Source: an uncultured Flammeovirgaceae bacterium (GTDB taxonomy: Bacteria > Bacteroidota > Bacteroidia > Cytophagales > Cyclobacteriaceae). Taken from it: a DNA stretch of 64,000 bases. The position numbers and the translations under genes are program-made. The notes beneath the pieces are model-generated. The model was not told the origin of the DNA. It searched no databases and was given only the letters and a program-made list of their open reading frames with translations. Positions 1 to 64,000 of this stretch are shown piece after piece (the first letter of the stretch is position 1; each line of letters begins with the position of its first letter). Location: positions 1 to 64,000 of the forward strand of contig CAKZYJ010000470.1 in NCBI GenBank assembly GCA_937884755.1. Reading direction: 5' to 3'.

Positions 1-1
1 T

Positions 2-70
2 TTAACGCTAGGTTTATACCGCAAATTCGGTCAACCTATTTCAGGCATAGACAATGAAATAAACTTGTAA
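2..70 (+). CDS. C-terminal end of a CDS truncated by the window start (…LTLGLYRKFGQPISGIDNEINL*)
   Basis: Frame 2 is open from the window edge to TAA at 68-70; the short peptide resembles the last strand of an outer-membrane barrel. Confidence 0.3.
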   Translation, partial: LTLGLYRKFGQPISGIDNEINL

Positions 71-88
71 CCTGTAACTTTTTAACTT

Positions 89-1654
89 TTAACTATCAGC
101 TTCGGCGGCTTCTCGGATTTGAGGTAAAATGTCTTGCTGCTCTAGCGGGTACGGCAAGTAACGGTCAGTGGCTGGGTCATAGCTTCGGCCGGCGTAGTTT
201 AGCTCGTCGGTTCGGTTGTAGCGGGTCAGGTCGTAGAAGCGAATTCCCCACTCGGTACTGAACTCAGCAAATTTTTCATCCAGTACATCGTCTATCGTTA
301 CTCCACTCAATGGAGCCATTCCCACCCTGGCCCGTACCGTGTTTACCGCTTCATCGGCAGTAATCGAGGAGCTGGTAGCCCCGTTCACTAAGGCTTCGGC
401 GTGCATCAGCAATATTTCTGAGTAGCGAATGACCTGGAAATTATTATTCTCGCCGTAGGTGAACCGACCGGGCGTAAGCTGGTCGGAAGGCAAGTAAAAC
501 TTACCACTCAGAAAGTTGTAACGAGGATGATTGTTGAATGTGTCGCTCGATTGGGTAGTGTTAGAAACCCAGTCGGGCAACGTGGCGTAGTTCGGGTCTG
601 ACTGAATTTCGGCAATCCCATCGGGCGTGAACAAGACAGTGGTTTCTAATCGTTCGCGCTCACCGCGGTCGAGCATAAATTTGATATACTTCACACTAGG
701 CTCGTAGAAGCCCCAGCCACCCCCGGCACCTTCCACCGCCGGAGTCCAGTCGGAGGGGCCGAAGAAGTTCCACAGGTAGCGAGTCCGGGTTCCGGATGCC
801 ATACCAAAATCTGAGTACTGCAACTCCAACAAGCTTTCGTCGCTCAGCTTACCGGGTATTTTGAACAGTTGGTAGTAGTCTTCCATGAGCGAGAAGGCAT
901 TAGCACCGATAATCTGGCTGGTAGCATCGGCCACCGCTTGGTAATCTTGTAGTTCCAGATGGGCCATCGCCTTTACTGCTAATGCCGTGTGTCGGGTTAT
1001 GCCGCCGGGTATGTCGGTTCGTTCGTTAGGCCGTACGTTGGGCAGTAGGGGAATGGCTTCATCCATCTGGGCTGATAGGTGCTGCATCGCCTCTTCAAAT
1101 GAGCTGAGCTCAATATCAAATAGGGCACTTGGTGCGGAGGATTCGGGGATTAATATACGCTCCCACAATCGGGCCAGTTGCAGCATCTCAAAGGCCCGCA
1201 TCACTTTAATTTCGGCAATGTACTGGTCAGCAGTGGCGGCATCGGCCCCGGCTTCCCGGTACCGTTCAATTTCTTCCATCGCCCCGTGCCAATACAAAAT
1301 ATCAGAATATAAGTTGAGCCAGGAATTATTGTACATCCAAAAAACACGATTGTACCGGAACTCATCTGTTTCAATCAGGGGCTCTTGGTCACCGGCGGCG
1401 TTCACATCATCGCCTCGTACCGAAATAATCGGAAAGGTCTCCCACTGTAAATTGTTCAGTTCGGCGTAGGAGCCGTAGAGCATCAGAATCATATTTTCCG
1501 ACTGGCTGTAGTCGGTATTATCTACGATGTCCTGATTTTGTAGGGGCTGATCTAGCTGCTCTTCACAAGCTACGGCCACGAAAAGAGCCAGTATTAGTGC
1601 TGGTAAGCGATAGATTTTCTTATAAAATTTCATGATACTATTCATTTGAGTCAA
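89..1654 (-). CDS. SusD/RagB family nutrient-binding outer membrane lipoprotein
   Basis: Lipoprotein signal (LILALFVAVAC), SusD-like C-terminus (RYSEILLMHAEALVNG, FAEFSTEWGIRFYDLTRY), adjacent SusC. Confidence 0.95.
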   Translation of the reverse strand: MTQMNSIMKFYKKIYRLPALILALFVAVACEEQLDQPLQNQDIVDNTDYSQSENMILMLYGSYAELNNLQWETFPIISVRGDDVNAAGDQEPLIETDEFRYNRVFWMYNNSWLNLYSDILYWHGAMEEIERYREAGADAATADQYIAEIKVMRAFEMLQLARLWERILIPESSAPSALFDIELSSFEEAMQHLSAQMDEAIPLLPNVRPNERTDIPGGITRHTALAVKAMAHLELQDYQAVADATSQIIGANAFSLMEDYYQLFKIPGKLSDESLLELQYSDFGMASGTRTRYLWNFFGPSDWTPAVEGAGGGWGFYEPSVKYIKFMLDRGERERLETTVLFTPDGIAEIQSDPNYATLPDWVSNTTQSSDTFNNHPRYNFLSGKFYLPSDQLTPGRFTYGENNNFQVIRYSEILLMHAEALVNGATSSSITADEAVNTVRARVGMAPLSGVTIDDVLDEKFAEFSTEWGIRFYDLTRYNRTDELNYAGRSYDPATDRYLPYPLEQQDILPQIREAAEADS

Positions 1655-1657
1655 TTG

Positions 1658-4600
1658 CTAAAGAGTAATGTTCAATCCAATGGTGTAAACAGCCGGAATG
1701 GGATACACTTGACGGTCAATGCCATCATCTACTTCTGGGTTGAAGCCATTGTAGTTGAAGACTGTTAGCGGCCGCTCGGCGGTCAGGGTCAGTCGGGTTT
1801 TGGGTAAGTTTTCACCGTACCAGTCTTGTTGGGAGAACAGGTACGATAAACGTACGTTCTGAATTCGGAAATAGGTGCCATCTTCTACAAAGTAATCGCT
1901 CATATTCTGGTTCCAGCCCTTTCGTAGTCCAGCTGCCGAGGGATAGCGGTTGGATGTACCCGGACCACGCCATAAGTTGTTAACCAGCTCGGCATCCAGG
2001 TTGGTATCGTTGGTAAAAATAATTTCTCCCCGTTTGCGGTTCAGAATTTGATGCCCGGATTGTCCCTGAAAGTTAGCAGTCAAGTTGAAATTCTTGTACG
2101 AAAGCCCAAAGTTGAAGCCGTAAGTTAGGTTAGGAAGATAAGACCCCAGCACCACGCGGTCATCGGCATCTACTACTCCATCGCCGTTCTGGTCGCGGAA
2201 GAAAAAATCGCCGGGTTCCAAACTGTTATCGGTGATAAACTCCTGGGTGTAGCCACTGCTGTTGATTTGGTCTTCATCTTGGAATACACCTACCACTTCG
2301 TAGCCGTAGAAAGCCTCAAAAGGTTCCCCTAAAATGGAGCGTTGTCGAAACTCTGCTGAGCCGTGGTTCAAACTTTCTGCTCCACCCAAACTCAGTACTT
2401 CGTTGTTTAGCGTAGCTAGGTTACCACCAATGCTGTAGGAGAACCCATTAAGAAAGTTATCGCTCCAGTTTAGGCTAAGCTCTAAGCCTTCGTTGCGGAT
2501 TTCGCCCCGGCTGCGTCGCTCGGTATCCCGAAATACCGGGGGGATGATGCCCACCGCCAGGTTCTCTGTATCCCGAATGAAATAGTCCGCCTCCAACGAT
2601 AGGCGCTCATTGAACAGACGGGAGGTAATTCCAACATTGATCTCTTCGGTCGTTTCCCAGCGTTCAATCAGGTCAAAGGTAGGGCGCAAGCGACGCCCGG
2701 TAACCAATACACCGTCAATGGCGGTAGTAGTTTCTTCCAAAGTGGGTGCTCCCACCGCCGGGCGGATGTTATCGTTACCCAGTTGTCCCCAACTTCCTCG
2801 TAGTTTGAGGAAATCGATGAAGTTAACGTTAAAGAAATTCTCTTCTGAGAGCACCCAGCCCGCTCCGAAGGTGAAGAAATCGCCCCACTGCTGCTGGAAC
2901 TTATTGTTACCATCGCGACGGTAAGTAGTATACAGCAGGTAACGGTCATCGTAGTTATAGGCTATCCGGCCAAAGAACGATTGAAAGAACAGTTGACCGT
3001 TAATCGTGCGGTTACCGAAAATATCCTCATTATCTCCGTCGGTACCCGTAGCATCGCCAATGTTGTCAACATTAAAGTTCAAAGCCCGGGATAGGTACCA
3101 CAGCTCTTCCTGGTCGCGACTCGGGTTAGGCGAAATATCTTCTCCTTCAACGAATAGAAGCTCAGCGTACTCACTGCGGTAGGAGTAGCCACCCACCACG
3201 GTTAGAAAATGATCACCGAAATTATTTTCGTAAGTCAGGAAGTTATCCCAAACCTGATCAAACGTCGCCAGATTATTACGTCGAATAGACGAAAGGAAAT
3301 CCTGTACCCCATCGGCGTAGGCAAAATTCACGTTCCTAGCGGTTCGTCCTTCTAGACTGTAGTTGTACGATGAGCGGAAGGAAAGTATGTTGGGTATAAT
3401 GTCAATTTCGCCGTAGATGTTTCCGTTCACCGTACCCGTTTGGTTGCGATCATCATTATACAACAGCGGGTAAAGTGGGCTCTGACTGTTTCGGTAGCCA
3501 ATGAGCTGAGCATTGGATAATTGATCCTCATTGGCCGTGTTCAATGGGTCGTAGGGCGGTAGGATGGGTACGGCAAAGTAGCTCCGGAACCAAGCCGCAT
3601 TATCGCCTACAAATTGCTGGGAGGTGCTTACGTTAAAGTTCCCACCTACCGTTAGCCAGTCCTTTACCTTGGAGTCGAGCTTGGTGCGGAAGTTGAGCCG
3701 GGTGAAGTCATTGCGGGCTGATTTCAACAATCCCTGTTGGTTAAAGTAGCTGGCACCGATGGAATAGCGGGTTTTGGCTCCGCCGCCGTTGAAGCTCAGC
3801 GTATGGTTCTGGATGCTAGCCGGTTCCATAATCTCTCGGTACCAATCGATGTTTACATTGGGTACATTGGGGTTGATACGGCTACGACCGAAGCGCTGCA
3901 TGGCATTATCCACAAAAGCAATGTCAGCATCCGAACCGGTCTCGTTCACGTAGCGCACGAACTGCTCAGAGTTAGCCATTTGCAGTACGTTCTGCGGGTT
4001 TTGGATGCCATAGTAGCCGTCGTACACGATTTCTGGAGCTTGCTCAAAGTCACCCGACTTGGTTTCAATCAGCACTACTCCGTTAGCCGCCCTCACTCCG
4101 TAAATAGCGGAAGCCGAGGCATCTTTCAGCACCGAAAGTGTCTCAATATCGTTGGGGTTAAGGAAGTCAATATTGTCGAAGAACATACCGTCTACCACGT
4201 ACAGCGGAGCGGCATCGCCTTCAAACGAACCAATACCCCGTACCCGTACTGTAGGCGAAGCACCCGGAGCCCCGCTGCTTACAATCTGTACCCCGGCTAC
4301 CCGTCCCTGAAGGGCTTGCATCGCTTGGGCGGTAGGGGTCTGCTGAATTTCTTCGGCATCTACCGTGGAAATTGCGGAAGTAAGATCTTTTTCTTCCAGG
4401 GTTCCGTACCCAACGACCACAATTTCGGAAAGAGAAGTGATGCTGGGAGCCAGAGCAACATCAATTACGGTCTGGTTTCCCACTCTAATCTCTTCAGTCT
4501 CGTAGCCTACCGAAGAAAACGCCAGCGTATCCTCGGGAGCCGCTTCAATGCGGTAGTTCCCATCCAGATCAGTCACCGTTCCGGTAGCAGTACCTTTAAG

Positions 4601-5188
4601 GATAACGTTGACTCCGGGCAGTGTACTATTGTCGGTTAAGTCGGTGACCGTACCGGTAACTACTACTAGTACACTACGGCGGGTTGCGTCCCAGCGAGTG
4701 AAACTTCGGGCTACAATGGGGGGGGACTCCTCGAGAGAAGATGCTTTCTTAACTGATTTTCGCTCTACTTTGGGTAGCTTAGACTGCTTCTGAAGAATGT
4801 AGTAATTCTCCTGAAACTGCCGAAACTGTAAACCCATCGGTTGAACAACCTGCCGCAAAGTACGCTCTAGCTCGTCTTTAGGTACGTTAAGCACCCGCTG
4901 AGCCTGTTGCACGTTTATTTTCTTGTCGTTTACCAGGTCGCTTTGGTAGGTGATTTTGATGTCGTGCTTTTTCTCCACCTCGAACAATACCTGCTTAAGG
5001 TCCTGAGAAGAACTCTGAGCTTGAGCGGGAGAAGCAGTTGCTGAAGCTGTCCAACGGGCAGCTAGCTCTTGCCCTTGGGCTATCGGCGTGAACACGGTCG
5101 GAGTGAATACACTCAAGGTTGTGAATAAAAGAAAAAGTAAAATGCTCAGCCTGGCTGACCGTCTTAGATAGGGTACTGATGTTCTCAT
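1658..5188 (-). CDS. SusC/RagA family TonB-linked outer membrane protein with STN and carboxypeptidase-regulatory-like domains
   Basis: STN region (KKHDIKITYQSDLV), TGTVTDL…LPGVNVILKGT…G, plug (YGTLEEKDLTSAISTV…PTAQAMQALQGRVAGVQI), barrel to C-terminus. Confidence 0.96.
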   Translation of the reverse strand: MRTSVPYLRRSARLSILLFLLFTTLSVFTPTVFTPIAQGQELAARWTASATASPAQAQSSSQDLKQVLFEVEKKHDIKITYQSDLVNDKKINVQQAQRVLNVPKDELERTLRQVVQPMGLQFRQFQENYYILQKQSKLPKVERKSVKKASSLEESPPIVARSFTRWDATRRSVLVVVTGTVTDLTDNSTLPGVNVILKGTATGTVTDLDGNYRIEAAPEDTLAFSSVGYETEEIRVGNQTVIDVALAPSITSLSEIVVVGYGTLEEKDLTSAISTVDAEEIQQTPTAQAMQALQGRVAGVQIVSSGAPGASPTVRVRGIGSFEGDAAPLYVVDGMFFDNIDFLNPNDIETLSVLKDASASAIYGVRAANGVVLIETKSGDFEQAPEIVYDGYYGIQNPQNVLQMANSEQFVRYVNETGSDADIAFVDNAMQRFGRSRINPNVPNVNIDWYREIMEPASIQNHTLSFNGGGAKTRYSIGASYFNQQGLLKSARNDFTRLNFRTKLDSKVKDWLTVGGNFNVSTSQQFVGDNAAWFRSYFAVPILPPYDPLNTANEDQLSNAQLIGYRNSQSPLYPLLYNDDRNQTGTVNGNIYGEIDIIPNILSFRSSYNYSLEGRTARNVNFAYADGVQDFLSSIRRNNLATFDQVWDNFLTYENNFGDHFLTVVGGYSYRSEYAELLFVEGEDISPNPSRDQEELWYLSRALNFNVDNIGDATGTDGDNEDIFGNRTINGQLFFQSFFGRIAYNYDDRYLLYTTYRRDGNNKFQQQWGDFFTFGAGWVLSEENFFNVNFIDFLKLRGSWGQLGNDNIRPAVGAPTLEETTTAIDGVLVTGRRLRPTFDLIERWETTEEINVGITSRLFNERLSLEADYFIRDTENLAVGIIPPVFRDTERRSRGEIRNEGLELSLNWSDNFLNGFSYSIGGNLATLNNEVLSLGGAESLNHGSAEFRQRSILGEPFEAFYGYEVVGVFQDEDQINSSGYTQEFITDNSLEPGDFFFRDQNGDGVVDADDRVVLGSYLPNLTYGFNFGLSYKNFNLTANFQGQSGHQILNRKRGEIIFTNDTNLDAELVNNLWRGPGTSNRYPSAAGLRKGWNQNMSDYFVEDGTYFRIQNVRLSYLFSQQDWYGENLPKTRLTLTAERPLTVFNYNGFNPEVDDGIDRQVYPIPAVYTIGLNITL

Positions 5189-5252
5189 AGCGTAATCATG
5201 GAGTTGTTAGGTTTCACTTGGTATAGCAGTTGTTTATAGGTAGAAATAAGGT

Positions 5253-6209
5253 TTACTCCCGGAGTTGTATTTGCCCGCCCTCGTCCCGAGCCTGAATTCC
5301 GAAAATTTCGCTTAACAGCGCCAGCAGAGTGTCAATATCATTGTTGGGTAGCGTACCAGTAAGCTTGAGTTGCCGGATGCTATCGCTCTGAATAATTACC
5401 GGTATGCCGTACAGATCCTCGATGGTTTGAGCGACTATCTCCAGCGGTGTTTCGTTGAAAACTAACTCATTATTTCGCCAGGCGGTAACCGGTGCAGTAG
5501 CTACTTTGGTGAGCGAAAAACTGAGATCTTTAGTAAGTATGGCCTGATCGCCGGGTTGCAGAATAACATCGGCGATTTCGCCCGGTGAATCTCCCAACGC
5601 ATTAAGTTTTACTTTACCAACATCCAGGGTTACCTGGGTAGTACCGCGCCTACTTTGTACATTAAACTCAGTTCCCAATACCTCCACGGTGAGGTTATCG
5701 GTGAAAACCGTAAACGATTGATCGTTGGCTAAATGCTGTACCGAAAAGTAAGCCTCTCCCTCCAGCCAGATTTTCCGGGGGGAATCAGCCTGCCACTGCC
5801 GGTTGTAGCGTACGGAAGAGTTACCGTTAAGCACCACAGTAGATTGATCGGGTAGCACGATAGTGCGAGTTTCGCCGAATCCGGCGGTCTGGATTACCGT
5901 ACTGTTTGCCCAAAAGTAGTAAACCAATACGGAGCTGATTAGTATCCCCGCCACGCTGGCGGCTATCTTCCAGGTGAGTACTGTCCGGCGGAGCGGTAAA
6001 CGAGCAGAAATTTGCTGATAGAGTGCTTCTGACTGTTGGGAAGATAGTGGCTGAGTGCCACGAAGCTCCTGCCAGATTTGCTGAATAACCTCTTCGTATT
6101 CTTTTGCTTCGGGGTGGGCTTGCAGATAATCGAGCAGTTCTTCTAACTCAGCCCGACTACACTGGCGAGCAAAGTACTTTTGGAGTAGCTGCTGCGGATT
6201 TTGAGACAT
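5253..6209 (-). CDS. FecR family anti-sigma factor
   Basis: TM segment, FecR core (TIVLPDQSTVVLNGNSSVRY…WLEGEAYFSV), located between ECF sigma and SusC. Confidence 0.93.
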   Translation of the reverse strand: MSQNPQQLLQKYFARQCSRAELEELLDYLQAHPEAKEYEEVIQQIWQELRGTQPLSSQQSEALYQQISARLPLRRTVLTWKIAASVAGILISSVLVYYFWANSTVIQTAGFGETRTIVLPDQSTVVLNGNSSVRYNRQWQADSPRKIWLEGEAYFSVQHLANDQSFTVFTDNLTVEVLGTEFNVQSRRGTTQVTLDVGKVKLNALGDSPGEIADVILQPGDQAILTKDLSFSLTKVATAPVTAWRNNELVFNETPLEIVAQTIEDLYGIPVIIQSDSIRQLKLTGTLPNNDIDTLLALLSEIFGIQARDEGGQIQLRE

Positions 6210-6387
6210 AAATAGGTTTTATCTCTACTATCCGCTCAGTAAGCAAAAAGAAGATTAGCCGCTCTATTTTTCCATACTTTTTAAAATGAATAGCAGGTTA
6301 TTAGAATTTTTGTAGCAAAATACTCTGATGGTTTGAAATATTTTACTGAACTCGTTGGGGAGAAATTGGGAGCTTGGCCTACCTAAA

Positions 6388-6981
6388 TTAAAAAAACCGA
6401 GCGGCAAAGGCGAGCAGTAGCGCTAAGCTGAGGTCAGCGTGCCGTTTGAGATAGAGTTTAATGAATCGTAGAGCTTGGGCTAACTGCAAACGCACTGTTT
6501 GCGGGGTGATGCCCATATAAGCAGCAATCTCGCGAGTAGTCTTTCCTTGTTGCTGCGCCATCTCGTACACTAATTTACGTTTAGGGGGAAGCAGATCAAT
6601 GGCCTGTTGGGCAATGCTAGTATACTCAGCAAGTATCAGGTCCTGCTCTACCGTTGAGGCCGGAGGATTCATTTGTTGATATAAGTGTTCTCGCAAAGTT
6701 TTGTGCTGCGCTGCCTTTTGCAAAAACTTTAAGTTTTCGTTTTTGGCAATCTGGTAAAGGTAGGGCTCTAGCGGACGTTGAGGATCAATCTGAGTACGGT
6801 GCTGCCAAAGCTTAGTAAAAGTATTTTGTACTATCTCGAGTGCATCTTCCGGCGAATGAGTGAATTTTAGCGAGAAACCATAGATTTGCTGGTGATAGCG
6901 ATCATACACTACTCGGAAGGCGTCTTCTCGCCCTTTTTTCAGGCGATCGAGAACATTAAAAAAATTTTGATCACTACTCAT
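6388..6981 (-). CDS. RNA polymerase ECF sigma-70 factor (FecI-like, Bacteroidetes family)
   Basis: Region 2 (EIVQNTFTKLWQHR) and region 4 (LLPPKRKLVYEMAQQQGKTTREIAAYMGITPQTVRLQL). Confidence 0.92.
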   Translation of the reverse strand: MSSDQNFFNVLDRLKKGREDAFRVVYDRYHQQIYGFSLKFTHSPEDALEIVQNTFTKLWQHRTQIDPQRPLEPYLYQIAKNENLKFLQKAAQHKTLREHLYQQMNPPASTVEQDLILAEYTSIAQQAIDLLPPKRKLVYEMAQQQGKTTREIAAYMGITPQTVRLQLAQALRFIKLYLKRHADLSLALLLAFAARFF

Positions 6982-7393
6982 AGGCTTCCTCTACACTTTA
7001 AGCAATGATATAAATTTTACCAAAATCAAACAATTTTTTAAAATTATTTCAATTGAGGTTTCAGATATAACCTTGATTTTGGCATATAGTTTATTCAGGC
7101 AATCTCTTTCTGATTGACCATCGCCAACATTTCGTTATTGCCATTGATCTATAGATTTCAGTCTTAAAGGTAGTACGTATCATATATTTTGGTAACGTGA
7201 CCTAATCTAGTTCATATCTAATCGCTTCAGGTAAAACTCATGTTCTGATTAGCCCAACTAAACATTATCAAGCGTCTTTACCTAATAGAATCTGGGTTTA
7301 TTCCTTCCGGAATGGGAAATGCAAGGCAGTAGGTCGTATTACAGCCGTGCGGGCAAGAGCCGCTCGGATAAGCCTATAGATAGAAAGAGTGAG

Positions 7394-7432
7394 GCATAGC
7401 ACTAAAAACGAAAAAGCTAGTGCTTCGTATGC
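7394..7432. other. Intergenic stem-loop (GCAT-AGCACTA … TAGTGCT-…ATGC)
   Basis: Perfect 7-bp inverted repeat 7398-7404 / 7418-7424 with flanking GCAT/ATGC complementarity; a second hairpin lies at 7345-7367. Confidence 0.4.
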
Positions 7433-7469
7433 ATATCTATTATCGCAGATTTAACTACATTTTCTACTT

Positions 7470-8384
7470 TTGAATCGCTCAGTTAAAACATATGATACTA
7501 GAAGTTTTAGGGAAAACTTTCTCAATCTGAACTCGGATGTTAGCAAGTTTTTTGAGAGGGGGGATCAGGATTTTTTCTGCCTGCGAATAGAAGATATTGT
7601 TTCTCACGCAAAGGTTCCGGTTCCGCCTTCGCGCGAAAAGTGTCATACTCTGATTCTGGTTCAGGAGGGTTACTACGATCTCAAGTTAGGTACGCAAGAA
7701 TATCGGGTAGAAAATGGGGACTTAATCATTCAGCAAGCGGGGGCGATCTTTTCTATAGACCGAATTAATCGTGAAACCAAAGGTTTTACCTGCCACTTTC
7801 ACCCCGATACGTTGATTGGCAAATCAGGCAACCCAGCTATCTTAGCCGATTTCGCTTTTCTGAATATATGGGCTGATTCACTAGTGCGGTTTGATGAAAA
7901 TAGGCTTCCGTTTGTTACGACCCTCTTCCGGCGGCTACAGCTAGAATATACGCGTAGCCAGAAACCAGATTTCGCTATTATCCACGCCTACCTGCTGGCT
8001 TTGTTGTCAGAAATAAAAGCTTTAACGGATGCTGATGCCAAGGAATCAAAAAACGCAGCTCATTACCTGGTTCAGCGATTTAAGAAATCAATTCATACGA
8101 GAGTAAAAGATAATTTGAGTGTGCGTGATTTTGCTGCTCAGCTTAATGTTAGTCCTAATCACCTCAATAAATGCACTAAGCAGATCACTGGCTACTCGGC
8201 TTCCAGACTAATTGACGATACTAAAATCATGGAAGCTAAATATCTGCTGTATCAGACTAACCTCACAGTTAGCGAAATAGCCAATGAATTAGGGTTTCTC
8301 GATCCTTCCTACTTTAGCCGATTCTTTAAAAAGAGTGCGGGAGTAACGCCGGTGGAATATCGGAAAATGATTGAAAAGTCCTAA
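7470..8384 (+). CDS. AraC family transcriptional regulator
   Basis: C-terminal double HTH (LSVRDFAAQLNVSPNHLNK…TVSEIANELGFLDPSYFSRFFKKSAGVTPVEYRK); TTG start. Confidence 0.92.
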   Translation: MNRSVKTYDTRSFRENFLNLNSDVSKFFERGDQDFFCLRIEDIVSHAKVPVPPSREKCHTLILVQEGYYDLKLGTQEYRVENGDLIIQQAGAIFSIDRINRETKGFTCHFHPDTLIGKSGNPAILADFAFLNIWADSLVRFDENRLPFVTTLFRRLQLEYTRSQKPDFAIIHAYLLALLSEIKALTDADAKESKNAAHYLVQRFKKSIHTRVKDNLSVRDFAAQLNVSPNHLNKCTKQITGYSASRLIDDTKIMEAKYLLYQTNLTVSEIANELGFLDPSYFSRFFKKSAGVTPVEYRKMIEKS

Positions 8385-8451
8385 CAGTCGCACTATTTGT
8401 CCTAACCTGCTGATTGATTAGAATTGATCTTTGCTGGAGAATTTATCGCGT

Positions 8452-8916
8452 ATGTATCCAGCACTATTAACTATACACTCTTTATTCAGATGGCTAGTAT
8501 TGGTTTCTCTTTTGTTAGCAATTCTTCAGGCAGGAAGCGGGTATTTCAGAAATCGCTTATTCACCAGTACTGATAACAAAATCCGTCATTGGACCGCCAC
8601 CATAGCGCACATCCAGCTTATTATTGGAATCTTACTTTACATTAAAAGTCCCATCATTAGCTACTACTGGGCAAGTTCGGATAATTCAACGACTTCTTCC
8701 GATCCATCTTTCTTTGGATTATATCACTTTGGGTTTATGCTGTTGTCAATCATTATTCTAACCATTGGCTCGGCCAAAGCCAAACGAGAAAAGTCTGATA
8801 AGGCAAAGTTTAGAACGATGCTCGTTTGGTTTTCAGTCGCGTTACTGGTGATTCTGGTAGCAATTCCCTGGCCGTTTTCGCCCTGGGCTAATCGTCCCTA
8901 TATCCGAATATTTTAA
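8452..8916 (+). CDS. Conserved multi-pass membrane protein of unknown function
   Basis: Several hydrophobic helices; ATG at 8452 preferred over the TTG at 8431 of the ORF track. Confidence 0.6.
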   Translation: MYPALLTIHSLFRWLVLVSLLLAILQAGSGYFRNRLFTSTDNKIRHWTATIAHIQLIIGILLYIKSPIISYYWASSDNSTTSSDPSFFGLYHFGFMLLSIIILTIGSAKAKREKSDKAKFRTMLVWFSVALLVILVAIPWPFSPWANRPYIRIF

Positions 8917-8919
8917 TCT

Positions 8920-9237
8920 ATGTCACTTCTTAGTTCAAACATTGGTCGACTTCGGCTCTTAGCAATTCTAGAGGGAGCAACTCTGCTGATATTAGTATTC
9001 GTAGCGGTTCCCCTGCGCCGCATCTTTGATTATCCAACAGTATCTCAGGTTGTAGGCCCCATTCATGGTATCCTGTTTTTATTATTTGTATTTAATACGT
9101 TAAGTATAGGAGTGGAGAAGAATTGGAAATTCAGCCAAACTACCTGGAAAGTGCTTTTGGCTTGCTTAGTACCATTTGGCACATTTTACGTAGATCGTAA
9201 AATCCTAAAACCCATTTACGAGAAGGAGAAGCTATGA
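8920..9237 (+). CDS. DUF3817 domain-containing membrane protein
   Basis: GRLRLLAILEGATLLILVFVAVPLRR…GPIHGILFLLFV pattern typical of DUF3817. Confidence 0.75.
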   Translation: MSLLSSNIGRLRLLAILEGATLLILVFVAVPLRRIFDYPTVSQVVGPIHGILFLLFVFNTLSIGVEKNWKFSQTTWKVLLACLVPFGTFYVDRKILKPIYEKEKL

Positions 9238-9440
9238 AAGTATATGTTTTCAAAACATCGGTCAGTCATTCAGATCTTGATAGTGTAGAGAGAATAATAG
9301 ATACGCTTATTCCTCATACTCAGTGGAATTTTGATTTTGATGATTGTGATAATATCCTGAGGGTTGTAAGCAAGCGAGATATATCCGAAGTGGTATGTAC
9401 AGGATTAGCTAAGTTTGGCTACCTTTGCCAAGAGCTATAA
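9234..9440 (+). CDS. Small protein, possibly HMA-like ferredoxin fold without CxxC
   Basis: 4-bp ATGA overlap with the upstream CDS; MKVYVFKTSV…VERIID.L…W.FDFDDCDNILRV pattern. Confidence 0.55.
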   Translation: MKVYVFKTSVSHSDLDSVERIIDTLIPHTQWNFDFDDCDNILRVVSKRDISEVVCTGLAKFGYLCQEL

Positions 9441-9473
9441 TAATCTTGCGCTGTTTACTCTATTCCAAATGTT

Positions 9474-9923
9474 ATGCCCCACCTAGCCCAGCTGAATATT
9501 GGTAAGCTTCTTCATCCCATAGACCATCCAAAGATAAGCGAGTTCGTGGAGAGTATTGACCGGATTAACCGATTGGCAGAAAATAGTCCGGGTTTTGTCT
9601 GGCGGCTGAAAGATGAATCTGGCAACGCTACTGATTTTCATCCCTTTGGGAATCCGCTGATTATCGTGAATATGTCGGTTTGGGAGAGTGTCGAAGCGTT
9701 GAAGCAGTATGTTTACCGCTCCGATCACGTTAATATTATGCGTAAGCGCCACGAATGGTTTGAAAAGCACGATAAGCCATTTATGGTGCTCTGGTGGATT
9801 CCCGAAGGTCATTTGCCTACTGTGGAGGAAGCCAAGCAGCGTTTGGCACTTCTTCAAGAAAAGGGAGAGACAGCCGAAGCATTTACCTTTCGGAGGATAT
9901 TTGATCCGCCAATATTGACCTGA
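9474..9923 (+). CDS. DUF3291 domain-containing protein
   Basis: LAQLNIGKLLHPIDHPKISEFVESIDRINRLAENSPGFVWRL…LIVNMSVWESVEALKQYVYRSDH. Confidence 0.85.
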   Translation: MPHLAQLNIGKLLHPIDHPKISEFVESIDRINRLAENSPGFVWRLKDESGNATDFHPFGNPLIIVNMSVWESVEALKQYVYRSDHVNIMRKRHEWFEKHDKPFMVLWWIPEGHLPTVEEAKQRLALLQEKGETAEAFTFRRIFDPPILT

Positions 9924-9931
9924 TTTACGCT

Positions 9932-11413
9932 TTGGCTATGCGTTCTTGCTGCTACATTTTTCTTTTTATTTCTTTCGGGTTAATCTTAACTACTGCCAAA
10001 TCCCAAACTAGCTCTAATCCATCTTCTGACAAGCCCAACATTTTACTGATTCTGGTAGATGACCTGTCTTGGAGTGCAATCACTCCTTACGGAAACCAGT
10101 ATCAAGACATGCCGCATCTTACCCGTTTAGTTTCTGAAGGAATGAGGTTTACCGATGCCTACGTTACTCCTCAATGTACTCCAACCCGAGCTTCCTTACT
10201 TACCGGGCAGCACACGGCTCGTAACGAAATGTGGCACGTCATTCCTGGCTACGGCTATCCCTACGCTAAAATGAGGGAACCCACGTTCCGGCGGAACCTG
10301 CCCCGAGGCACTTATACGCTAGGCAAAGCATTGCAGGATCAGGGATACACTACCGCCCTGTTGGGAAAGTGGCATCTGACTGCTAACGACGATGGACATT
10401 ATCTTTATCTGTACGATCAGGGTAAAGCGTATTATGGTTTCGATTACGTAAACCCCCGGCAAAATCCGGAGAATTATGCGAATAGTGGGGATAAGGGAGT
10501 ACAGTTCCTGACGGACGAGGCTATTCAATTCATGGAGAGTTCGGTAGAGGATCAACAACCTTTCTTTGTTTACCTATCCCATCATAGTATTCACACCAAA
10601 GTATACGCTCCCGACTCGCTGGTAGCTCAGTACAAGTCACAAGGCTGGCCATTAGAAAAGCGGCAAATTGAGAAGGTGAGTTTTCCCAGCAATGCGGTTT
10701 ATCTGGCGGCTTTAAAGCATTTAGACAATTCGGTAGGACAACTACTATACGCTATTGAGCAATTAAGTATTGAAGAAAATACTGTGGTCATTTTTCTTTC
10801 CGATAATGGTGGAGATGATAGCCAGTTTGAAAATTATCCGCTACGCTACGGAAAAGGCTCGGCTTACGAAGGGGGTATTCGGGTTCCGTTGATTGTAAAA
10901 TATCCCAAGCTAATCAAGAGGGGAACTGCTTCCAATGAACCAGTACACGTGGTTGATATTTATCCCACGTTGCTAGATTTAGCGAGAGGCAAGGCAAAGG
11001 AAGATCATCCTTTAGATGGATTAAGTTTGCGTCCGCTGCTCACCCAACAGGGCAATCTCAACAGAGATGCGCTGTATTGGTATATGCCGCTGTATGATGC
11101 CCAGTGGGGAGCCACTCCTTCGGCGGTTATTCGGGAAGGGTCATATAAACTGATTCATTTTTTTGGCGATCATATCGATTTAGAGAATGGAGGTGCCTAC
11201 ATTACGGAAGCTAAAACTGTATTATACAACCTGGAAAAAGATATATCTGAAACTACCGATCTGTCGGGGGAGATGCCTGAGCGAGTTTCGGAAATGAAGG
11301 ACAAACTTCTACATTGGATTGATAAGATGGGAGCAGAACTGCCCACCCTAAATCCAGATTACAATCCTGATAGTGCGTTAGTCAGCAAACCCGGCGGACG
11401 CTTTAAGCTTTAG
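9932..11413 (+). CDS. Secreted sulfatase (arylsulfatase-like)
   Basis: Signal peptide, PNILLILVDDLSW, Cys-type signature CTPTRASLLTGQ, GKWHLT, LSDNGGD. Confidence 0.95.
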   Translation: MAMRSCCYIFLFISFGLILTTAKSQTSSNPSSDKPNILLILVDDLSWSAITPYGNQYQDMPHLTRLVSEGMRFTDAYVTPQCTPTRASLLTGQHTARNEMWHVIPGYGYPYAKMREPTFRRNLPRGTYTLGKALQDQGYTTALLGKWHLTANDDGHYLYLYDQGKAYYGFDYVNPRQNPENYANSGDKGVQFLTDEAIQFMESSVEDQQPFFVYLSHHSIHTKVYAPDSLVAQYKSQGWPLEKRQIEKVSFPSNAVYLAALKHLDNSVGQLLYAIEQLSIEENTVVIFLSDNGGDDSQFENYPLRYGKGSAYEGGIRVPLIVKYPKLIKRGTASNEPVHVVDIYPTLLDLARGKAKEDHPLDGLSLRPLLTQQGNLNRDALYWYMPLYDAQWGATPSAVIREGSYKLIHFFGDHIDLENGGAYITEAKTVLYNLEKDISETTDLSGEMPERVSEMKDKLLHWIDKMGAELPTLNPDYNPDSALVSKPGGRFKL

Positions 11414-11591
11414 AATATTCAACATACACATTGGGGCTGCGAAAGCGTGAGTGGATGTATAATAATCTACCCCGAGCTGCCACCTCTTACATCGGCCATG
11501 AATTTTTCTAATACTAAGTAGTAAAAAATACCAAGCTTTTTATCGGTAGAAAAATGGTTGAAAGACCTAGCTTTGCTCAAAACGAGGTACT

Positions 11592-12665
11592 ATGGTTGAT
11601 GTAAAGCATTTGAAATTAATTGTTGAGATTGATCGGCTAGGATCGCTCAGTCGAGCGTCAAAGGAATTAAATTTAACCCAATCTGCTCTAAGTCATCAGC
11701 TAAAAAATCTGGAAGAATATCTAGGAATTAGCGTTTTTCATCGGGTAGGAAATCAGCTATTATTTACTGAAGCTGGTAAGGAATTGCGGGATAAAGCCAA
11801 ACACATGATGACTGAGTTTGAAGCTCTCGAGTTAAAAATACAAGAGATCAAAGCAAGCCAGCTTAAGCGGTATGTGCATGGGTACAGCCAGCAAGAAGCC
11901 CAGCGGCTAGCTGATCAGGCCAGTACCGTGGCCGAGTACTTACACTATGATTCAATCTGGGAAGAAGAATCTAGAATATTAGAAGTTGGCTGTGGAGTGG
12001 GGGCTCAGACCGAGATCATTGCTCAAGCAAATCCTAAATCACAGTTTGTCTCCATTGATATCTCGGCGAACTCCCTAGAGATTGCTCGGGCAAAAATTGA
12101 AGAACAGCAGATTCAGAACGTTGAATTTCGGTTGCAGGATGCCAGAAAAATGAGCAAAGAAAAAGACGGGCTTTTTGATCATGTCTTTATCTGTTTTCTT
12201 TTGGAGCACTTAAGTACACCGGTTGAGCTACTGAAGGCTTTAAAGCATTTAATTAAGCCTGGGGGAACGATTACCGTTATTGAAGGTGATCATGGCTCAA
12301 CATTCTTTCATCCGGATAACGCGTTTGCTCAAAAGGTGGTTAGCGCCCAAGTTGCGTTGCAGCGAAAGCGAGGGGGAAATGCCAACATCGGTAGAGCGTT
12401 ATATCCTTTCCTGAACGAAGCTGGCTACAAAAATATAGCGGTAAGCCCCAGACAGATATACGTAGACGGTTCTAAGCCAAAATTAGTAGAAGGGTTTATT
12501 AAGAATACATTTACGGCGATGATTCAGGGCATGTCAGAGGGTATTCTTTCCGAAGGGGTGCTTACCAAGTCCGACTTACAAGAAGGCATTCGGGGACTGC
12601 TAAGAACCGCGGAAAGTGACGGGGTTTTTAGCTACACTTTTTTTAAAGCCCGGGCGATAGTTTAA
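11592..12665 (+). CDS. LysR-type HTH domain fused to a class I SAM-dependent methyltransferase domain
   Basis: N-term HTH (LGSLSRASKELNLTQSALSHQLKNLEEYLGISVFHR) then ILEVGCGVGAQTEIIAQANP…SIDIS…ARAKI, FDHVFICFLLEHL…LIKPGGTITVIEGDHG; one uninterrupted ORF. Confidence 0.85.
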   Translation: MVDVKHLKLIVEIDRLGSLSRASKELNLTQSALSHQLKNLEEYLGISVFHRVGNQLLFTEAGKELRDKAKHMMTEFEALELKIQEIKASQLKRYVHGYSQQEAQRLADQASTVAEYLHYDSIWEEESRILEVGCGVGAQTEIIAQANPKSQFVSIDISANSLEIARAKIEEQQIQNVEFRLQDARKMSKEKDGLFDHVFICFLLEHLSTPVELLKALKHLIKPGGTITVIEGDHGSTFFHPDNAFAQKVVSAQVALQRKRGGNANIGRALYPFLNEAGYKNIAVSPRQIYVDGSKPKLVEGFIKNTFTAMIQGMSEGILSEGVLTKSDLQEGIRGLLRTAESDGVFSYTFFKARAIV

Positions 12666-12786
12666 GTAGAAAGTATGCGTCTACCCTAACTGCTGAAGTT
12701 GATACTGCAAGCAAACCTATTAATTTTACTGGTAGTAAAAATATCTATCTTGTTGATCCAATAGAAACAGTCTAATTTAACGTACT

Positions 12787-14253
12787 ATGCCAAGGGTAAG
12801 ACGCATCGTCTGGGCATCAATTTGTATTATTGGTTGCTTGGTAGCACTGCATCCGGTGCAGGCTCAGGAAAAATATCGGGTGGTGATTATGACCGATATG
12901 ACCCACGATGATGGTAACTCACTGATTCGCTATCTGTACTATTCTCACCTCTTTGATACGGAAGCCATTATTATCACCAACCAACTTCCTGACTTCTACC
13001 ACGACGACCCGGAGCCCTGGAACAAGGGGCAGCGCATACTCAATGCTTATCAACAAGAATACGAACAGCTATCCCAACATCAGGAAGACTACCCTACTTA
13101 CCAAGAACTATCGGATGTTACTCATCGCGGGCGAGGGGCCTTACCCATTATCTGGTTAACCAACGAAAAGAAATTCAGTGGCCCTATTGGCGACCGCCAT
13201 ATGGAAAGTGAGTGGGGCGATATCCACTTTACCGATTGGATTGGGGAAGGAGAGAACCCGAATGGCGAGTCTAAAGATTCACCGGGAAGTGAATATTTGC
13301 AGAAGGTTTTTGAGAAGGAAGATGACCGACCTATTTACGTAGAAATGTGGGGTGGGCCGATCACTTTTATTCAGGCGCTCTACCGTTACCGTCAGCGGCA
13401 GGGAGAGGAAAAATTTCAGCAACTGCTGGATAAACTACACATCTACGGCATCCTCCTTCAGGATATTACTTTCGACTATTTAGTGGATCTGGACAAAGTA
13501 AAAGCGCTGGACTGTACCCGCTTTGGAACTACTCAGTCTACCTACGATGGCGAGCGAGTACAACCTCGTTGGCTGTTGCACGACGGTGGTCATTTTTGGC
13601 AGTACTGTTGCCCTCGCCAGCCTAACGTAAAACCTACTTTGCCGGAAGAAGTAAATGGTCATGGGCCAATGTCGGAACTGTACGATAACGGGGGTGAAGG
13701 CGATACCCCCTCCTTTCTGTATCTGATTAGCGCTGCCTTAGGATTAAATGATCCCCAGCAGCCCGAGCAAGGGAGTTGGGGGGGCTTGTTTCAACCCATG
13801 GGCGAGCAGTTTCCCGAAGGCTACTACCACACCTGCGGGGTAGATGTTTACCAACTGATGCGCTGGAAAGAAGCCGTGCAGAATAGCTTTATGAACCGGC
13901 TGGACTACTCCCTGAAGGATGCTAAAGCAGTGAATCATGAACCGCAGCCAGTGGTAAATAGTGATCAGACTAATCAGATTATCCGGATGGCGGTGAAACC
14001 AGGTGAGGAAGTTTTGTTAGATGCTTCTGCTTCTACTGACCCTGATGGAGATAAGTTAAGCTACTCATGGTTTTATTATCCCGAGGCCAGTAGTTATACG
14101 GGAAATTTTTCTCTAAAAAGTACGGATAAACCGATACAGCAGCTAATCGTACCGCAGGACATTCAAGGACTGGATTTACATATTATTCTGGAAGTGAAGG
14201 ATTCAGGATTACCCTCTTTGAGCGCCTATCGCAGGGTAGTACTGCATAAGTAA
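12787..14253 (+). CDS. DUF1593 domain-containing secreted protein (nucleoside-hydrolase-like fold)
   Basis: Signal peptide; YRVVIMTDMTHDDGNSLIRYLYYSHLFDTEAIIITNQ; C-terminal Ig-like (LDASASTDPDGDKLSYSWFYYPEA). Confidence 0.85.
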   Translation: MPRVRRIVWASICIIGCLVALHPVQAQEKYRVVIMTDMTHDDGNSLIRYLYYSHLFDTEAIIITNQLPDFYHDDPEPWNKGQRILNAYQQEYEQLSQHQEDYPTYQELSDVTHRGRGALPIIWLTNEKKFSGPIGDRHMESEWGDIHFTDWIGEGENPNGESKDSPGSEYLQKVFEKEDDRPIYVEMWGGPITFIQALYRYRQRQGEEKFQQLLDKLHIYGILLQDITFDYLVDLDKVKALDCTRFGTTQSTYDGERVQPRWLLHDGGHFWQYCCPRQPNVKPTLPEEVNGHGPMSELYDNGGEGDTPSFLYLISAALGLNDPQQPEQGSWGGLFQPMGEQFPEGYYHTCGVDVYQLMRWKEAVQNSFMNRLDYSLKDAKAVNHEPQPVVNSDQTNQIIRMAVKPGEEVLLDASASTDPDGDKLSYSWFYYPEASSYTGNFSLKSTDKPIQQLIVPQDIQGLDLHIILEVKDSGLPSLSAYRRVVLHK

Positions 14254-14336
14254 GTAGAGAAACTAGTCCGCAGGTAACTCCTTCAGCAATATACCGGTAA
14301 ACCTATTACCTTTGCGTCAACTAAGATTTTGCTGAT

Positions 14337-16043
14337 ATGATCCGATCTCGCGCTCAGGAATCCCGTGCTGCTATTGAGAAGTTATACATCACCATGCGGC
14401 ATCTGTTTATCCGGGGAAGCTATAAGCCGCTGGGGGTTTCCGGAGAATCGCTTATTCAGGCTTTGCACGTTCTTCAACCCGAAATCTACGGCTTGATTCT
14501 GGACCCCGAACGGGTAGAACTAAACGGCTTACTGTACGTACTGGATCGTCTGCCACGGGGTATTGAAGAGTGCCGTTATGTAAAACTCATTTCTCGTGAG
14601 GGCTACGAACATTCCAGTTTCGAAAATATTATTCCGGCCAAGCGGAGGCGGAACTGCTACCGGGTAGATGAATTACAGATGTACGTAGAAATGACGCGGG
14701 GCCGCAGCGATATCTACGATATTCTGACTCATTTGACATTCCTTTACAATGAAGCCGAGAAAATTCGTCGTAACGCGCTGGACCATAAAGGGAGGGAAAC
14801 CCCGGATTGGGTGAGGCTTCGGGAGCTGGTAGAGCAGGAGGCTCGGGAAGAAGATTGCGATTTGGAAGCAGCCTACTCTTACCTATCCAATGTACTCAGC
14901 CGTACTTACGAAGAAACCCGGCAGGCCTACCAGCAGTTTGCGGTAGACCCCACTCGTCACAGCCTTTTCCATATAGTCTACTATCTAGGAAAACTATCCA
15001 TAGAGGAGGCCCAAGGAAAGGGTGACCGTGAGATTAAATTTTCTAACACCCTACGTGAGCGGATAGGCCACCACGTATACGGCGAACTTTGGGCGAATAA
15101 TATTAAATCTATTCTGGAAGAAAAGAGACTGATTACCCGTCCGGTACATATCATCAGTGCTAATCTGCACAGTTTCGTCAACATTGTCTATGGCTACCAT
15201 GCGCTGGGAAGGTCGAGTTACGCAGAGATTGAGAAGCTGGCAGTAGAGATTAGTCAACAAAAGAAAACCCAACTTTTTAAGAAAATCCATGATTTTGCCT
15301 TGCAGCACGGCCTTACCGAAGTAGTTGATCAATCGGGTACCAATATCTCCATTCAGATTGTTGATACCGCCCAGTTACCTGGTGACTCTGTAGCTCCTGA
15401 TATTCCCAAACTCTCTGAGGATGAGGGGCAATCTCCCGTTTTGCTAATTATGGATTATGCTTTTGGCGAGCAGGCCTACGAGTGCATGGACGAATTATTG
15501 AAACCCTACGACGAGGAGAACGGTAGCTATCCGCTCAAAATAGAGTCCATCTCCATTATGGGTAAAGCCGGAATTTTGGAAGGAAACAAGGGCGACATTA
15601 TGATTCCTACGGCCCATGTGTTTGAAGGTACTGCCGATAACTATCCTTTAGACAACCAACTAGATGCCGATGCACTACGAGGTCACGGGTTGGAAGTATG
15701 TGTGGGGCCGATGATCACTGTACTGGGAACATCCTTGCAGAACAAAGATGTGCTCCGCTATTTTCTGAAATCCTCCTGGCAAGCTATTGGGTTAGAAATG
15801 GAAGGAGCTCATTACCAAAAAGCCATTCAGGCGGCAGCCAAAATCCGGAATAGTATTAACCCTAATGTTAAACTTCGGTACGCTTACTACGCCTCAGATA
15901 ATCCATTGGAAACCGGTAGCACCCTCGCCTCGGGCAGCTTAGGTCTAGAAGGAGTAAAACCTACCTATTTGATTGCTTTTAACATTCTCCGGCAAATTTT
16001 TTCAGCAAAAAAAGTGGAGCGGTTAGAAAGAGTTAATTCTTAG
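14337..16043 (+). CDS. DUF6909-like protein; C-terminal half resembles the nucleoside phosphorylase/nucleosidase superfamily
   Basis: C-terminal motifs SISIMGKAGILEGNKGDIMIPTAHVFEGT and AIGLEMEGAHYQKAIQAAA…YYASDNPLETGS. Confidence 0.6.
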   Translation: MIRSRAQESRAAIEKLYITMRHLFIRGSYKPLGVSGESLIQALHVLQPEIYGLILDPERVELNGLLYVLDRLPRGIEECRYVKLISREGYEHSSFENIIPAKRRRNCYRVDELQMYVEMTRGRSDIYDILTHLTFLYNEAEKIRRNALDHKGRETPDWVRLRELVEQEAREEDCDLEAAYSYLSNVLSRTYEETRQAYQQFAVDPTRHSLFHIVYYLGKLSIEEAQGKGDREIKFSNTLRERIGHHVYGELWANNIKSILEEKRLITRPVHIISANLHSFVNIVYGYHALGRSSYAEIEKLAVEISQQKKTQLFKKIHDFALQHGLTEVVDQSGTNISIQIVDTAQLPGDSVAPDIPKLSEDEGQSPVLLIMDYAFGEQAYECMDELLKPYDEENGSYPLKIESISIMGKAGILEGNKGDIMIPTAHVFEGTADNYPLDNQLDADALRGHGLEVCVGPMITVLGTSLQNKDVLRYFLKSSWQAIGLEMEGAHYQKAIQAAAKIRNSINPNVKLRYAYYASDNPLETGSTLASGSLGLEGVKPTYLIAFNILRQIFSAKKVERLERVNS

Positions 16044-16196
16044 TTTAAGTATATTTTTAGAACTGAGCTCTCTGTAATAAAAAGCTAGTAATAGTTATAA
16101 AAAATCGCAAATTTATGAGTTTAAGCACTATTTAGGCTAGCTTTTAAGAACGTCTTTTCGTATATTATTGTTCTTATTATAAGAATATTTACGACT

Positions 16197-17201
16197 ATGA
16201 AAGACGTTTCAAATCCCATTACAGAAATGGATGAACAGGAGTATGAGCAGTGGCAGCGCTCAATTCCGGCCCAGGTATTTCTGAACTATTTCTATGCGCT
16301 TAAACAACACATTACCGTTGCCGCGGAAGCGTATAATCTGAATAAAATAAATAATTTTCAGCAGTTAGAAGTTACGCTTACTGATAATGAAAAGGAATCA
16401 CTGAAGCGACATCTACTGAATAGCTGGAATACTGAATACACCATTCGGCAGACCGCTGCTTTGGGCGATATTGACTATCAGCAACACGCGCTCTACTGGA
16501 CATTCCCGAATGCCTTCTAGAGTGTTGAGGAATGTTTATTGGCATTGCGACTTGGTCAGCAGAATTGTTACCGTACCCGCGCCCGAGTTCTTCCGGAAGC
16601 TGGTCGGCTGGTGAAGCAAAAGTTCTATCCTGCGCCCTTATCATTTTACGCTTTCGGTGGGGCTCATCATCCTTCAATCTATGGGTTACCCAACGGTCGG
16701 TGGTCTAAACCGGCTTTAACATTAGCCCAAGATGAGCGGGAATCTCAGAGCCAGTTACGGCAGTTTTTGCGCACCACGCACCGACAGCGATCACAGCAGG
16801 TAAGAACCCGTGTGCAGAGTAATCCGCAAATTGCCTTGCGTAGTGAGCGCAGTGGTGACATACTCCGACGGTTTACCCGCGAACATTGGCAGAAGTTAGC
16901 CTGGCGAACTGGCTACACTACGGTGTTTCACTTACTACAAAGGTTAGTCGTCTCGGCTTCCAATCGGGAAATAGAGCGTTTCGTAGTTGCTGACATCGAT
17001 ACTCAGTTATTTCACGAGTCTTTACTCGAAGTGATTAGCTATATCAACTTTGTGCACGAAGCCTACGTAGCGCAGGCGGTTGGCCTGGAAACCTACGAAC
17101 ATTGGTTGGCTGACCTTCCGGTTTACCTTCAGCGTAGCTTCCTCACCAAGCGTTATAGAGTCCATATTTCACCGGTGCTTACGCAGGAAACCGCCGCTTG
17201 A
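16197..17201 (+). pseudogene. Uncharacterised ~333-codon ORF interrupted by one in-frame TAG (16518-16520)
   Basis: ORFs 16197-16520 and 16539-17201 share a frame; codons 16521-16538 read SVEECL with no further stop until 17201. Confidence 0.7.
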
Positions 17202-17319
17202 TAAGTCCCTTCGGGAGTGAGGTGTATTGGTTTTTTTGTTCTGCTGAAGAAGATTATACTCAAACAGTTAATAATAGAAAAAGTTGTATTTTCAGCGTTG
17301 GAAGTTATTTATTGTACCT

Positions 17320-20300
17320 ATGAGAAAAAATAGTAGACCATTTAATCCAAAATCATTTCAACTTTTATGTATATCGGCACTTTCATTCCTGATAGTGCTC
17401 AGCGGTTGTAAGAGCGAGGAACCGGTAGACCTGCGAATTAAGCAATTACCGCCGGAGCAAGTAGCGGAATTAACTAAGTCTATTGAAGCTTCGGTAAGTC
17501 CAGAGTTGGCTGAAGGACTTACCCTAAGTCTGTGGGCGATAGATTCGCTGGTAAACGATCCTATTGCCATTGACATCGATAATCAGGGTAGGGTTTATTA
17601 TACCCGCACCGCACGAGGATTAAACTCAGAATTTGATATTCGGGCGCATCAAGATTGGGAGATTCAATCTATCCAATTACAGCACGTAGATGATCGTAAG
17701 GAGTTTCTGCGTAAAACCCTATCGCCGGAGAATAGCAGTCAAAACGAGTGGCTGGAAGATTTAAACGAAGATGGTTCTCACGACTGGATGGATCTTACCT
17801 TGGAAAAAGAAAAAATATACCGGGTAGAAGATGCTTCAGGCGATGGTCTGGCCGATCGTGCCCAATTGGTGATTGAAGACTTCAATCGCGAATTCGATGA
17901 TGTACTTGGTGCGGTGTTGGTAGAGGGTGATGATCTCTACGCCGGAGTTGCTCCCGATTTGTGGAGGATCATAGATGAAAACGGCGACGGCATTGCCGAT
18001 GAAAAAACCTCTATCTCGCACGGTTACGGGGTACACGTTGGCTTTGGTGGTCACGGAATGTCCGGCCTGGAAATGGGACCTGATGGCCGTATTTACTGGG
18101 GCATTGGCGACATTGGTTTCCACGGAACCGACTCTGACGGAAAAGAGTGGAAGTACCCCAACCGTGGAGTGCTGGTGCGGGCCAATCCCGACGGTAGTGA
18201 CTTTGAAGTGTTCGCCATGGGTCTTCGTAATACCCACGAATTCACCTTTGATAAGTACGGAAATATTATCGGGCAGGATAATGATGGCGATCATCGGGGT
18301 GAGAGCGAACGGTTGGTATATATCGTAAACGGTTCGGATACTGGTTGGCGCATTAACTGGCAGTTTGGTAAGTACAAAGATCCCAAGAATAACGAATACA
18401 AAGTATGGATGGATGAGGGGATGTACAAACCCCGGTTTGAAGGACAAGCCGCTTACATTACGCCCTGTATCATCAACTACGTGAATGGCCCTACCGGCTT
18501 TCTTTACAATCCCGGTACAGCTCTGGGACCAAAGTGGAAAGACTATTTCTTTGTGGCTAGTTTCGTAGGGAATCCGTCACGTTCCGGTATTCACGCTTTT
18601 AAGCTCAATCCTGAGGGCGCGAGTTTCAAATTAGGCGAAACCGAACAAATCATGGGTGGAGTGTTAGCTACGGGAATGGATTTTGGCCCGGATGGAGCCA
18701 TGTACATGGGTGACTGGATTGATGGCTGGATTCCTAAGAACGAAGGCCGAATCTGGAAACTGGATGCCCCTAGTGGCACTGACTGGCCGGAGCGTAAGCA
18801 GACCCAAACTTTATTAGCGGAAGATTTTACCGAGCGAGACGATAATGCTTTGGGCGAACTATTGAAGAACCTCGACATGCGGGTGCGGCAGAAAGCTCAA
18901 TTTGAATTGGCGAAGCGAGGTGAAGATGGTGCCGAGGTGTTTCGGCAGATGGTAGCTCAAACCGAGCACCAATTAGCTCGGGTGCATAGCATCTGGGGGC
19001 TAAGTCAGCTAGCCCGGCAGGAAGAAACCTACGCGGAAAGCCTGATGCCTCTGCTAAAGGATGCCGACCCGGAAATTCGGGCCCAAGCGGCTAAGTGGCT
19101 GGGCGATACTCGTTATGCATCAGCCGCCGAGGCCTTAGTACCAATGTTGAAGGATGGTTATTCCCGCGCCCGCTTCTTTGCCGCCGAAGCTCTAGGGCGT
19201 ATTGCCTACGAACCGGCTGTTCAACCTCTGATCGACCTGCTGGAAGCCAACAACGATGAAGATGCGTACCTGCGTCATGCCGCAAGTCTGGCTTTAGCCC
19301 GGATTGGTAAAACTGAGCCAGTCGTAGCACTGTCGAGTCACCCTTCTCGGGCGGTGCGAATTGGAGCCGTTGTCGCGCTTCGCCGTATGGAAGAACCAGG
19401 GATAGCTAAGTTCTTAGATGATGAAGATGAGTATATCGTGACGGAAGCCGCTCGGGCTATCAACGATGATTACTCCATTGAAGATGCTCTTCCAGCATTG
19501 GGTGATGTCTTAAAAGATAGCCGGTTTACCAACGAAGCCTTGGTGCGACGAGCTATTAATGCAAACCTACGGGTTGGTAGCGATGAAGCTTTACAAAACT
19601 TATTAGATTTTGCTTTAGGTCAAAGCAATCCAGAAGCGCTTAGAGCCGAAGCAGTGGCTGCCTTAGGAACCTGGGCTGAACCTTCAGTTTTGGATCGGGT
19701 AGACGGTCGTTATCGGGGTGAAATAAAGCGTGACCCCGCGAAAATTCAAGATGCTGCTTCTCAACCGCTTATCCGATTGACATCTCAATCTGCACCCGTC
19801 GTGCGATTAGAAGCTACGAAAGCCATTGGACGGTTAGGCTTTTCCAAAGGAGCACCTCAATTGCTGGCTGGACTGAAGACTGATGGGAATCCCGAAGTAC
19901 GGGCCGAAGCACTGAAGGCATTGGTTGCGCTGGATTATGATCAAATAGGTAATGCAGTGGAGATCGCACTAGCAGATAAAGAAAAGAGTGTGAGGGTAGT
20001 TGGTTTGGATTTAATGAAGCAAATGGATATTTCTCAGGATTTGATGGTATCATTACTGACGGAGGTAATCGATACGAAAACGGCCGAAGAAAAGCAGGCG
20101 GCAATGTTGACCCTCGGAACACTTCCCGTTGAGCAAACCAAAAATACCTTTGAAAATTTACTGACTAAATTAGAAGATGGTGGCCTTCCTCCTGAGGTCC
20201 ATCTAGAATTGACGGAAGCTATCGATAGTACTAAGGCCGAAGATCTGATTGCCCGATTGGAGAAAATCCAGGCTAACTCAACCGATGCTGAATCAGCGTT

Positions 20301-20766
20301 ATATTTGGATTGCCTATACGGCGGAGATCCCGAGCAGGGTGCAAGGCTAGTTTTCCGTCACTCCACTGCTCAGTGTATGAAGTGTCACGCCTACGATGAC
20401 TACGGAGGAAATGCTGGACCACGCTTGAACGGAATCGCTGATAAGCTCACGAGAGAACAAATTCTGGAAGCATTGATTAACCCAAGTGCACGTATTGCGC
20501 CGGGCTATGGAGTGGTTACGCTGGAGCTAGAAGATGGCAAAACCGTTAGTGGTATCTTGCAAGAAGAAAACGATACTGAGGTCGTACTGAAAGTAGGAAA
20601 TCAACCCGAAAGTGTGATTGAAAAGTCACAGATTGTGAAGCGTACTTCGGCTCCTTCCAGTATGCCCAATATGACGAACTATCTGACCAAAAAAGAGATA
20701 CGAAATATTGTGAGCTTTTTAAGTACCCTACACGGTGATGAAATGCAGGCTAGTGCCGCCGAATAG
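17320..20766 (+). CDS. PVC-type heme-binding protein: dehydrogenase-like beta-propeller, HEAT repeats and C-terminal cytochrome c
   Basis: Lipoprotein signal (LSFLIVLSGC), propeller motifs (GLEMGPDGRIYWGIGDIGFHG, MGLRNTHEFTFDKYGNI), HEAT-like repeats, CMKCH near C-terminus. Confidence 0.88.
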   Translation: MRKNSRPFNPKSFQLLCISALSFLIVLSGCKSEEPVDLRIKQLPPEQVAELTKSIEASVSPELAEGLTLSLWAIDSLVNDPIAIDIDNQGRVYYTRTARGLNSEFDIRAHQDWEIQSIQLQHVDDRKEFLRKTLSPENSSQNEWLEDLNEDGSHDWMDLTLEKEKIYRVEDASGDGLADRAQLVIEDFNREFDDVLGAVLVEGDDLYAGVAPDLWRIIDENGDGIADEKTSISHGYGVHVGFGGHGMSGLEMGPDGRIYWGIGDIGFHGTDSDGKEWKYPNRGVLVRANPDGSDFEVFAMGLRNTHEFTFDKYGNIIGQDNDGDHRGESERLVYIVNGSDTGWRINWQFGKYKDPKNNEYKVWMDEGMYKPRFEGQAAYITPCIINYVNGPTGFLYNPGTALGPKWKDYFFVASFVGNPSRSGIHAFKLNPEGASFKLGETEQIMGGVLATGMDFGPDGAMYMGDWIDGWIPKNEGRIWKLDAPSGTDWPERKQTQTLLAEDFTERDDNALGELLKNLDMRVRQKAQFELAKRGEDGAEVFRQMVAQTEHQLARVHSIWGLSQLARQEETYAESLMPLLKDADPEIRAQAAKWLGDTRYASAAEALVPMLKDGYSRARFFAAEALGRIAYEPAVQPLIDLLEANNDEDAYLRHAASLALARIGKTEPVVALSSHPSRAVRIGAVVALRRMEEPGIAKFLDDEDEYIVTEAARAINDDYSIEDALPALGDVLKDSRFTNEALVRRAINANLRVGSDEALQNLLDFALGQSNPEALRAEAVAALGTWAEPSVLDRVDGRYRGEIKRDPAKIQDAASQPLIRLTSQSAPVVRLEATKAIGRLGFSKGAPQLLAGLKTDGNPEVRAEALKALVALDYDQIGNAVEIALADKEKSVRVVGLDLMKQMDISQDLMVSLLTEVIDTKTAEEKQAAMLTLGTLPVEQTKNTFENLLTKLEDGGLPPEVHLELTEAIDSTKAEDLIARLEKIQANSTDAESALYLDCLYGGDPEQGARLVFRHSTAQCMKCHAYDDYGGNAGPRLNGIADKLTREQILEALINPSARIAPGYGVVTLELEDGKTVSGILQEENDTEVVLKVGNQPESVIEKSQIVKRTSAPSSMPNMTNYLTKKEIRNIVSFLSTLHGDEMQASAAE

Positions 20767-20790
20767 ATTGAGAAATTGCTAATTAAAATA

Positions 20791-20831
20791 AGGCAACCGG
20801 AGGACGTTTTACTTGCTTTTTCCGGTTGCCT
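20791..20831. terminator. Perfect 11-bp inverted repeat (AGGCAACCGGA…TCCGGTTGCCT), probable terminator
   Basis: Located 25 bp after the stop of 17320-20766; 19-nt loop, so not a classic compact terminator. Confidence 0.5.
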
Positions 20832-21001
20832 AAGTATTTATAACGTTCAAATTCATACTTCAGATATACGAATAGTTCCTGTTTTTGCCTAATTAGTTGG
20901 GAAAGAGACAAATCTTCGAAACTGTTGCCAAAGTGGACAATGTTTTTATGAACCCAGAGTTATAAAAGCGCATCATTCACTAACCACAAAAAAACAGGAG
21001 T

Positions 21002-21559
21002 ATGAACGCTTATATCCAATGGTCTACCCGACCATCCATTCTAACATTATTTAGTTTTGTCTGCTTATTTTTGGTTACCGCTTGTCAGGAAGATGAAGAA
21101 GTGGTAGAAGAGATTGAGCCTCGGGAAGTTGGATATCCTGGAGTAGAAGAAGAACTCTGGGTGTACTTTGAGCGCTTCGAGGAGGAAGCATTCAACCGAG
21201 GGCTCAATATAAACCTACGAACCGCAAATATTACCGCCCAAGTTCAAGAAATTGATGAAAATCGCGTATTAGGCCGGTGCAACTTTGCCTTTCACCGGTT
21301 CGGTGCTAATCGGGTAACCATTGATGAAGCCTTCTGGAACCGAAGTAGTGACCGCGGGCGAGAATTTGTGGTTTTTCACGAACTGGGACATTGCTACCTG
21401 AACCGGGGGCACCGAGAAGCTAGCGATAATCGCGGAACTTGCCTGAGTATTATGCGTAGTGGAACCGAGTTTTGCCGAGACAACTACTCACAGTTCACGC
21501 GAACTCGCTATCTGGATGAACTATTCGACACCCAATTTGCCAATGATATTTTTCAGTAG
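21002..21559 (+). CDS. Putative zinc-metallopeptidase-like lipoprotein
   Basis: Lipobox (VTAC), HExxH motif in FVVFHELGHCYLNRGHREASDNRG. Confidence 0.6.
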   Translation: MNAYIQWSTRPSILTLFSFVCLFLVTACQEDEEVVEEIEPREVGYPGVEEELWVYFERFEEEAFNRGLNINLRTANITAQVQEIDENRVLGRCNFAFHRFGANRVTIDEAFWNRSSDRGREFVVFHELGHCYLNRGHREASDNRGTCLSIMRSGTEFCRDNYSQFTRTRYLDELFDTQFANDIFQ

Positions 21560-21647
21560 GCTATTAACAACCCTGGTTTCCACTATTAACTATTGGATAA
21601 GGCTGCAAAGTTATGTTATTTTGCAGCCTCACTAAACCTCTTGTAAT

Positions 21648-21860
21648 ATGAGAATGGCCGGTATTGTTATGGCAGTTGTTGGCTTTGTAGCAATAGTTCT
21701 TTCTGGACTCTCTTTAATGGAAGAAGCTAGTCTAGATCGTTTCCCTCCCATGTTTGGCAATAGCTGGATTGTGATTATGGCGTTATTTTGGTTCTTCGCT
21801 GGTGTCTCTCTAGTGATTGCCTACGGTAAGGAAGATAAATCATCAGGAGGCCGGGCATAA
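21648..21860 (+). CDS. Small two-TM membrane protein
   Basis: Two hydrophobic helices; intact ORF ending next to the convergent crtW. Confidence 0.45.
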   Translation: MRMAGIVMAVVGFVAIVLSGLSLMEEASLDRFPPMFGNSWIVIMALFWFFAGVSLVIAYGKEDKSSGGRA

Positions 21861-22571
21861 TCAACTTTTTGCCTCTAATTCTAAAGCCTCTTTTTCTTTG
21901 TACAGCTTCCACCAGGGTACGCCGGGAGCGTTATGATGCTCGTAGTGGTAGCCAAAGAAGTAACAGCTTATGAAGGCCCAGGCATGATTCTTTCGCTGGC
22001 TGCGCGATTGGTGCTTATTGTTATGCTCACCGCGATGGGGCAGATAGGTGCCGAAATAAAACAATTGCAAGGTAGAGAGTAGCGAAGGAATAATGTAAAA
22101 CAGAATTACATTAGGCTTGGGGAAAAATCGGATTAATATTTCATAGGTGATTGCCATCAATAAAATTTGCCAAATACTAACGTATTCCCGGGCAAATTTG
22201 ATATACCAGGGAATAAAGCTACCACTGTGATAATCAGGATCTTTGTCGGTAGCTACGAAGCGGTGGTGCTGATGATGCTTGGGAAATAGCTTACGGTAAG
22301 AATTATAAGCAAACAGCGTGGCGGCAATTGTACCTAATGTGTTGTTCCAGATCTTGTTTTTTGCCACGCTACCGTGCATGGCATCGTGGGCGGTAATAAA
22401 CAAGCCAGTGTATAAATGAGCTTGCAGCAGCATCAAGGCATAGGTAAGTGGACTAGAAAAGTCTACTGTGAAATTCGTCAGTAGCCAACCTAGCGACAAA
22501 AACCACAGGGAGATGATGGTGAGGGCAATCCAGATTCCCTTTTCCTGATACCAAGGTTTCATGTTAAGCAA
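21861..22571 (-). CDS. crtW: Beta-carotene ketolase / fatty acid desaturase family (CrtW-like)
   Basis: Histidine motifs HDAMHG, HHQHH, HYEHHN; FGTYLPHR typical of CrtW; carotenoid context. Confidence 0.85.
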   Translation of the reverse strand: MLNMKPWYQEKGIWIALTIISLWFLSLGWLLTNFTVDFSSPLTYALMLLQAHLYTGLFITAHDAMHGSVAKNKIWNNTLGTIAATLFAYNSYRKLFPKHHQHHRFVATDKDPDYHSGSFIPWYIKFAREYVSIWQILLMAITYEILIRFFPKPNVILFYIIPSLLSTLQLFYFGTYLPHRGEHNNKHQSRSQRKNHAWAFISCYFFGYHYEHHNAPGVPWWKLYKEKEALELEAKS

Positions 22572-22586
22572 AGAGTATATACTGCC

Positions 22587-23432
22587 CTAAAGTTCCAGTA
22601 AAGCATCTCGCACTTCCTCCATCAGCCACATTGGAGTAGAGGTGGCACCACAGATGCCTACTGTATCTTGGGAGGAAAACCAGGTAGTATCAATCTCTTC
22701 TTTTTGGGAGATAAAATAAGTGTTGGGATTCTGGTTTTTACAGACCTGATACAGCACTTTACCGTTAGATGATTTAGTGCCTGATACAAACATGATCTTA
22801 TCAAATTGTCCGGCAAAGTCTCGTAACTCTTTGTCTCGATTAGACACCTGACGGCAGATCGTATCATTGGCATTCACGGCGATGCCTGACTGTTCCAGAA
22901 TATCCTTTATCTCGTAAAACTTATCAGTACTCTTGGTCGTCTGGCTGTAGAGCGTCATGTTTCGTGGAACTTCATCTAGGTTGAGTTCGTCAATGCTCTG
23001 AAACACTACGGCCTCTTGATTGGTCTGCCCCAGTAGGCCTTCTACCTCGGCATGACCGTGCTTACCGTAGATGTATATTTTCTCGTCTTTATCGTACGAG
23101 TTCTTGATACGGTTCTGTAACTTAAGCACTACCGGGCAAGAAGCGTCAATCAATTGAAGGTCGTTTTCGGCTGCCATGCGATAGGTACTGGGAGGCTCGC
23201 CGTGAGCACGTATCAGCACTTTCTCGTTTCTCAATTGACTTAGTAACTCGTGGTCAATAATGCGCAAGCCTTTTCTTTCCAGGCGGCGTACCTCCTCATC
23301 GTTATGAACGATATCCCCTAGACAGTAAAGGTAACCGTCTTCGTTCAAAATATCTTCGGCCATTTCTATGGCATAAACCACCCCGAAGCAGAAACCCGAG
23401 TTTTGGTCGATAGCGACATTTAGTTGAAGCAT
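22587..23432 (-). CDS. ispH: 4-hydroxy-3-methylbut-2-enyl diphosphate reductase
   Basis: SGFCFGVVYAIEMAE, DIVHNDEEV, IRAHGEPPS, DASCPVV, YGKHGHAEVEGLLGQ, GATSTPMWLMEEV; start reassigned to ATG at 23432 (MLQLNVAI). Confidence 0.95.
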   Translation of the reverse strand: MLQLNVAIDQNSGFCFGVVYAIEMAEDILNEDGYLYCLGDIVHNDEEVRRLERKGLRIIDHELLSQLRNEKVLIRAHGEPPSTYRMAAENDLQLIDASCPVVLKLQNRIKNSYDKDEKIYIYGKHGHAEVEGLLGQTNQEAVVFQSIDELNLDEVPRNMTLYSQTTKSTDKFYEIKDILEQSGIAVNANDTICRQVSNRDKELRDFAGQFDKIMFVSGTKSSNGKVLYQVCKNQNPNTYFISQKEEIDTTWFSSQDTVGICGATSTPMWLMEEVRDALLEL

Positions 23433-23460
23433 GGTGGTTGAATTTGTAGTTAAAAAATTT

Positions 23461-24294
23461 CTAGAGATAATTAAAGCGATGCCGGAAATAGGTGCCAACT
23501 AGCAGGGCAATCTTCCGGTTATCAGGTATTCGTATGCGCTCCTGAGCAATTCTGGCTGCCGAACACTGTTTTATCTTTTTAAATAGATTTAGGTAGTACA
23601 CGTATGCCAGATAAACTCCGAGCTTGGCTCCGGTAGGCAAGCGGATAATTCCCTGGTAGGCATCATCAAAATCAGCTTGGATATCATCTTCAATTTTTTG
23701 TTTGGCATCTTGGGTAAAATCTGAGAAGTCTACGTTAGGGAAGTAGATTCGCCCTCGTTCGTAATAATCACTCTTAATGTCGCGCAGAAAATTAACCTTC
23801 TGAAAGGCGGCACCCAGTTTCTTAGCCGGTTCTTCCAATGATTGGTACAATTTATCATCACCCTCGCAGAATACCCGTAAACACATTAGACCAACCACTT
23901 CAGCCGAGCCGTAAATATACTCATGGTACAAAGGATCGTCGTAGGTTTGTTGGTCTAGGTCCATCCGCATGCTTTTCAAGAAAGCAGAAATTAGCTCCCG
24001 CTGAATGTGATACTCATTTACCACACTTTGGAAGGAGTGCAGAACTGGATTAAGACTGATTTTCTCTTCAATAGCTTGATAGGTATCTTGCTCAAAGCGA
24101 TCTAGCAGCGTGGTCTTGTCATGATCGTGAAAGGTATCAACAATTTCATCAGCATAGCGAACGAACCCGTAGATAGCATAGATGGGGTAATGAAATCTAG
24201 TGTGTAGAGTTTTAATGCCTAGCGTAAAAGAAGTGCTGTAGTGCTGGGTAATAAGTTTGCTACACTTAAAGGTAGTTGTATCAAAAAGATCCAT
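23461..24294 (-). CDS. crtB: Phytoene synthase
   Basis: Prenyl-synthase motifs (YGFVRYADEIVD, GSAEVVGLMCLRVF, FLRDIKSDYYERGRIYFP). Confidence 0.93.
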   Translation of the reverse strand: MDLFDTTTFKCSKLITQHYSTSFTLGIKTLHTRFHYPIYAIYGFVRYADEIVDTFHDHDKTTLLDRFEQDTYQAIEEKISLNPVLHSFQSVVNEYHIQRELISAFLKSMRMDLDQQTYDDPLYHEYIYGSAEVVGLMCLRVFCEGDDKLYQSLEEPAKKLGAAFQKVNFLRDIKSDYYERGRIYFPNVDFSDFTQDAKQKIEDDIQADFDDAYQGIIRLPTGAKLGVYLAYVYYLNLFKKIKQCSAARIAQERIRIPDNRKIALLVGTYFRHRFNYL

Positions 24295-24327
24295 AAACGA
24301 GTGAGCGATGATTTTAAATTTTTTAGC

Positions 24328-25800
24328 CTAGCTATATTCCTTTTCAATTTCAGCCGCTACGACCTTTCCTGAAATCAATGAAGGAGGTACTCCAGGTCCA
24401 GGAACGGTCAACTGTCCCGTGTAATATAAGTTTTTTACCTTGCTATTTTTTAGGCTAGGTTTTAAAATGGCGGTTTGCATTAGGGTATTGGCTAAACCGT
24501 AGGCATTTCCCTTAAACGCATTGTAGTCTTGTATGAAGTCTCGATGCGCGTAACTTCGTTTATAAACAACAGAGTCTCTGATAGTTTGACCAGTAAGTGA
24601 TTCTAACCGGTTCATAATCAGCTCGTAGTAATGCTCTCTAATATCCTCGGTATCTTCCAGATCAGGAGCAACTGGTACTAGAATGAACACATTTTCGTAC
24701 CCTTCCGGAGCTACGGACGGGTCAGTTTTAGAGGTAACCGAAACATAAAAAAGAGGGTTCCCGGGCCACTGAGGGTTTTCGTATATTGCCTCCGCGTGTG
24801 GTGTAAAGTCCTCGTCAAAAAACAAATTATGGTGGTTCAGATTGTCTAACCGCTTGTTTACTCCTAAATAGAACAACAGAGAAGAAGGAGCCATAGCCCG
24901 TCGGTCCCAATAGGTATCACTGTAGTTACGGAAGGAAGGAGGCAGTAATTGAGTTTCTACGTGATGATAATCGGCACTGCCCACTACCACATCGGCAGCG
25001 TATTCAGACTGGTCGGTTATCACTTCTTTAATCTGGTTGCTAGCAAAGCCAAATGAATTTACATTGTGTCCAAACTCGAATTTGACTCCTTTCTCTTGGG
25101 CTAGCTGATACATGCCCTCTACAATTTTGTGCATACCGCCCATTGGGTACCAGGTTCCCAATTGAATATCAGCATAATTCATCAGGCTATATAGAGCGGG
25201 TGTATTTTGGGGAAGTGCTCCCAAAAGGAGAATGGGGAATTCCATGATCCGAATGATTTGATCATTCGTGAAAAAAGAGCGAATGTGCTTATGAAAAGAT
25301 TTGAACACGTCCATTCGGAGAATGTCGTAGAGGAGGCGAACACTGACAAACTCAGTAAGCGAACGACTAGGCTTATAAACTAGTTGGTTCATACCTACCT
25401 CATACTTGTAAGCAGCCTGCTCCAAAAATCTGTCCAACATCTGACTGCTTCCGGTCTCCAGACCTTCAAAAAGTTGCTTGAGTTGACCTAGAGAAGCAGG
25501 TAGATCTACAAATTGATCTTCGCCAAAAATAACACTGTAGGAAGGGTCTAAACGGATTAGATTGTAGTAATCAGAGGTTTTTTTGCCAAAGGAGGCAAAG
25601 TAACGATCAAAAACGTCAGGCATCCAGTACCAGCTGGGACCCATATCAAAAGTAAAACCTTGTTCTTGGAATGTCCGGGCTCTACCACCCGGAATATCGT
25701 GTTTTTCTAGAACTTTTACGTCAAATCCAGCATCGGCTAAAAAAGTAGCGGCAGAAAGCCCCGAGAAGCCAGCGCCAATGACAACAACTTGCTTGGGCAT
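24328..25800 (-). CDS. crtI: Phytoene desaturase
   Basis: FAD-binding VVIGAGFSGLSAATFLADAGFDVKVLEKHDIPGGRARTF; C-terminal LYYTGQLTVPGPGVPPSLISGKVVA. Confidence 0.95.
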   Translation of the reverse strand: MPKQVVVIGAGFSGLSAATFLADAGFDVKVLEKHDIPGGRARTFQEQGFTFDMGPSWYWMPDVFDRYFASFGKKTSDYYNLIRLDPSYSVIFGEDQFVDLPASLGQLKQLFEGLETGSSQMLDRFLEQAAYKYEVGMNQLVYKPSRSLTEFVSVRLLYDILRMDVFKSFHKHIRSFFTNDQIIRIMEFPILLLGALPQNTPALYSLMNYADIQLGTWYPMGGMHKIVEGMYQLAQEKGVKFEFGHNVNSFGFASNQIKEVITDQSEYAADVVVGSADYHHVETQLLPPSFRNYSDTYWDRRAMAPSSLLFYLGVNKRLDNLNHHNLFFDEDFTPHAEAIYENPQWPGNPLFYVSVTSKTDPSVAPEGYENVFILVPVAPDLEDTEDIREHYYELIMNRLESLTGQTIRDSVVYKRSYAHRDFIQDYNAFKGNAYGLANTLMQTAILKPSLKNSKVKNLYYTGQLTVPGPGVPPSLISGKVVAAEIEKEYS

Positions 25801-26312
25801 TAATCTTTCACTGAATAATTCTTAAGTACTGATTTTAATTCTTTGCGAGCAATGTGGATGCGATTCTTCACAGTACCAATGGGAATGTTAAGCCGGTCAG
25901 CAATTTCGTGGTACTTAAATCCTCGGTAATGCATCATGAAGGGCGTCTTGTAGGCATCATCCAATTTGGCAATAGCTTTAGTAATATCTTTCATTGTAAA
26001 GCTAGAGTACGCCAAGTTTTCGGTAATATTGCTAGTGCTGTTAATGTAATGAAGATTATCGGTGGTGTCGATAAACGTGTTTCGGCGCACCATACGCTGG
26101 TAGTTGGTGATGAATGTATTCTTCATGATAGTGTATAACCAAGCTTTCAGGTTGGTACCATCGGTAAATTTATCCCGATTTGTGAAAGCCTTGAGTATGG
26201 TTTCCTGAAGCAAATCGTTTGCCTCTTCCATATCCTTGGTCAACTTAAGGGCAAAAGGCTTGAGTGATTTAGACATCTTGTCTAGTGAATAACTGAATTC
26301 TAGTGCTGTCAT
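25800..26312 (-). CDS. ECF RNA polymerase sigma factor of the carotenoid operon
   Basis: Region 2 (DMEEANDLLQETILKAF) and region 4 (KYHEIADRLNIPIGTVKNRIHIARKEL); start reassigned to ATG at 26312 (MTALEF); stop overlaps crtI start (TAATG). Confidence 0.92.
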   Translation of the reverse strand: MTALEFSYSLDKMSKSLKPFALKLTKDMEEANDLLQETILKAFTNRDKFTDGTNLKAWLYTIMKNTFITNYQRMVRRNTFIDTTDNLHYINSTSNITENLAYSSFTMKDITKAIAKLDDAYKTPFMMHYRGFKYHEIADRLNIPIGTVKNRIHIARKELKSVLKNYSVKD

Positions 26313-26351
26313 AAGGGTAACCTTTTGGTTTGTTAAAAAAATTGGATAAAT

Positions 26352-26405
26352 AGTTAAACAAGTATATGAAAAAATGTTTAGAATTTTAAAAAAAAAGTTA
26401 AACAA
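26352..26405. promoter_or_regulatory. Direct repeat AGTTAAACAA x2 (26352-26361, 26396-26405) upstream of the ECF sigma gene
   Basis: Identical 10-mers 44 bp apart in an AT-rich leader 40-93 bp upstream of the predicted start. Confidence 0.35.
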
Positions 26406-26732
26406 AAAAGAAAAAAAACTTTAACTCACTAAAAAAGTAACGATGTATGTTTAAATAAGGGTAAAAGTTTGCACTAATCAGAGAGATGTAAAAATAAAGC
26501 TTTGTTCACCTTCCTTGGATTGTAAGTTATACAAAATATTTAATAAAAAGCAATCGTGGGCACAGAATAAGTCGTAGTGAAAAAGACAAAAGTTGTGAGC
26601 ACAAAAAAAAATCAGCCACGATCAGTAGTTCACTGTGATCGATTATACGAAAGACAAACAGGTTTGTTTAATTTTGCTTAGTGTAAGCTGCTACAAACCG
26701 GCCTGGTTTAAGAAAAAAAAGAATGAGTGGTA

Positions 26733-27632
26733 CTACAGCGTTTTCTCTAGGGTATTCTCCTCAACAAAAGAGATAAAATGCTCAATGCGAGTGAAGATAT
26801 GGGTATTTTCCGAGGTATTAACATCTTGGCCAATCACCTGATAGCCGCTTAGAAGAATCTCCGCGTTAGGAAAGTTACTGGCTAACTGATCTACGTAGTC
26901 TTGTATCTCGTGCGCAGGAGGACTGGTGGTAATAATTGTCAGGATGTAATCTGGCTGGTGGATGTTATAGATTGACTTCAAATCCTCGAACGGTAGATTC
27001 TGGCCAAAATAAACCACTTTCTGATGACGAGCCTTAATTAGATAACAAATAAATAGCAGTGTGATTTCGTGCAATTCGCCCGCAGGAAGGTAAAGTAAGT
27101 ACTTATTAGAGTTCTCCTGAGTATTTACGTATTGGCCGTCAATGGCTACGATAAGTTTTTGGCGGATAAGATTAGAGATGAAATGTTCTTGAGCAGGATT
27201 AATAGCGCCGGTTTGCCACAGTACTCCTATTTTTGAAAGAAATGGATACACCACGTTAATCATGGTGCTTTCAAACCCCAATTTTAATATGTTGGTGGCC
27301 ATAATCTTCTCGAATCGGTCTTCATCCAAATCAACCATCGCTAAAATTAGTGCGTTTATTTGATCGGGGTAGCGCAGATTTTTTTCGGTTAGTCTCAAAA
27401 CTTCATCTCGCATTGTCCCCCGGTCCATCTTAGCGATCTTAGATATTTTGTGGCCGTTATCTTTCAATAGAGCAATGTTCAGCACTAGCTTAAGGTCTTC
27501 ATCGTCGTAATATCGAATGTTCGTGTCGGTTCGCTTCGGAAGAATGAATTTATAACGTTGCTCCCAGATACGGAGTGTGTGGGCTTTAATTCCTGAAAGT
27601 TGCTCAATGTCTTTAATTGAATAGTGGCTCAC
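26733..27632 (-). CDS. MerR family transcriptional regulator with B12-binding domain (CarH/LitR-like)
   Basis: MerR HTH (YSIKDIEQLSGIKAHTLRIWEQRY), IGVLWQTGAINPAQEHFISNLIRQKL, GELHEITLLF, PDYILTIITTSPP, AEILLSGYQVIGQDV. Confidence 0.88.
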   Translation of the reverse strand: MSHYSIKDIEQLSGIKAHTLRIWEQRYKFILPKRTDTNIRYYDDEDLKLVLNIALLKDNGHKISKIAKMDRGTMRDEVLRLTEKNLRYPDQINALILAMVDLDEDRFEKIMATNILKLGFESTMINVVYPFLSKIGVLWQTGAINPAQEHFISNLIRQKLIVAIDGQYVNTQENSNKYLLYLPAGELHEITLLFICYLIKARHQKVVYFGQNLPFEDLKSIYNIHQPDYILTIITTSPPAHEIQDYVDQLASNFPNAEILLSGYQVIGQDVNTSENTHIFTRIEHFISFVEENTLEKTL

Positions 27633-27678
27633 GGTCGGTTGAATAAAGGGTGTATAAAATTAGGCGAATATTTATTAC

Positions 27679-28116
27679 TTACTGTTTTCTAAAATAACGG
27701 CGAGGTACCAAGAGCAATCCGAATGAAACTGAATCATCTCGCTGATCTGACTTATGATGAGCACGATGAGCCCGGGCTATTCCATCCAAATAATGGTTCG
27801 AAGGGCGTTTCAATTTTTTCATCCTACGGTGAATAAGAATATCGTGGAGTATGAAATAAACAAAACCATATAACGTAATTCCTAGGCCAATCCAGAATCG
27901 ATAGTCAAAATTCTCTAGTCCCAGAACAATCAGCACTACTGCAATACTTCCGAAAAACAGAGAAAAAACATCGTTTAATTCAAAATAACCGTGTTGTTTT
28001 TGGTGATGAGTCTTATGAATGGACCATAGTGCTCCATGCATAACATACTTATGAAATGCCCATGAGAAGATCTCCATTCCTAAAAAGCCAACAAGAGTCA
28101 GTGCTATTGCAAGCAT
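27679..28116 (-). CDS. crtZ: Beta-carotene hydroxylase
   Basis: His motifs HKYVMHG, HKTHHQ, HDILIHRR, RAHRAHHKS; carotenoid context. Confidence 0.9.
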   Translation of the reverse strand: MLAIALTLVGFLGMEIFSWAFHKYVMHGALWSIHKTHHQKQHGYFELNDVFSLFFGSIAVVLIVLGLENFDYRFWIGLGITLYGFVYFILHDILIHRRMKKLKRPSNHYLDGIARAHRAHHKSDQRDDSVSFGLLLVPRRYFRKQ

Positions 28117-28163
28117 AAGAGGTTTATTTTGTTAACCTTTTTAGGGTTAAAAAGTTCACAAGA

Positions 28164-28883
28164 TTAAACAATACTCCCCAAAATCACAAAAAATAATACT
28201 TGCGCGAATAGTAGGTAAGGGGCCAGCGGGTTCTTTTTAGCAAAAGGTAAATACACAAAAAATAGCTGTAATACGAAGGCTACTCCAAACCACCCCCAGT
28301 AATTTTGAGTGGGAATATTTTCATTTTCCCAGGTCCAGAAATCAAAGAACACAGCTACCGGCTCAATGAAAAAGTCTAGCGCAACCATTAGTAAAGCCCC
28401 GATGAGGCCCCTTAATACACCTGGGAGAGGTATTTTATGACACAAAATGCCGAAGGAGTAAGAGAGAATAAACCAATTAATACCGATCACTAAAGGAACA
28501 TCCCATAGCTTGTAACCGAGCGTGCTGCCGTACTGATAGGAGCCGAAAATAACTTTGGTTTGAACTCCTATTACTTCTATTAGGAACCCAACTATGAAGC
28601 AGATTATCGCAAATAAATAAAACGAGAAATTACGAGGGAACTGGAAAATGACTAGCAAAACCGCTGAAATCAACAAATTAGCTGGTGTGGCTAACAGAAA
28701 GTAAGGGCGGGTAAGCGGCCAAGCCAAACCAATAATTCCTGCGGTATGGGTTAGTAGTAGAAAGCCAGCAGCGTAGCTAATGGCAATGGATGAGTGGGAA
28801 ACAGATTGGCTTGCGGAAGTAAACGACCGGTTCACTGAATTAGTAAATAAAAAGTAATGCTTTATCGTAGTAATTGCTGGCAA
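28164..28883 (-). CDS. Carotenoid biosynthesis membrane protein (DUF422 / CruF-like)
   Basis: GSYQYGSTLGYKLWDVPLVIGINWFILSYS and ALDFFIEPVAVFFDFWTWE; multi-TM; next to crtZ. Confidence 0.75.
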   Translation of the reverse strand: MPAITTIKHYFLFTNSVNRSFTSASQSVSHSSIAISYAAGFLLLTHTAGIIGLAWPLTRPYFLLATPANLLISAVLLVIFQFPRNFSFYLFAIICFIVGFLIEVIGVQTKVIFGSYQYGSTLGYKLWDVPLVIGINWFILSYSFGILCHKIPLPGVLRGLIGALLMVALDFFIEPVAVFFDFWTWENENIPTQNYWGWFGVAFVLQLFFVYLPFAKKNPLAPYLLFAQVLFFVILGSIV

Positions 28884-28931
28884 ATTAAGTCAAAAGCAAC
28901 TAATCTGGTTCAGAAAAAACGATGGAGACCC

Positions 28932-28958
28932 AAAAAAAGCATGGCGAAAACCATGCTT
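28932..28958 (-). terminator. Rho-independent terminator 3' of lipA
   Basis: Minus strand: AAGCATGG-TTTTCG-CCATGCTTTTTTT, 20 bp after the lipA stop. Confidence 0.8.
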
Positions 28959-28977
28959 CTTAGAATTTTTTAGCCGT

Positions 28978-29859
28978 TTATACGTGAACATGGCGCTCAG
29001 CGTGATAGGAGGAACGAACCAAAGGTCCGGACTCTACATACTTCAGTCCTCGTTTTAGTCCCTCTTCCTTGAAATGCTCAAACTTATCGGGGTGTACGAA
29101 TTCAGCAACCTCTATATGCATTTTAGTAGGTTGTAAGTATTGCCCTAAGGTCAGAATGTCCAAGCCATGTTCAACTAAATCATCCATCACCTTATAAACC
29201 TCGTCGTCCGTTTCCCCTAAGCCTAACATTACTCCCGACTTAGTTCGCATGCCGGCTTCCTTGGTCAGCTTAGTCTGTTCCAGACTCCGGTGATATTTAG
29301 CCTGAGGGCGAACCCGGCGATAAAGCCTTTCAACGGTTTCCATATTATGCGAAACCACTTCTTGGCCAGGCTCAATCATGCGGTACAGGGCATTCCAATT
29401 GCCCTTAACATCCGGAATCAGAGTTTCAATGGTAGTAGTGGGCGAAAGTTCTTTCACCGACTTTACGGTTTGGTACCATATTTCGGCACCACGATCTTTT
29501 AGCTCATCCCGGTTTACTGAGGTAATCACGGCATGTTTTACCTCCATCAGTTTAATGGCTTCGGCAACCCGACGGGGTTCATCGGTATCGTATTCTGGTG
29601 GGCGTCCGGTCGCTACTGCACAAAACGTACAGCTACGGGTGCAAACATTGCCCAATATCATAAAGGTGGCCGTACCAGCTCCCCAGCACTCACCCATATT
29701 CGGGCAATTGCCACTTTCGCAAATAGTGTGAAGTTTATGTTGATCTACGAGTTTACGAACTCGCGCATATTCTTTTCCGACCGGCAGCTTTACCCGTAGC
29801 CAATTAGGTTTACGAGTACGTTGGGTAGCACCTTCGGAAATTACGGGTAACTCAATCAT
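28978..29859 (-). CDS. lipA: Lipoyl synthase
   Basis: Radical-SAM [41 protein letters not shown]. Confidence 0.97.
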
Positions 29860-29883
29860 AGGAAGAAATAATTCTAAAGTACA

Positions 29884-29919
29884 GCAAAAAAACAGGGGAA
29901 TGTAGTAATTAATTCCCCT
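29884..29919 (-). terminator. Rho-independent terminator 3' of 29946-30689
   Basis: Minus strand: AGGGGAAT-TAATTACTAC-ATTCCCCT-GTTTTTTT. Confidence 0.75.
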
Positions 29920-29945
29920 AATAATGTTGGTGTAAATTCCAAAGC

Positions 29946-30689
29946 TTACTTGCGCCCGCCGTAGAAAAGCATGATGAAGGCTGAAGGAAATATCTGTCGG
30001 TTATGGGCACCGGCTACTAGTTCAATTTCCTCGGTAAAGGCCTCTAACTGAAAACCGGCTTCAAACCCAGTAACATCGTTTTTAAAGGTTCCAAACTCAA
30101 AGGCTAACGACGCTTTTACGTTCAGTCCAGGCCTTATTTGCGATTCGCCTATGCCCCGAAGGAAGGGACCGGAACCAACAATGCGGCTGGTTTCAGGATA
30201 TAGCTCGGGGTCGTAGGGTACAGTAATAACTCGGTTATTATTGAAAGCGTATTGGATGTAGTAGGGCATCACAATTCCAAGAGTAGGCCCACCAGCCAGA
30301 ATAGCATTTACCTGCACACCCTGCTGAGGGGCTTTTTTGAATAGAACCCATTCTCGCCCATACTGAGGTCGTACTGAAAACAAATAGTTGGTTTTCCCTA
30401 GCAAAAAGGTATTGCCGCTCACCCGCGATACTCTTCTTAATTCTTTAGGATGCTTAACATTTACTATTTCAATACCAAACGATTGAAACTGATTGTCACC
30501 TACTAATTTGCTGAATTTGCCCGCCAAACCGGCAATCAATCCTGAATTAGTATTTTTGCTGATACCCCAGATAAATTCACGGGTGTAGTCGTATGCACCT
30601 TGCTCCTGGGCCAATCCCACTTGAGAAAAACCCAACAGGCAACAAAAAAGTATGAAGCTTAGGGTATTTTTGGTAAATTTCCTTCTCAT
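29946..30689 (-). CDS. Hypothetical outer-membrane/secreted protein conserved in Bacteroidota
   Basis: Signal peptide ending AQA/LAQ; beta-rich; [11 protein letters not shown]-terminus. Confidence 0.6.
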
Positions 30690-30745
30690 CTGCCAAAACG
30701 TAGAGTTATTATATAAATGTACAAAGTAAAAATAATCAATTTAGT

Positions 30746-31150
30746 ATGTCTCACATAAAATCTTCGTACCTGGGCGAACTTCGAACCGAAGATATTCACA
30801 TAAAATCATCGAACCGCATTATCACTGATGCCCCTACCGACAATCACGGTAAAGGTGAAGCGTTTTCACCTACTGATTTAGTTTGCGCTGCTCTTAGTAG
30901 CTGTATGATGACGATTATGGGCATTCGGGCTCGCAAACACAATATTGAACTGGAGGGTTTGCAGGCTAATGTTACCAAATATATGTCATCTAATCCGAGG
31001 CAAATCTCCAAAATTAGCGTTCAATTTAGCTTAGAGAGTACAAATGCTACTCCCGACCAAATACAAATGTTAAAGGATGCCGCATTAAGTTGTCCAGTTG
31101 CTCTTAGTGTTAACCCATCGATTGAGCAAGATGTTTCTTTCGGCTTCTGA
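30746..31150 (+). CDS. OsmC family peroxiredoxin-like protein
   Basis: GKGEAFSPTDLVCAALSSCMMTIMG and C-terminal LSCPVALSVNPSIEQDVSF. Confidence 0.9.
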   Translation: MSHIKSSYLGELRTEDIHIKSSNRIITDAPTDNHGKGEAFSPTDLVCAALSSCMMTIMGIRARKHNIELEGLQANVTKYMSSNPRQISKISVQFSLESTNATPDQIQMLKDAALSCPVALSVNPSIEQDVSFGF

Positions 31151-31153
31151 TTG

Positions 31154-31516
31154 TCAGGAAGCCGACGAGTTGGAGAGTACTTGAAGCTTATCGCGAAGTG
31201 AGGAATAGGAAATCATCATATGCGAGGCGTCGTACACACACTTTCCTTCTGAAATAAGTAACACTTGCGGGGATTCGTGACGAATTCCGAAGGTATCGGC
31301 AACTGATTGGGAAACCTGTCGGAAGCTAATCAAATCGAGAAAATAAAAATCAGCCGCCTGCATCTCTGCTGGCTGCCACGACCGCTCCAATCGGCTAAGA
31401 ACTACGCTACTAATACCGCAGCGAGTACTGTGCTTGTAAATAATGACCGGACGTTGGTTAGAATTACCTTTTATTTCGTCTACCTGTTCGATGGTGGTCA
31501 GTGGTGTAAAATTCAT
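31154..31516 (-). CDS. ytxJ: Bacillithiol system redox-active protein YtxJ (monothiol thioredoxin-like)
   Basis: IIYKHSTRCGISSVVLSRLE…YFLDLISFRQVSQSVADTFGIRHESPQVLLI. Confidence 0.88.
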   Translation of the reverse strand: MNFTPLTTIEQVDEIKGNSNQRPVIIYKHSTRCGISSVVLSRLERSWQPAEMQAADFYFLDLISFRQVSQSVADTFGIRHESPQVLLISEGKCVYDASHMMISYSSLRDKLQVLSNSSAS

Positions 31517-31520
31517 AGGC

Positions 31521-32939
31521 TTAGTAATACCAAATATCTGCTTCCTTCTTGTCGTATCTTGGCTTACGGGTATTTTCCTTCAAATGTTTGGGTTGGTCTT
31601 TGGATTTAAAAATATGCGATAGCCAGATGCGACGTTTACGGTGCTTCTCTTTTTTCTCATAGGAGTTTTTTTGGCGGCCAGCCAGATAGTCTACACTGGG
31701 GTGCATATCTTTCCCTCGCTTCGCTCGTCTGATTTCTCCGTTATACTCGTGTACCTGGCGGGCTAGCTTCTGGTAGTAGCGTGATTTAGCGCGTTGCGTA
31801 GGTACTCGCAGGTAACCCCGGTGCTGATGTACGTATTTGGAATAGTTCTCTTCCACCTTCTTTTGCTGAAAACGATGGGGTACCTTATATTCACCCACGT
31901 TCATCTGTTTGCGGTCGGCTTTTTTATATTGGCGTTCTTTACTATAAAATATACCTACTCTTTGCTTTCCACTGAACCCCGAAACCTCATGAGAGGATTT
32001 TTCCAAGGCTTTGTTTTTCTTTCGCTGAAGGCGCTGGTTGGTAAAAATACGGTCAGCCAGTGGTAAGTGCGATCGATCACGACCCTCTTCGGCCGCGGGG
32101 GCCTTTCTTCCTTCAGTCACTGGAATCTTCCCGGATGGTGAAATAGTTACAGGGCGTTTATAATTATCCTTTACTTTACCAGAGCGGGTAATTGAAGGGG
32201 GGAGCCGGTAGCGATCCTTTACCACTCCTGAGGGCGAAAGGGTAGGGGGGCGGCGATAATTATCTCGGATTTTTCCTGATCTACTAAGAGTTTTAGGGCG
32301 CTGATAACGGTCTTTCACTACTCCTGAGGGCGAAAGAGTAGGCGGTCGCTGGTAACTCTTGCTGACTTTACCCGATTTGGAAACCGTGCTGGGTTTTCGG
32401 TAATTATCTTTGACGATTCCAGGACGAGAAATAGTGGCTGGTCGCTGGTAAGCGTTTCGAACCTTCCCGGCGCTGGTTTTCGTTTTTGGCTGCTGGTAGT
32501 TAGAACGGACCCGGCCCCCGGATGATTTGGTTTTAGGAGCCTGATACGGCTGGCTACCACCGAAGTTATTCTTCTTAGTCCTAGGTGCTTGGTAGGGCTG
32601 ACTACCCCCAAAATTACCCTTTTTGGTACGAGGTGCTTGATAGGGTTGGCTACCGCCAAAATTACTCTTTTTCGTGCGGGGAGGTTCATAAGGCTGACTA
32701 CCGCCAAAGCTGCTTTTTTGGGTACGGGGCGATTTGCGCTTGTCTTTCACCTGTTTGGCGTTCCGCCTCGCTTTAGGTACCCTTACTTTCTTCTTCTTTT
32801 TAGGGACTTTTACCGTCGGTAGCGTGCTTTTTTTGCTCTGTGCCTGAGTAGTAGAGGCAGACCCTAGCCATAGTACCATCAACATTAAAATGAGGCAAAT
32901 TAGTGGGACTACCGTACTTTTATTATTTTTCCCTACCAT
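31521..32939 (-). CDS. Secreted, highly basic repeat protein of unknown function (16-aa period, 12 full units plus a partial)
   Basis: Signal peptide (…LGSASTTQAQ), Lys/Arg-rich linker, units such as PRTKKSNFGGSQPYQA and PPTLSPSGVVKDRYQR. Confidence 0.8.
   Translation of the reverse strand: MVGKNNKSTVVPLICLILMLMVLWLGSASTTQAQSKKSTLPTVKVPKKKKKVRVPKARRNAKQVKDKRKSPRTQKSSFGGSQPYEPPRTKKSNFGGSQPYQAPRTKKGNFGGSQPYQAPRTKKNNFGGSQPYQAPKTKSSGGRVRSNYQQPKTKTSAGKVRNAYQRPATISRPGIVKDNYRKPSTVSKSGKVSKSYQRPPTLSPSGVVKDRYQRPKTLSRSGKIRDNYRRPPTLSPSGVVKDRYRLPPSITRSGKVKDNYKRPVTISPSGKIPVTEGRKAPAAEEGRDRSHLPLADRIFTNQRLQRKKNKALEKSSHEVSGFSGKQRVGIFYSKERQYKKADRKQMNVGEYKVPHRFQQKKVEENYSKYVHQHRGYLRVPTQRAKSRYYQKLARQVHEYNGEIRRAKRGKDMHPSVDYLAGRQKNSYEKKEKHRKRRIWLSHIFKSKDQPKHLKENTRKPRYDKKEADIWYY
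32124..32729 (-). repeat. 48-bp period tandem repeat encoding 16-aa units
   Basis: P[x]T at unit positions 1-3 and Tyr at position 14 kept through 12 consecutive 16-aa units (residues 71-262) plus a partial 13th. Confidence 0.85.
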
Positions 32940-32975
32940 AAGGTACTTACCGCAGGTTACTACTTGGTAACTAAA

Positions 32976-33203
32976 TTACTTCTTGATTCGGCCTTTTCGG
33001 TCGTATTTAAGCCGATTGCCATTAGCCGAGAATAAACCCTCCTTTTTTTGAGAAGATGATATCTTAGGGCAAGGCATTACTGTACTCCGGCACGAACCTA
33101 GTCCAATACAGCAAATTAACGCGATTAGAGACAGTTTCTTACTTAAAAAGAATAATGAAAATGTTAATCTACGTTGATTCATTCTTCTTTCTATCTTTCT
33201 CAT
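32976..33203 (-). CDS. Small lipoprotein
   Basis: Hydrophobic signal and lipobox (LIALICCIGLGSC); Lys-rich tail; immediately upstream of the repeat-protein gene on the same strand. Confidence 0.55.
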   Translation of the reverse strand: MRKIERRMNQRRLTFSLFFLSKKLSLIALICCIGLGSCRSTVMPCPKISSSQKKEGLFSANGNRLKYDRKGRIKK

Positions 33204-33355
33204 CTGCCAGCCACAGTTTATTCTTATAGAATAGTTTAAAGATAAAAGCTGGGGTAGGCTTAGTGAAACATATTTTCGGCCATTATTACACTGATAGAAA
33301 AAGCAGCGAATTTGCCGAATTTAAGAGTAATTAAAAAAATTGTTTCAGCATTGTA

Positions 33356-33898
33356 ATGAAACGTAAGGACACTCGTCTAGTAGGTGTAATGAACATAAAA
33401 GCATTCAAAAGCAACGTTTTTCCAGTTCAGGCCAAACTGTATCGGTTTGCGAAAACCATGCTTCAGGATGAGGAAGAGGCAGAAGACGCGGTGCAGGAAG
33501 CACTGTTAAAACTTTGGCTGAATCGTCAGAACCTCACTAGTTACAAAAGTATTGAAGCACTGGCTATGGTGGTGACGAAAAACCTGTGTCTGGATAAACT
33601 CAAATCCAGCCATCACCAAAAAGTAGTGCCATTAAACACCGGTATTGATTCTACGGATACAACCACACCCTACAAGAAAACTGAACTGGCGAATACTGCT
33701 GAAATTCTCCGGCAACTCATGGGACGGTTACCTGAGCAACAGCGGTTAGTCATTCATCTTAGAGATGTAGAAGAGTACTCTTACGAGGAAATTGAACAGA
33801 TTACTGGCATGTACATCAATAACATTCGGGTCACCTTATCTCGGGCCCGCCGCAGCGTACGCGAGATGTACACAAAACTAAACGCCTATGGAAGCTAA
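33356..33898 (+). CDS. RNA polymerase ECF sigma factor
   Basis: EEEAEDAVQEALLKLW and LPEQQRLVIHLRDVEEYSYEEIEQITGMYINNIRVTLSRARRSVREM. Confidence 0.93.
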   Translation: MKRKDTRLVGVMNIKAFKSNVFPVQAKLYRFAKTMLQDEEEAEDAVQEALLKLWLNRQNLTSYKSIEALAMVVTKNLCLDKLKSSHHQKVVPLNTGIDSTDTTTPYKKTELANTAEILRQLMGRLPEQQRLVIHLRDVEEYSYEEIEQITGMYINNIRVTLSRARRSVREMYTKLNAYGS

Positions 33899-34658
33899 AG
33901 AAATTAGAAAACTGCTGGAGCAATACTACGAGGGCAATACGACGCTCGTAGAGGAGAAACAGTTATATACGTATTTTTCCCAAACTGAAGTGCCCGCCGA
34001 TCTGTGGGCTGATCGTGACCAGTTTCTTGCTTTTGCTGATTTACGTGCTACTAAACCCAGTACTGCAATAGGCTACGATAACTTTTTTCAAAAAATCGAT
34101 GCTCAGGAAGACTCGGAAGAGCGGCGTAGGTCCAGGATACAACTTTGGGGAGGACGTATTGCGGCTAGCATCACCTTAGCCCTGCTAGGATTTTTGGGAG
34201 GCATTTGGTACGGACAGGAAAAAACCTCCGATGAAGTAGTTGCCCTCCGCGAAGAATTTCAGGATATGCGCCAGACGATGCTGCTGAACCAGATGCAACA
34301 GGCTTCGGCTAGCGAAAGGATACAAGCCATTCAGGCCAGCCAACTCTCTGATAAAGACAATCAGGCGGTGAGTGAGGCTTTATTGCTGACCGTGGCCTCC
34401 GATCCCAATGTAAATGTACGATTAGCTGCTATTGAAGCCCTAAATACCCACGCTGAACAGAGTACGGTTCGCATTGCTCTGGCCCAGACCTTAAGCGGCC
34501 AAGATCATCCGCTAGTGCAAATCGCAATCATCAATCAACTAGTGAATTGGGGTGAGAGGGAAGCGGTACCCGAGTTGCAGCGTCTGGTGCAAAGCGACCA
34601 GGTAGAGGAAGTTGTAAAACAACAGGCTGAGATAGGTATCAATCAATTATTACTATAG
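33888..34658 (+). CDS. Candidate membrane anti-sigma factor with C-terminal HEAT-like repeats
   Basis: Overlaps sigma by 11 bp; N-terminal cytosolic helical region, one TM (IAASITLALLGFLGGIWYG), then DPNVNVRLAAIEALNTH…HPLVQIAIINQLVNWGEREAVPELQRLV. Confidence 0.7.
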   Translation: MEAKEIRKLLEQYYEGNTTLVEEKQLYTYFSQTEVPADLWADRDQFLAFADLRATKPSTAIGYDNFFQKIDAQEDSEERRRSRIQLWGGRIAASITLALLGFLGGIWYGQEKTSDEVVALREEFQDMRQTMLLNQMQQASASERIQAIQASQLSDKDNQAVSEALLLTVASDPNVNVRLAAIEALNTHAEQSTVRIALAQTLSGQDHPLVQIAIINQLVNWGEREAVPELQRLVQSDQVEEVVKQQAEIGINQLLL

Positions 34659-34693
34659 ACAACATTAACCCAATATTTTATCTAAACATTATC

Positions 34694-35464
34694 ATGAAAA
34701 CTTTATCAGGAATCATTCTATTTTTCTTAGCCACCACCGGGGTCTTCTCGCAGGAGTACCGAGCTCCGATGAACGCCAACAAAATCCGGCTAATACTTCA
34801 CAATACCGAGATTAGTATTGAGGGGCACGATAGCAACGAATTGGTCATTAACGCTTCGGGCTACAAAGCCCCTCCCGAAAGAGCTGATGGGCTACGTCCT
34901 TTGTATAGTGGCGGAACTGATAACTCTGGTATCGGACTATCGATCAACGAAGAAAACGGCCAGCTTACCGTTCTAAAAGTGGGGCGAAACGATGTGGACT
35001 ATGACTTCAATATTCCCAAAAACGCCACGGTGGTTATTGAGGAAGTGAACTACGCGGGCGGTGATATCGATATGAAAAACCTGGCCGGTGAAATAGAGGT
35101 GAAGACCACTAACTCGGACGTCAAGATGGAGGATGTGAGCGGCCCTATTGTAGCCAATAGTGTTAGCGGCGACATTGATGTTGTCTTTACTACGGTCAAC
35201 CAACAGAAACCAACCTCTATCACTATTGTTAGCGGCGATGTGGATATTACCCTGCCGGGGCAAACTCCGGCTAATCTCAAGCTTGGTTCCGTTAGTGGGG
35301 AGGTGTATACTAACTTTGATATTCAAATGGAAGGTAATGAAAATGAGAAAGATATGATTCGGATGAGTATGGGAAGGCCCATTGAGGGGACTATCAACAA
35401 TGGTGGGGTAGATATGCGAGTTAAAACGGTCAGTGGGAATATTTACCTACGCAAGAGCGAATAA
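34694..35464 (+). CDS. DUF4097 family beta-strand repeat protein
   Basis: Signal peptide; ANSVSGDIDVVFTTV…TIVSGDVDITLPGQTPANLKLGSVSGEVYTNFD…VKTVSGNIYLRK. Confidence 0.85.
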   Translation: MKTLSGIILFFLATTGVFSQEYRAPMNANKIRLILHNTEISIEGHDSNELVINASGYKAPPERADGLRPLYSGGTDNSGIGLSINEENGQLTVLKVGRNDVDYDFNIPKNATVVIEEVNYAGGDIDMKNLAGEIEVKTTNSDVKMEDVSGPIVANSVSGDIDVVFTTVNQQKPTSITIVSGDVDITLPGQTPANLKLGSVSGEVYTNFDIQMEGNENEKDMIRMSMGRPIEGTINNGGVDMRVKTVSGNIYLRKSE

Positions 35465-35468
35465 TATC

Positions 35469-36152
35469 ATGAAACCGTTAGCGATTTTTTTATTATTAGC
35501 AGTTGTGCAGAATACTTGGGCGCAACGCGTTGAGGAAAAAACAATTGACTGGCGAAAAGGACAGGAAGTTCGGCTAGATTTCAAATATGCTCAGGAAATT
35601 CAGATTAAAACCTGGGATAAATCTGAAGTATCAGTACGGGTGAGCGTAACCATTAACAATAACACGCTCAACGATGCCTGGAGTATGACTACCGAAACTT
35701 CCGGGGATCAAATCCAGGTCACTTCAGATTTTGATCAGGCTAATGGACATTTTCGGGGAGATTGCAACGGTAGTAACTATCACTCGGACGGTAACAGCTT
35801 TTGCAGTCTGATCGTCTATGACATATACGTTCCCGAAGCTGCTCCATTACACGTAGAAACATTAGCGGGCGATATTACCATTGAAGGAACGAGTGCGGCG
35901 GTTTACGCCAAATCGCTGAGCGGCTTCGTAGATGCCGACTGGCCAGCTCAGCAGGGTGCGGATGTAACTATGAAATCAATCACCGGTGAAGTTTACACTA
36001 ACTTGGATTTAGTCATAGATGAATCCGAACGGGAGCGGCACCGCCGAAGCCCGGTAGGTTGGGAGATTGAAGCCACCGTAGCTGGAGGAGGCAAAAAGGT
36101 GGAACTGGAATCGATTAGCAACGATGTGTATTTCCGCAAGGCGGGGTCTTAA
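35469..36152 (+). CDS. DUF4097-like beta-strand repeat protein (paralogue of the upstream gene)
   Basis: Start reassigned to ATG 35469 (MKPLAIFLLLAVVQNTWAQ); HVETLAGDITIEGTSAAVYAKSLSGFVDADWP…SITGEVYTNLD…SISNDVYFRKAGS. Confidence 0.8.
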   Translation: MKPLAIFLLLAVVQNTWAQRVEEKTIDWRKGQEVRLDFKYAQEIQIKTWDKSEVSVRVSVTINNNTLNDAWSMTTETSGDQIQVTSDFDQANGHFRGDCNGSNYHSDGNSFCSLIVYDIYVPEAAPLHVETLAGDITIEGTSAAVYAKSLSGFVDADWPAQQGADVTMKSITGEVYTNLDLVIDESERERHRRSPVGWEIEATVAGGGKKVELESISNDVYFRKAGS

Positions 36153-36186
36153 TGAGCGATTTCCTCAGAATTGACTAAAACAGGAA

Positions 36187-37434
36187 TTAGTTTGATCTCC
36201 CTTGCAGAATATCCTCTACCTCTTCAGCATCAGGATTTACTGCTAGTATCTTTCCAGCGGGGTCAATTAAAAAGACACCACCTCCTGAAAAGGGGATGTT
36301 GTATTTCAACCATACTGCATCTCGATCATCCAATTCAACTAAATTAGTCCAGGGAAATTTTTCCCGCTCAAGGGCTTTTAGCAGATTTTTTTGATCTTTA
36401 AATTCTCGAGCTACTCCAACAATGGTGAAATTATCGTCCTTGTATTTTTCGTAGATGGGAACCATTGTTCTGCTTTTTTTGATGCAGGGACCACACCAAG
36501 AAGCCCATAAATCAAGTAGCACATACTTTTCATCCATCAGCGTTGAAACCTTTACCAAGTTACCATCCAGGTCTTGAGCTTCAAAATCAATATACTCGCC
36601 ACCAACTTGAATGGCCTGATGACTTTCCAGCATCTGTCCGACTTTAGCAGTGTAAGGATGTCGTGGCATCGCTTTCGCCAGGCTATGGTAGGCGCGTCTG
36701 AGCTTATATTCCTCAATCGGAATTCGGCCGATTTTGGTAACATTCTGAAACAAAAGAAAGTAACTCATAGGAGAAGGATTTGACTCAATATACTGTTGTC
36801 TGAAATTGTAGAGTTCTTCATAAATTGAATCCAACTGCAGAGCCAGTACTTTAGCTTGATCAGATTTGTCGGAGTGATCTGACCGCAGATCGCGCAATTT
36901 TTTGGAGAGAGCCGGTTTTCCCGTATCATCTGCATTCTCTAAGGCTTGTAAGAGAACCTGAGCAGTGTCGCTGTAGAATTTTCCGTCCTCTTCAAGTTTG
37001 TCTAGTTGTTGATAGATCAAATCTTGGTCAGGATCAAGTATGCTATTAGCCATCTTGTGAAAGTCATAGTACTCTTCAGTAAGCGGACTACCTTCAAAGG
37101 TATTTTCTTCGTATCTCTCCTCAGGGTACAGGGTCATTTTTATTTTCCCAGAAACTGGAAAGAAAATAACCCTGTCATATTCGTCGTTAAATACCAATTG
37201 ATATGCTTCCTGATGATCATACTCAAACTGGTGCTCAAATTTGCCGTCTACAATCGGAATTACCATCGGCTCTCTTCGTAAATCCTCGGTTTCTTTAGCA
37301 AATAAGAGTTGTTTACTGTCGCGGTCAATAACTTCCCCGATGATGGTGCACCGATAGGGTTGGTTTTGACCAAAACAGTTAAACTCTAAAAATGTCAGCC
37401 AGACTAAAGCAGAGAATGCTAAGAATGTCTTCAT
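36187..37434 (-). CDS. TlpA-type thioredoxin-fold protein with N-terminal DUF4369-like domain
   Basis: Signal peptide; LLDLWASWCGPCIKKSRTMVPIYEKYKDDNFTIVGVAREF. Confidence 0.92.
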   Translation of the reverse strand: MKTFLAFSALVWLTFLEFNCFGQNQPYRCTIIGEVIDRDSKQLLFAKETEDLRREPMVIPIVDGKFEHQFEYDHQEAYQLVFNDEYDRVIFFPVSGKIKMTLYPEERYEENTFEGSPLTEEYYDFHKMANSILDPDQDLIYQQLDKLEEDGKFYSDTAQVLLQALENADDTGKPALSKKLRDLRSDHSDKSDQAKVLALQLDSIYEELYNFRQQYIESNPSPMSYFLLFQNVTKIGRIPIEEYKLRRAYHSLAKAMPRHPYTAKVGQMLESHQAIQVGGEYIDFEAQDLDGNLVKVSTLMDEKYVLLDLWASWCGPCIKKSRTMVPIYEKYKDDNFTIVGVAREFKDQKNLLKALEREKFPWTNLVELDDRDAVWLKYNIPFSGGGVFLIDPAGKILAVNPDAEEVEDILQGRSN

Positions 37435-37510
37435 GATAGATTAGACTGAGATGAAGAGTAGAATAATTTAAGATAGGAAAAAAAATGAAGATTGGCTACC
37501 TCTAAAATTC

Positions 37511-37710
37511 TCGCTCTTGGTTAAAGAGAACGATGTGCATTTCCGGAAAGCAAGCCCACGACGGAGGGGGCAATACCTGGCGAATAAGAATGGTATATTC
37601 CGATAATTCAATTGGGTTAAGCAATCAAGAATAGCCGTAGCTTGTATAACAACGACGTGTATTCCTACTACGGATACGATTCGTACTTAAGCACTCGAGA
37701 AACACTTTAA
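37511..37710 (+). pseudogene. Possible remnants of DUF4097-type gene C-termini
   Basis: Fragment …LVKENDVHFRKAS… (frame of 37529) and …SLYNNDVYSYYG… (frame of 37651) resemble ESISNDVYFRKAGS* of 35469-36152. Confidence 0.3.
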
Positions 37711-37734
37711 AGAATTATCGAGTAAATATGATTT

Positions 37735-37767
37735 AAAAAGCGCTAACCGGTTGGCTAGCGCTTTTTT
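37735..37767. terminator. Bidirectional rho-independent terminator 3' of msrA
   Basis: AAAAAGCGCTA-ACCGGTTGGC-TAGCGCTTTTTT. Confidence 0.85.
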
Positions 37768-37770
37768 CTT

Positions 37771-38304
37771 TTATGCAGATTTCAGTTTGTTGCTAAATAC
37801 CTGCTTGAATTTGTCTACTTTCGGGCGAATAACAAATGAGCAGTAACCCTGCTCAGGGTTATTCTTGTAGTAATTCTGATGATAGTCCTCGGCGGGATAA
37901 AAGGTTTCCGAAGGACTGATCTCAGTGACAATCGGGCCTGCAAAAGCGCCGGACTCATCTAGTTTCTGCTTGTATTCTTCCGTTAGCTTTTTCTGCTCTT
38001 CATCGTGGTAATACACCACCGAACGATACTGGGTGCCTACATCGGCTCCTTGCCGATTGAGGGTAGTTGGGTCGTGGGTTTTCCAGAAAATTTCTAACAA
38101 CTCATCGTATCTTATCACTTCCGGATCGTAGGTAATCTGTACTACTTCGGCGTGGCCAGTTCGTCCGCTACATACTTCCCGATAGGTGGGGTTGGAAATC
38201 TTACCACCGGTGTAGCCTGAAACTACTGACTGCACTCCCATCACGTCCTGAAATACCGCTTCGGTGCACCAAAAGCAGCCCGATCCAAATGTTGCTTGTT
38301 TCAT
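37771..38304 (-). CDS. msrA: Peptide-methionine (S)-S-oxide reductase
   Basis: ATFGSGCFWCTEAVFQDVMGVQSVVSGYTGG, GHAEVVQITYDP, AEDYHQNYYKNNPEQGYC. Confidence 0.96.
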   Translation of the reverse strand: MKQATFGSGCFWCTEAVFQDVMGVQSVVSGYTGGKISNPTYREVCSGRTGHAEVVQITYDPEVIRYDELLEIFWKTHDPTTLNRQGADVGTQYRSVVYYHDEEQKKLTEEYKQKLDESGAFAGPIVTEISPSETFYPAEDYHQNYYKNNPEQGYCSFVIRPKVDKFKQVFSNKLKSA

Positions 38305-38427
38305 ATTTATTTTATTGTTCAATAGCTCAATTGTTAAATTCCTAGTTGTTTTTAGTCCACAGTCTCGTACATCAACTCTGACTTAAAAACTCTGAACTCA
38401 TAACTCCGAACTTTTATCCTCCAACTT

Positions 38428-39063
38428 TTACTTGTTCGGTTGCGGAGTAGTGCGTAGGTAAGGCTTAATTTTTTTGTGTCCTTTAGGAAAACGTTCGGGT
38501 ATTTCTTCATCCGGAATGGCCGGAGCAATCACTACATCTTCGCCTTCTTTCCAGTCAGCCGGAGTAGCTACACTATAGTTAGCAGTAAGTTGTAGTGAGT
38601 CAATTACCCGCAGAATCTCATTGAAGTTTCTGCCCGTTGAAGCCGGATAGGTCAGCATTAGCTTAATTTTTTTGTCGGGACTAACGATATACACTGACCG
38701 TACCGTCATGCTATCCGACGCATTAGGGTGCATCATTCCGTAAAGTTCGGCCACCTTACGTTCTGGATCGGCAATAATCGGAAAATTTACGGTGGTGTTT
38801 TGGGTTTCGTTAATATCGTTGATCCAACCCTTGTGAGAGTCCAGGTCATCTACACTAAGCGCCATCACTTTGGTGTTGCGCTGGGCAAATTCGTCTTTCA
38901 GTTGGGCAGTTCGTCCTAATTCGGTTGTACAAACCGGGGTATAATCCGCCGGATGGGAAAAAAGTACTCCCCAGCCGTCGCCTAGGTATTCGTAAAAATC
39001 AATTTCACCTTCGCTAGTTTGTGCCTGAAAGTTAGGAGCAGTATCCCCAAGTCGTAATTCCAT
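38428..39063 (-). CDS. Peroxiredoxin (1-Cys/Prx6 type)
   Basis: LGDTAPNFQAQTSEGEIDFYEYLGDGWGVLFSHPADYTPVCTTELG…ALSVDDLDSHKGWINDI. Confidence 0.95.
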   Translation of the reverse strand: MELRLGDTAPNFQAQTSEGEIDFYEYLGDGWGVLFSHPADYTPVCTTELGRTAQLKDEFAQRNTKVMALSVDDLDSHKGWINDINETQNTTVNFPIIADPERKVAELYGMMHPNASDSMTVRSVYIVSPDKKIKLMLTYPASTGRNFNEILRVIDSLQLTANYSVATPADWKEGEDVVIAPAIPDEEIPERFPKGHKKIKPYLRTTPQPNK

Positions 39064-39136
39064 GGTATGTGTGCAGTTAAAAGGTTAAGGTTATTTATTC
39101 GTAAGTATGCTTACGGGATTCTTTTTTTCAAGTTTA

Positions 39137-39310
39137 GGGCGTGTTGACATTTAATCTGAACGACGATTTTGGCACCATTTTCACTCACTCTGCGTTGCTT
39201 TCGGCCGCAAATGCTTAGGCCCCCGTGGCGCGGCATCGCCCTTCTCAAGCGCCTTAATTGGGCAAAAATAGCTCTCAAAATTATTCATTATCTCAAATAT
39301 CAACACGCCC
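39137..39310. mobile_element. MITE-like element with ~18-bp terminal inverted repeats and TA flanks
   Basis: Left GGGCGTGTTGACATTTAA and right (reverse complement) GGGCGTGTTGATATTTGA, each abutted by TA; no ORF inside. Confidence 0.65.
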
Positions 39311-39361
39311 TAGCCAATTCCTCACGAGAATACTAATCGGTAACCAGCCGAATAGATACCC

Positions 39362-40141
39362 CTAATCTACAGATTCCAGCAGGTCAGCTTGGAAGACTGC
39401 TAGCACGTTTTGGTGCTTATCCAGAAGTTGTAAGTTGTTGTTCAACAAGTAGTTGGTAGTTGCTGACAATGCTTTCGTGAATTTGTTCTCAATGCTATCA
39501 TCAGGGCAAGCCATTCTGGTACTAGCTGCATCGGAAAAGGTAATGCTGTTTTCTCCAGCCAATTCATAAGTGCCTATCAGGTTATTGCATCCTCCGTTAC
39601 CGGAAAATCTCATTGTACTTCCATCCATCTTCAAAAAAGCGCCTCGGCCGGCAGTAGCACTTAGGTCAATAGCTTGACCATCAATTTCTTGCAACTTCCA
39701 ATAAGTGTCGATTAGGGTAGCTGAGGTTTTTTGCAATTGGTAGAGCTCGGCCAAGTCACCAGTAATGCGGTTGCCAGCCTGGTCTAATTGAAATAGAATA
39801 TTTTCTCCAACCAAATATTGCGCCGGGTGACTTCCCGCTAAATCATCAAGTTGTATCTGACTACCTTCTTTATTCCAACTAAAGGTCCCCTGCTGCATAA
39901 AGGTAGTATCTGATTTACCTTCGTAGCGAGTGCGCATAGTGTAGGTCTGGTCTGAGGCCAATTGAATGACAGTTTTAATACCGGCACAATCGGCACAAGG
40001 TAGTTTGCCAGTATACGTACCATCCCAATCTACAGCGTTCCGGCTGTTATCGCTAGTGGACTTTTCCGATGAAGTTTGTTTTTCACTGCCGCAGGAAGCG
40101 AAAACAAATAGAAGAAGCAGGGTGTAGGTAGCGTGTTTCAT
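39362..40141 (-). CDS. Lipoprotein with NlpE-like N-terminal and META domains
   Basis: Lipobox (LLLFVFASC); DGTYTGKLPCADCAGIKTVIQL; META: TYWKLQEIDGQAIDL…MRFSGNGGCNNLIGTYEL; start reassigned to 40141. Confidence 0.87.
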   Translation of the reverse strand: MKHATYTLLLLFVFASCGSEKQTSSEKSTSDNSRNAVDWDGTYTGKLPCADCAGIKTVIQLASDQTYTMRTRYEGKSDTTFMQQGTFSWNKEGSQIQLDDLAGSHPAQYLVGENILFQLDQAGNRITGDLAELYQLQKTSATLIDTYWKLQEIDGQAIDLSATAGRGAFLKMDGSTMRFSGNGGCNNLIGTYELAGENSITFSDAASTRMACPDDSIENKFTKALSATTNYLLNNNLQLLDKHQNVLAVFQADLLESVD

Positions 40142-40426
40142 AACGTTAATAAGCGGATAAATAACGATGACTAATTTACGCGATGAAGTATATGAAATCA
40201 AGACTAATAGAAACGTTACGTGCGTGAGTTTTATCATCAACTTTAGTCAAGGAAAGAAAGCATTTGCCCTAAAGTGGGGAATTATTCCCCAATGTGTTTA
40301 CCCACTACTCATCACAGCACTTCTTCTTAGAATAATTATACGCTTAATTATCTGATATACAAATAGTTACTTGCAGGTAAACTGTGGTACGATTCTTTGT
40401 AAGGTTTAGATATAAAACTGTCAATT

Positions 40427-40804
40427 ATGAAGAAGATACTTGCCATTGTCGCTATAAGTCTAATGTCTTGGAGTGTTGTTCAGGCCCAAGACGAAATGTG
40501 GTTCGAGGAGATGCAGGAGAACCAGGAAATGTTCATTCATGAATCGAACGATGAACCGGCCGAAATCCTGGAAATGGAATTACCCGATGAGGTACTTTAT
40601 GCTTTAGACCAAGGCGAATATCAGCATTTAACCATTACCCGAGCCCGAATTCTTAACAAGCGCGATCAACGTCGTTTGCAGCTTGCTAATAGTGTTACTT
40701 CTTCTATTGTCATGTATGAGCTTCTGCTCGAAGACGAGAACAGCGCGGTTACGCTCTACTACACTGAAGACGGTGAACTTCTCAACGCTGTACAAAGCGT
40801 ATAA
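40427..40804 (+). CDS. Small secreted protein of unknown function
   Basis: Signal peptide (MKKILAIVAISLMSWSVVQAQ), acidic mature part. Confidence 0.55.
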   Translation: MKKILAIVAISLMSWSVVQAQDEMWFEEMQENQEMFIHESNDEPAEILEMELPDEVLYALDQGEYQHLTITRARILNKRDQRRLQLANSVTSSIVMYELLLEDENSAVTLYYTEDGELLNAVQSV

Positions 40805-40874
40805 ATCTTAACGTTCATAGGTGGGTTAGGCAAAATCTTTTATTTTTGCCCCCAAAAAGCGCCTAGCCTTTCCT

Positions 40875-41966
40875 ATGAAACGATTCATCTTACTTCTCCT
40901 TTCTTTCTCCTTCCAGTGGTCTTATTTGCTTTTTGCTCAGTCTGAGCAAGTTAATAGTGATCAGTCAGTACAGATTCAGGAATTACAAGAGACCGTTGAT
41001 AACCTAAGATACTCCTTCAACCGAATTTCTAAAGCGGTGGATGATCTGGCCTGGCAAAACGAAGTGGGCAACTACGCTTTTATCGATAAAGTCACCCTTA
41101 CCGGTCCGCCCCCTCGGGTGATTGAGAATCCTACTGGACAGGGAGCTAACAATCCGGTTCGCTTTAGTGCCTACGTTTTCATTCCTTCCAACCTGGATTT
41201 TGGCAAAAAGTATCCGTTGCTGGTGCTGCCCCACGGAGGCGTACACAGTAATTTTAACACGTTTTATCGTCACATTATTCGGGAGCTTATGGCCCAACAG
41301 TATGTAGTGGTAGCTCCGGAATACCGGGGAAGTACCGGCTACGGGAAAGGTTTCTACGAACTGATTGACTACGGTGGGAGGGAAGTGGAAGATACCTACG
41401 CCTGCCGGGATTATATGCTAGAAAATTACGATTTTGTAGATCAGAATCGGGTCGGTATTCTGGGTTGGAGCCACGGAGGATTAATTACCTTACATAATAT
41501 TTTTGATCACCCTAAAGCCTACAAAGTAGCCTACGCCGGAGTGCCGGTGAGTGATCTGATTGCTCGTATGGGCTATAAAACTCAGCGCTACCGTGATCTT
41601 TATTCTGCCGACTATCACATTGGTAAATCAGCCTACGAGGATGTGGAAGAGTATCGCAAACGCTCTCCCGCCTGGAACGCTCATAAGCTAGCTACCCCAC
41701 TGCTTATCCACACCAATACCAACGATGGTGATGTGAATGTATTTGAAGTAGAGCATCTGATTAAGGCACTCAAAGCGGAAGATAAGGATTTTGAGTACGA
41801 AATCTACGAAGACATTCCAGGAGGGCATTCTTTTGACCGTATTGATACCCAAACAGCTAAGGAAGTACGGGTAAAGGTTTATCAGCATTTGGCGAAGTAT
41901 CTTAATCCTAATCAACCGATTCGGTCGGTAAAAGAATTACATCAAGCTAGCTATCTGCCTCGCTAG
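40875..41966 (+). CDS. S9-like prolyl oligopeptidase family hydrolase
   Basis: YPLLVLPHGGVHSNF, APEYRGSTGYGKGFYELIDYGGREVEDT, GILGWSHGGLITL, IPGGHSFDR. Confidence 0.88.
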   Translation: MKRFILLLLSFSFQWSYLLFAQSEQVNSDQSVQIQELQETVDNLRYSFNRISKAVDDLAWQNEVGNYAFIDKVTLTGPPPRVIENPTGQGANNPVRFSAYVFIPSNLDFGKKYPLLVLPHGGVHSNFNTFYRHIIRELMAQQYVVVAPEYRGSTGYGKGFYELIDYGGREVEDTYACRDYMLENYDFVDQNRVGILGWSHGGLITLHNIFDHPKAYKVAYAGVPVSDLIARMGYKTQRYRDLYSADYHIGKSAYEDVEEYRKRSPAWNAHKLATPLLIHTNTNDGDVNVFEVEHLIKALKAEDKDFEYEIYEDIPGGHSFDRIDTQTAKEVRVKVYQHLAKYLNPNQPIRSVKELHQASYLPR

Positions 41967-42718
41967 TGGATGCCTGGGATATACTGTTAGTACTGGGAGC
42001 TGGTTTCGCCGCTGGATTCATCAATACCGTAGCCGGAGGCGGATCACTTATTAGCTTACCCATTCTGATCTTTTTGGGATTACCTCCCGCCGTAGCGAAT
42101 GCCTCCAATCGCATTGCGATCTTCTCTCAGAATATTTTTGGAGTATTAGGTTTTAGAAGCAAAGGGGTAACCGTCTGGCCGTTTAGCCTGTGGCTGGGAC
42201 TATCAGCCTTGGTTGGGGCAGTGATTGGGGCTAAAATAGCGGTTGATATTCCCGAAGATTTATTCAATAAGCTGCTGGCCATTATCATGATTGTAGTACT
42301 AGCGTTTATCGTTAAGAATTCTAGAACAAAGAAGGGAGCAGAAATCGTGGAGCGAATGGGGCAAAAGCATCAGCTGATCAGTGTAGGTCTTTTTTTCTTC
42401 GTTGGTATTTGGGGTGGCTTCATTCAGGCCGGAGTAGGTTTCCTCATTATTATGGTACTTACTTCAGTCAACCGGCTCTCGCTGGTGAAGACGAATAGCG
42501 TAAAAGTACTCGTGGTATTAATCTACACCACCGCGGCGTTACTGGTGTTTATTTTGGAAGGAAAGATCAATTGGCTTTACGGTGGGGTGCTAGCCGTCGG
42601 AAATTCTTCTGGCGCGTGGATTGCCAGTCGGTGGTCGGTAGAGAAAGGCGACCGCTGGGTGCAGGCTATTCTGGTGGTAGCAGTAGTGGGGATGGCGATT
42701 AAGCTTTGGTTTTTTTAG
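41966..42718 (+). CDS. TSUP family transporter (TauE/SafE-like)
   Basis: GAGFAAGFINTVAGGGSLISLPILIFLGLPPAVANASNRIAI; GTG start overlapping the upstream TAG (TAGTG). Confidence 0.92.
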   Translation: MDAWDILLVLGAGFAAGFINTVAGGGSLISLPILIFLGLPPAVANASNRIAIFSQNIFGVLGFRSKGVTVWPFSLWLGLSALVGAVIGAKIAVDIPEDLFNKLLAIIMIVVLAFIVKNSRTKKGAEIVERMGQKHQLISVGLFFFVGIWGGFIQAGVGFLIIMVLTSVNRLSLVKTNSVKVLVVLIYTTAALLVFILEGKINWLYGGVLAVGNSSGAWIASRWSVEKGDRWVQAILVVAVVGMAIKLWFF

Positions 42719-42745
42719 CGAAACCGAAAGTAAAGAATAAATAAA

Positions 42746-42782
42746 GCTGAGAAGGAGGCAATGCTAAATCCTCCTTCTCAGC
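42746..42782. terminator. Bidirectional terminator between convergent genes
   Basis: Perfect 13-bp stem GCTGAGAAGGAGG…CCTCCTTCTCAGC, 11-nt loop. Confidence 0.75.
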
Positions 42783-42789
42783 AAAGCAA

Positions 42790-45700
42790 TTATTCTGTTC
42801 TCAGTCGGACAGTGGTGGTTTTACCCTGATTAGTGGTAATTTTCAGGAAGAAAAGTCTAGATGGTCCGATCTGAGGCAGATAAGGAGTTATATCGACTTC
42901 CAGTCTGTCTAAGTCGCGAACCCGCGAACTTGTCAATTGCCTACCCAGATTATCAATCAATGTATAATGTGCTATCACATCTGACTGATCTTCCGTGCGA
43001 ACTAACAATGTTTTTGCTACTGGGTTGGGATACACCCGGAAGGTAGCTGCTTCTGCCACTGATGTAGTATCTGCGTTAGTCGAATTGATAACGGCAAATG
43101 CAACCTCCAGTGGTGTCCCTGGCACACCTTTCAACTGATCGGCACTGTAAGGAGTAGCTTCTAGTACATAATTCCCAGTATCTAAATCCAGCGGCTGGTA
43201 ATTGAAATCATCGGACGTACCCAGTACATAAGGGGCAGCGTCATCGATCTTAACCCGCTCACCGTTGAGCATGAAACCTACACTTTCAATCATATTGGAG
43301 TTAACCACTGCCTCAATATTGAAAGGTGGAAGGGTACTGATGTCTAGCACATCGCCACTGACAATTTCGCCGATAGGCTCGTCATTTTCGGCATCGATGA
43401 GCAGAAACTGTACAACTGCCAAATTTAGATCCAGACGAATCTGTATTGATAACGAAGTTCCGGCAGCTCCTAGCCCATCTTCACGAGAGAAAGGGGTAGC
43501 CGTAATCTGGTTCACTCCGGTGGGGAAGTTATCGGTGTCGTCATCATCTAGTAAAAGATACGGATCATCGTTATCCCGATTTACAATCTCTCCGTTTACG
43601 CTGAACTCTACACTGCCTACTGATGGATCATTGACTACCGCCCGAATGTTGATGGGAGGGAGAAGTTCTAACGGCAGTACTGCTCCGTCGCCCAGCTCAC
43701 CCAAGTCCTGTACGGTAGTAGCGTTAATCAACACCAAAGCCGTTACAGCTAATTCATCAACTACGGTGAAACTAACTGTAAGTGAATCACCCGATTCACC
43801 ACCTCTACGATTTTCACTAAAAGGCACCACCGTTAGGGTATAATTTCCAGGCTCAAACGGGTAGACATTGTAGTTTCCTCTAGGATTATCTCCCTCCAGT
43901 GCATAGGGGGTGAAATTCTCGGTTTGCACAGGTTCACCGTTGAGAATGAATTGTACGCTACCGTCAAAATTTTCAAACTCAGGTATAGCTTCAATAGTAA
44001 GTTGGGGTGTAGTACGAAGGTTGATTTCGTCGCCGTTTTCAAGAGGGCGAATGGGTTGATCAGCCTCAGCATCTATTAATAATAATTGAGCAATTGGGAA
44101 GCGGGTTACCGTAAAACTGACCGTTAATCCTATTCCCTCTTCTCCTTCACCGCGCAAATTGGTATACGGGGTAGCGGTTAGCGTATAATCTCCGGAAGCT
44201 AATGCTTCTCCGTTATAATCTCCCTGTCTATCACCGAATAAGGCATAAGGGGTAAAGCTTTCGGTTTGCTCTTGGGTAGTGGGGCCGTCTAAGGCGAAAA
44301 TAACGCTTCCAACAGTGCCATCTCCTTCAATCACATCCGCCCGGATGTTAATCTGACCGCCTTCAATCTGAGAGAGTTCGACGCGATCTCCAAGTGGACC
44401 GATTTCTTCATCAGTGGTAGCATTGATTAGCGTAAATGAAACAACCGAAGGTAGACTAAATACCGAAGCCACCGCTTTCTGGGCGTTCACATAGCCAAAG
44501 CCCGTTTTAACATCATAACCTTCATCAAAACCTGCGGTAAACGGATCGTCTAGGTCAGTGGCGGTTTCGCCTAATATTTCGGTAATCTCATCTGGAGCTA
44601 GGTATTCGCCAGCGGCTTCATTCATGAGTGCGGCAACGGCGGCCACGTGGGGAGCCGAGGCGGAGGTTCCGGTAAATTGAGGAAACTCATCTGGCTCGGT
44701 AGTGCCCGGTACTTCAAATCCGATGAATAAGCCCGGAATAAAGAAAGTAGTATTACCGGCATCGGGGCCAGTTACATCAGGATTGACACGCATTTCTGGT
44801 TCAATCCGGCTTCCTTCAATATTAAACAGAATAGGGTTGCCACCCGCTGATGAAAAGTCGTTTACTTGTGGTAGCGGAAAAATGTCAGGAAAGTACAGCG
44901 GATTGCGAAAGAAAAACGATGCGCCAATGGAGTTAACCTGGCTGCCATTAGAGTGCCCTACTACTGTAGGAGAGTTAGTCTCGTATTCCCAGTCACCATC
45001 GTCAAAGCTAATATACTTGACAATATTTGGATCGGGTTGATTAGGATCTTCTACGTACTTACCAATCAGTAATTGAATGGTATTACTTGAGGAATCAGAT
45101 AAAAACTGATAAACAGGAACCTCTACCGCATCACCGTCAATATTGTTAAAATAAGAAGATGCTTCGTACACGATAGTTCTGGTATCTTCCTGAAGAGCAA
45201 CAAACACATCGAGGTCTGATTGGGCACCCGGACATCCTTCACACACCGAAGCAAAGGGTTCATCCCACTGAACTGAGGCACGGAAGAGCTGTAAGCCTTC
45301 ATTAAAAGTAATTTCTTGATAGATATCTACCCCCGGCCCCGGATCAAAATCGTGGAAGATGTAGGGTGAAGGAAATATAAGAGTAGTATCGGGAGTAGGT
45401 ATTTCCACGGGTAGTATTACCGTATCGGCAGTAGGGCGAAAAGGGCTTTCGTAGGAGTCGCGGCCACTGTTGCCTGCTGAAGAAAAGTAGGATGCCCCGC
45501 GGTTAGCAACAATATCGGTAGCTTGGGTAATAACGCCATCCTGAAAAAATGGCTCGGCAAAGTAAAATATATCATCCACGATAATATTAGAACCTGCATC
45601 GGCTAGATCAACAATTCCTTGGGCAAAATTTGCCTGTCCACCAAAGGCCGTATGAAAGGCTAAGTCAGCGGCTGGAGCTACATCATGAATGATCTCTATC

Positions 45701-46401
45701 ATAGCCCGCCCCTCATCGATACCGGCGCCGTCCGGCAAATCTTCCAGTACTTCAACGGGGTGAAGATAACCGTTGGGGTTGCCATCACCCGGTATGTCAC
45801 CGCTCGCGATTCCACCCGGTGCGCCCCCTAGTGAATTATAGCTATCGGATAGTACGCCAATCTTATTGTCTCGGCCAACAACTTTGAACTGGCTGCGTGC
45901 CTGGTCTGAAAACATGGCTTGATCGCCCTGAGAGGTGGTAGCTCCGATGTTAGTTTTCATCATGCTAGGCCGAACGAAACGAAGCATAGATACCTCATTT
46001 AGCTTTTCTATAGAATCTATCGGAAACCAACCCGACACCATACCTCCGAAGGCAGCACCGTTCTGAAGACCGAGAGACTCCAATCGGCTTAAGAGGGCTT
46101 GGGTATCGTCAACGGCAGTAGCTTCAATAAGTACTCTTCCGTTCACGATCATCATATTCTGAACCAGGCTTCTGCCCGGCTGAAAAGAATGAACATCGTT
46201 CGGAGAGCCTATACGGGCATTCTGAGAGGTATCTAATGTAGAAGATGGTTTAGTGTCAACCTGCTCGGGTAAGTCAAGCAATCTAAGGTCTACTTTGCTC
46301 AAATACTGAGATTTATCTTGAGCTTGGGCGAGCAAACTAATGTTTAGTAGCAAACAAAAGAGACCAAGCCGATGTAAGTGGTAAAAATTCAAGTGTTTCA
46401 T
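42790..46401 (-). CDS. Secreted S8-type (subtilase-like) protein with Ig-like repeats and T9SS type A sorting domain
   Basis: KIGVLSDSYNSLGG, SSAGNSGRDS, GTSASAPHVAAVAALMNEAAG, repeated beta domains (LINATT/LLIDAE…), C-terminal FRVYPNPVAKTLLV; start reassigned to 46401. Confidence 0.88.
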   Translation of the reverse strand: MKHLNFYHLHRLGLFCLLLNISLLAQAQDKSQYLSKVDLRLLDLPEQVDTKPSSTLDTSQNARIGSPNDVHSFQPGRSLVQNMMIVNGRVLIEATAVDDTQALLSRLESLGLQNGAAFGGMVSGWFPIDSIEKLNEVSMLRFVRPSMMKTNIGATTSQGDQAMFSDQARSQFKVVGRDNKIGVLSDSYNSLGGAPGGIASGDIPGDGNPNGYLHPVEVLEDLPDGAGIDEGRAMIEIIHDVAPAADLAFHTAFGGQANFAQGIVDLADAGSNIIVDDIFYFAEPFFQDGVITQATDIVANRGASYFSSAGNSGRDSYESPFRPTADTVILPVEIPTPDTTLIFPSPYIFHDFDPGPGVDIYQEITFNEGLQLFRASVQWDEPFASVCEGCPGAQSDLDVFVALQEDTRTIVYEASSYFNNIDGDAVEVPVYQFLSDSSSNTIQLLIGKYVEDPNQPDPNIVKYISFDDGDWEYETNSPTVVGHSNGSQVNSIGASFFFRNPLYFPDIFPLPQVNDFSSAGGNPILFNIEGSRIEPEMRVNPDVTGPDAGNTTFFIPGLFIGFEVPGTTEPDEFPQFTGTSASAPHVAAVAALMNEAAGEYLAPDEITEILGETATDLDDPFTAGFDEGYDVKTGFGYVNAQKAVASVFSLPSVVSFTLINATTDEEIGPLGDRVELSQIEGGQINIRADVIEGDGTVGSVIFALDGPTTQEQTESFTPYALFGDRQGDYNGEALASGDYTLTATPYTNLRGEGEEGIGLTVSFTVTRFPIAQLLLIDAEADQPIRPLENGDEINLRTTPQLTIEAIPEFENFDGSVQFILNGEPVQTENFTPYALEGDNPRGNYNVYPFEPGNYTLTVVPFSENRRGGESGDSLTVSFTVVDELAVTALVLINATTVQDLGELGDGAVLPLELLPPINIRAVVNDPSVGSVEFSVNGEIVNRDNDDPYLLLDDDDTDNFPTGVNQITATPFSREDGLGAAGTSLSIQIRLDLNLAVVQFLLIDAENDEPIGEIVSGDVLDISTLPPFNIEAVVNSNMIESVGFMLNGERVKIDDAAPYVLGTSDDFNYQPLDLDTGNYVLEATPYSADQLKGVPGTPLEVAFAVINSTNADTTSVAEAATFRVYPNPVAKTLLVRTEDQSDVIAHYTLIDNLGRQLTSSRVRDLDRLEVDITPYLPQIGPSRLFFLKITTNQGKTTTVRLRTE

Positions 46402-46697
46402 AGCTAAGGTAAAGTTGGTGGATAGATAAAATTGTTGACATATCTTTGAAGCTGCGAGTGCAATGTGAAAAATAAAATGCTGGATAATGTTTATAAATAT
46501 TCTACTATTAACTATAAAAATATTCAATCACTTTTGTAGGATAAAGAAAATTAAATGTGGTTTCAATATATTATTTTATTCGGCTAAATAAGCATTTTCT
46601 TACAGTTAAATCTGGAGAAAAGTGATAATTCCGACTAACAATAACTTCATTGATTAGTTCTAATTATTGGATAATTAGGCTAAAAGCTGGCGTATAC

Positions 46698-47435
46698 TTA
46701 CCGTACTTCTTCGTAAAATCTTTTTAGCCAATGTGGAGAAACGCGAAGAGACCAAAGAATACAAACCCCTATCCAAATAATATGAGCCTTAAAATGTCCC
46801 CATTGTGATAATCTTCTATCTGACGAAATGACAGTCCGCCTTATCTGTTTGATGCTCCCTAAACGGTTCATTCTCAAACAAATATCAGCTTCCTCCATAA
46901 TTGGTAAATTTGGATCGAAACCTCCACAGCTAAGAAAGTCTGTGCGACGGCAAAACATCACCTGATCACCAAATAGCAGTCTTAGCCCTTTAAAAAGAAA
47001 ACGATAGGGTTGGTATATCAATGGTGCCCAGTATGTTTTTAGATAATTCAGTGAAGTGGGCAGCCAGCGAATTTGCTGACCTTTCATTAAGGAGATAAAT
47101 CCACCCAAAGCAACCTTCTCGTTTGCCAGAGTTTTTCTAATTTGAGTGATTAAGTCTTCAGGTACCAGTGTGTCAGCGTGCAAAAAACAAAGGTAGTATC
47201 CTTGGGCCATTTGCGCCCCCAGATTCATTTGTAGAGATCGTCGGGCTATGGTTGAGGTTAGAACCGTTACTGGGAAGTTTTGCGCCACCTGTCGGGTACG
47301 GTCACTACTAGAACCATCTACTACAATAATTTCATAGGCTAATGGGTTAAGTGACGTTAATGGGACAAGAGTCTGCGATAGATAGCGTGCTTCGTTGTAG
47401 GTAGGAATGATAATGCTGACCTCAGTCATTTTCAA
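46698..47435 (-). CDS. GT2 family glycosyltransferase (TIGR04283-like)
   Basis: VSIIIPTYNEARYLSQTL…EIIVVDGSSSDRTRQVA…LCFLHADTLVP…GDQVMFCRRTDF. Confidence 0.88.
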   Translation of the reverse strand: MKMTEVSIIIPTYNEARYLSQTLVPLTSLNPLAYEIIVVDGSSSDRTRQVAQNFPVTVLTSTIARRSLQMNLGAQMAQGYYLCFLHADTLVPEDLITQIRKTLANEKVALGGFISLMKGQQIRWLPTSLNYLKTYWAPLIYQPYRFLFKGLRLLFGDQVMFCRRTDFLSCGGFDPNLPIMEEADICLRMNRLGSIKQIRRTVISSDRRLSQWGHFKAHIIWIGVCILWSLRVSPHWLKRFYEEVR

Positions 47436-47671
47436 GTAGTTACTATGCAGGTAGTAGTTTGTATGTTAAACTCCAAGATAGGAGCTCTCTATTAACTGTC
47501 AGATAAAGTAACTATGGGAGCTGAGTTGTGTTCTAGTAGAAGTATATTAATGTCAGTTACTGACTGTCATCAAGCTATTCATAAGCTTATTCCGACTAGG
47601 TCTCGCTACTGTATTTTAAATAAAAAACTTTTAGGCAGGCAATCGGTAAGGCTAACGGTAGTTTATAAAAC

Positions 47672-48739
47672 TTAACGAATTATCAACTGTTGCCTCTTCT
47701 GAGTTCCATCTAAGAGTGTCAGAACGGCAATATAGGTACCAGGTTCTACTTGGTTTGGAATAGTTATTTCTCGGGTACTGGAGCCAATTAGTTCTGACAT
47801 AACTACGTGTCCGATCAGATTTACCACCTGTAGCTGGGTAGCAGCACCACTGATTGAAAAGTAACGATCAATAACTGGATTTGGATAAATGTGAGCGTTT
47901 ATCAGCGTATTGAATTGTACGCTAACTGTCTTATGGTATTCGTATGAACCATCAAAATCAGTAGCTTTTAGACGATAATAATTTACTCCTAGCAAAGGGC
48001 TGCGATCTACAAATTCGTAGTCGCTCGGCGAGGTGCTGAAACCATTTCCCTGAAGAGTACCAACAGCCACAAAGTTTAAGTCAGTACCGGCCCGTTCTAC
48101 GGTAAAGAAATCAAAATTCTCTTCCATAGCAGTGGTCCACATCAACTGTATGGTTTGAGTAGAAGGGATTGTAGTAAAAGAGAGAAGTTCTACTGGTAAA
48201 GTGCCAGTGCCAAGTGCACTATATAGATCAGGATTGTCAGCTTGAAGATCACTCTGAGTATTAGGACTTCCAAGGCCTCCACCTGATGCTGTCCCGTAAA
48301 CATACACTCCATCATCGGGTGCAACATTACTACCGTGAGCAACATCAAGATCACCCATAAACACAACTAAACCATTTGCAGTAATGTTTCCTCCATTGTT
48401 CGCTACAGTGTTACCCTCTACGATAAGTAGTCCGTTTGCTCCAACTACGAAATTATTCACATTTATTGTCAAATCACCAGTTATCCACAATGTGTCATTC
48501 AGCGTAAACTGAGTACCGTTATTAATCGTAAGATTACCATCTCTAGTAATATAGCCATTAACGGTAATCGGAGTATGATATCCTCCGGTAGCACTCGGCG
48601 CGGAACCACCTATCCAAGAACTGTTGTCCGACCAATCACCAATATAATTATTTTTAGAAGTATTTTGAGCTGTTGCTGTAGTTGTTACAATAGAAACTAG
48701 CGCAAAGAGAGCCAAAAGCTTTTTCATAATTAGTAACAT
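47672..48739 (-). CDS. Secreted protein with T9SS type A C-terminal sorting domain
   Basis: Signal peptide; beta-rich N-terminal half; AHIYPNPVIDRYFSISG…GTYIAVLTLLDGTQKRQQLIIR. Confidence 0.8.
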   Translation of the reverse strand: MLLIMKKLLALFALVSIVTTTATAQNTSKNNYIGDWSDNSSWIGGSAPSATGGYHTPITVNGYITRDGNLTINNGTQFTLNDTLWITGDLTINVNNFVVGANGLLIVEGNTVANNGGNITANGLVVFMGDLDVAHGSNVAPDDGVYVYGTASGGGLGSPNTQSDLQADNPDLYSALGTGTLPVELLSFTTIPSTQTIQLMWTTAMEENFDFFTVERAGTDLNFVAVGTLQGNGFSTSPSDYEFVDRSPLLGVNYYRLKATDFDGSYEYHKTVSVQFNTLINAHIYPNPVIDRYFSISGAATQLQVVNLIGHVVMSELIGSSTREITIPNQVEPGTYIAVLTLLDGTQKRQQLIIR

Positions 48740-48960
48740 AAGTAATCAACGCCCTACATTACAATTACTGTGCCTCATGCTATTATATTTATATTTATTT
48801 AATAAAATATAGTGTTTTTTAGAGAATAACGCGTTTTAAATCGATTGAGACTAGGTTATTGAATAGTGCCTAAAACCAGAAGATCTTCCTTTGTCTTTTC
48901 ATGATTCCCAATTCAGGACAATTTTCTAAATCAGGAGATGGAACTTTAAGTTTGGAAGAG

Positions 48961-50511
48961 CTATCTGTTTCGGCCGTATTGTTCGTGGCTAGCTACCCAA
49001 TCCAGGGAAGTAATTGCTGCCGCTAGGGAGATTTCTCCAGCAGCTACCACTCCGGCTACAATCTCAGCAAATTTCTGTACCTGCCCCTGACCGTAGCAAT
49101 CCATCAATTCCAGACATTCTCGTTGCGTGGCCAGACTGGTGCCTCCGCCGTAGGTAGCCACAATGAGTGAGGGTAGAGTAAGGCAGGCGTAAAAATCCCC
49201 TTCGGTAGTCAGTTCAGTAAAAAGTTGTACTGCCGATGATTCGGCTACATTAGCAACATCCTGACCGGTGGCAATGAATAATGCAGCTAAGGCATTAGCG
49301 GCATGAGGGCTGTTACTACTAGCTCCGGCCGCAAACGAACCCAGGTTCGCAATTCCACCAAAATGCTGTAACTGTACTGGGGTCACCCCCATCTGCTGCT
49401 TAAGAATTTCTTTCGGAATAGTTATTTCTGCCGTCACTCGTTTCCCTCGTCCAAGAAGGGTATTAATTTGAGAGTACTTTTTATCGGTAGCCATGTTGCT
49501 TTCCAAATAGAAGTGCTGTACATCTGGATACCGATCCAGTATCCATTGGCAAACTTCAAACGTAGCCTTGCTTACCATATTCTGACCAGCAGCATCGCCT
49601 GTACTGTAAATGAATCGTAGGTATACAAACTTAGCTATCGTGTAGCGCTCAACTCTCTTTAGACGTAGATGAGAAGAAGTAGACTGAGCTACATGCCGGA
49701 GAAATTCGGTTTGTTCGGTGATCCAGCGAGCAAACTGTCGGGCGTGGCGTGCATCAGGTAATTCAAACACTGGGGCTCGTTGCATACCGTCGTCTACGAC
49801 GGTGCAGGTAATCCCACCACAAGAATTAAATAACTTAATACCTCGGTTGTAGGAGGCTACCAGCGATCCCTCGGTAGTTGCCAACGGCATCAGGAATTCG
49901 CCCTGGGCGTGTTCACCTTTAATCTGTATCGGTCCGGCCAAACCGATAGGAACCTGCGCCACACCGGTAAAGTGTTCGCAATTATTTGCTACTTGTTGTG
50001 GATTGAAAGAGTACTGGGTGACGTGCTGTAGCTGGGTCTTAGAAAAATCTTGTGCGAACTGTTGACGTTGGTTAATAACTTCCGGAAGATAATCATTGGT
50101 AGAATCGCGAGGAATCTTGTTTCTCTTGACGGGTGGAGCTAAAGACTCGCCCAATTGATCTCCTACGGAAAATGTAAGTCGGCCGAAGGGTTTGGTTTTA
50201 ATATCAAAACTTAGCTGATGGTCACCTGTTGGTAATGATTCACTGACGATCAGAATTCGGAAGGTATGCCCCAGGGGAAAATCAAGGGGAGAAGAAGCGG
50301 TAATCTGATGGGCTAATAACTGAGCATCTTGATCAACAATAGTAATACTTTCCAGTGAGACCGGCGTATCGTTTACGGTAATCTGGCGGATAAGAATAAG
50401 GGAGGCGGAGGTGAGCCGGTTTTTAATTGCAAAGCTAAAACCAAAAGGCTCATTGCGAAGACTCCCTATTGTATAGAGATTTTTCAGTAGCGAAGTAGGA
50501 ATGAAGTTCAT
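48961..50511 (-). CDS. Class I-like hydroxymethylglutaryl-CoA reductase with ~130-aa N-terminal extra domain
   Basis: PLATTEGSLVASYNRG, STGDAAGQNMVSKAT, ATDKKYSQINTLLGRGKRVTAE, ATGQDVANVAESS, C-terminal ASHEQYGRNR. Confidence 0.87.
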   Translation of the reverse strand: MNFIPTSLLKNLYTIGSLRNEPFGFSFAIKNRLTSASLILIRQITVNDTPVSLESITIVDQDAQLLAHQITASSPLDFPLGHTFRILIVSESLPTGDHQLSFDIKTKPFGRLTFSVGDQLGESLAPPVKRNKIPRDSTNDYLPEVINQRQQFAQDFSKTQLQHVTQYSFNPQQVANNCEHFTGVAQVPIGLAGPIQIKGEHAQGEFLMPLATTEGSLVASYNRGIKLFNSCGGITCTVVDDGMQRAPVFELPDARHARQFARWITEQTEFLRHVAQSTSSHLRLKRVERYTIAKFVYLRFIYSTGDAAGQNMVSKATFEVCQWILDRYPDVQHFYLESNMATDKKYSQINTLLGRGKRVTAEITIPKEILKQQMGVTPVQLQHFGGIANLGSFAAGASSNSPHAANALAALFIATGQDVANVAESSAVQLFTELTTEGDFYACLTLPSLIVATYGGGTSLATQRECLELMDCYGQGQVQKFAEIVAGVVAAGEISLAAAITSLDWVASHEQYGRNR

Positions 50512-50595
50512 AGCCGGAAGATTCGGGAAAGTAGTACCAACATATCGGAGGGATAGGCAAAATTGTTTTAATTTGAGGGTTAATATCTCAATTTT

Positions 50596-51651
50596 ATGAA
50601 ACGAGCCCTTGCCTGGATAGTCAGTGTAATTGCCATTCTATCTTTAGTCGTAATACTTGGTCCCCAGCCTGACCACGGGAACCTCAACGGTGAGTTACCA
50701 ACTGTCTCCGCTAACTTAGCTTCGCTGGAAGAGCAGATTAATCAGGCTGAATCGAATAACCCATTAGTAAAAGAAGATAATCAGGCTCGTATTGTGTGGG
50801 CTAACGATAGTCTAAAGCAGAAAACTCCGTATAGTATCGTCTACCTGCATGGATTTGGAGCGAGCCAGGGCGAAGGTGCACCAGTGCATACTACATTGGC
50901 TAAACGCTACGGTTTCAATTTATACTTATCCCGCTTAAAGGAGCAAGGTATTGAGTCTGATAGTGCGTTTAAGAGTATGACGGCTGCGAATTTATTGGCC
51001 TCAGCCAAGGAGGCAGTGGCTATTGGAAAAGAGTTGGGTGAGAGGGTAATTGTGATGGGGACATCCACTGGCGGCGCATTAGCACTGTTTATTGCTTCTC
51101 AAAACCCTGACCTGGCGGGGCTTGTCTTATATTCCCCGATTATTGCTCCACAGGATGAAAATCTATATTTACTCAATCGCCCATGGGGAATGCAACTGAT
51201 GGAGACGATGACTGGTGATGACCATGTAATCGAGGAGCGGGAAGGACTTACCCGGCAGTATTGGTCGAGAATATATTACATTGAAGGTTACGCTGCACTG
51301 GCCGGACTGGTAGAAGAAACTATGACCGAAGAAACCTTCCAGCAGATAAAGTGTCCGGTATTTTTAGGGTACTATTACAAGAATGAAGAAGAACAGGATG
51401 ATGTGGTATCGGTTCCGGCCATGCGAACTATGTTTGAGCAACTGGGCACTCCCGATGCCCTAAAACGTCAAGTGGCCTTTCCGGAAGCCGGTAATCATGT
51501 AATTGCCTCTTACATTCGATCTAATGACTGGGAAGGGGTACTGAATGAAACGGATAAGTATCTACAGGAAATGATGAATCTACAGCCCCTAGATGATACT
51601 GTTCTCAGTGAAACCCTAGCTGCTGAAGCTTACCAGATTCCGGTTCAGTAA
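50596..51651 (+). CDS. Alpha/beta hydrolase
   Basis: SIVYLHGFGASQGE, VMGTSTGGALALFIASQNPDLAGLVLYSP, AGNHVIAS. Confidence 0.9.
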   Translation: MKRALAWIVSVIAILSLVVILGPQPDHGNLNGELPTVSANLASLEEQINQAESNNPLVKEDNQARIVWANDSLKQKTPYSIVYLHGFGASQGEGAPVHTTLAKRYGFNLYLSRLKEQGIESDSAFKSMTAANLLASAKEAVAIGKELGERVIVMGTSTGGALALFIASQNPDLAGLVLYSPIIAPQDENLYLLNRPWGMQLMETMTGDDHVIEEREGLTRQYWSRIYYIEGYAALAGLVEETMTEETFQQIKCPVFLGYYYKNEEEQDDVVSVPAMRTMFEQLGTPDALKRQVAFPEAGNHVIASYIRSNDWEGVLNETDKYLQEMMNLQPLDDTVLSETLAAEAYQIPVQ

Positions 51652-51897
51652 ACTTTTTTAAAACTTTACTTTAAAAATACACTTTACTAGATGTGAGCTT
51701 TTCATTACGTCTTCCCAAACGATGTATATCGTACGCATCACATTAACCTAGGAAATAAAAAATCCCACTTCCCAATGTTAACTTTTTGTTAAGAAATAAG
51801 AGAAGTGGTTAACAATTATATAAATAACCAATCCTGAGCAAAATAGGTATTGGTGTTGTAGCTTTGCGCACAAATTTTTTCACAAACCAATCTATCT

Positions 51898-54800
51898 ATG
51901 AAGAGTAATTTACTTATTTCTTTTGCCTTAAGCACATTTATTCTGGCTTTTTCAGTATTATCTGCCTTTGGGCAAGGTTCAACCACGGCTGGAATGAACG
52001 GAGTGGTGCTAGATGAGAATGGTGAGGGCCTCCCCGGTGCTACAGTGTTAGCCGTACATCAACCTACTGGCAGTGAGTACGGTACTGTAACCAATACTGC
52101 CGGACGATTTACCTTGGCCAATATGAACGTAGGCGGCCCCTACCAAGTAACTGTATCTTTTATCGGTTACGAAACTTTTGGGGAAGGCAATATTTTTCTT
52201 CAACTGGGACAACGCTATCAACTAAATGCTCAGTTGAGAGATCAGACGACTGAATTAGCGGAAATAGAGATTCTGGCTAGTCAATACGATGTGATTGATG
52301 GTAACCGAACCGGAGCCCAAACGGTAGTGAGTACCGAGCAGATTGAGTCTCAGCCTACGGTTACTCGTTCTATCGGTGACTTTGTTCGCTTAACCCCTCA
52401 AGCCAGAATTGATGAAGGCGGCGACGGTTACTCAATTTCCATTGCCGGAGTGAATAATCGCCTGAACGCCATTTACATTGACGGAGCCGTAAATAACGAT
52501 GTTTTCGGACTGGCAGGTAGTGGTACTAACGGCGGACAATCAGGGGTATCGCCCATTAGTATTGATGCTATTGAGCAGTTTCAGGTTTCGGTAGCTCCAT
52601 TCGATGTACGTCAGTCGGGTTTTGCCGGGGGGGCGATTAATGCAGTAACCCGTAGTGGTTCTAACGAGTTTGAAGGCTCTGCTTACTACTTTTGGCAAAA
52701 TGAGAATCTGGCAGGGGATATTCCCGGTCCCATAGATGAGGGTGAAGAGCGAGAACCTCTAGCTCCCTTCACTGCCCGGCAGTACGGATTCCGATTGGGC
52801 GGACCGCTCGTAAAAAACAAGTTATTCTTCTTTGTGAATACTGAGCTTCAGCGGGATGAAACCCCACAGCCATTTCTCTTTTCTCGCTATCAGGGAGATG
52901 CCACCGAAGCAGATTTAAACCAACTCGAAGGAGTCCTTCGTAACCAATTTGGCTACGATCCGGGTCCGTTTAATGATAATGCAGCCTTCTTGGAAAGTGA
53001 AAAGGTGCTGGTTCGTCTAGACTGGAACATTAATCGCAATCATAAGATGACACTGCGCCACTCTTACGTTAATGCTGAGAATTTGGAAGCAGTGCAGTCG
53101 GGTCCCCAAAGTATTCAGTACTTGAACAGTTCCGAGTTCTTTCCTAGCAGAACTAATTCTTCGGCTTTAGAATTGAAGAGTAATTTTAGCGCCAATACTT
53201 CCAATAGCCTGATTGTGGGCTATACCCGTGTTCGCGATGATCGTGACCCGTTTGGGCAGGATTTTCCTTTCGTAGAGATTGACGATGGTGACGGAAACAT
53301 TGAGTTTGGAAGTGAGCAGTTTTCCACCGCTAACCAGTTAGATCAGGATATTATCACCATCACTGATAACTTTGAGTGGTACAAGGGGCGCCACACCATC
53401 ACTTTTGGAACCCATAACGAGTTCTACTCAGTATATAATCTGTTTATCCGCCAGAACTATGGATACTATCAGTACGATAGTTTGCAGCAATTTCTGCTAG
53501 ACGTTCAGGAGCCTAATAGTGATTTTGGGGCTACGCAGTATGACCGCAGCTACTCGTTAGTTGATGATATTACCGGTGATGGATCAGCTGCTGCGGCCGA
53601 GTTTGGTGGTATGCAGTTAGGATTCTACGTGCAGGACGAATTTCAGGTCACTAACAATTTAAGGTTGACCGGTGGTTTACGGATTGATATTCCGATTTTT
53701 ACGGATGATACTCCGACTAACACTACCTTCAATAATGATGTAATTCCGGATATTGAGGCATTAGGGTATGACCTTCAGGGAGCTCAGACTGGAACATTCG
53801 TTGATCCTCAGTTGATGTTCGCTCCCCGATTAGGATTTAACTGGGATGTAGGCGGCAAAGGAACTACTCAGGTACGCGGTGGAGTTGGTATCTTCAACAG
53901 CCGCATTCCGCTAGTATGGCCGGGTGGTGCCTATAATAATAACGGTGCAACCGTTGGGGGTGACCGTGTATTCCGATTTGATCGTGACGGCAACCTAGCG
54001 AACGTAATAAAGTTCAATCCGGATGCCTTTGATCAACCCCGTAACGTAGCTCCTGGTAGCGGCGAGCAGTCCGGGCAGATTGACCTTTTTGCCAAAGACT
54101 TCAGGTTTCCGCAGGTAGGCAAAATTAACCTGGCCATCGATCAGCAGCTTCCAGGAGGAATTTTCGCTACCGTAGAAGGTCTATATACTGGCTTTATCAA
54201 TAACATCTATTACCAGAACTTTAATATTCGTCCATCTACTGAGCAGGCAGAAGGTGCTGATGATCGCTTATTGTATAATCGTTTCAATCCGGTAAACGGC
54301 GATTACACTGGTATCTACTTAGCTAGTAACACTGACAAGGGATATACTTATAACGTTACGGCCCAAATCCAGAAGCCTTTCCGAAGCGGACTGAACTTCT
54401 CACTGGCCTACTCTTACACCGATGCTCAGACCATTTACGACGGAACATCTTCGCAGAACTCGTCGCAGTGGCGCGGTCTGAATACCGTGAACGGCCGTAA
54501 CATCTTTAATGATATAGCACGTTCCGACTTTGCCTCTGGTTCACGAGTAATTGGTTCCGTTTCGTTCCGAAAAGAATACCTCGGTTTCATGGGCACTCAG
54601 ATTACACTATTCTACGAAGGACAATCCGGTGAACCTTATTCCTATATCATTGGCCATCAGGATAATTACACCAATGAGGATTCTCGGGAGCGTTCGCTGT
54701 TCTACGTCCCGGCCAATCAGAGTGATCTATTATTTGGTGAGTTGGTAGAGAATGCCGATGGCGACGAAGAACTGTTGATTTATCCGGAGGCCGAGCAGCA

Positions 54801-55224
54801 GTCTACTTACCAGGAGTTAAGTGGGTTTATTGATAGTGATGAGTACCTAAGTGGCCGCCGTGGCGATTACACCGAACGTAATCAGAGCCGAGTACCATGG
54901 AGCAATATTTTTGACCTGAAAATACTTCAGGATTTCTACGTAGAGGTAGGCGAAGGGAAACGAAATACTATTCAGCTTTCACTTGATATTTTCAACGTTG
55001 GTAATATGCTGAACCCGGAATGGGGCTTAATTTATGATGCTCCTAGCTTTGGACAGTACGAGTTAGTACAGTTTGAAGGCTTCCAGGATGGAACTACTCG
55101 ACCGGTGTTTAGCTTCAATGGGGTAGATGATAACGAACCTTGGCAGGGTAGCTTGAGAGATACCGGTTTACGAAGCTCTCGTTGGAGAATGCAGCTAGGG
55201 GTACGTTATATCTTCGGAAATTGA
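51898..55224 (+). CDS. TonB-dependent receptor with N-terminal carboxypeptidase-regulatory-like domain
   Basis: GMNGVVLDENGEGLPGATVLAVHQPTG…G, plug (IDGAVNNDVFGLAGSGTNGGQSGVSPISIDAIEQFQV…FAGGAINAVTRSGSNEFEGSAYYF), C-terminal MQLGVRYIFGN. Confidence 0.95.
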   Translation: MKSNLLISFALSTFILAFSVLSAFGQGSTTAGMNGVVLDENGEGLPGATVLAVHQPTGSEYGTVTNTAGRFTLANMNVGGPYQVTVSFIGYETFGEGNIFLQLGQRYQLNAQLRDQTTELAEIEILASQYDVIDGNRTGAQTVVSTEQIESQPTVTRSIGDFVRLTPQARIDEGGDGYSISIAGVNNRLNAIYIDGAVNNDVFGLAGSGTNGGQSGVSPISIDAIEQFQVSVAPFDVRQSGFAGGAINAVTRSGSNEFEGSAYYFWQNENLAGDIPGPIDEGEEREPLAPFTARQYGFRLGGPLVKNKLFFFVNTELQRDETPQPFLFSRYQGDATEADLNQLEGVLRNQFGYDPGPFNDNAAFLESEKVLVRLDWNINRNHKMTLRHSYVNAENLEAVQSGPQSIQYLNSSEFFPSRTNSSALELKSNFSANTSNSLIVGYTRVRDDRDPFGQDFPFVEIDDGDGNIEFGSEQFSTANQLDQDIITITDNFEWYKGRHTITFGTHNEFYSVYNLFIRQNYGYYQYDSLQQFLLDVQEPNSDFGATQYDRSYSLVDDITGDGSAAAAEFGGMQLGFYVQDEFQVTNNLRLTGGLRIDIPIFTDDTPTNTTFNNDVIPDIEALGYDLQGAQTGTFVDPQLMFAPRLGFNWDVGGKGTTQVRGGVGIFNSRIPLVWPGGAYNNNGATVGGDRVFRFDRDGNLANVIKFNPDAFDQPRNVAPGSGEQSGQIDLFAKDFRFPQVGKINLAIDQQLPGGIFATVEGLYTGFINNIYYQNFNIRPSTEQAEGADDRLLYNRFNPVNGDYTGIYLASNTDKGYTYNVTAQIQKPFRSGLNFSLAYSYTDAQTIYDGTSSQNSSQWRGLNTVNGRNIFNDIARSDFASGSRVIGSVSFRKEYLGFMGTQITLFYEGQSGEPYSYIIGHQDNYTNEDSRERSLFYVPANQSDLLFGELVENADGDEELLIYPEAEQQSTYQELSGFIDSDEYLSGRRGDYTERNQSRVPWSNIFDLKILQDFYVEVGEGKRNTIQLSLDIFNVGNMLNPEWGLIYDAPSFGQYELVQFEGFQDGTTRPVFSFNGVDDNEPWQGSLRDTGLRSSRWRMQLGVRYIFGN

Positions 55225-55267
55225 TCTCGACATTATTCTTGATACTTAATAATAGTTTAATACCGAA

Positions 55268-55292
55268 AGGAGGCTTGTAAGAAGCCTCTTTT
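55268..55292 (+). terminator. Probable rho-independent terminator after the TonB receptor gene
   Basis: GGAGGCTT-GTAAG-AAGCCTCTTTT. Confidence 0.65.
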
Positions 55293-55365
55293 CTATTTTT
55301 GCTTTATGCTTTTGCTACAAAAGGCTATCTTTTTTTACTTCACCTATTGCAATCTAAATCAACCT

Positions 55366-56973
55366 ATGAGAAAGATAACATTTTTACTGCTAATCTGCGT
55401 CTTATCCACTTACAGTCAGGCACAGCAAACCGTTACCGGGCGAGTATATGAAGACCAAAACACGAATGGTAAGAAAGAGCGACGTGAACCGGGTGTGGCC
55501 GGAGTGCCTGTTTCTAATGGTAAGGCGGTGGTGCTGACCGATGAAGATGGTCGCTACGAACTGCCCATCGATAATGATGAAATCATTTTTGTGATCAAGC
55601 CCAGCGGTTACGAGCTTCCAGTCAACGCACTGAACCTACCTCAATTTTACTATATTCATAAGCCGGGTGGTTCTCCTGAGCTGGATTTTTCCGGGGTAAC
55701 CCCCACTGGAAAGCTACCTAAGTCGGTAGACTTTACGCTATTACCTACGGAAGAACAGGAGAGCTTCACGGGCCTGTTTTTTGGCGATCCTCAGCCTTAC
55801 GACCTGGACGAGGTTGGCTACTTTGACCGAGCGGTGGTAGAAGAAGTAGCGGGCATTCAAAATGTACCCTTTGGTTTGAGCCTGGGCGACTTGGTGGGCG
55901 ATAACCTGGATTTATTCCAGCCCTACAACGAGGCCATTAGTCGGGTAGGAATTCCCTGGTGGAACGTGTACGGCAACCACGATATGAACTTTGATGTGGA
56001 GGTAGACACTCTGGCTGATGAAACCTTTGAGGCCACCTATGGCCCAGCCAATTATGCCTTTAACTACGGAAAAGTACACTTCGTGGTGCTGGATAATGTG
56101 ATGTACCCCGACCCCCGCGACGGTAAAGGCTACTGGGGTGGTTTTCGGGAGGATATGTTTACTTTTTTAGAAAATGACCTCAAGCACGTCCCCAAGGATC
56201 ATCTGGTTGTTGTTTCTTTTCACATTCCCATTTACGAACCAGAGGGCAATGATACGTTTATTGATGAAGATCGGGACCGTTTATTCAGCATCCTGAGTGA
56301 TTTTCCGCATACGCTTTCACTTTCGGCCCATACTCATATCCAACAGCATCATTTCTTCACTGAGGAAGACGGCTGGATGGGAACAGGCGATCACCACCAC
56401 TACAACGTGGGTACTACTTCTGGCGACTGGTATTCTGGTAAGCTGGATGAAAATGGCATCCCGATGTCTACCATGCGCGACGGAACGCCTAAGGGATACG
56501 CCTTCATTACCTTCAACGGCAATGAGTACACCATAGATTACAAAGTAGTAGGTGAAGAGGGGGACTATCGTATGCGAATCTTTACTCCTAAAGTGGTTCC
56601 CCACAATCAGCGCACGTCGGCGGGTATTTACGTAAACTTTTTCCAGGGCTCCGAAAAGGCTAGTCTGCGCTACCGGGTGGACGGTAGAGATTGGGAGAAT
56701 ATGAACTACACTGTGGCACTAGACCCGGCTTTTCAAGGTATGCTGCACGAGTGGGATTATACCGAGGAATTGATGCCGGGCCGACGCCCCTCCAATGCCG
56801 TTCCTTCGCGTCATCTCTGGCAAGCCCGTATTCCGAATGATTTGGAACTGGGTGAACATACTGTAGAGGTAGAAGCCACTGATATGTTCGGTCGCACATT
56901 TACCCAGACCAGCACCTATCGTATTGCCGAGCCCAAGCCCATTGAGACTGCTTCAACTGGTTCTGAGGAATGA
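55366..56973 (+). CDS. Secreted calcineurin-like metallophosphoesterase
   Basis: FGDPQPYDLDEVGYFDRAV, LGDLVGDNLDLFQPYN, VYGNHDMNF, SLSAHTHIQQHH; start at 55366 (MRKITFLLL) preferred over 55306. Confidence 0.9.
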   Translation: MRKITFLLLICVLSTYSQAQQTVTGRVYEDQNTNGKKERREPGVAGVPVSNGKAVVLTDEDGRYELPIDNDEIIFVIKPSGYELPVNALNLPQFYYIHKPGGSPELDFSGVTPTGKLPKSVDFTLLPTEEQESFTGLFFGDPQPYDLDEVGYFDRAVVEEVAGIQNVPFGLSLGDLVGDNLDLFQPYNEAISRVGIPWWNVYGNHDMNFDVEVDTLADETFEATYGPANYAFNYGKVHFVVLDNVMYPDPRDGKGYWGGFREDMFTFLENDLKHVPKDHLVVVSFHIPIYEPEGNDTFIDEDRDRLFSILSDFPHTLSLSAHTHIQQHHFFTEEDGWMGTGDHHHYNVGTTSGDWYSGKLDENGIPMSTMRDGTPKGYAFITFNGNEYTIDYKVVGEEGDYRMRIFTPKVVPHNQRTSAGIYVNFFQGSEKASLRYRVDGRDWENMNYTVALDPAFQGMLHEWDYTEELMPGRRPSNAVPSRHLWQARIPNDLELGEHTVEVEATDMFGRTFTQTSTYRIAEPKPIETASTGSEE

Positions 56974-57000
56974 CATTCATTTTTTTCACTATTGATTCCG

Positions 57001-57031
57001 GGAAAGAGACCTAATTTAGCGTCTCTTTTCC
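57001..57031 (+). terminator. Stem-loop between the two phosphoesterase genes
   Basis: GGAAAGAGAC-CTAATTTAGC-GTCTCTTTTCC. Confidence 0.55.
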
Positions 57032-57044
57032 TTATACTTGGCCT

Positions 57045-58103
57045 ATGCGAAAATTAAGCTTATTCCTGTTATCCAGCGCTATTCTTTTGGGCTGTAAAAC
57101 CAGTTCTCAGAAGCAATCAATTGCGGCAAAAAACCAAGCCGTTCCGGTAGACACTACCCAAACACTTACGACCATTGCGTTTGGTTCCTGCAATAAAACG
57201 ACTGAACCCCAGCCGCTATGGACAGAGATTATACAGCAAAAACCTGATTTATGGGTTTGGTTGGGCGATAATATCTACGGTGATACGTCCAATATGGACG
57301 CTATGCGTGAGGAGTACGAGCGACAGCTACAACAACCGGAGTATCAAAGAGTGATAACTCAGGTTCCCGTGGTAGGTATCTGGGATGACCATGATTACGG
57401 CATTAACGATGGGGGAAAAAACTTTGCTCAGAAAGCCCCTAGCCGCGATCTGATGCTGGAGTTTCTGAACGTAGACAAAAACCTTCCAGTGTGGAATAGG
57501 GAAGGGGGCTACCAGGCGTACACCTTTGGTCCGGCTGAGCAGCAGGTAAAAGTGATTTTGCTAGACACCCGCTACTTCCGCGATACTTTGGTAAAGTCAA
57601 ATACCGAGGATAGGCGGTACGAGCTTAACTTGGAGGGCGACTTGCTAGGAAACGAGCAGTGGAATTGGCTGCAAAACGAGCTTCAATCCAGTGAAGCCCA
57701 AATTAATATCATCGGCAGTAGTATTCAGGTCATTGCCGAAGATCATGGCTTTGAAAAGTGGGCCAACTTCCCGCAGTCGCGCCAACGCCTACTTGATTTG
57801 ATTGCCGAATCGGAAGCCCAAGGAGTAGTGTTACTCAGCGGCGACCGCCATATTGGGGAGATTTCCCAGTTGGAGTTAGCAGACGTACCATATCCGCTGC
57901 TGGATATTACCTCCAGCGGACTCACCCATGTGTACGAAGAAGCCGATGAAGAGAACCGTCACCGCATCAGCAACCTGGTGGCTTCCCTCAACTACGGCCT
58001 TATCCAAATTGACTGGCAGCAGCAACCCCCGCAGGTAACCTATCAAATCAAAGGCGAAAACGGGGCAACCTACGCTTCGGAAACAGTTTCTTATAGCAGG
58101 TAG
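57045..58103 (+). CDS. PhoD-like alkaline phosphatase family lipoprotein
   Basis: Lipobox (AILLGC), FGSCNKTTEPQPLW, WLGDNIYGDT, GIWDDHDYGINDGG, LLDTRYFRD, LLSGDRHIGEIS. Confidence 0.93.
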   Translation: MRKLSLFLLSSAILLGCKTSSQKQSIAAKNQAVPVDTTQTLTTIAFGSCNKTTEPQPLWTEIIQQKPDLWVWLGDNIYGDTSNMDAMREEYERQLQQPEYQRVITQVPVVGIWDDHDYGINDGGKNFAQKAPSRDLMLEFLNVDKNLPVWNREGGYQAYTFGPAEQQVKVILLDTRYFRDTLVKSNTEDRRYELNLEGDLLGNEQWNWLQNELQSSEAQINIIGSSIQVIAEDHGFEKWANFPQSRQRLLDLIAESEAQGVVLLSGDRHIGEISQLELADVPYPLLDITSSGLTHVYEEADEENRHRISNLVASLNYGLIQIDWQQQPPQVTYQIKGENGATYASETVSYSR

Positions 58104-58353
58104 AGGGTGCAGGGTGAAAGGGACAGGGATGTACACTCACATGAGATTGGAGTGAAGAGTTATTCTTTGATCTTTTTCTCTCAATTTCAACCAAACTTTT
58201 TGCCTAGCACTTTTGTCTTCCACTCCAACAAATGACCGCTCGCTACTCTGTGTACCCCGCACCCTTCACCCCATACCCTGATCCTCCCTCCTCGCGAATT
58301 CCTCCGGGGGCTATCAGGTAAAATTGGGGCTAAAGTACTACCTTCGGTTGTCT

Positions 58354-61296
58354 ATGGCTACCTTTTTAGAAGAAGTAAGTGCTACCATTCTGGCGAAACA
58401 TGCTGCTGACCTAGAACGGTTAACAGTGGTGTTTCCTAACCGCCGGGCGGGAATGTTCTTCCAACAAAGTCTGGCCCAGCAGGTACAGCAAACGGGTTGG
58501 GCACCCCGAATTATTACTTTTGAAGATCTGGTAGCCGAACTATCCGGGTTACGTACTCCCGATCATCTGACGCTGCTCTTTCAACTCTACCAGGTCTTCA
58601 TCAAAAAGAGTGGCAGTAACGAAACCTTCGACCACTTCTACTTCTGGGGCGATCTGCTGCTGCGCGACTTTGACGAGATTGATAAGGCATTGGTAAAAAC
58701 CCGTGACTTGTTTGCTAACCTCAAAGATCTGAAGGAGCTGGATGCCAACTATGATTATCTTACTGAAGACCAGCGAACTGCGATTACCCGCTTTTGGCGA
58801 AACTTCCAGCACGGACAGTCTACCGATTCTAAAGATCAGTTTTTGCGGTTCTGGGTGATTTTGCAGCGGGTGTACGATGCATTTGTGGCTTTTCTCCGCA
58901 GTAAAGGTTGGGCTTACGAGGGGCTAATGCTACGGCAGATTGCCGAGCAGATTGATACGCGTTTACTCGATCATTCATTTCATAAAGTTGTATTTATAGG
59001 GTTACACGCTTTGGCACCTGCCGAAGAGAAACTGGTACGTTGGTTTATAGAAAACGAGCAATCGGATATTTATTGGGATACGGATGCTTACTACGTGAAT
59101 CATCCGCAGCATGAAGCCGGCACTTTCTTTCGTCGCTACCGCCGCCATCCTGTATGGAGAGATACGCTACCGGAACCTCTTCCTCAGCACTACCGTAGTG
59201 GTCATACCCGAAGCATCCGAGCAGTGGGCGCAACGCTGCACGTAGGGCAGGCTAAATATGCAGGAAGCCTGCTTAAACAAATGTGCCTGCGACCGGATTT
59301 TGTACCGGAGAAGACCGTGGTGGTGCTGCCGGATGAGAATCTGTTGTTTCCGCTGCTGCACTCGCTGCCTCTCCAGATTAAAAAGGTAAACGTAACGATG
59401 GGCTACCCAGTACGCAGCACCGCGCTGTATAGCCTGATTGAACTTCTGCTGACCTTGCAGGAAGAGAAGAGGTATAACGAAACTACCGAGCACTACGAGT
59501 ACCATCATACGCGGGTGTTAGCATTACTTCGGCATCCTTATTTACTACATCTGTACCCTGGTCATAACCAGGACCTGACTCGGGAGATTGAAAAGCGTAA
59601 TCAGGTGTATGTGAGTACCCGGCAGCTTAAAGACCATCCGCTCTACGAAGTAGTCTTTCATCCGGTTACTGAAGCCCAAGCTACTTTTGATTACCTGACT
59701 GAGCTACTGCTACGAATTCATCAGGGGGCTGAGGAGCAAGCAGTGGAAGGCGAACAATTAACCGTGCCCTTGCTGGAGCAGGAGTTGGTATATCAATTGT
59801 ACTTACAGGTGAACCGGTTAAAAGCCCTAGCGCAAGAGCATAAGTTCACCATGACCGCCCAGTTGTTTGTGCGTATTTTCCGGCAGATGATGAGCGGCCT
59901 GCGCTTGCCGTTTACCGGCGAACCGGTACGCGGTTTACAGGTGATGGGTGTGCTAGAAACTCGTAATCTGGACTTCGATAACGTAATAATTCTGTCATTT
60001 AATGAGGGAGTGTACCCTAAATCAGAAGCGGTGAATACTTTTATTCCGGGTAACTTGCGGCGAGGCTTTGGACTACCGACGGTAGATGAGCAAGATGCGC
60101 TCTACGCTTACACCTTTTACCGGCTACTGCACCGAGCCAAGCAGGTACACCTGCTCTACAATACCGAAGATGGGGTAAACCAGCCCGGGGAGATGAGCCG
60201 CTTTTTGTACCAGTTAATTTACGAATCGGATGCCCAAGACGATGGTTCCTTTCAGTTTCCTGACCAGCGGGGGGATTTCACAGTTACCCGCGATATACTT
60301 AGCACCCCGGTGCAGACCATACCGGCTCGGCCCATTACTATTGAAAAGAATGCGGATGTGCTCGCCCGATTACATCGCTATACCCGTTTGCCTGACCGAC
60401 CACCACAGCGCAGTCTTACTCCCTCGGCCTTGAACACCTACTTGGATTGCCGCCTGAAGTTTTATTACAAGTACGTGGTAGATCTGAAGGAGCCTGAAGT
60501 GGTACAGGAAGAAGTAGATCCGGCAGTGTTCGGTAATTTGCTGCATCGAGCTATGGAAGTGGTCTATCAGGATTTCTCCGAAGAGAAGCAAACCCTTACC
60601 CCCGAAATAGTAAAGCAATTGAAGGAGGAAAAACTTGCTCCAGCGGTGCGGGAGGCCTTCCGAGAGCACTACGGGCAGGTGCCGGAGCCAGAGTTTAAGC
60701 TAGAGGGACGCAACGTAATTGCACACGATATTGTACTCAAGATGGCCCGGCGCATACTGGAAATGGATGCCGACTATGCTCCGTTCACGATTGTTAGCTT
60801 AGAGCGGGAAGGTGGTCGCGGCTACTTCTGGGAAACAACAGTAGAGACCGAAGACGGTACCCCAACCACTGTTAGCCTACGCGGCATTATTGACCGTATT
60901 GATCGTAAAGATGGTACCGTACGGGTGCTGGACTACAAAACCGGGCGAGACGAAAAGCGAGCGGCTAGTATTACCTCATTGTTTGACCGGGACGATAAGC
61001 AGCGCAACAAAGCCGCCTTTCAAGCGCTGTTCTACGCCTTACTCTACCAGCAAAATGCCGATGCTGGACGCATTGTGCCCGGCCTCATTAACGCCAAAGA
61101 CCTCTTCGCCACCGACTTTGACTCTCGCATCCGCATTGACAAAGATACGGTAAACGATTACGCCCCCCGGGACAAAGAATTCCAACAAGAACTACACAAA
61201 CTCCTCAGCGAGCTATTTAACCTCACCACTGCCTTTGATCAAACCACCGATCTCCGCAAATGCTCTCTCTGCCCTTACGCTAAGCTATGTTATTGA
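58354..61296 (+). CDS. AddB-like PD-(D/E)XK nuclease family protein with probable Fe-S cluster
   Basis: VVFPNRRAGMFFQQSLA, GVLETRNLDFDNVIILSFNEGVYPK, LTPSALNTYLDCRLKFYYKYV, GNLLHRAMEVV, VRVLDYKTGRD, KCSLCPYAKLCY. Confidence 0.88.
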   Translation: MATFLEEVSATILAKHAADLERLTVVFPNRRAGMFFQQSLAQQVQQTGWAPRIITFEDLVAELSGLRTPDHLTLLFQLYQVFIKKSGSNETFDHFYFWGDLLLRDFDEIDKALVKTRDLFANLKDLKELDANYDYLTEDQRTAITRFWRNFQHGQSTDSKDQFLRFWVILQRVYDAFVAFLRSKGWAYEGLMLRQIAEQIDTRLLDHSFHKVVFIGLHALAPAEEKLVRWFIENEQSDIYWDTDAYYVNHPQHEAGTFFRRYRRHPVWRDTLPEPLPQHYRSGHTRSIRAVGATLHVGQAKYAGSLLKQMCLRPDFVPEKTVVVLPDENLLFPLLHSLPLQIKKVNVTMGYPVRSTALYSLIELLLTLQEEKRYNETTEHYEYHHTRVLALLRHPYLLHLYPGHNQDLTREIEKRNQVYVSTRQLKDHPLYEVVFHPVTEAQATFDYLTELLLRIHQGAEEQAVEGEQLTVPLLEQELVYQLYLQVNRLKALAQEHKFTMTAQLFVRIFRQMMSGLRLPFTGEPVRGLQVMGVLETRNLDFDNVIILSFNEGVYPKSEAVNTFIPGNLRRGFGLPTVDEQDALYAYTFYRLLHRAKQVHLLYNTEDGVNQPGEMSRFLYQLIYESDAQDDGSFQFPDQRGDFTVTRDILSTPVQTIPARPITIEKNADVLARLHRYTRLPDRPPQRSLTPSALNTYLDCRLKFYYKYVVDLKEPEVVQEEVDPAVFGNLLHRAMEVVYQDFSEEKQTLTPEIVKQLKEEKLAPAVREAFREHYGQVPEPEFKLEGRNVIAHDIVLKMARRILEMDADYAPFTIVSLEREGGRGYFWETTVETEDGTPTTVSLRGIIDRIDRKDGTVRVLDYKTGRDEKRAASITSLFDRDDKQRNKAAFQALFYALLYQQNADAGRIVPGLINAKDLFATDFDSRIRIDKDTVNDYAPRDKEFQQELHKLLSELFNLTTAFDQTTDLRKCSLCPYAKLCY

Positions 61297-61340
61297 ATTA
61301 GATCAAGTATTGTAAACAGATCGATTAAAACTCTTGGATT

Positions 61341-63695
61341 TTACTTATTCTCTAGGAGGCTTTTGGCTACATTTAAGTTGTTTTCGAGCCGATGCGTATG
61401 CAACCAACCGTGAATGTCTTCTGACTCTAATAGATTTTCATATGTTTGTATTGCTTCAATTAAGTAAGGTGTTCTTTTCCCACCTCCAGTTTGTCTCCCC
61501 AACTCTAAATAAGCATCGGCTATATTTCCCATAGTCATAGCCCATTGATGTGGAAAATCACTCTTAGTTCGAATGGATAGAGCTTTCTTTAAAGTTTTGG
61601 TTGACTGAAGCAGATGCATTAGTCGTTGATCATTATCTGCTCGAATACCAAGAGCGAAATAAGCATTTCCTAAATTGTTGTTTGTCTGAGCCCATTGTTG
61701 TGGTAGCTGATCCTGAGTAAATATTTCCAAAGCCTTTTGATATGCTTGTGTTGCTTGACTTAAAAAATTCAAGCCGACTTCGCTAGCGATACAAATACCT
61801 AAATTACGTAAAGTCATTCCCAAATTATTTTGAGTCATAGCCCAACGTTGCGGTAGTTTATCATAAGTAAACACTTCTAATGCATTGTTAAGTGCTTCCT
61901 TAGAACGAGAAAAGTAAATTATCGCTTGTTCACCATTACTACGAGAACCCATCTCCCTGAAGACGAGTCCCAGGTTGTTCTTGGTTTCCGCCCATAATTG
62001 AGGGAATTCGGATTTGGTTCTTACTTGTAGAGATTTCTCTAGAGCTTCAATCGCCAGTTCAAAGTAATGAAAACCTTCTTCATTACTAAAGCGAATTCCT
62101 AGGTTGCTTAATACTGCTCCTAAATTACTTTGTGTTAAAGCCCAGTCCTGCGGAAGTTGATCCTTAGTTCGTATTTTAAGTGAATTCTCGAAAGCCTTTC
62201 TAGCCACTCTTAGATATGCTATACCTCGAGTTTTCTCAGTCCGAATACCTAAGTCATGTTGAACTAACCCAAAATTATTTTCAGCATTCGCCCAATCTTC
62301 CATAACTTTCTGTTGGCTAAATTCTTCCGCAGCGGACTTAAAAGCCCTCTCAGATCTGTACAGATATAACAATGACTCCGAACTGCTAATCCTTATTCCC
62401 AATTCTCGTAAGATAGTTCCCAGAGTGTTTTGTGATTGCGCCCATAGCAGAGGATGTTCTTCGCGAGTTCTTACTTGTAGGGCATTGATCAAATTTTTTT
62501 CGGCTTGCTTTAAATAAGTTACTCCCTCGGGCCCATCTACACGAATTCCTAAATCACTCAAAACTAGACCCAAATTAGTTTGAGACATAGCCCAATCAAG
62601 AGAAAATTTTCCATTGGAAAATTCCAAAGATGCACATACATATGCATCTTTCGCCAATCTTAAGTTTTTGATACTAGACTCGCCATCTATACGGATACCT
62701 AATTCACGATAGACGTTTCCTAATTCATTTTGTACCAAAGCATAATTATATGAGTGGCTTTTTAAACTAAAAACTGTCAAAATTTGTAAATATTCTTTGA
62801 CAATTTGCTTGAGTAAAACAATAGCTTTTCCGCCAGCTATCCTTTTTCCTATCTCTGTGCTAGTAATTCCTATGGATAATTTAATCTCAGCCCATTGGTT
62901 CGAAAAATTAGATTCAGACACCAATTTTTCAGCTTCTCGAAAACGCAGAAGAGCAGAGTCGAATTGATAAGCAGAAAAGAAAGCTTGTCCAGCATTTTTC
63001 CAGTTTTCATATGCAGATAGTCGTTTTTTATTGGCAGCTTTTTCTATGTCCTTCAATACTACTTCATCTTCTTTTGCGGCCCGTTCGAAGTTCCAGGCAG
63101 CTTCGGTAAAATTCTCTTGATAAAAAGCAGCTAATCCTTTCTTACGATAGTCCGTACTGTTCTTTGCTTCGTCAGCCCATTCACTAAAAGCAGTCTTTAC
63201 TTGCTCTGCCTCAAACCCGTATTTTTCTGCCCATTTTGCTAAAAAACGAGTGAAGTCAATAGCTTTTTGTTCGTTCAGAGATATTTGCTTAGTGATTTCA
63301 TCAGAAAGTTGAGCTACAAGTTTTTCAATTCGTTCATGAGTCCACAAGGCCATTGAGCCGTGGGGCACAATAATTACATCTACAGTATGTACGCTTTGGT
63401 ATTTATGATTAGGTAAATCCCAAATACCATCTAGTGGATGGTTAATAACCCAACCATCCTTTGCTACTCGCAAAATAACTTGCTCACCGTCAATATAGTC
63501 ATTATGAAGCCGAATATTGAATTCACCAGCCTCATCAGTATAATCGTCATTATCTCCATTAATACTAATCTTTGTTTGGGGTACTGGTTCTCGGTTATCC
63601 GTAAGCAAGTGACCGCTTAATGTAATTGTTTGGGATGACACCATAGTGCTGTTAACAAGACCTAAAGTAAGAGAGGCTATAAAAAGGTAATTCAT
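61341..63695 (-). CDS. Secreted TPR-type repeat protein (ten units of exactly 50 aa)
   Basis: Signal peptide; beta-domain LSGHLLTDNREPVPQTKISINGDND; repeats like LEIFTQDQLPQQWAQTNNNLGNAYFALGI. Confidence 0.85.
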   Translation of the reverse strand: MNYLFIASLTLGLVNSTMVSSQTITLSGHLLTDNREPVPQTKISINGDNDDYTDEAGEFNIRLHNDYIDGEQVILRVAKDGWVINHPLDGIWDLPNHKYQSVHTVDVIIVPHGSMALWTHERIEKLVAQLSDEITKQISLNEQKAIDFTRFLAKWAEKYGFEAEQVKTAFSEWADEAKNSTDYRKKGLAAFYQENFTEAAWNFERAAKEDEVVLKDIEKAANKKRLSAYENWKNAGQAFFSAYQFDSALLRFREAEKLVSESNFSNQWAEIKLSIGITSTEIGKRIAGGKAIVLLKQIVKEYLQILTVFSLKSHSYNYALVQNELGNVYRELGIRIDGESSIKNLRLAKDAYVCASLEFSNGKFSLDWAMSQTNLGLVLSDLGIRVDGPEGVTYLKQAEKNLINALQVRTREEHPLLWAQSQNTLGTILRELGIRISSSESLLYLYRSERAFKSAAEEFSQQKVMEDWANAENNFGLVQHDLGIRTEKTRGIAYLRVARKAFENSLKIRTKDQLPQDWALTQSNLGAVLSNLGIRFSNEEGFHYFELAIEALEKSLQVRTKSEFPQLWAETKNNLGLVFREMGSRSNGEQAIIYFSRSKEALNNALEVFTYDKLPQRWAMTQNNLGMTLRNLGICIASEVGLNFLSQATQAYQKALEIFTQDQLPQQWAQTNNNLGNAYFALGIRADNDQRLMHLLQSTKTLKKALSIRTKSDFPHQWAMTMGNIADAYLELGRQTGGGKRTPYLIEAIQTYENLLESEDIHGWLHTHRLENNLNVAKSLLENK
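61395..62894 (-). repeat. Tandem 50-aa (150-bp) coding repeat
   Basis: Trp/Tyr anchors at residues 268, 318(Y), 368, 418, 468, 518, 568, 618, 668 and 718: constant spacing of 50. Confidence 0.85.
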
Positions 63696-64000
63696 TTAGA
63701 AAAAGATGTATTTTCTTTCTTAGGGAGTGGTTCCATTTTGATTGGAATAGGACCAGGCAAAGGATAGTACTTATCGGCGGGTTTATATCCGTCTGCCAAT
63801 ACATACACTCTCACCTTTTCACCTACTTGCCCGGGGACATTGTTAAAAATAAATCCGCCATTGCTAGTAGTTGTAAATGTTGTATCTGGCAAAAGGTCTA
63901 ATCTTACATTAGCACCAGCAATAGGCTTATTATCCATAGTAGATACTAAGCCTTTTACAGTGAGATTCTTATTTCCTTCATTTGCAAACTCCTCGCGAAT
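63692..64000 (-). CDS. C-terminal part of a CDS with carboxypeptidase-regulatory-like domain, truncated by the window end
   Basis: Frame open to the window edge (…IREEFANEGNKNLTVKGLVSTMDNKPIAGANVRLDLLPDTTFTTTSNGGFIFNNVPG); TGA overlaps ATG of the downstream TPR gene. Confidence 0.75.
   Translation of the reverse strand: MREEFANEGNKNLTVKGLVSTMDNKPIAGANVRLDLLPDTTFTTTSNGGFIFNNVPGQVGEKVRVYVLADGYKPADKYYPLPGPIPIKMEPLPKKENTSFSK

What the first reader, a model, noticed from the sequence alone, without database searches (positions are those of the whole stretch)
16197..17201. Uncharacterised ORF split by exactly one in-frame TAG, with coding character kept on both sides
ATG at 16197 leads to TAG at 16518-16520. 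The same frame continues (SVEECLLALRLGQQNCYRTRARVLPEAG…) with no other stop until 17201. The ORF-track start of the second part (TTG 16539) lies inside this frame, so it is not an independent gene with its own ATG. No frameshift or other lesion is visible, so this is a very recent nonsense mutation, an assembly error, or programmed readthrough. I recognised no family for either part, and it sits directly downstream of a nucleosidase-like gene.
Basis: seen in the sequence. Interest (0 to 1): 0.62.

Follow-up and report, generated by a model that had tools for sequence, protein, structure and literature searches.

The report
Ordinary gene broken by one stop
A gene that related bacteria carry whole is cut in this one genome by a single stop codon; this looks like a broken gene or a sequence error, not a special way of reading the code.

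Summary
An ATG at 16197 opens a frame closed by TAG at 16518-16520, and the same frame stays open to the TGA at 17199-17201. All 54 orthologues aligned here are single uninterrupted proteins. They carry Tyr (28) or His (26) where the window has TAG. In the two congeners with the gene (71-72% identity over the second part) the codon is TAT, so one substitution gives the stop. The gene is single copy and belongs to a mostly helical family without a Pfam or NCBIfam name.

Readthrough is unsupported: TAG ends about a third of long genes, no CUA tRNA or PylS was found, and no unusual RNA structure follows the stop. Separate translation of the second part is weakly supported: it has no Met codon, and the stop falls inside a confidently predicted helix. 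All three departures from strictly invariant residues lie within 8 residues of the stop, so the lesion is a local damaged patch. The same assembly has other genes broken by single stops, including housekeeping ones (L-serine dehydratase by TGA, an NrfD/ActC-like subunit by TAG). I conclude an ordinary interrupted gene: true pseudogene (about 50%) or consensus error (about 40%). Reads would decide.

The parts
16197..16520 (+). First part of the interrupted gene (107 aa plus TAG), corresponding to residues 1-107 of a 333-aa protein in the congeners
16518..16520 (+). In-frame TAG at a position that is Tyr or His in all 54 aligned orthologues
16494..16520 (+). Local damaged patch, codons 100-108: His, Gln and Tyr that are invariant in 54/54 orthologues are changed to Tyr, Asn and Phe, followed by the stop
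16521..17201 (+). Second part of the same gene (226 codons plus TGA); no Met codon, first possible alternative start TTG 16539
14337..16043 (+). Upstream neighbour, DUF6909 (nucleosidase-like), in the same position in both congeners that have the gene
17320..20766 (+). Downstream neighbour, DUF7133/HEAT/cytochrome c protein; adjacent in one congener (L015), about 3.6 kb further on in the other (L016)

Best explanation
A single-copy gene for a protein of about 333 residues, mostly helical, has been disabled in this lineage by a substitution in a Tyr codon, giving TAG at codon 108. Translation ends there and yields at most a 107-residue fragment that stops in the middle of a conserved helix. The second part is not translated to any useful extent. 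Shown: orthology, the single frame in relatives, the residue at the stop, the clustered departures beside it. Inferred: that the lesion is real in the organism and that the fragment has no function.
For: Orthologues are uninterrupted: of the full-length matches in 292 genomes of the order only the window's has a stop well inside the protein; the stop flagged in G037 is its terminal stop, and the G128 and G169 frames (L085, L086) are open at full length when read out. Tyr/His at the position in 54/54. Neighbouring genes shared with both congeners that have the gene, single copy in this genome. The stop lies in helix 92-120 of the model of an intact congener protein, block pLDDT 91-95 around it. 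No Met codon in the second part. TAG ends 139 of 449 long coding frames sampled. Invariant residues H100, Q105 and Y107 are also changed, clustered beside the stop (0.6% of random triples are this close), and the first part is further diverged than expected from the congener pair (dN 0.32-0.34 against 0.14).
Against: The second part keeps every strictly invariant residue and its dN ratio (about 1.6) is like that of the HEAT-protein control, so no general decay is visible. The congeners are too distant (synonymous sites near saturation) to date the lesion. Other single-stop breaks in housekeeping genes of the same assembly make a consensus error almost as likely.
Confidence: 0.5

Rival explanations
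1. The TAG is a consensus error in a draft assembly; the organism's gene is intact.
For: The assembly is a draft of 528 contigs with 3.74% contamination. In about 0.68 Mb sampled, a simple screen found other genes broken by single in-frame stops, including a single-copy L-serine dehydratase (TGA at a Cys codon; 490-491-aa open frames in three congeners) and a single-copy NrfD/ActC-like membrane subunit (TAG at a Leu codon with a Gly to Val change beside it; 481-aa frames in two congeners). Different stops at different residues in housekeeping genes are what random consensus errors would give. Clustered departures at invariant residues fit a poorly supported stretch.
Against: Five substitutions at conserved codons within 27 bases are many for random error; the reading frame is kept throughout; no reads available.
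Confidence: 0.4
2. Gene fission: the two parts are translated separately, the second from TTG 16539 (preceded by GAGGA) or another non-ATG start.
For: Second part keeps all strictly invariant residues. GAGGA lies a few bases before TTG 16539 in the window, where the congener L003 reads GAAGAA and then CTG CGG.
Against: No Met codon in 226 residues; the break falls inside a helix; no aligned relative is split this way.
Confidence: 0.05
3. Programmed readthrough or recoding of TAG, giving the full-length protein.
For: The downstream frame is open and conserved.
Against: No relative has a stop there; TAG is a common normal stop; no CUA tRNA among the tRNAs found or in a directed pattern search; no PylS; downstream RNA folds no better than shuffles, z = +1.0; TAG replaces different residues in different broken genes. 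The tRNA list is incomplete, so absence is not absolute.
Confidence: 0.04

Closest known systems
Nonsense-interrupted pseudogene (bacterial, single substitution)
   Same: One orthologous frame, one stop, intact copies in relatives, no paralogue in the genome
   Different: Departures at invariant residues cluster beside the stop instead of being spread over the gene
Uncharacterised protein family of the order, mostly about 325-376 aa (no Pfam, NCBIfam or PADLOC name found)
   Same: The window gene is the positional orthologue of the two congener genes and retains 19 of 22 strictly invariant residues
   Different: Only member seen with a stop codon well inside the protein
HEPN-like helical domains (lead only)
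   Same: Very weak fold matches among many others (3o10, 1ufb; E above 3)
   Different: No significant fold or sequence match; membership not claimed

Membership tests
Nonsense pseudogene | Orthologues are single uninterrupted genes with a sense codon at the stop | tested here: met
Nonsense pseudogene | No intact second copy in the genome | tested here: met
Nonsense pseudogene | Relaxed constraint after the lesion | tested here: inconclusive
   Local cluster of departures beside the stop, but none elsewhere at strictly invariant sites; synonymous sites near saturation
Nonsense pseudogene | Stop present in the reads or in the living organism | not testable with these tools
   No reads held
TAG readthrough or recoding | Stop conserved at the position in relatives | tested here: not met
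   0 of 54 orthologues
TAG readthrough or recoding | Suppressor tRNA (CUA) or pyrrolysine machinery | tested here: not met
   the tRNA list is incomplete
TAG readthrough or recoding | Stimulating RNA structure downstream | tested here: not met
   z = +1.0
Gene fission | Second part has its own start in a plausible context | tested here: inconclusive
   No ATG; only alternative start codons, TTG 16539 the first

The most novel reading that the evidence does not exclude
The two parts are both translated, by low-level readthrough or a TTG restart, and act together as a split protein with an altered H-x4-Q-x-Y motif at the join.
Probability: 0.05. Interest if true: 0.4.

Novelty: new member of a known kind. 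Interest (0 to 1): 0.12.

Why it matters
It matters little beyond annotation. The gene should be listed as interrupted or of uncertain sequence, not as two genes and not as a readthrough case. The similar breaks in housekeeping genes suggest that in-frame stops in this assembly need read support before biological claims are made. The intact family, common in parts of the order and unnamed, with invariant H-x4-Q-x-Y and N-x2-HE motifs, may be worth characterising by itself.

Tried and rejected
Family naming: Pfam, NCBIfam, PADLOC and PDB sequence searches gave nothing above cut-off; the DUF4127 hint for the first part (E 0.001, 18 bits against a 27-bit cut-off) was dropped. Fold search with a poor model (pLDDT 63) and a good one (pLDDT 87) gave no match at E below 0.001; the top rows are long helical bundles, including pore-forming toxin components, with TM about 0.2 or less, and mean nothing. 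Selenocysteine as a cause of the TGA in serine dehydratase: no SelA above cut-off. CUA tRNA candidates from a pattern search: the one shared by two contig ends is tRNA-Arg(TCT) across a 55-base overlap. One literature search on readthrough and in-frame stops in Bacteroidetes listed nothing specific to this case.

Full report
Observation. The frame from ATG 16197 is closed by TAG at 16518-16520 and stays open again until TGA 17199-17201. The genome holds one copy. The window lies in a draft of 8.35 Mb in 528 contigs, 97.8% complete, 3.7% contaminated.

One gene, not two. Both parts match consecutive stretches of a single protein in the relatives found. The two congeners that have the gene (G003, G002) carry it as 333-aa frames in the same gene neighbourhood, behind the DUF6909 gene; a third congener shows no match. 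In 292 genomes of the order, 80 have a match; of the full-length ones only the window's has a stop well inside the protein. The TGA flagged in G037 is its terminal stop, and the frames of G128 and G169 are open at full length when read out (L085, L086). One relative (G122, L093) appears frameshifted instead, and a few genomes hold partial extra copies.

What replaces the TAG. Among 54 orthologues the position is Tyr in 28 and His in 26; both congeners have TAT. The stop therefore needs one substitution. Beside it, three residues that are invariant in 54 of 54 orthologues are changed: H100 to Y, Q105 to N, Y107 to F. No other of the 22 strictly invariant residues is changed. Three departures so close together occur in 0.6% of random triples of these positions. 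This is a local patch of damage, which either a complex local mutation or a poorly supported stretch of consensus could give; general decay after loss of function would be spread wider.

Constraint. Nonsynonymous distances to the congeners are 0.32-0.34 for the first part and 0.20 for the second, against 0.14 and 0.13 between the congeners. The ratio for the second part (about 1.6) is like that of the downstream HEAT protein (about 1.7); the first part is faster (about 2.4). Synonymous sites are near saturation, so the lesion cannot be dated.

Structure. A model of an intact congener protein from 39 orthologues is confident (pLDDT 86.7, pTM 0.86) and mostly helical. Residue 108 lies within helix 92-120. 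A 107-residue product would end inside that helix and lack two thirds of the protein. No named family or solved structure matches.

Readthrough and restart. TAG ends 139 of 449 long coding frames in the sample (TAA 237, TGA 73). No CUA tRNA was found among the tRNAs detected or by a directed pattern, no PylS, and the RNA after the stop is not unusually structured. The tRNA list lacks several expected species, so this is evidence, not proof. The second part has no Met codon; a TTG at 16539 preceded by GAGGA is the only notable restart site.

Background of broken genes. In about 0.68 Mb of the genome, a crude screen found other single in-frame stops inside genes: L-serine dehydratase (L097:6020-6022, TGA at a Cys codon, single copy, intact in three congeners), an NrfD/ActC-like subunit (L137:3585-3587, TAG at a Leu codon with Gly to Val beside it, single copy, open in two congeners, cut short in the match of a third), and probably an integrase (L139:197-199, TAG). 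The name ActC rests on my own knowledge; the Pfam match is NrfD. Different stops at different residues argue against reassignment and for ordinary nonsense lesions or consensus errors. That housekeeping genes are hit raises the share of consensus errors.

Verdict. An ordinary gene interrupted by one stop. A true pseudogene is put at about 50%, a consensus error at about 40%, fission at 5%, readthrough at 4%.

Noticed in passing
L097:5405-6976 (G000:C512): Single-copy L-serine dehydratase gene broken by an in-frame TGA at a Cys codon shared by three congeners; no SelA above cut-off in the genome.
   Followed up: partly
L137:2361-3794 (G000:C367): NrfD/ActC-like membrane subunit broken by an in-frame TAG, with a Gly to Val change directly before it; two congeners have 481-aa open frames.
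   Followed up: partly
L139:2-829 (G000:C430): Phage-integrase-like gene (Arm and SAM-like domains) with an in-frame TAG after its SAM-like domain.
   Followed up: no
L142 start and L152 end (G000:C10 and C397): Two contigs share a 55-base end overlap inside a tRNA-Arg(TCT) gene, so they are probably neighbours; suggests a k-mer assembly with k about 55.
   Followed up: yes
L093:472-1631 (G122): An orthologue in another genome of the order appears split by a frameshift.
   Followed up: no
alignment A2 (39 orthologues): Unnamed protein family common in parts of the order, with invariant H-x4-Q-x-Y and N-x2-HE motifs and a confident helical model without a solved relative.
   Followed up: partly
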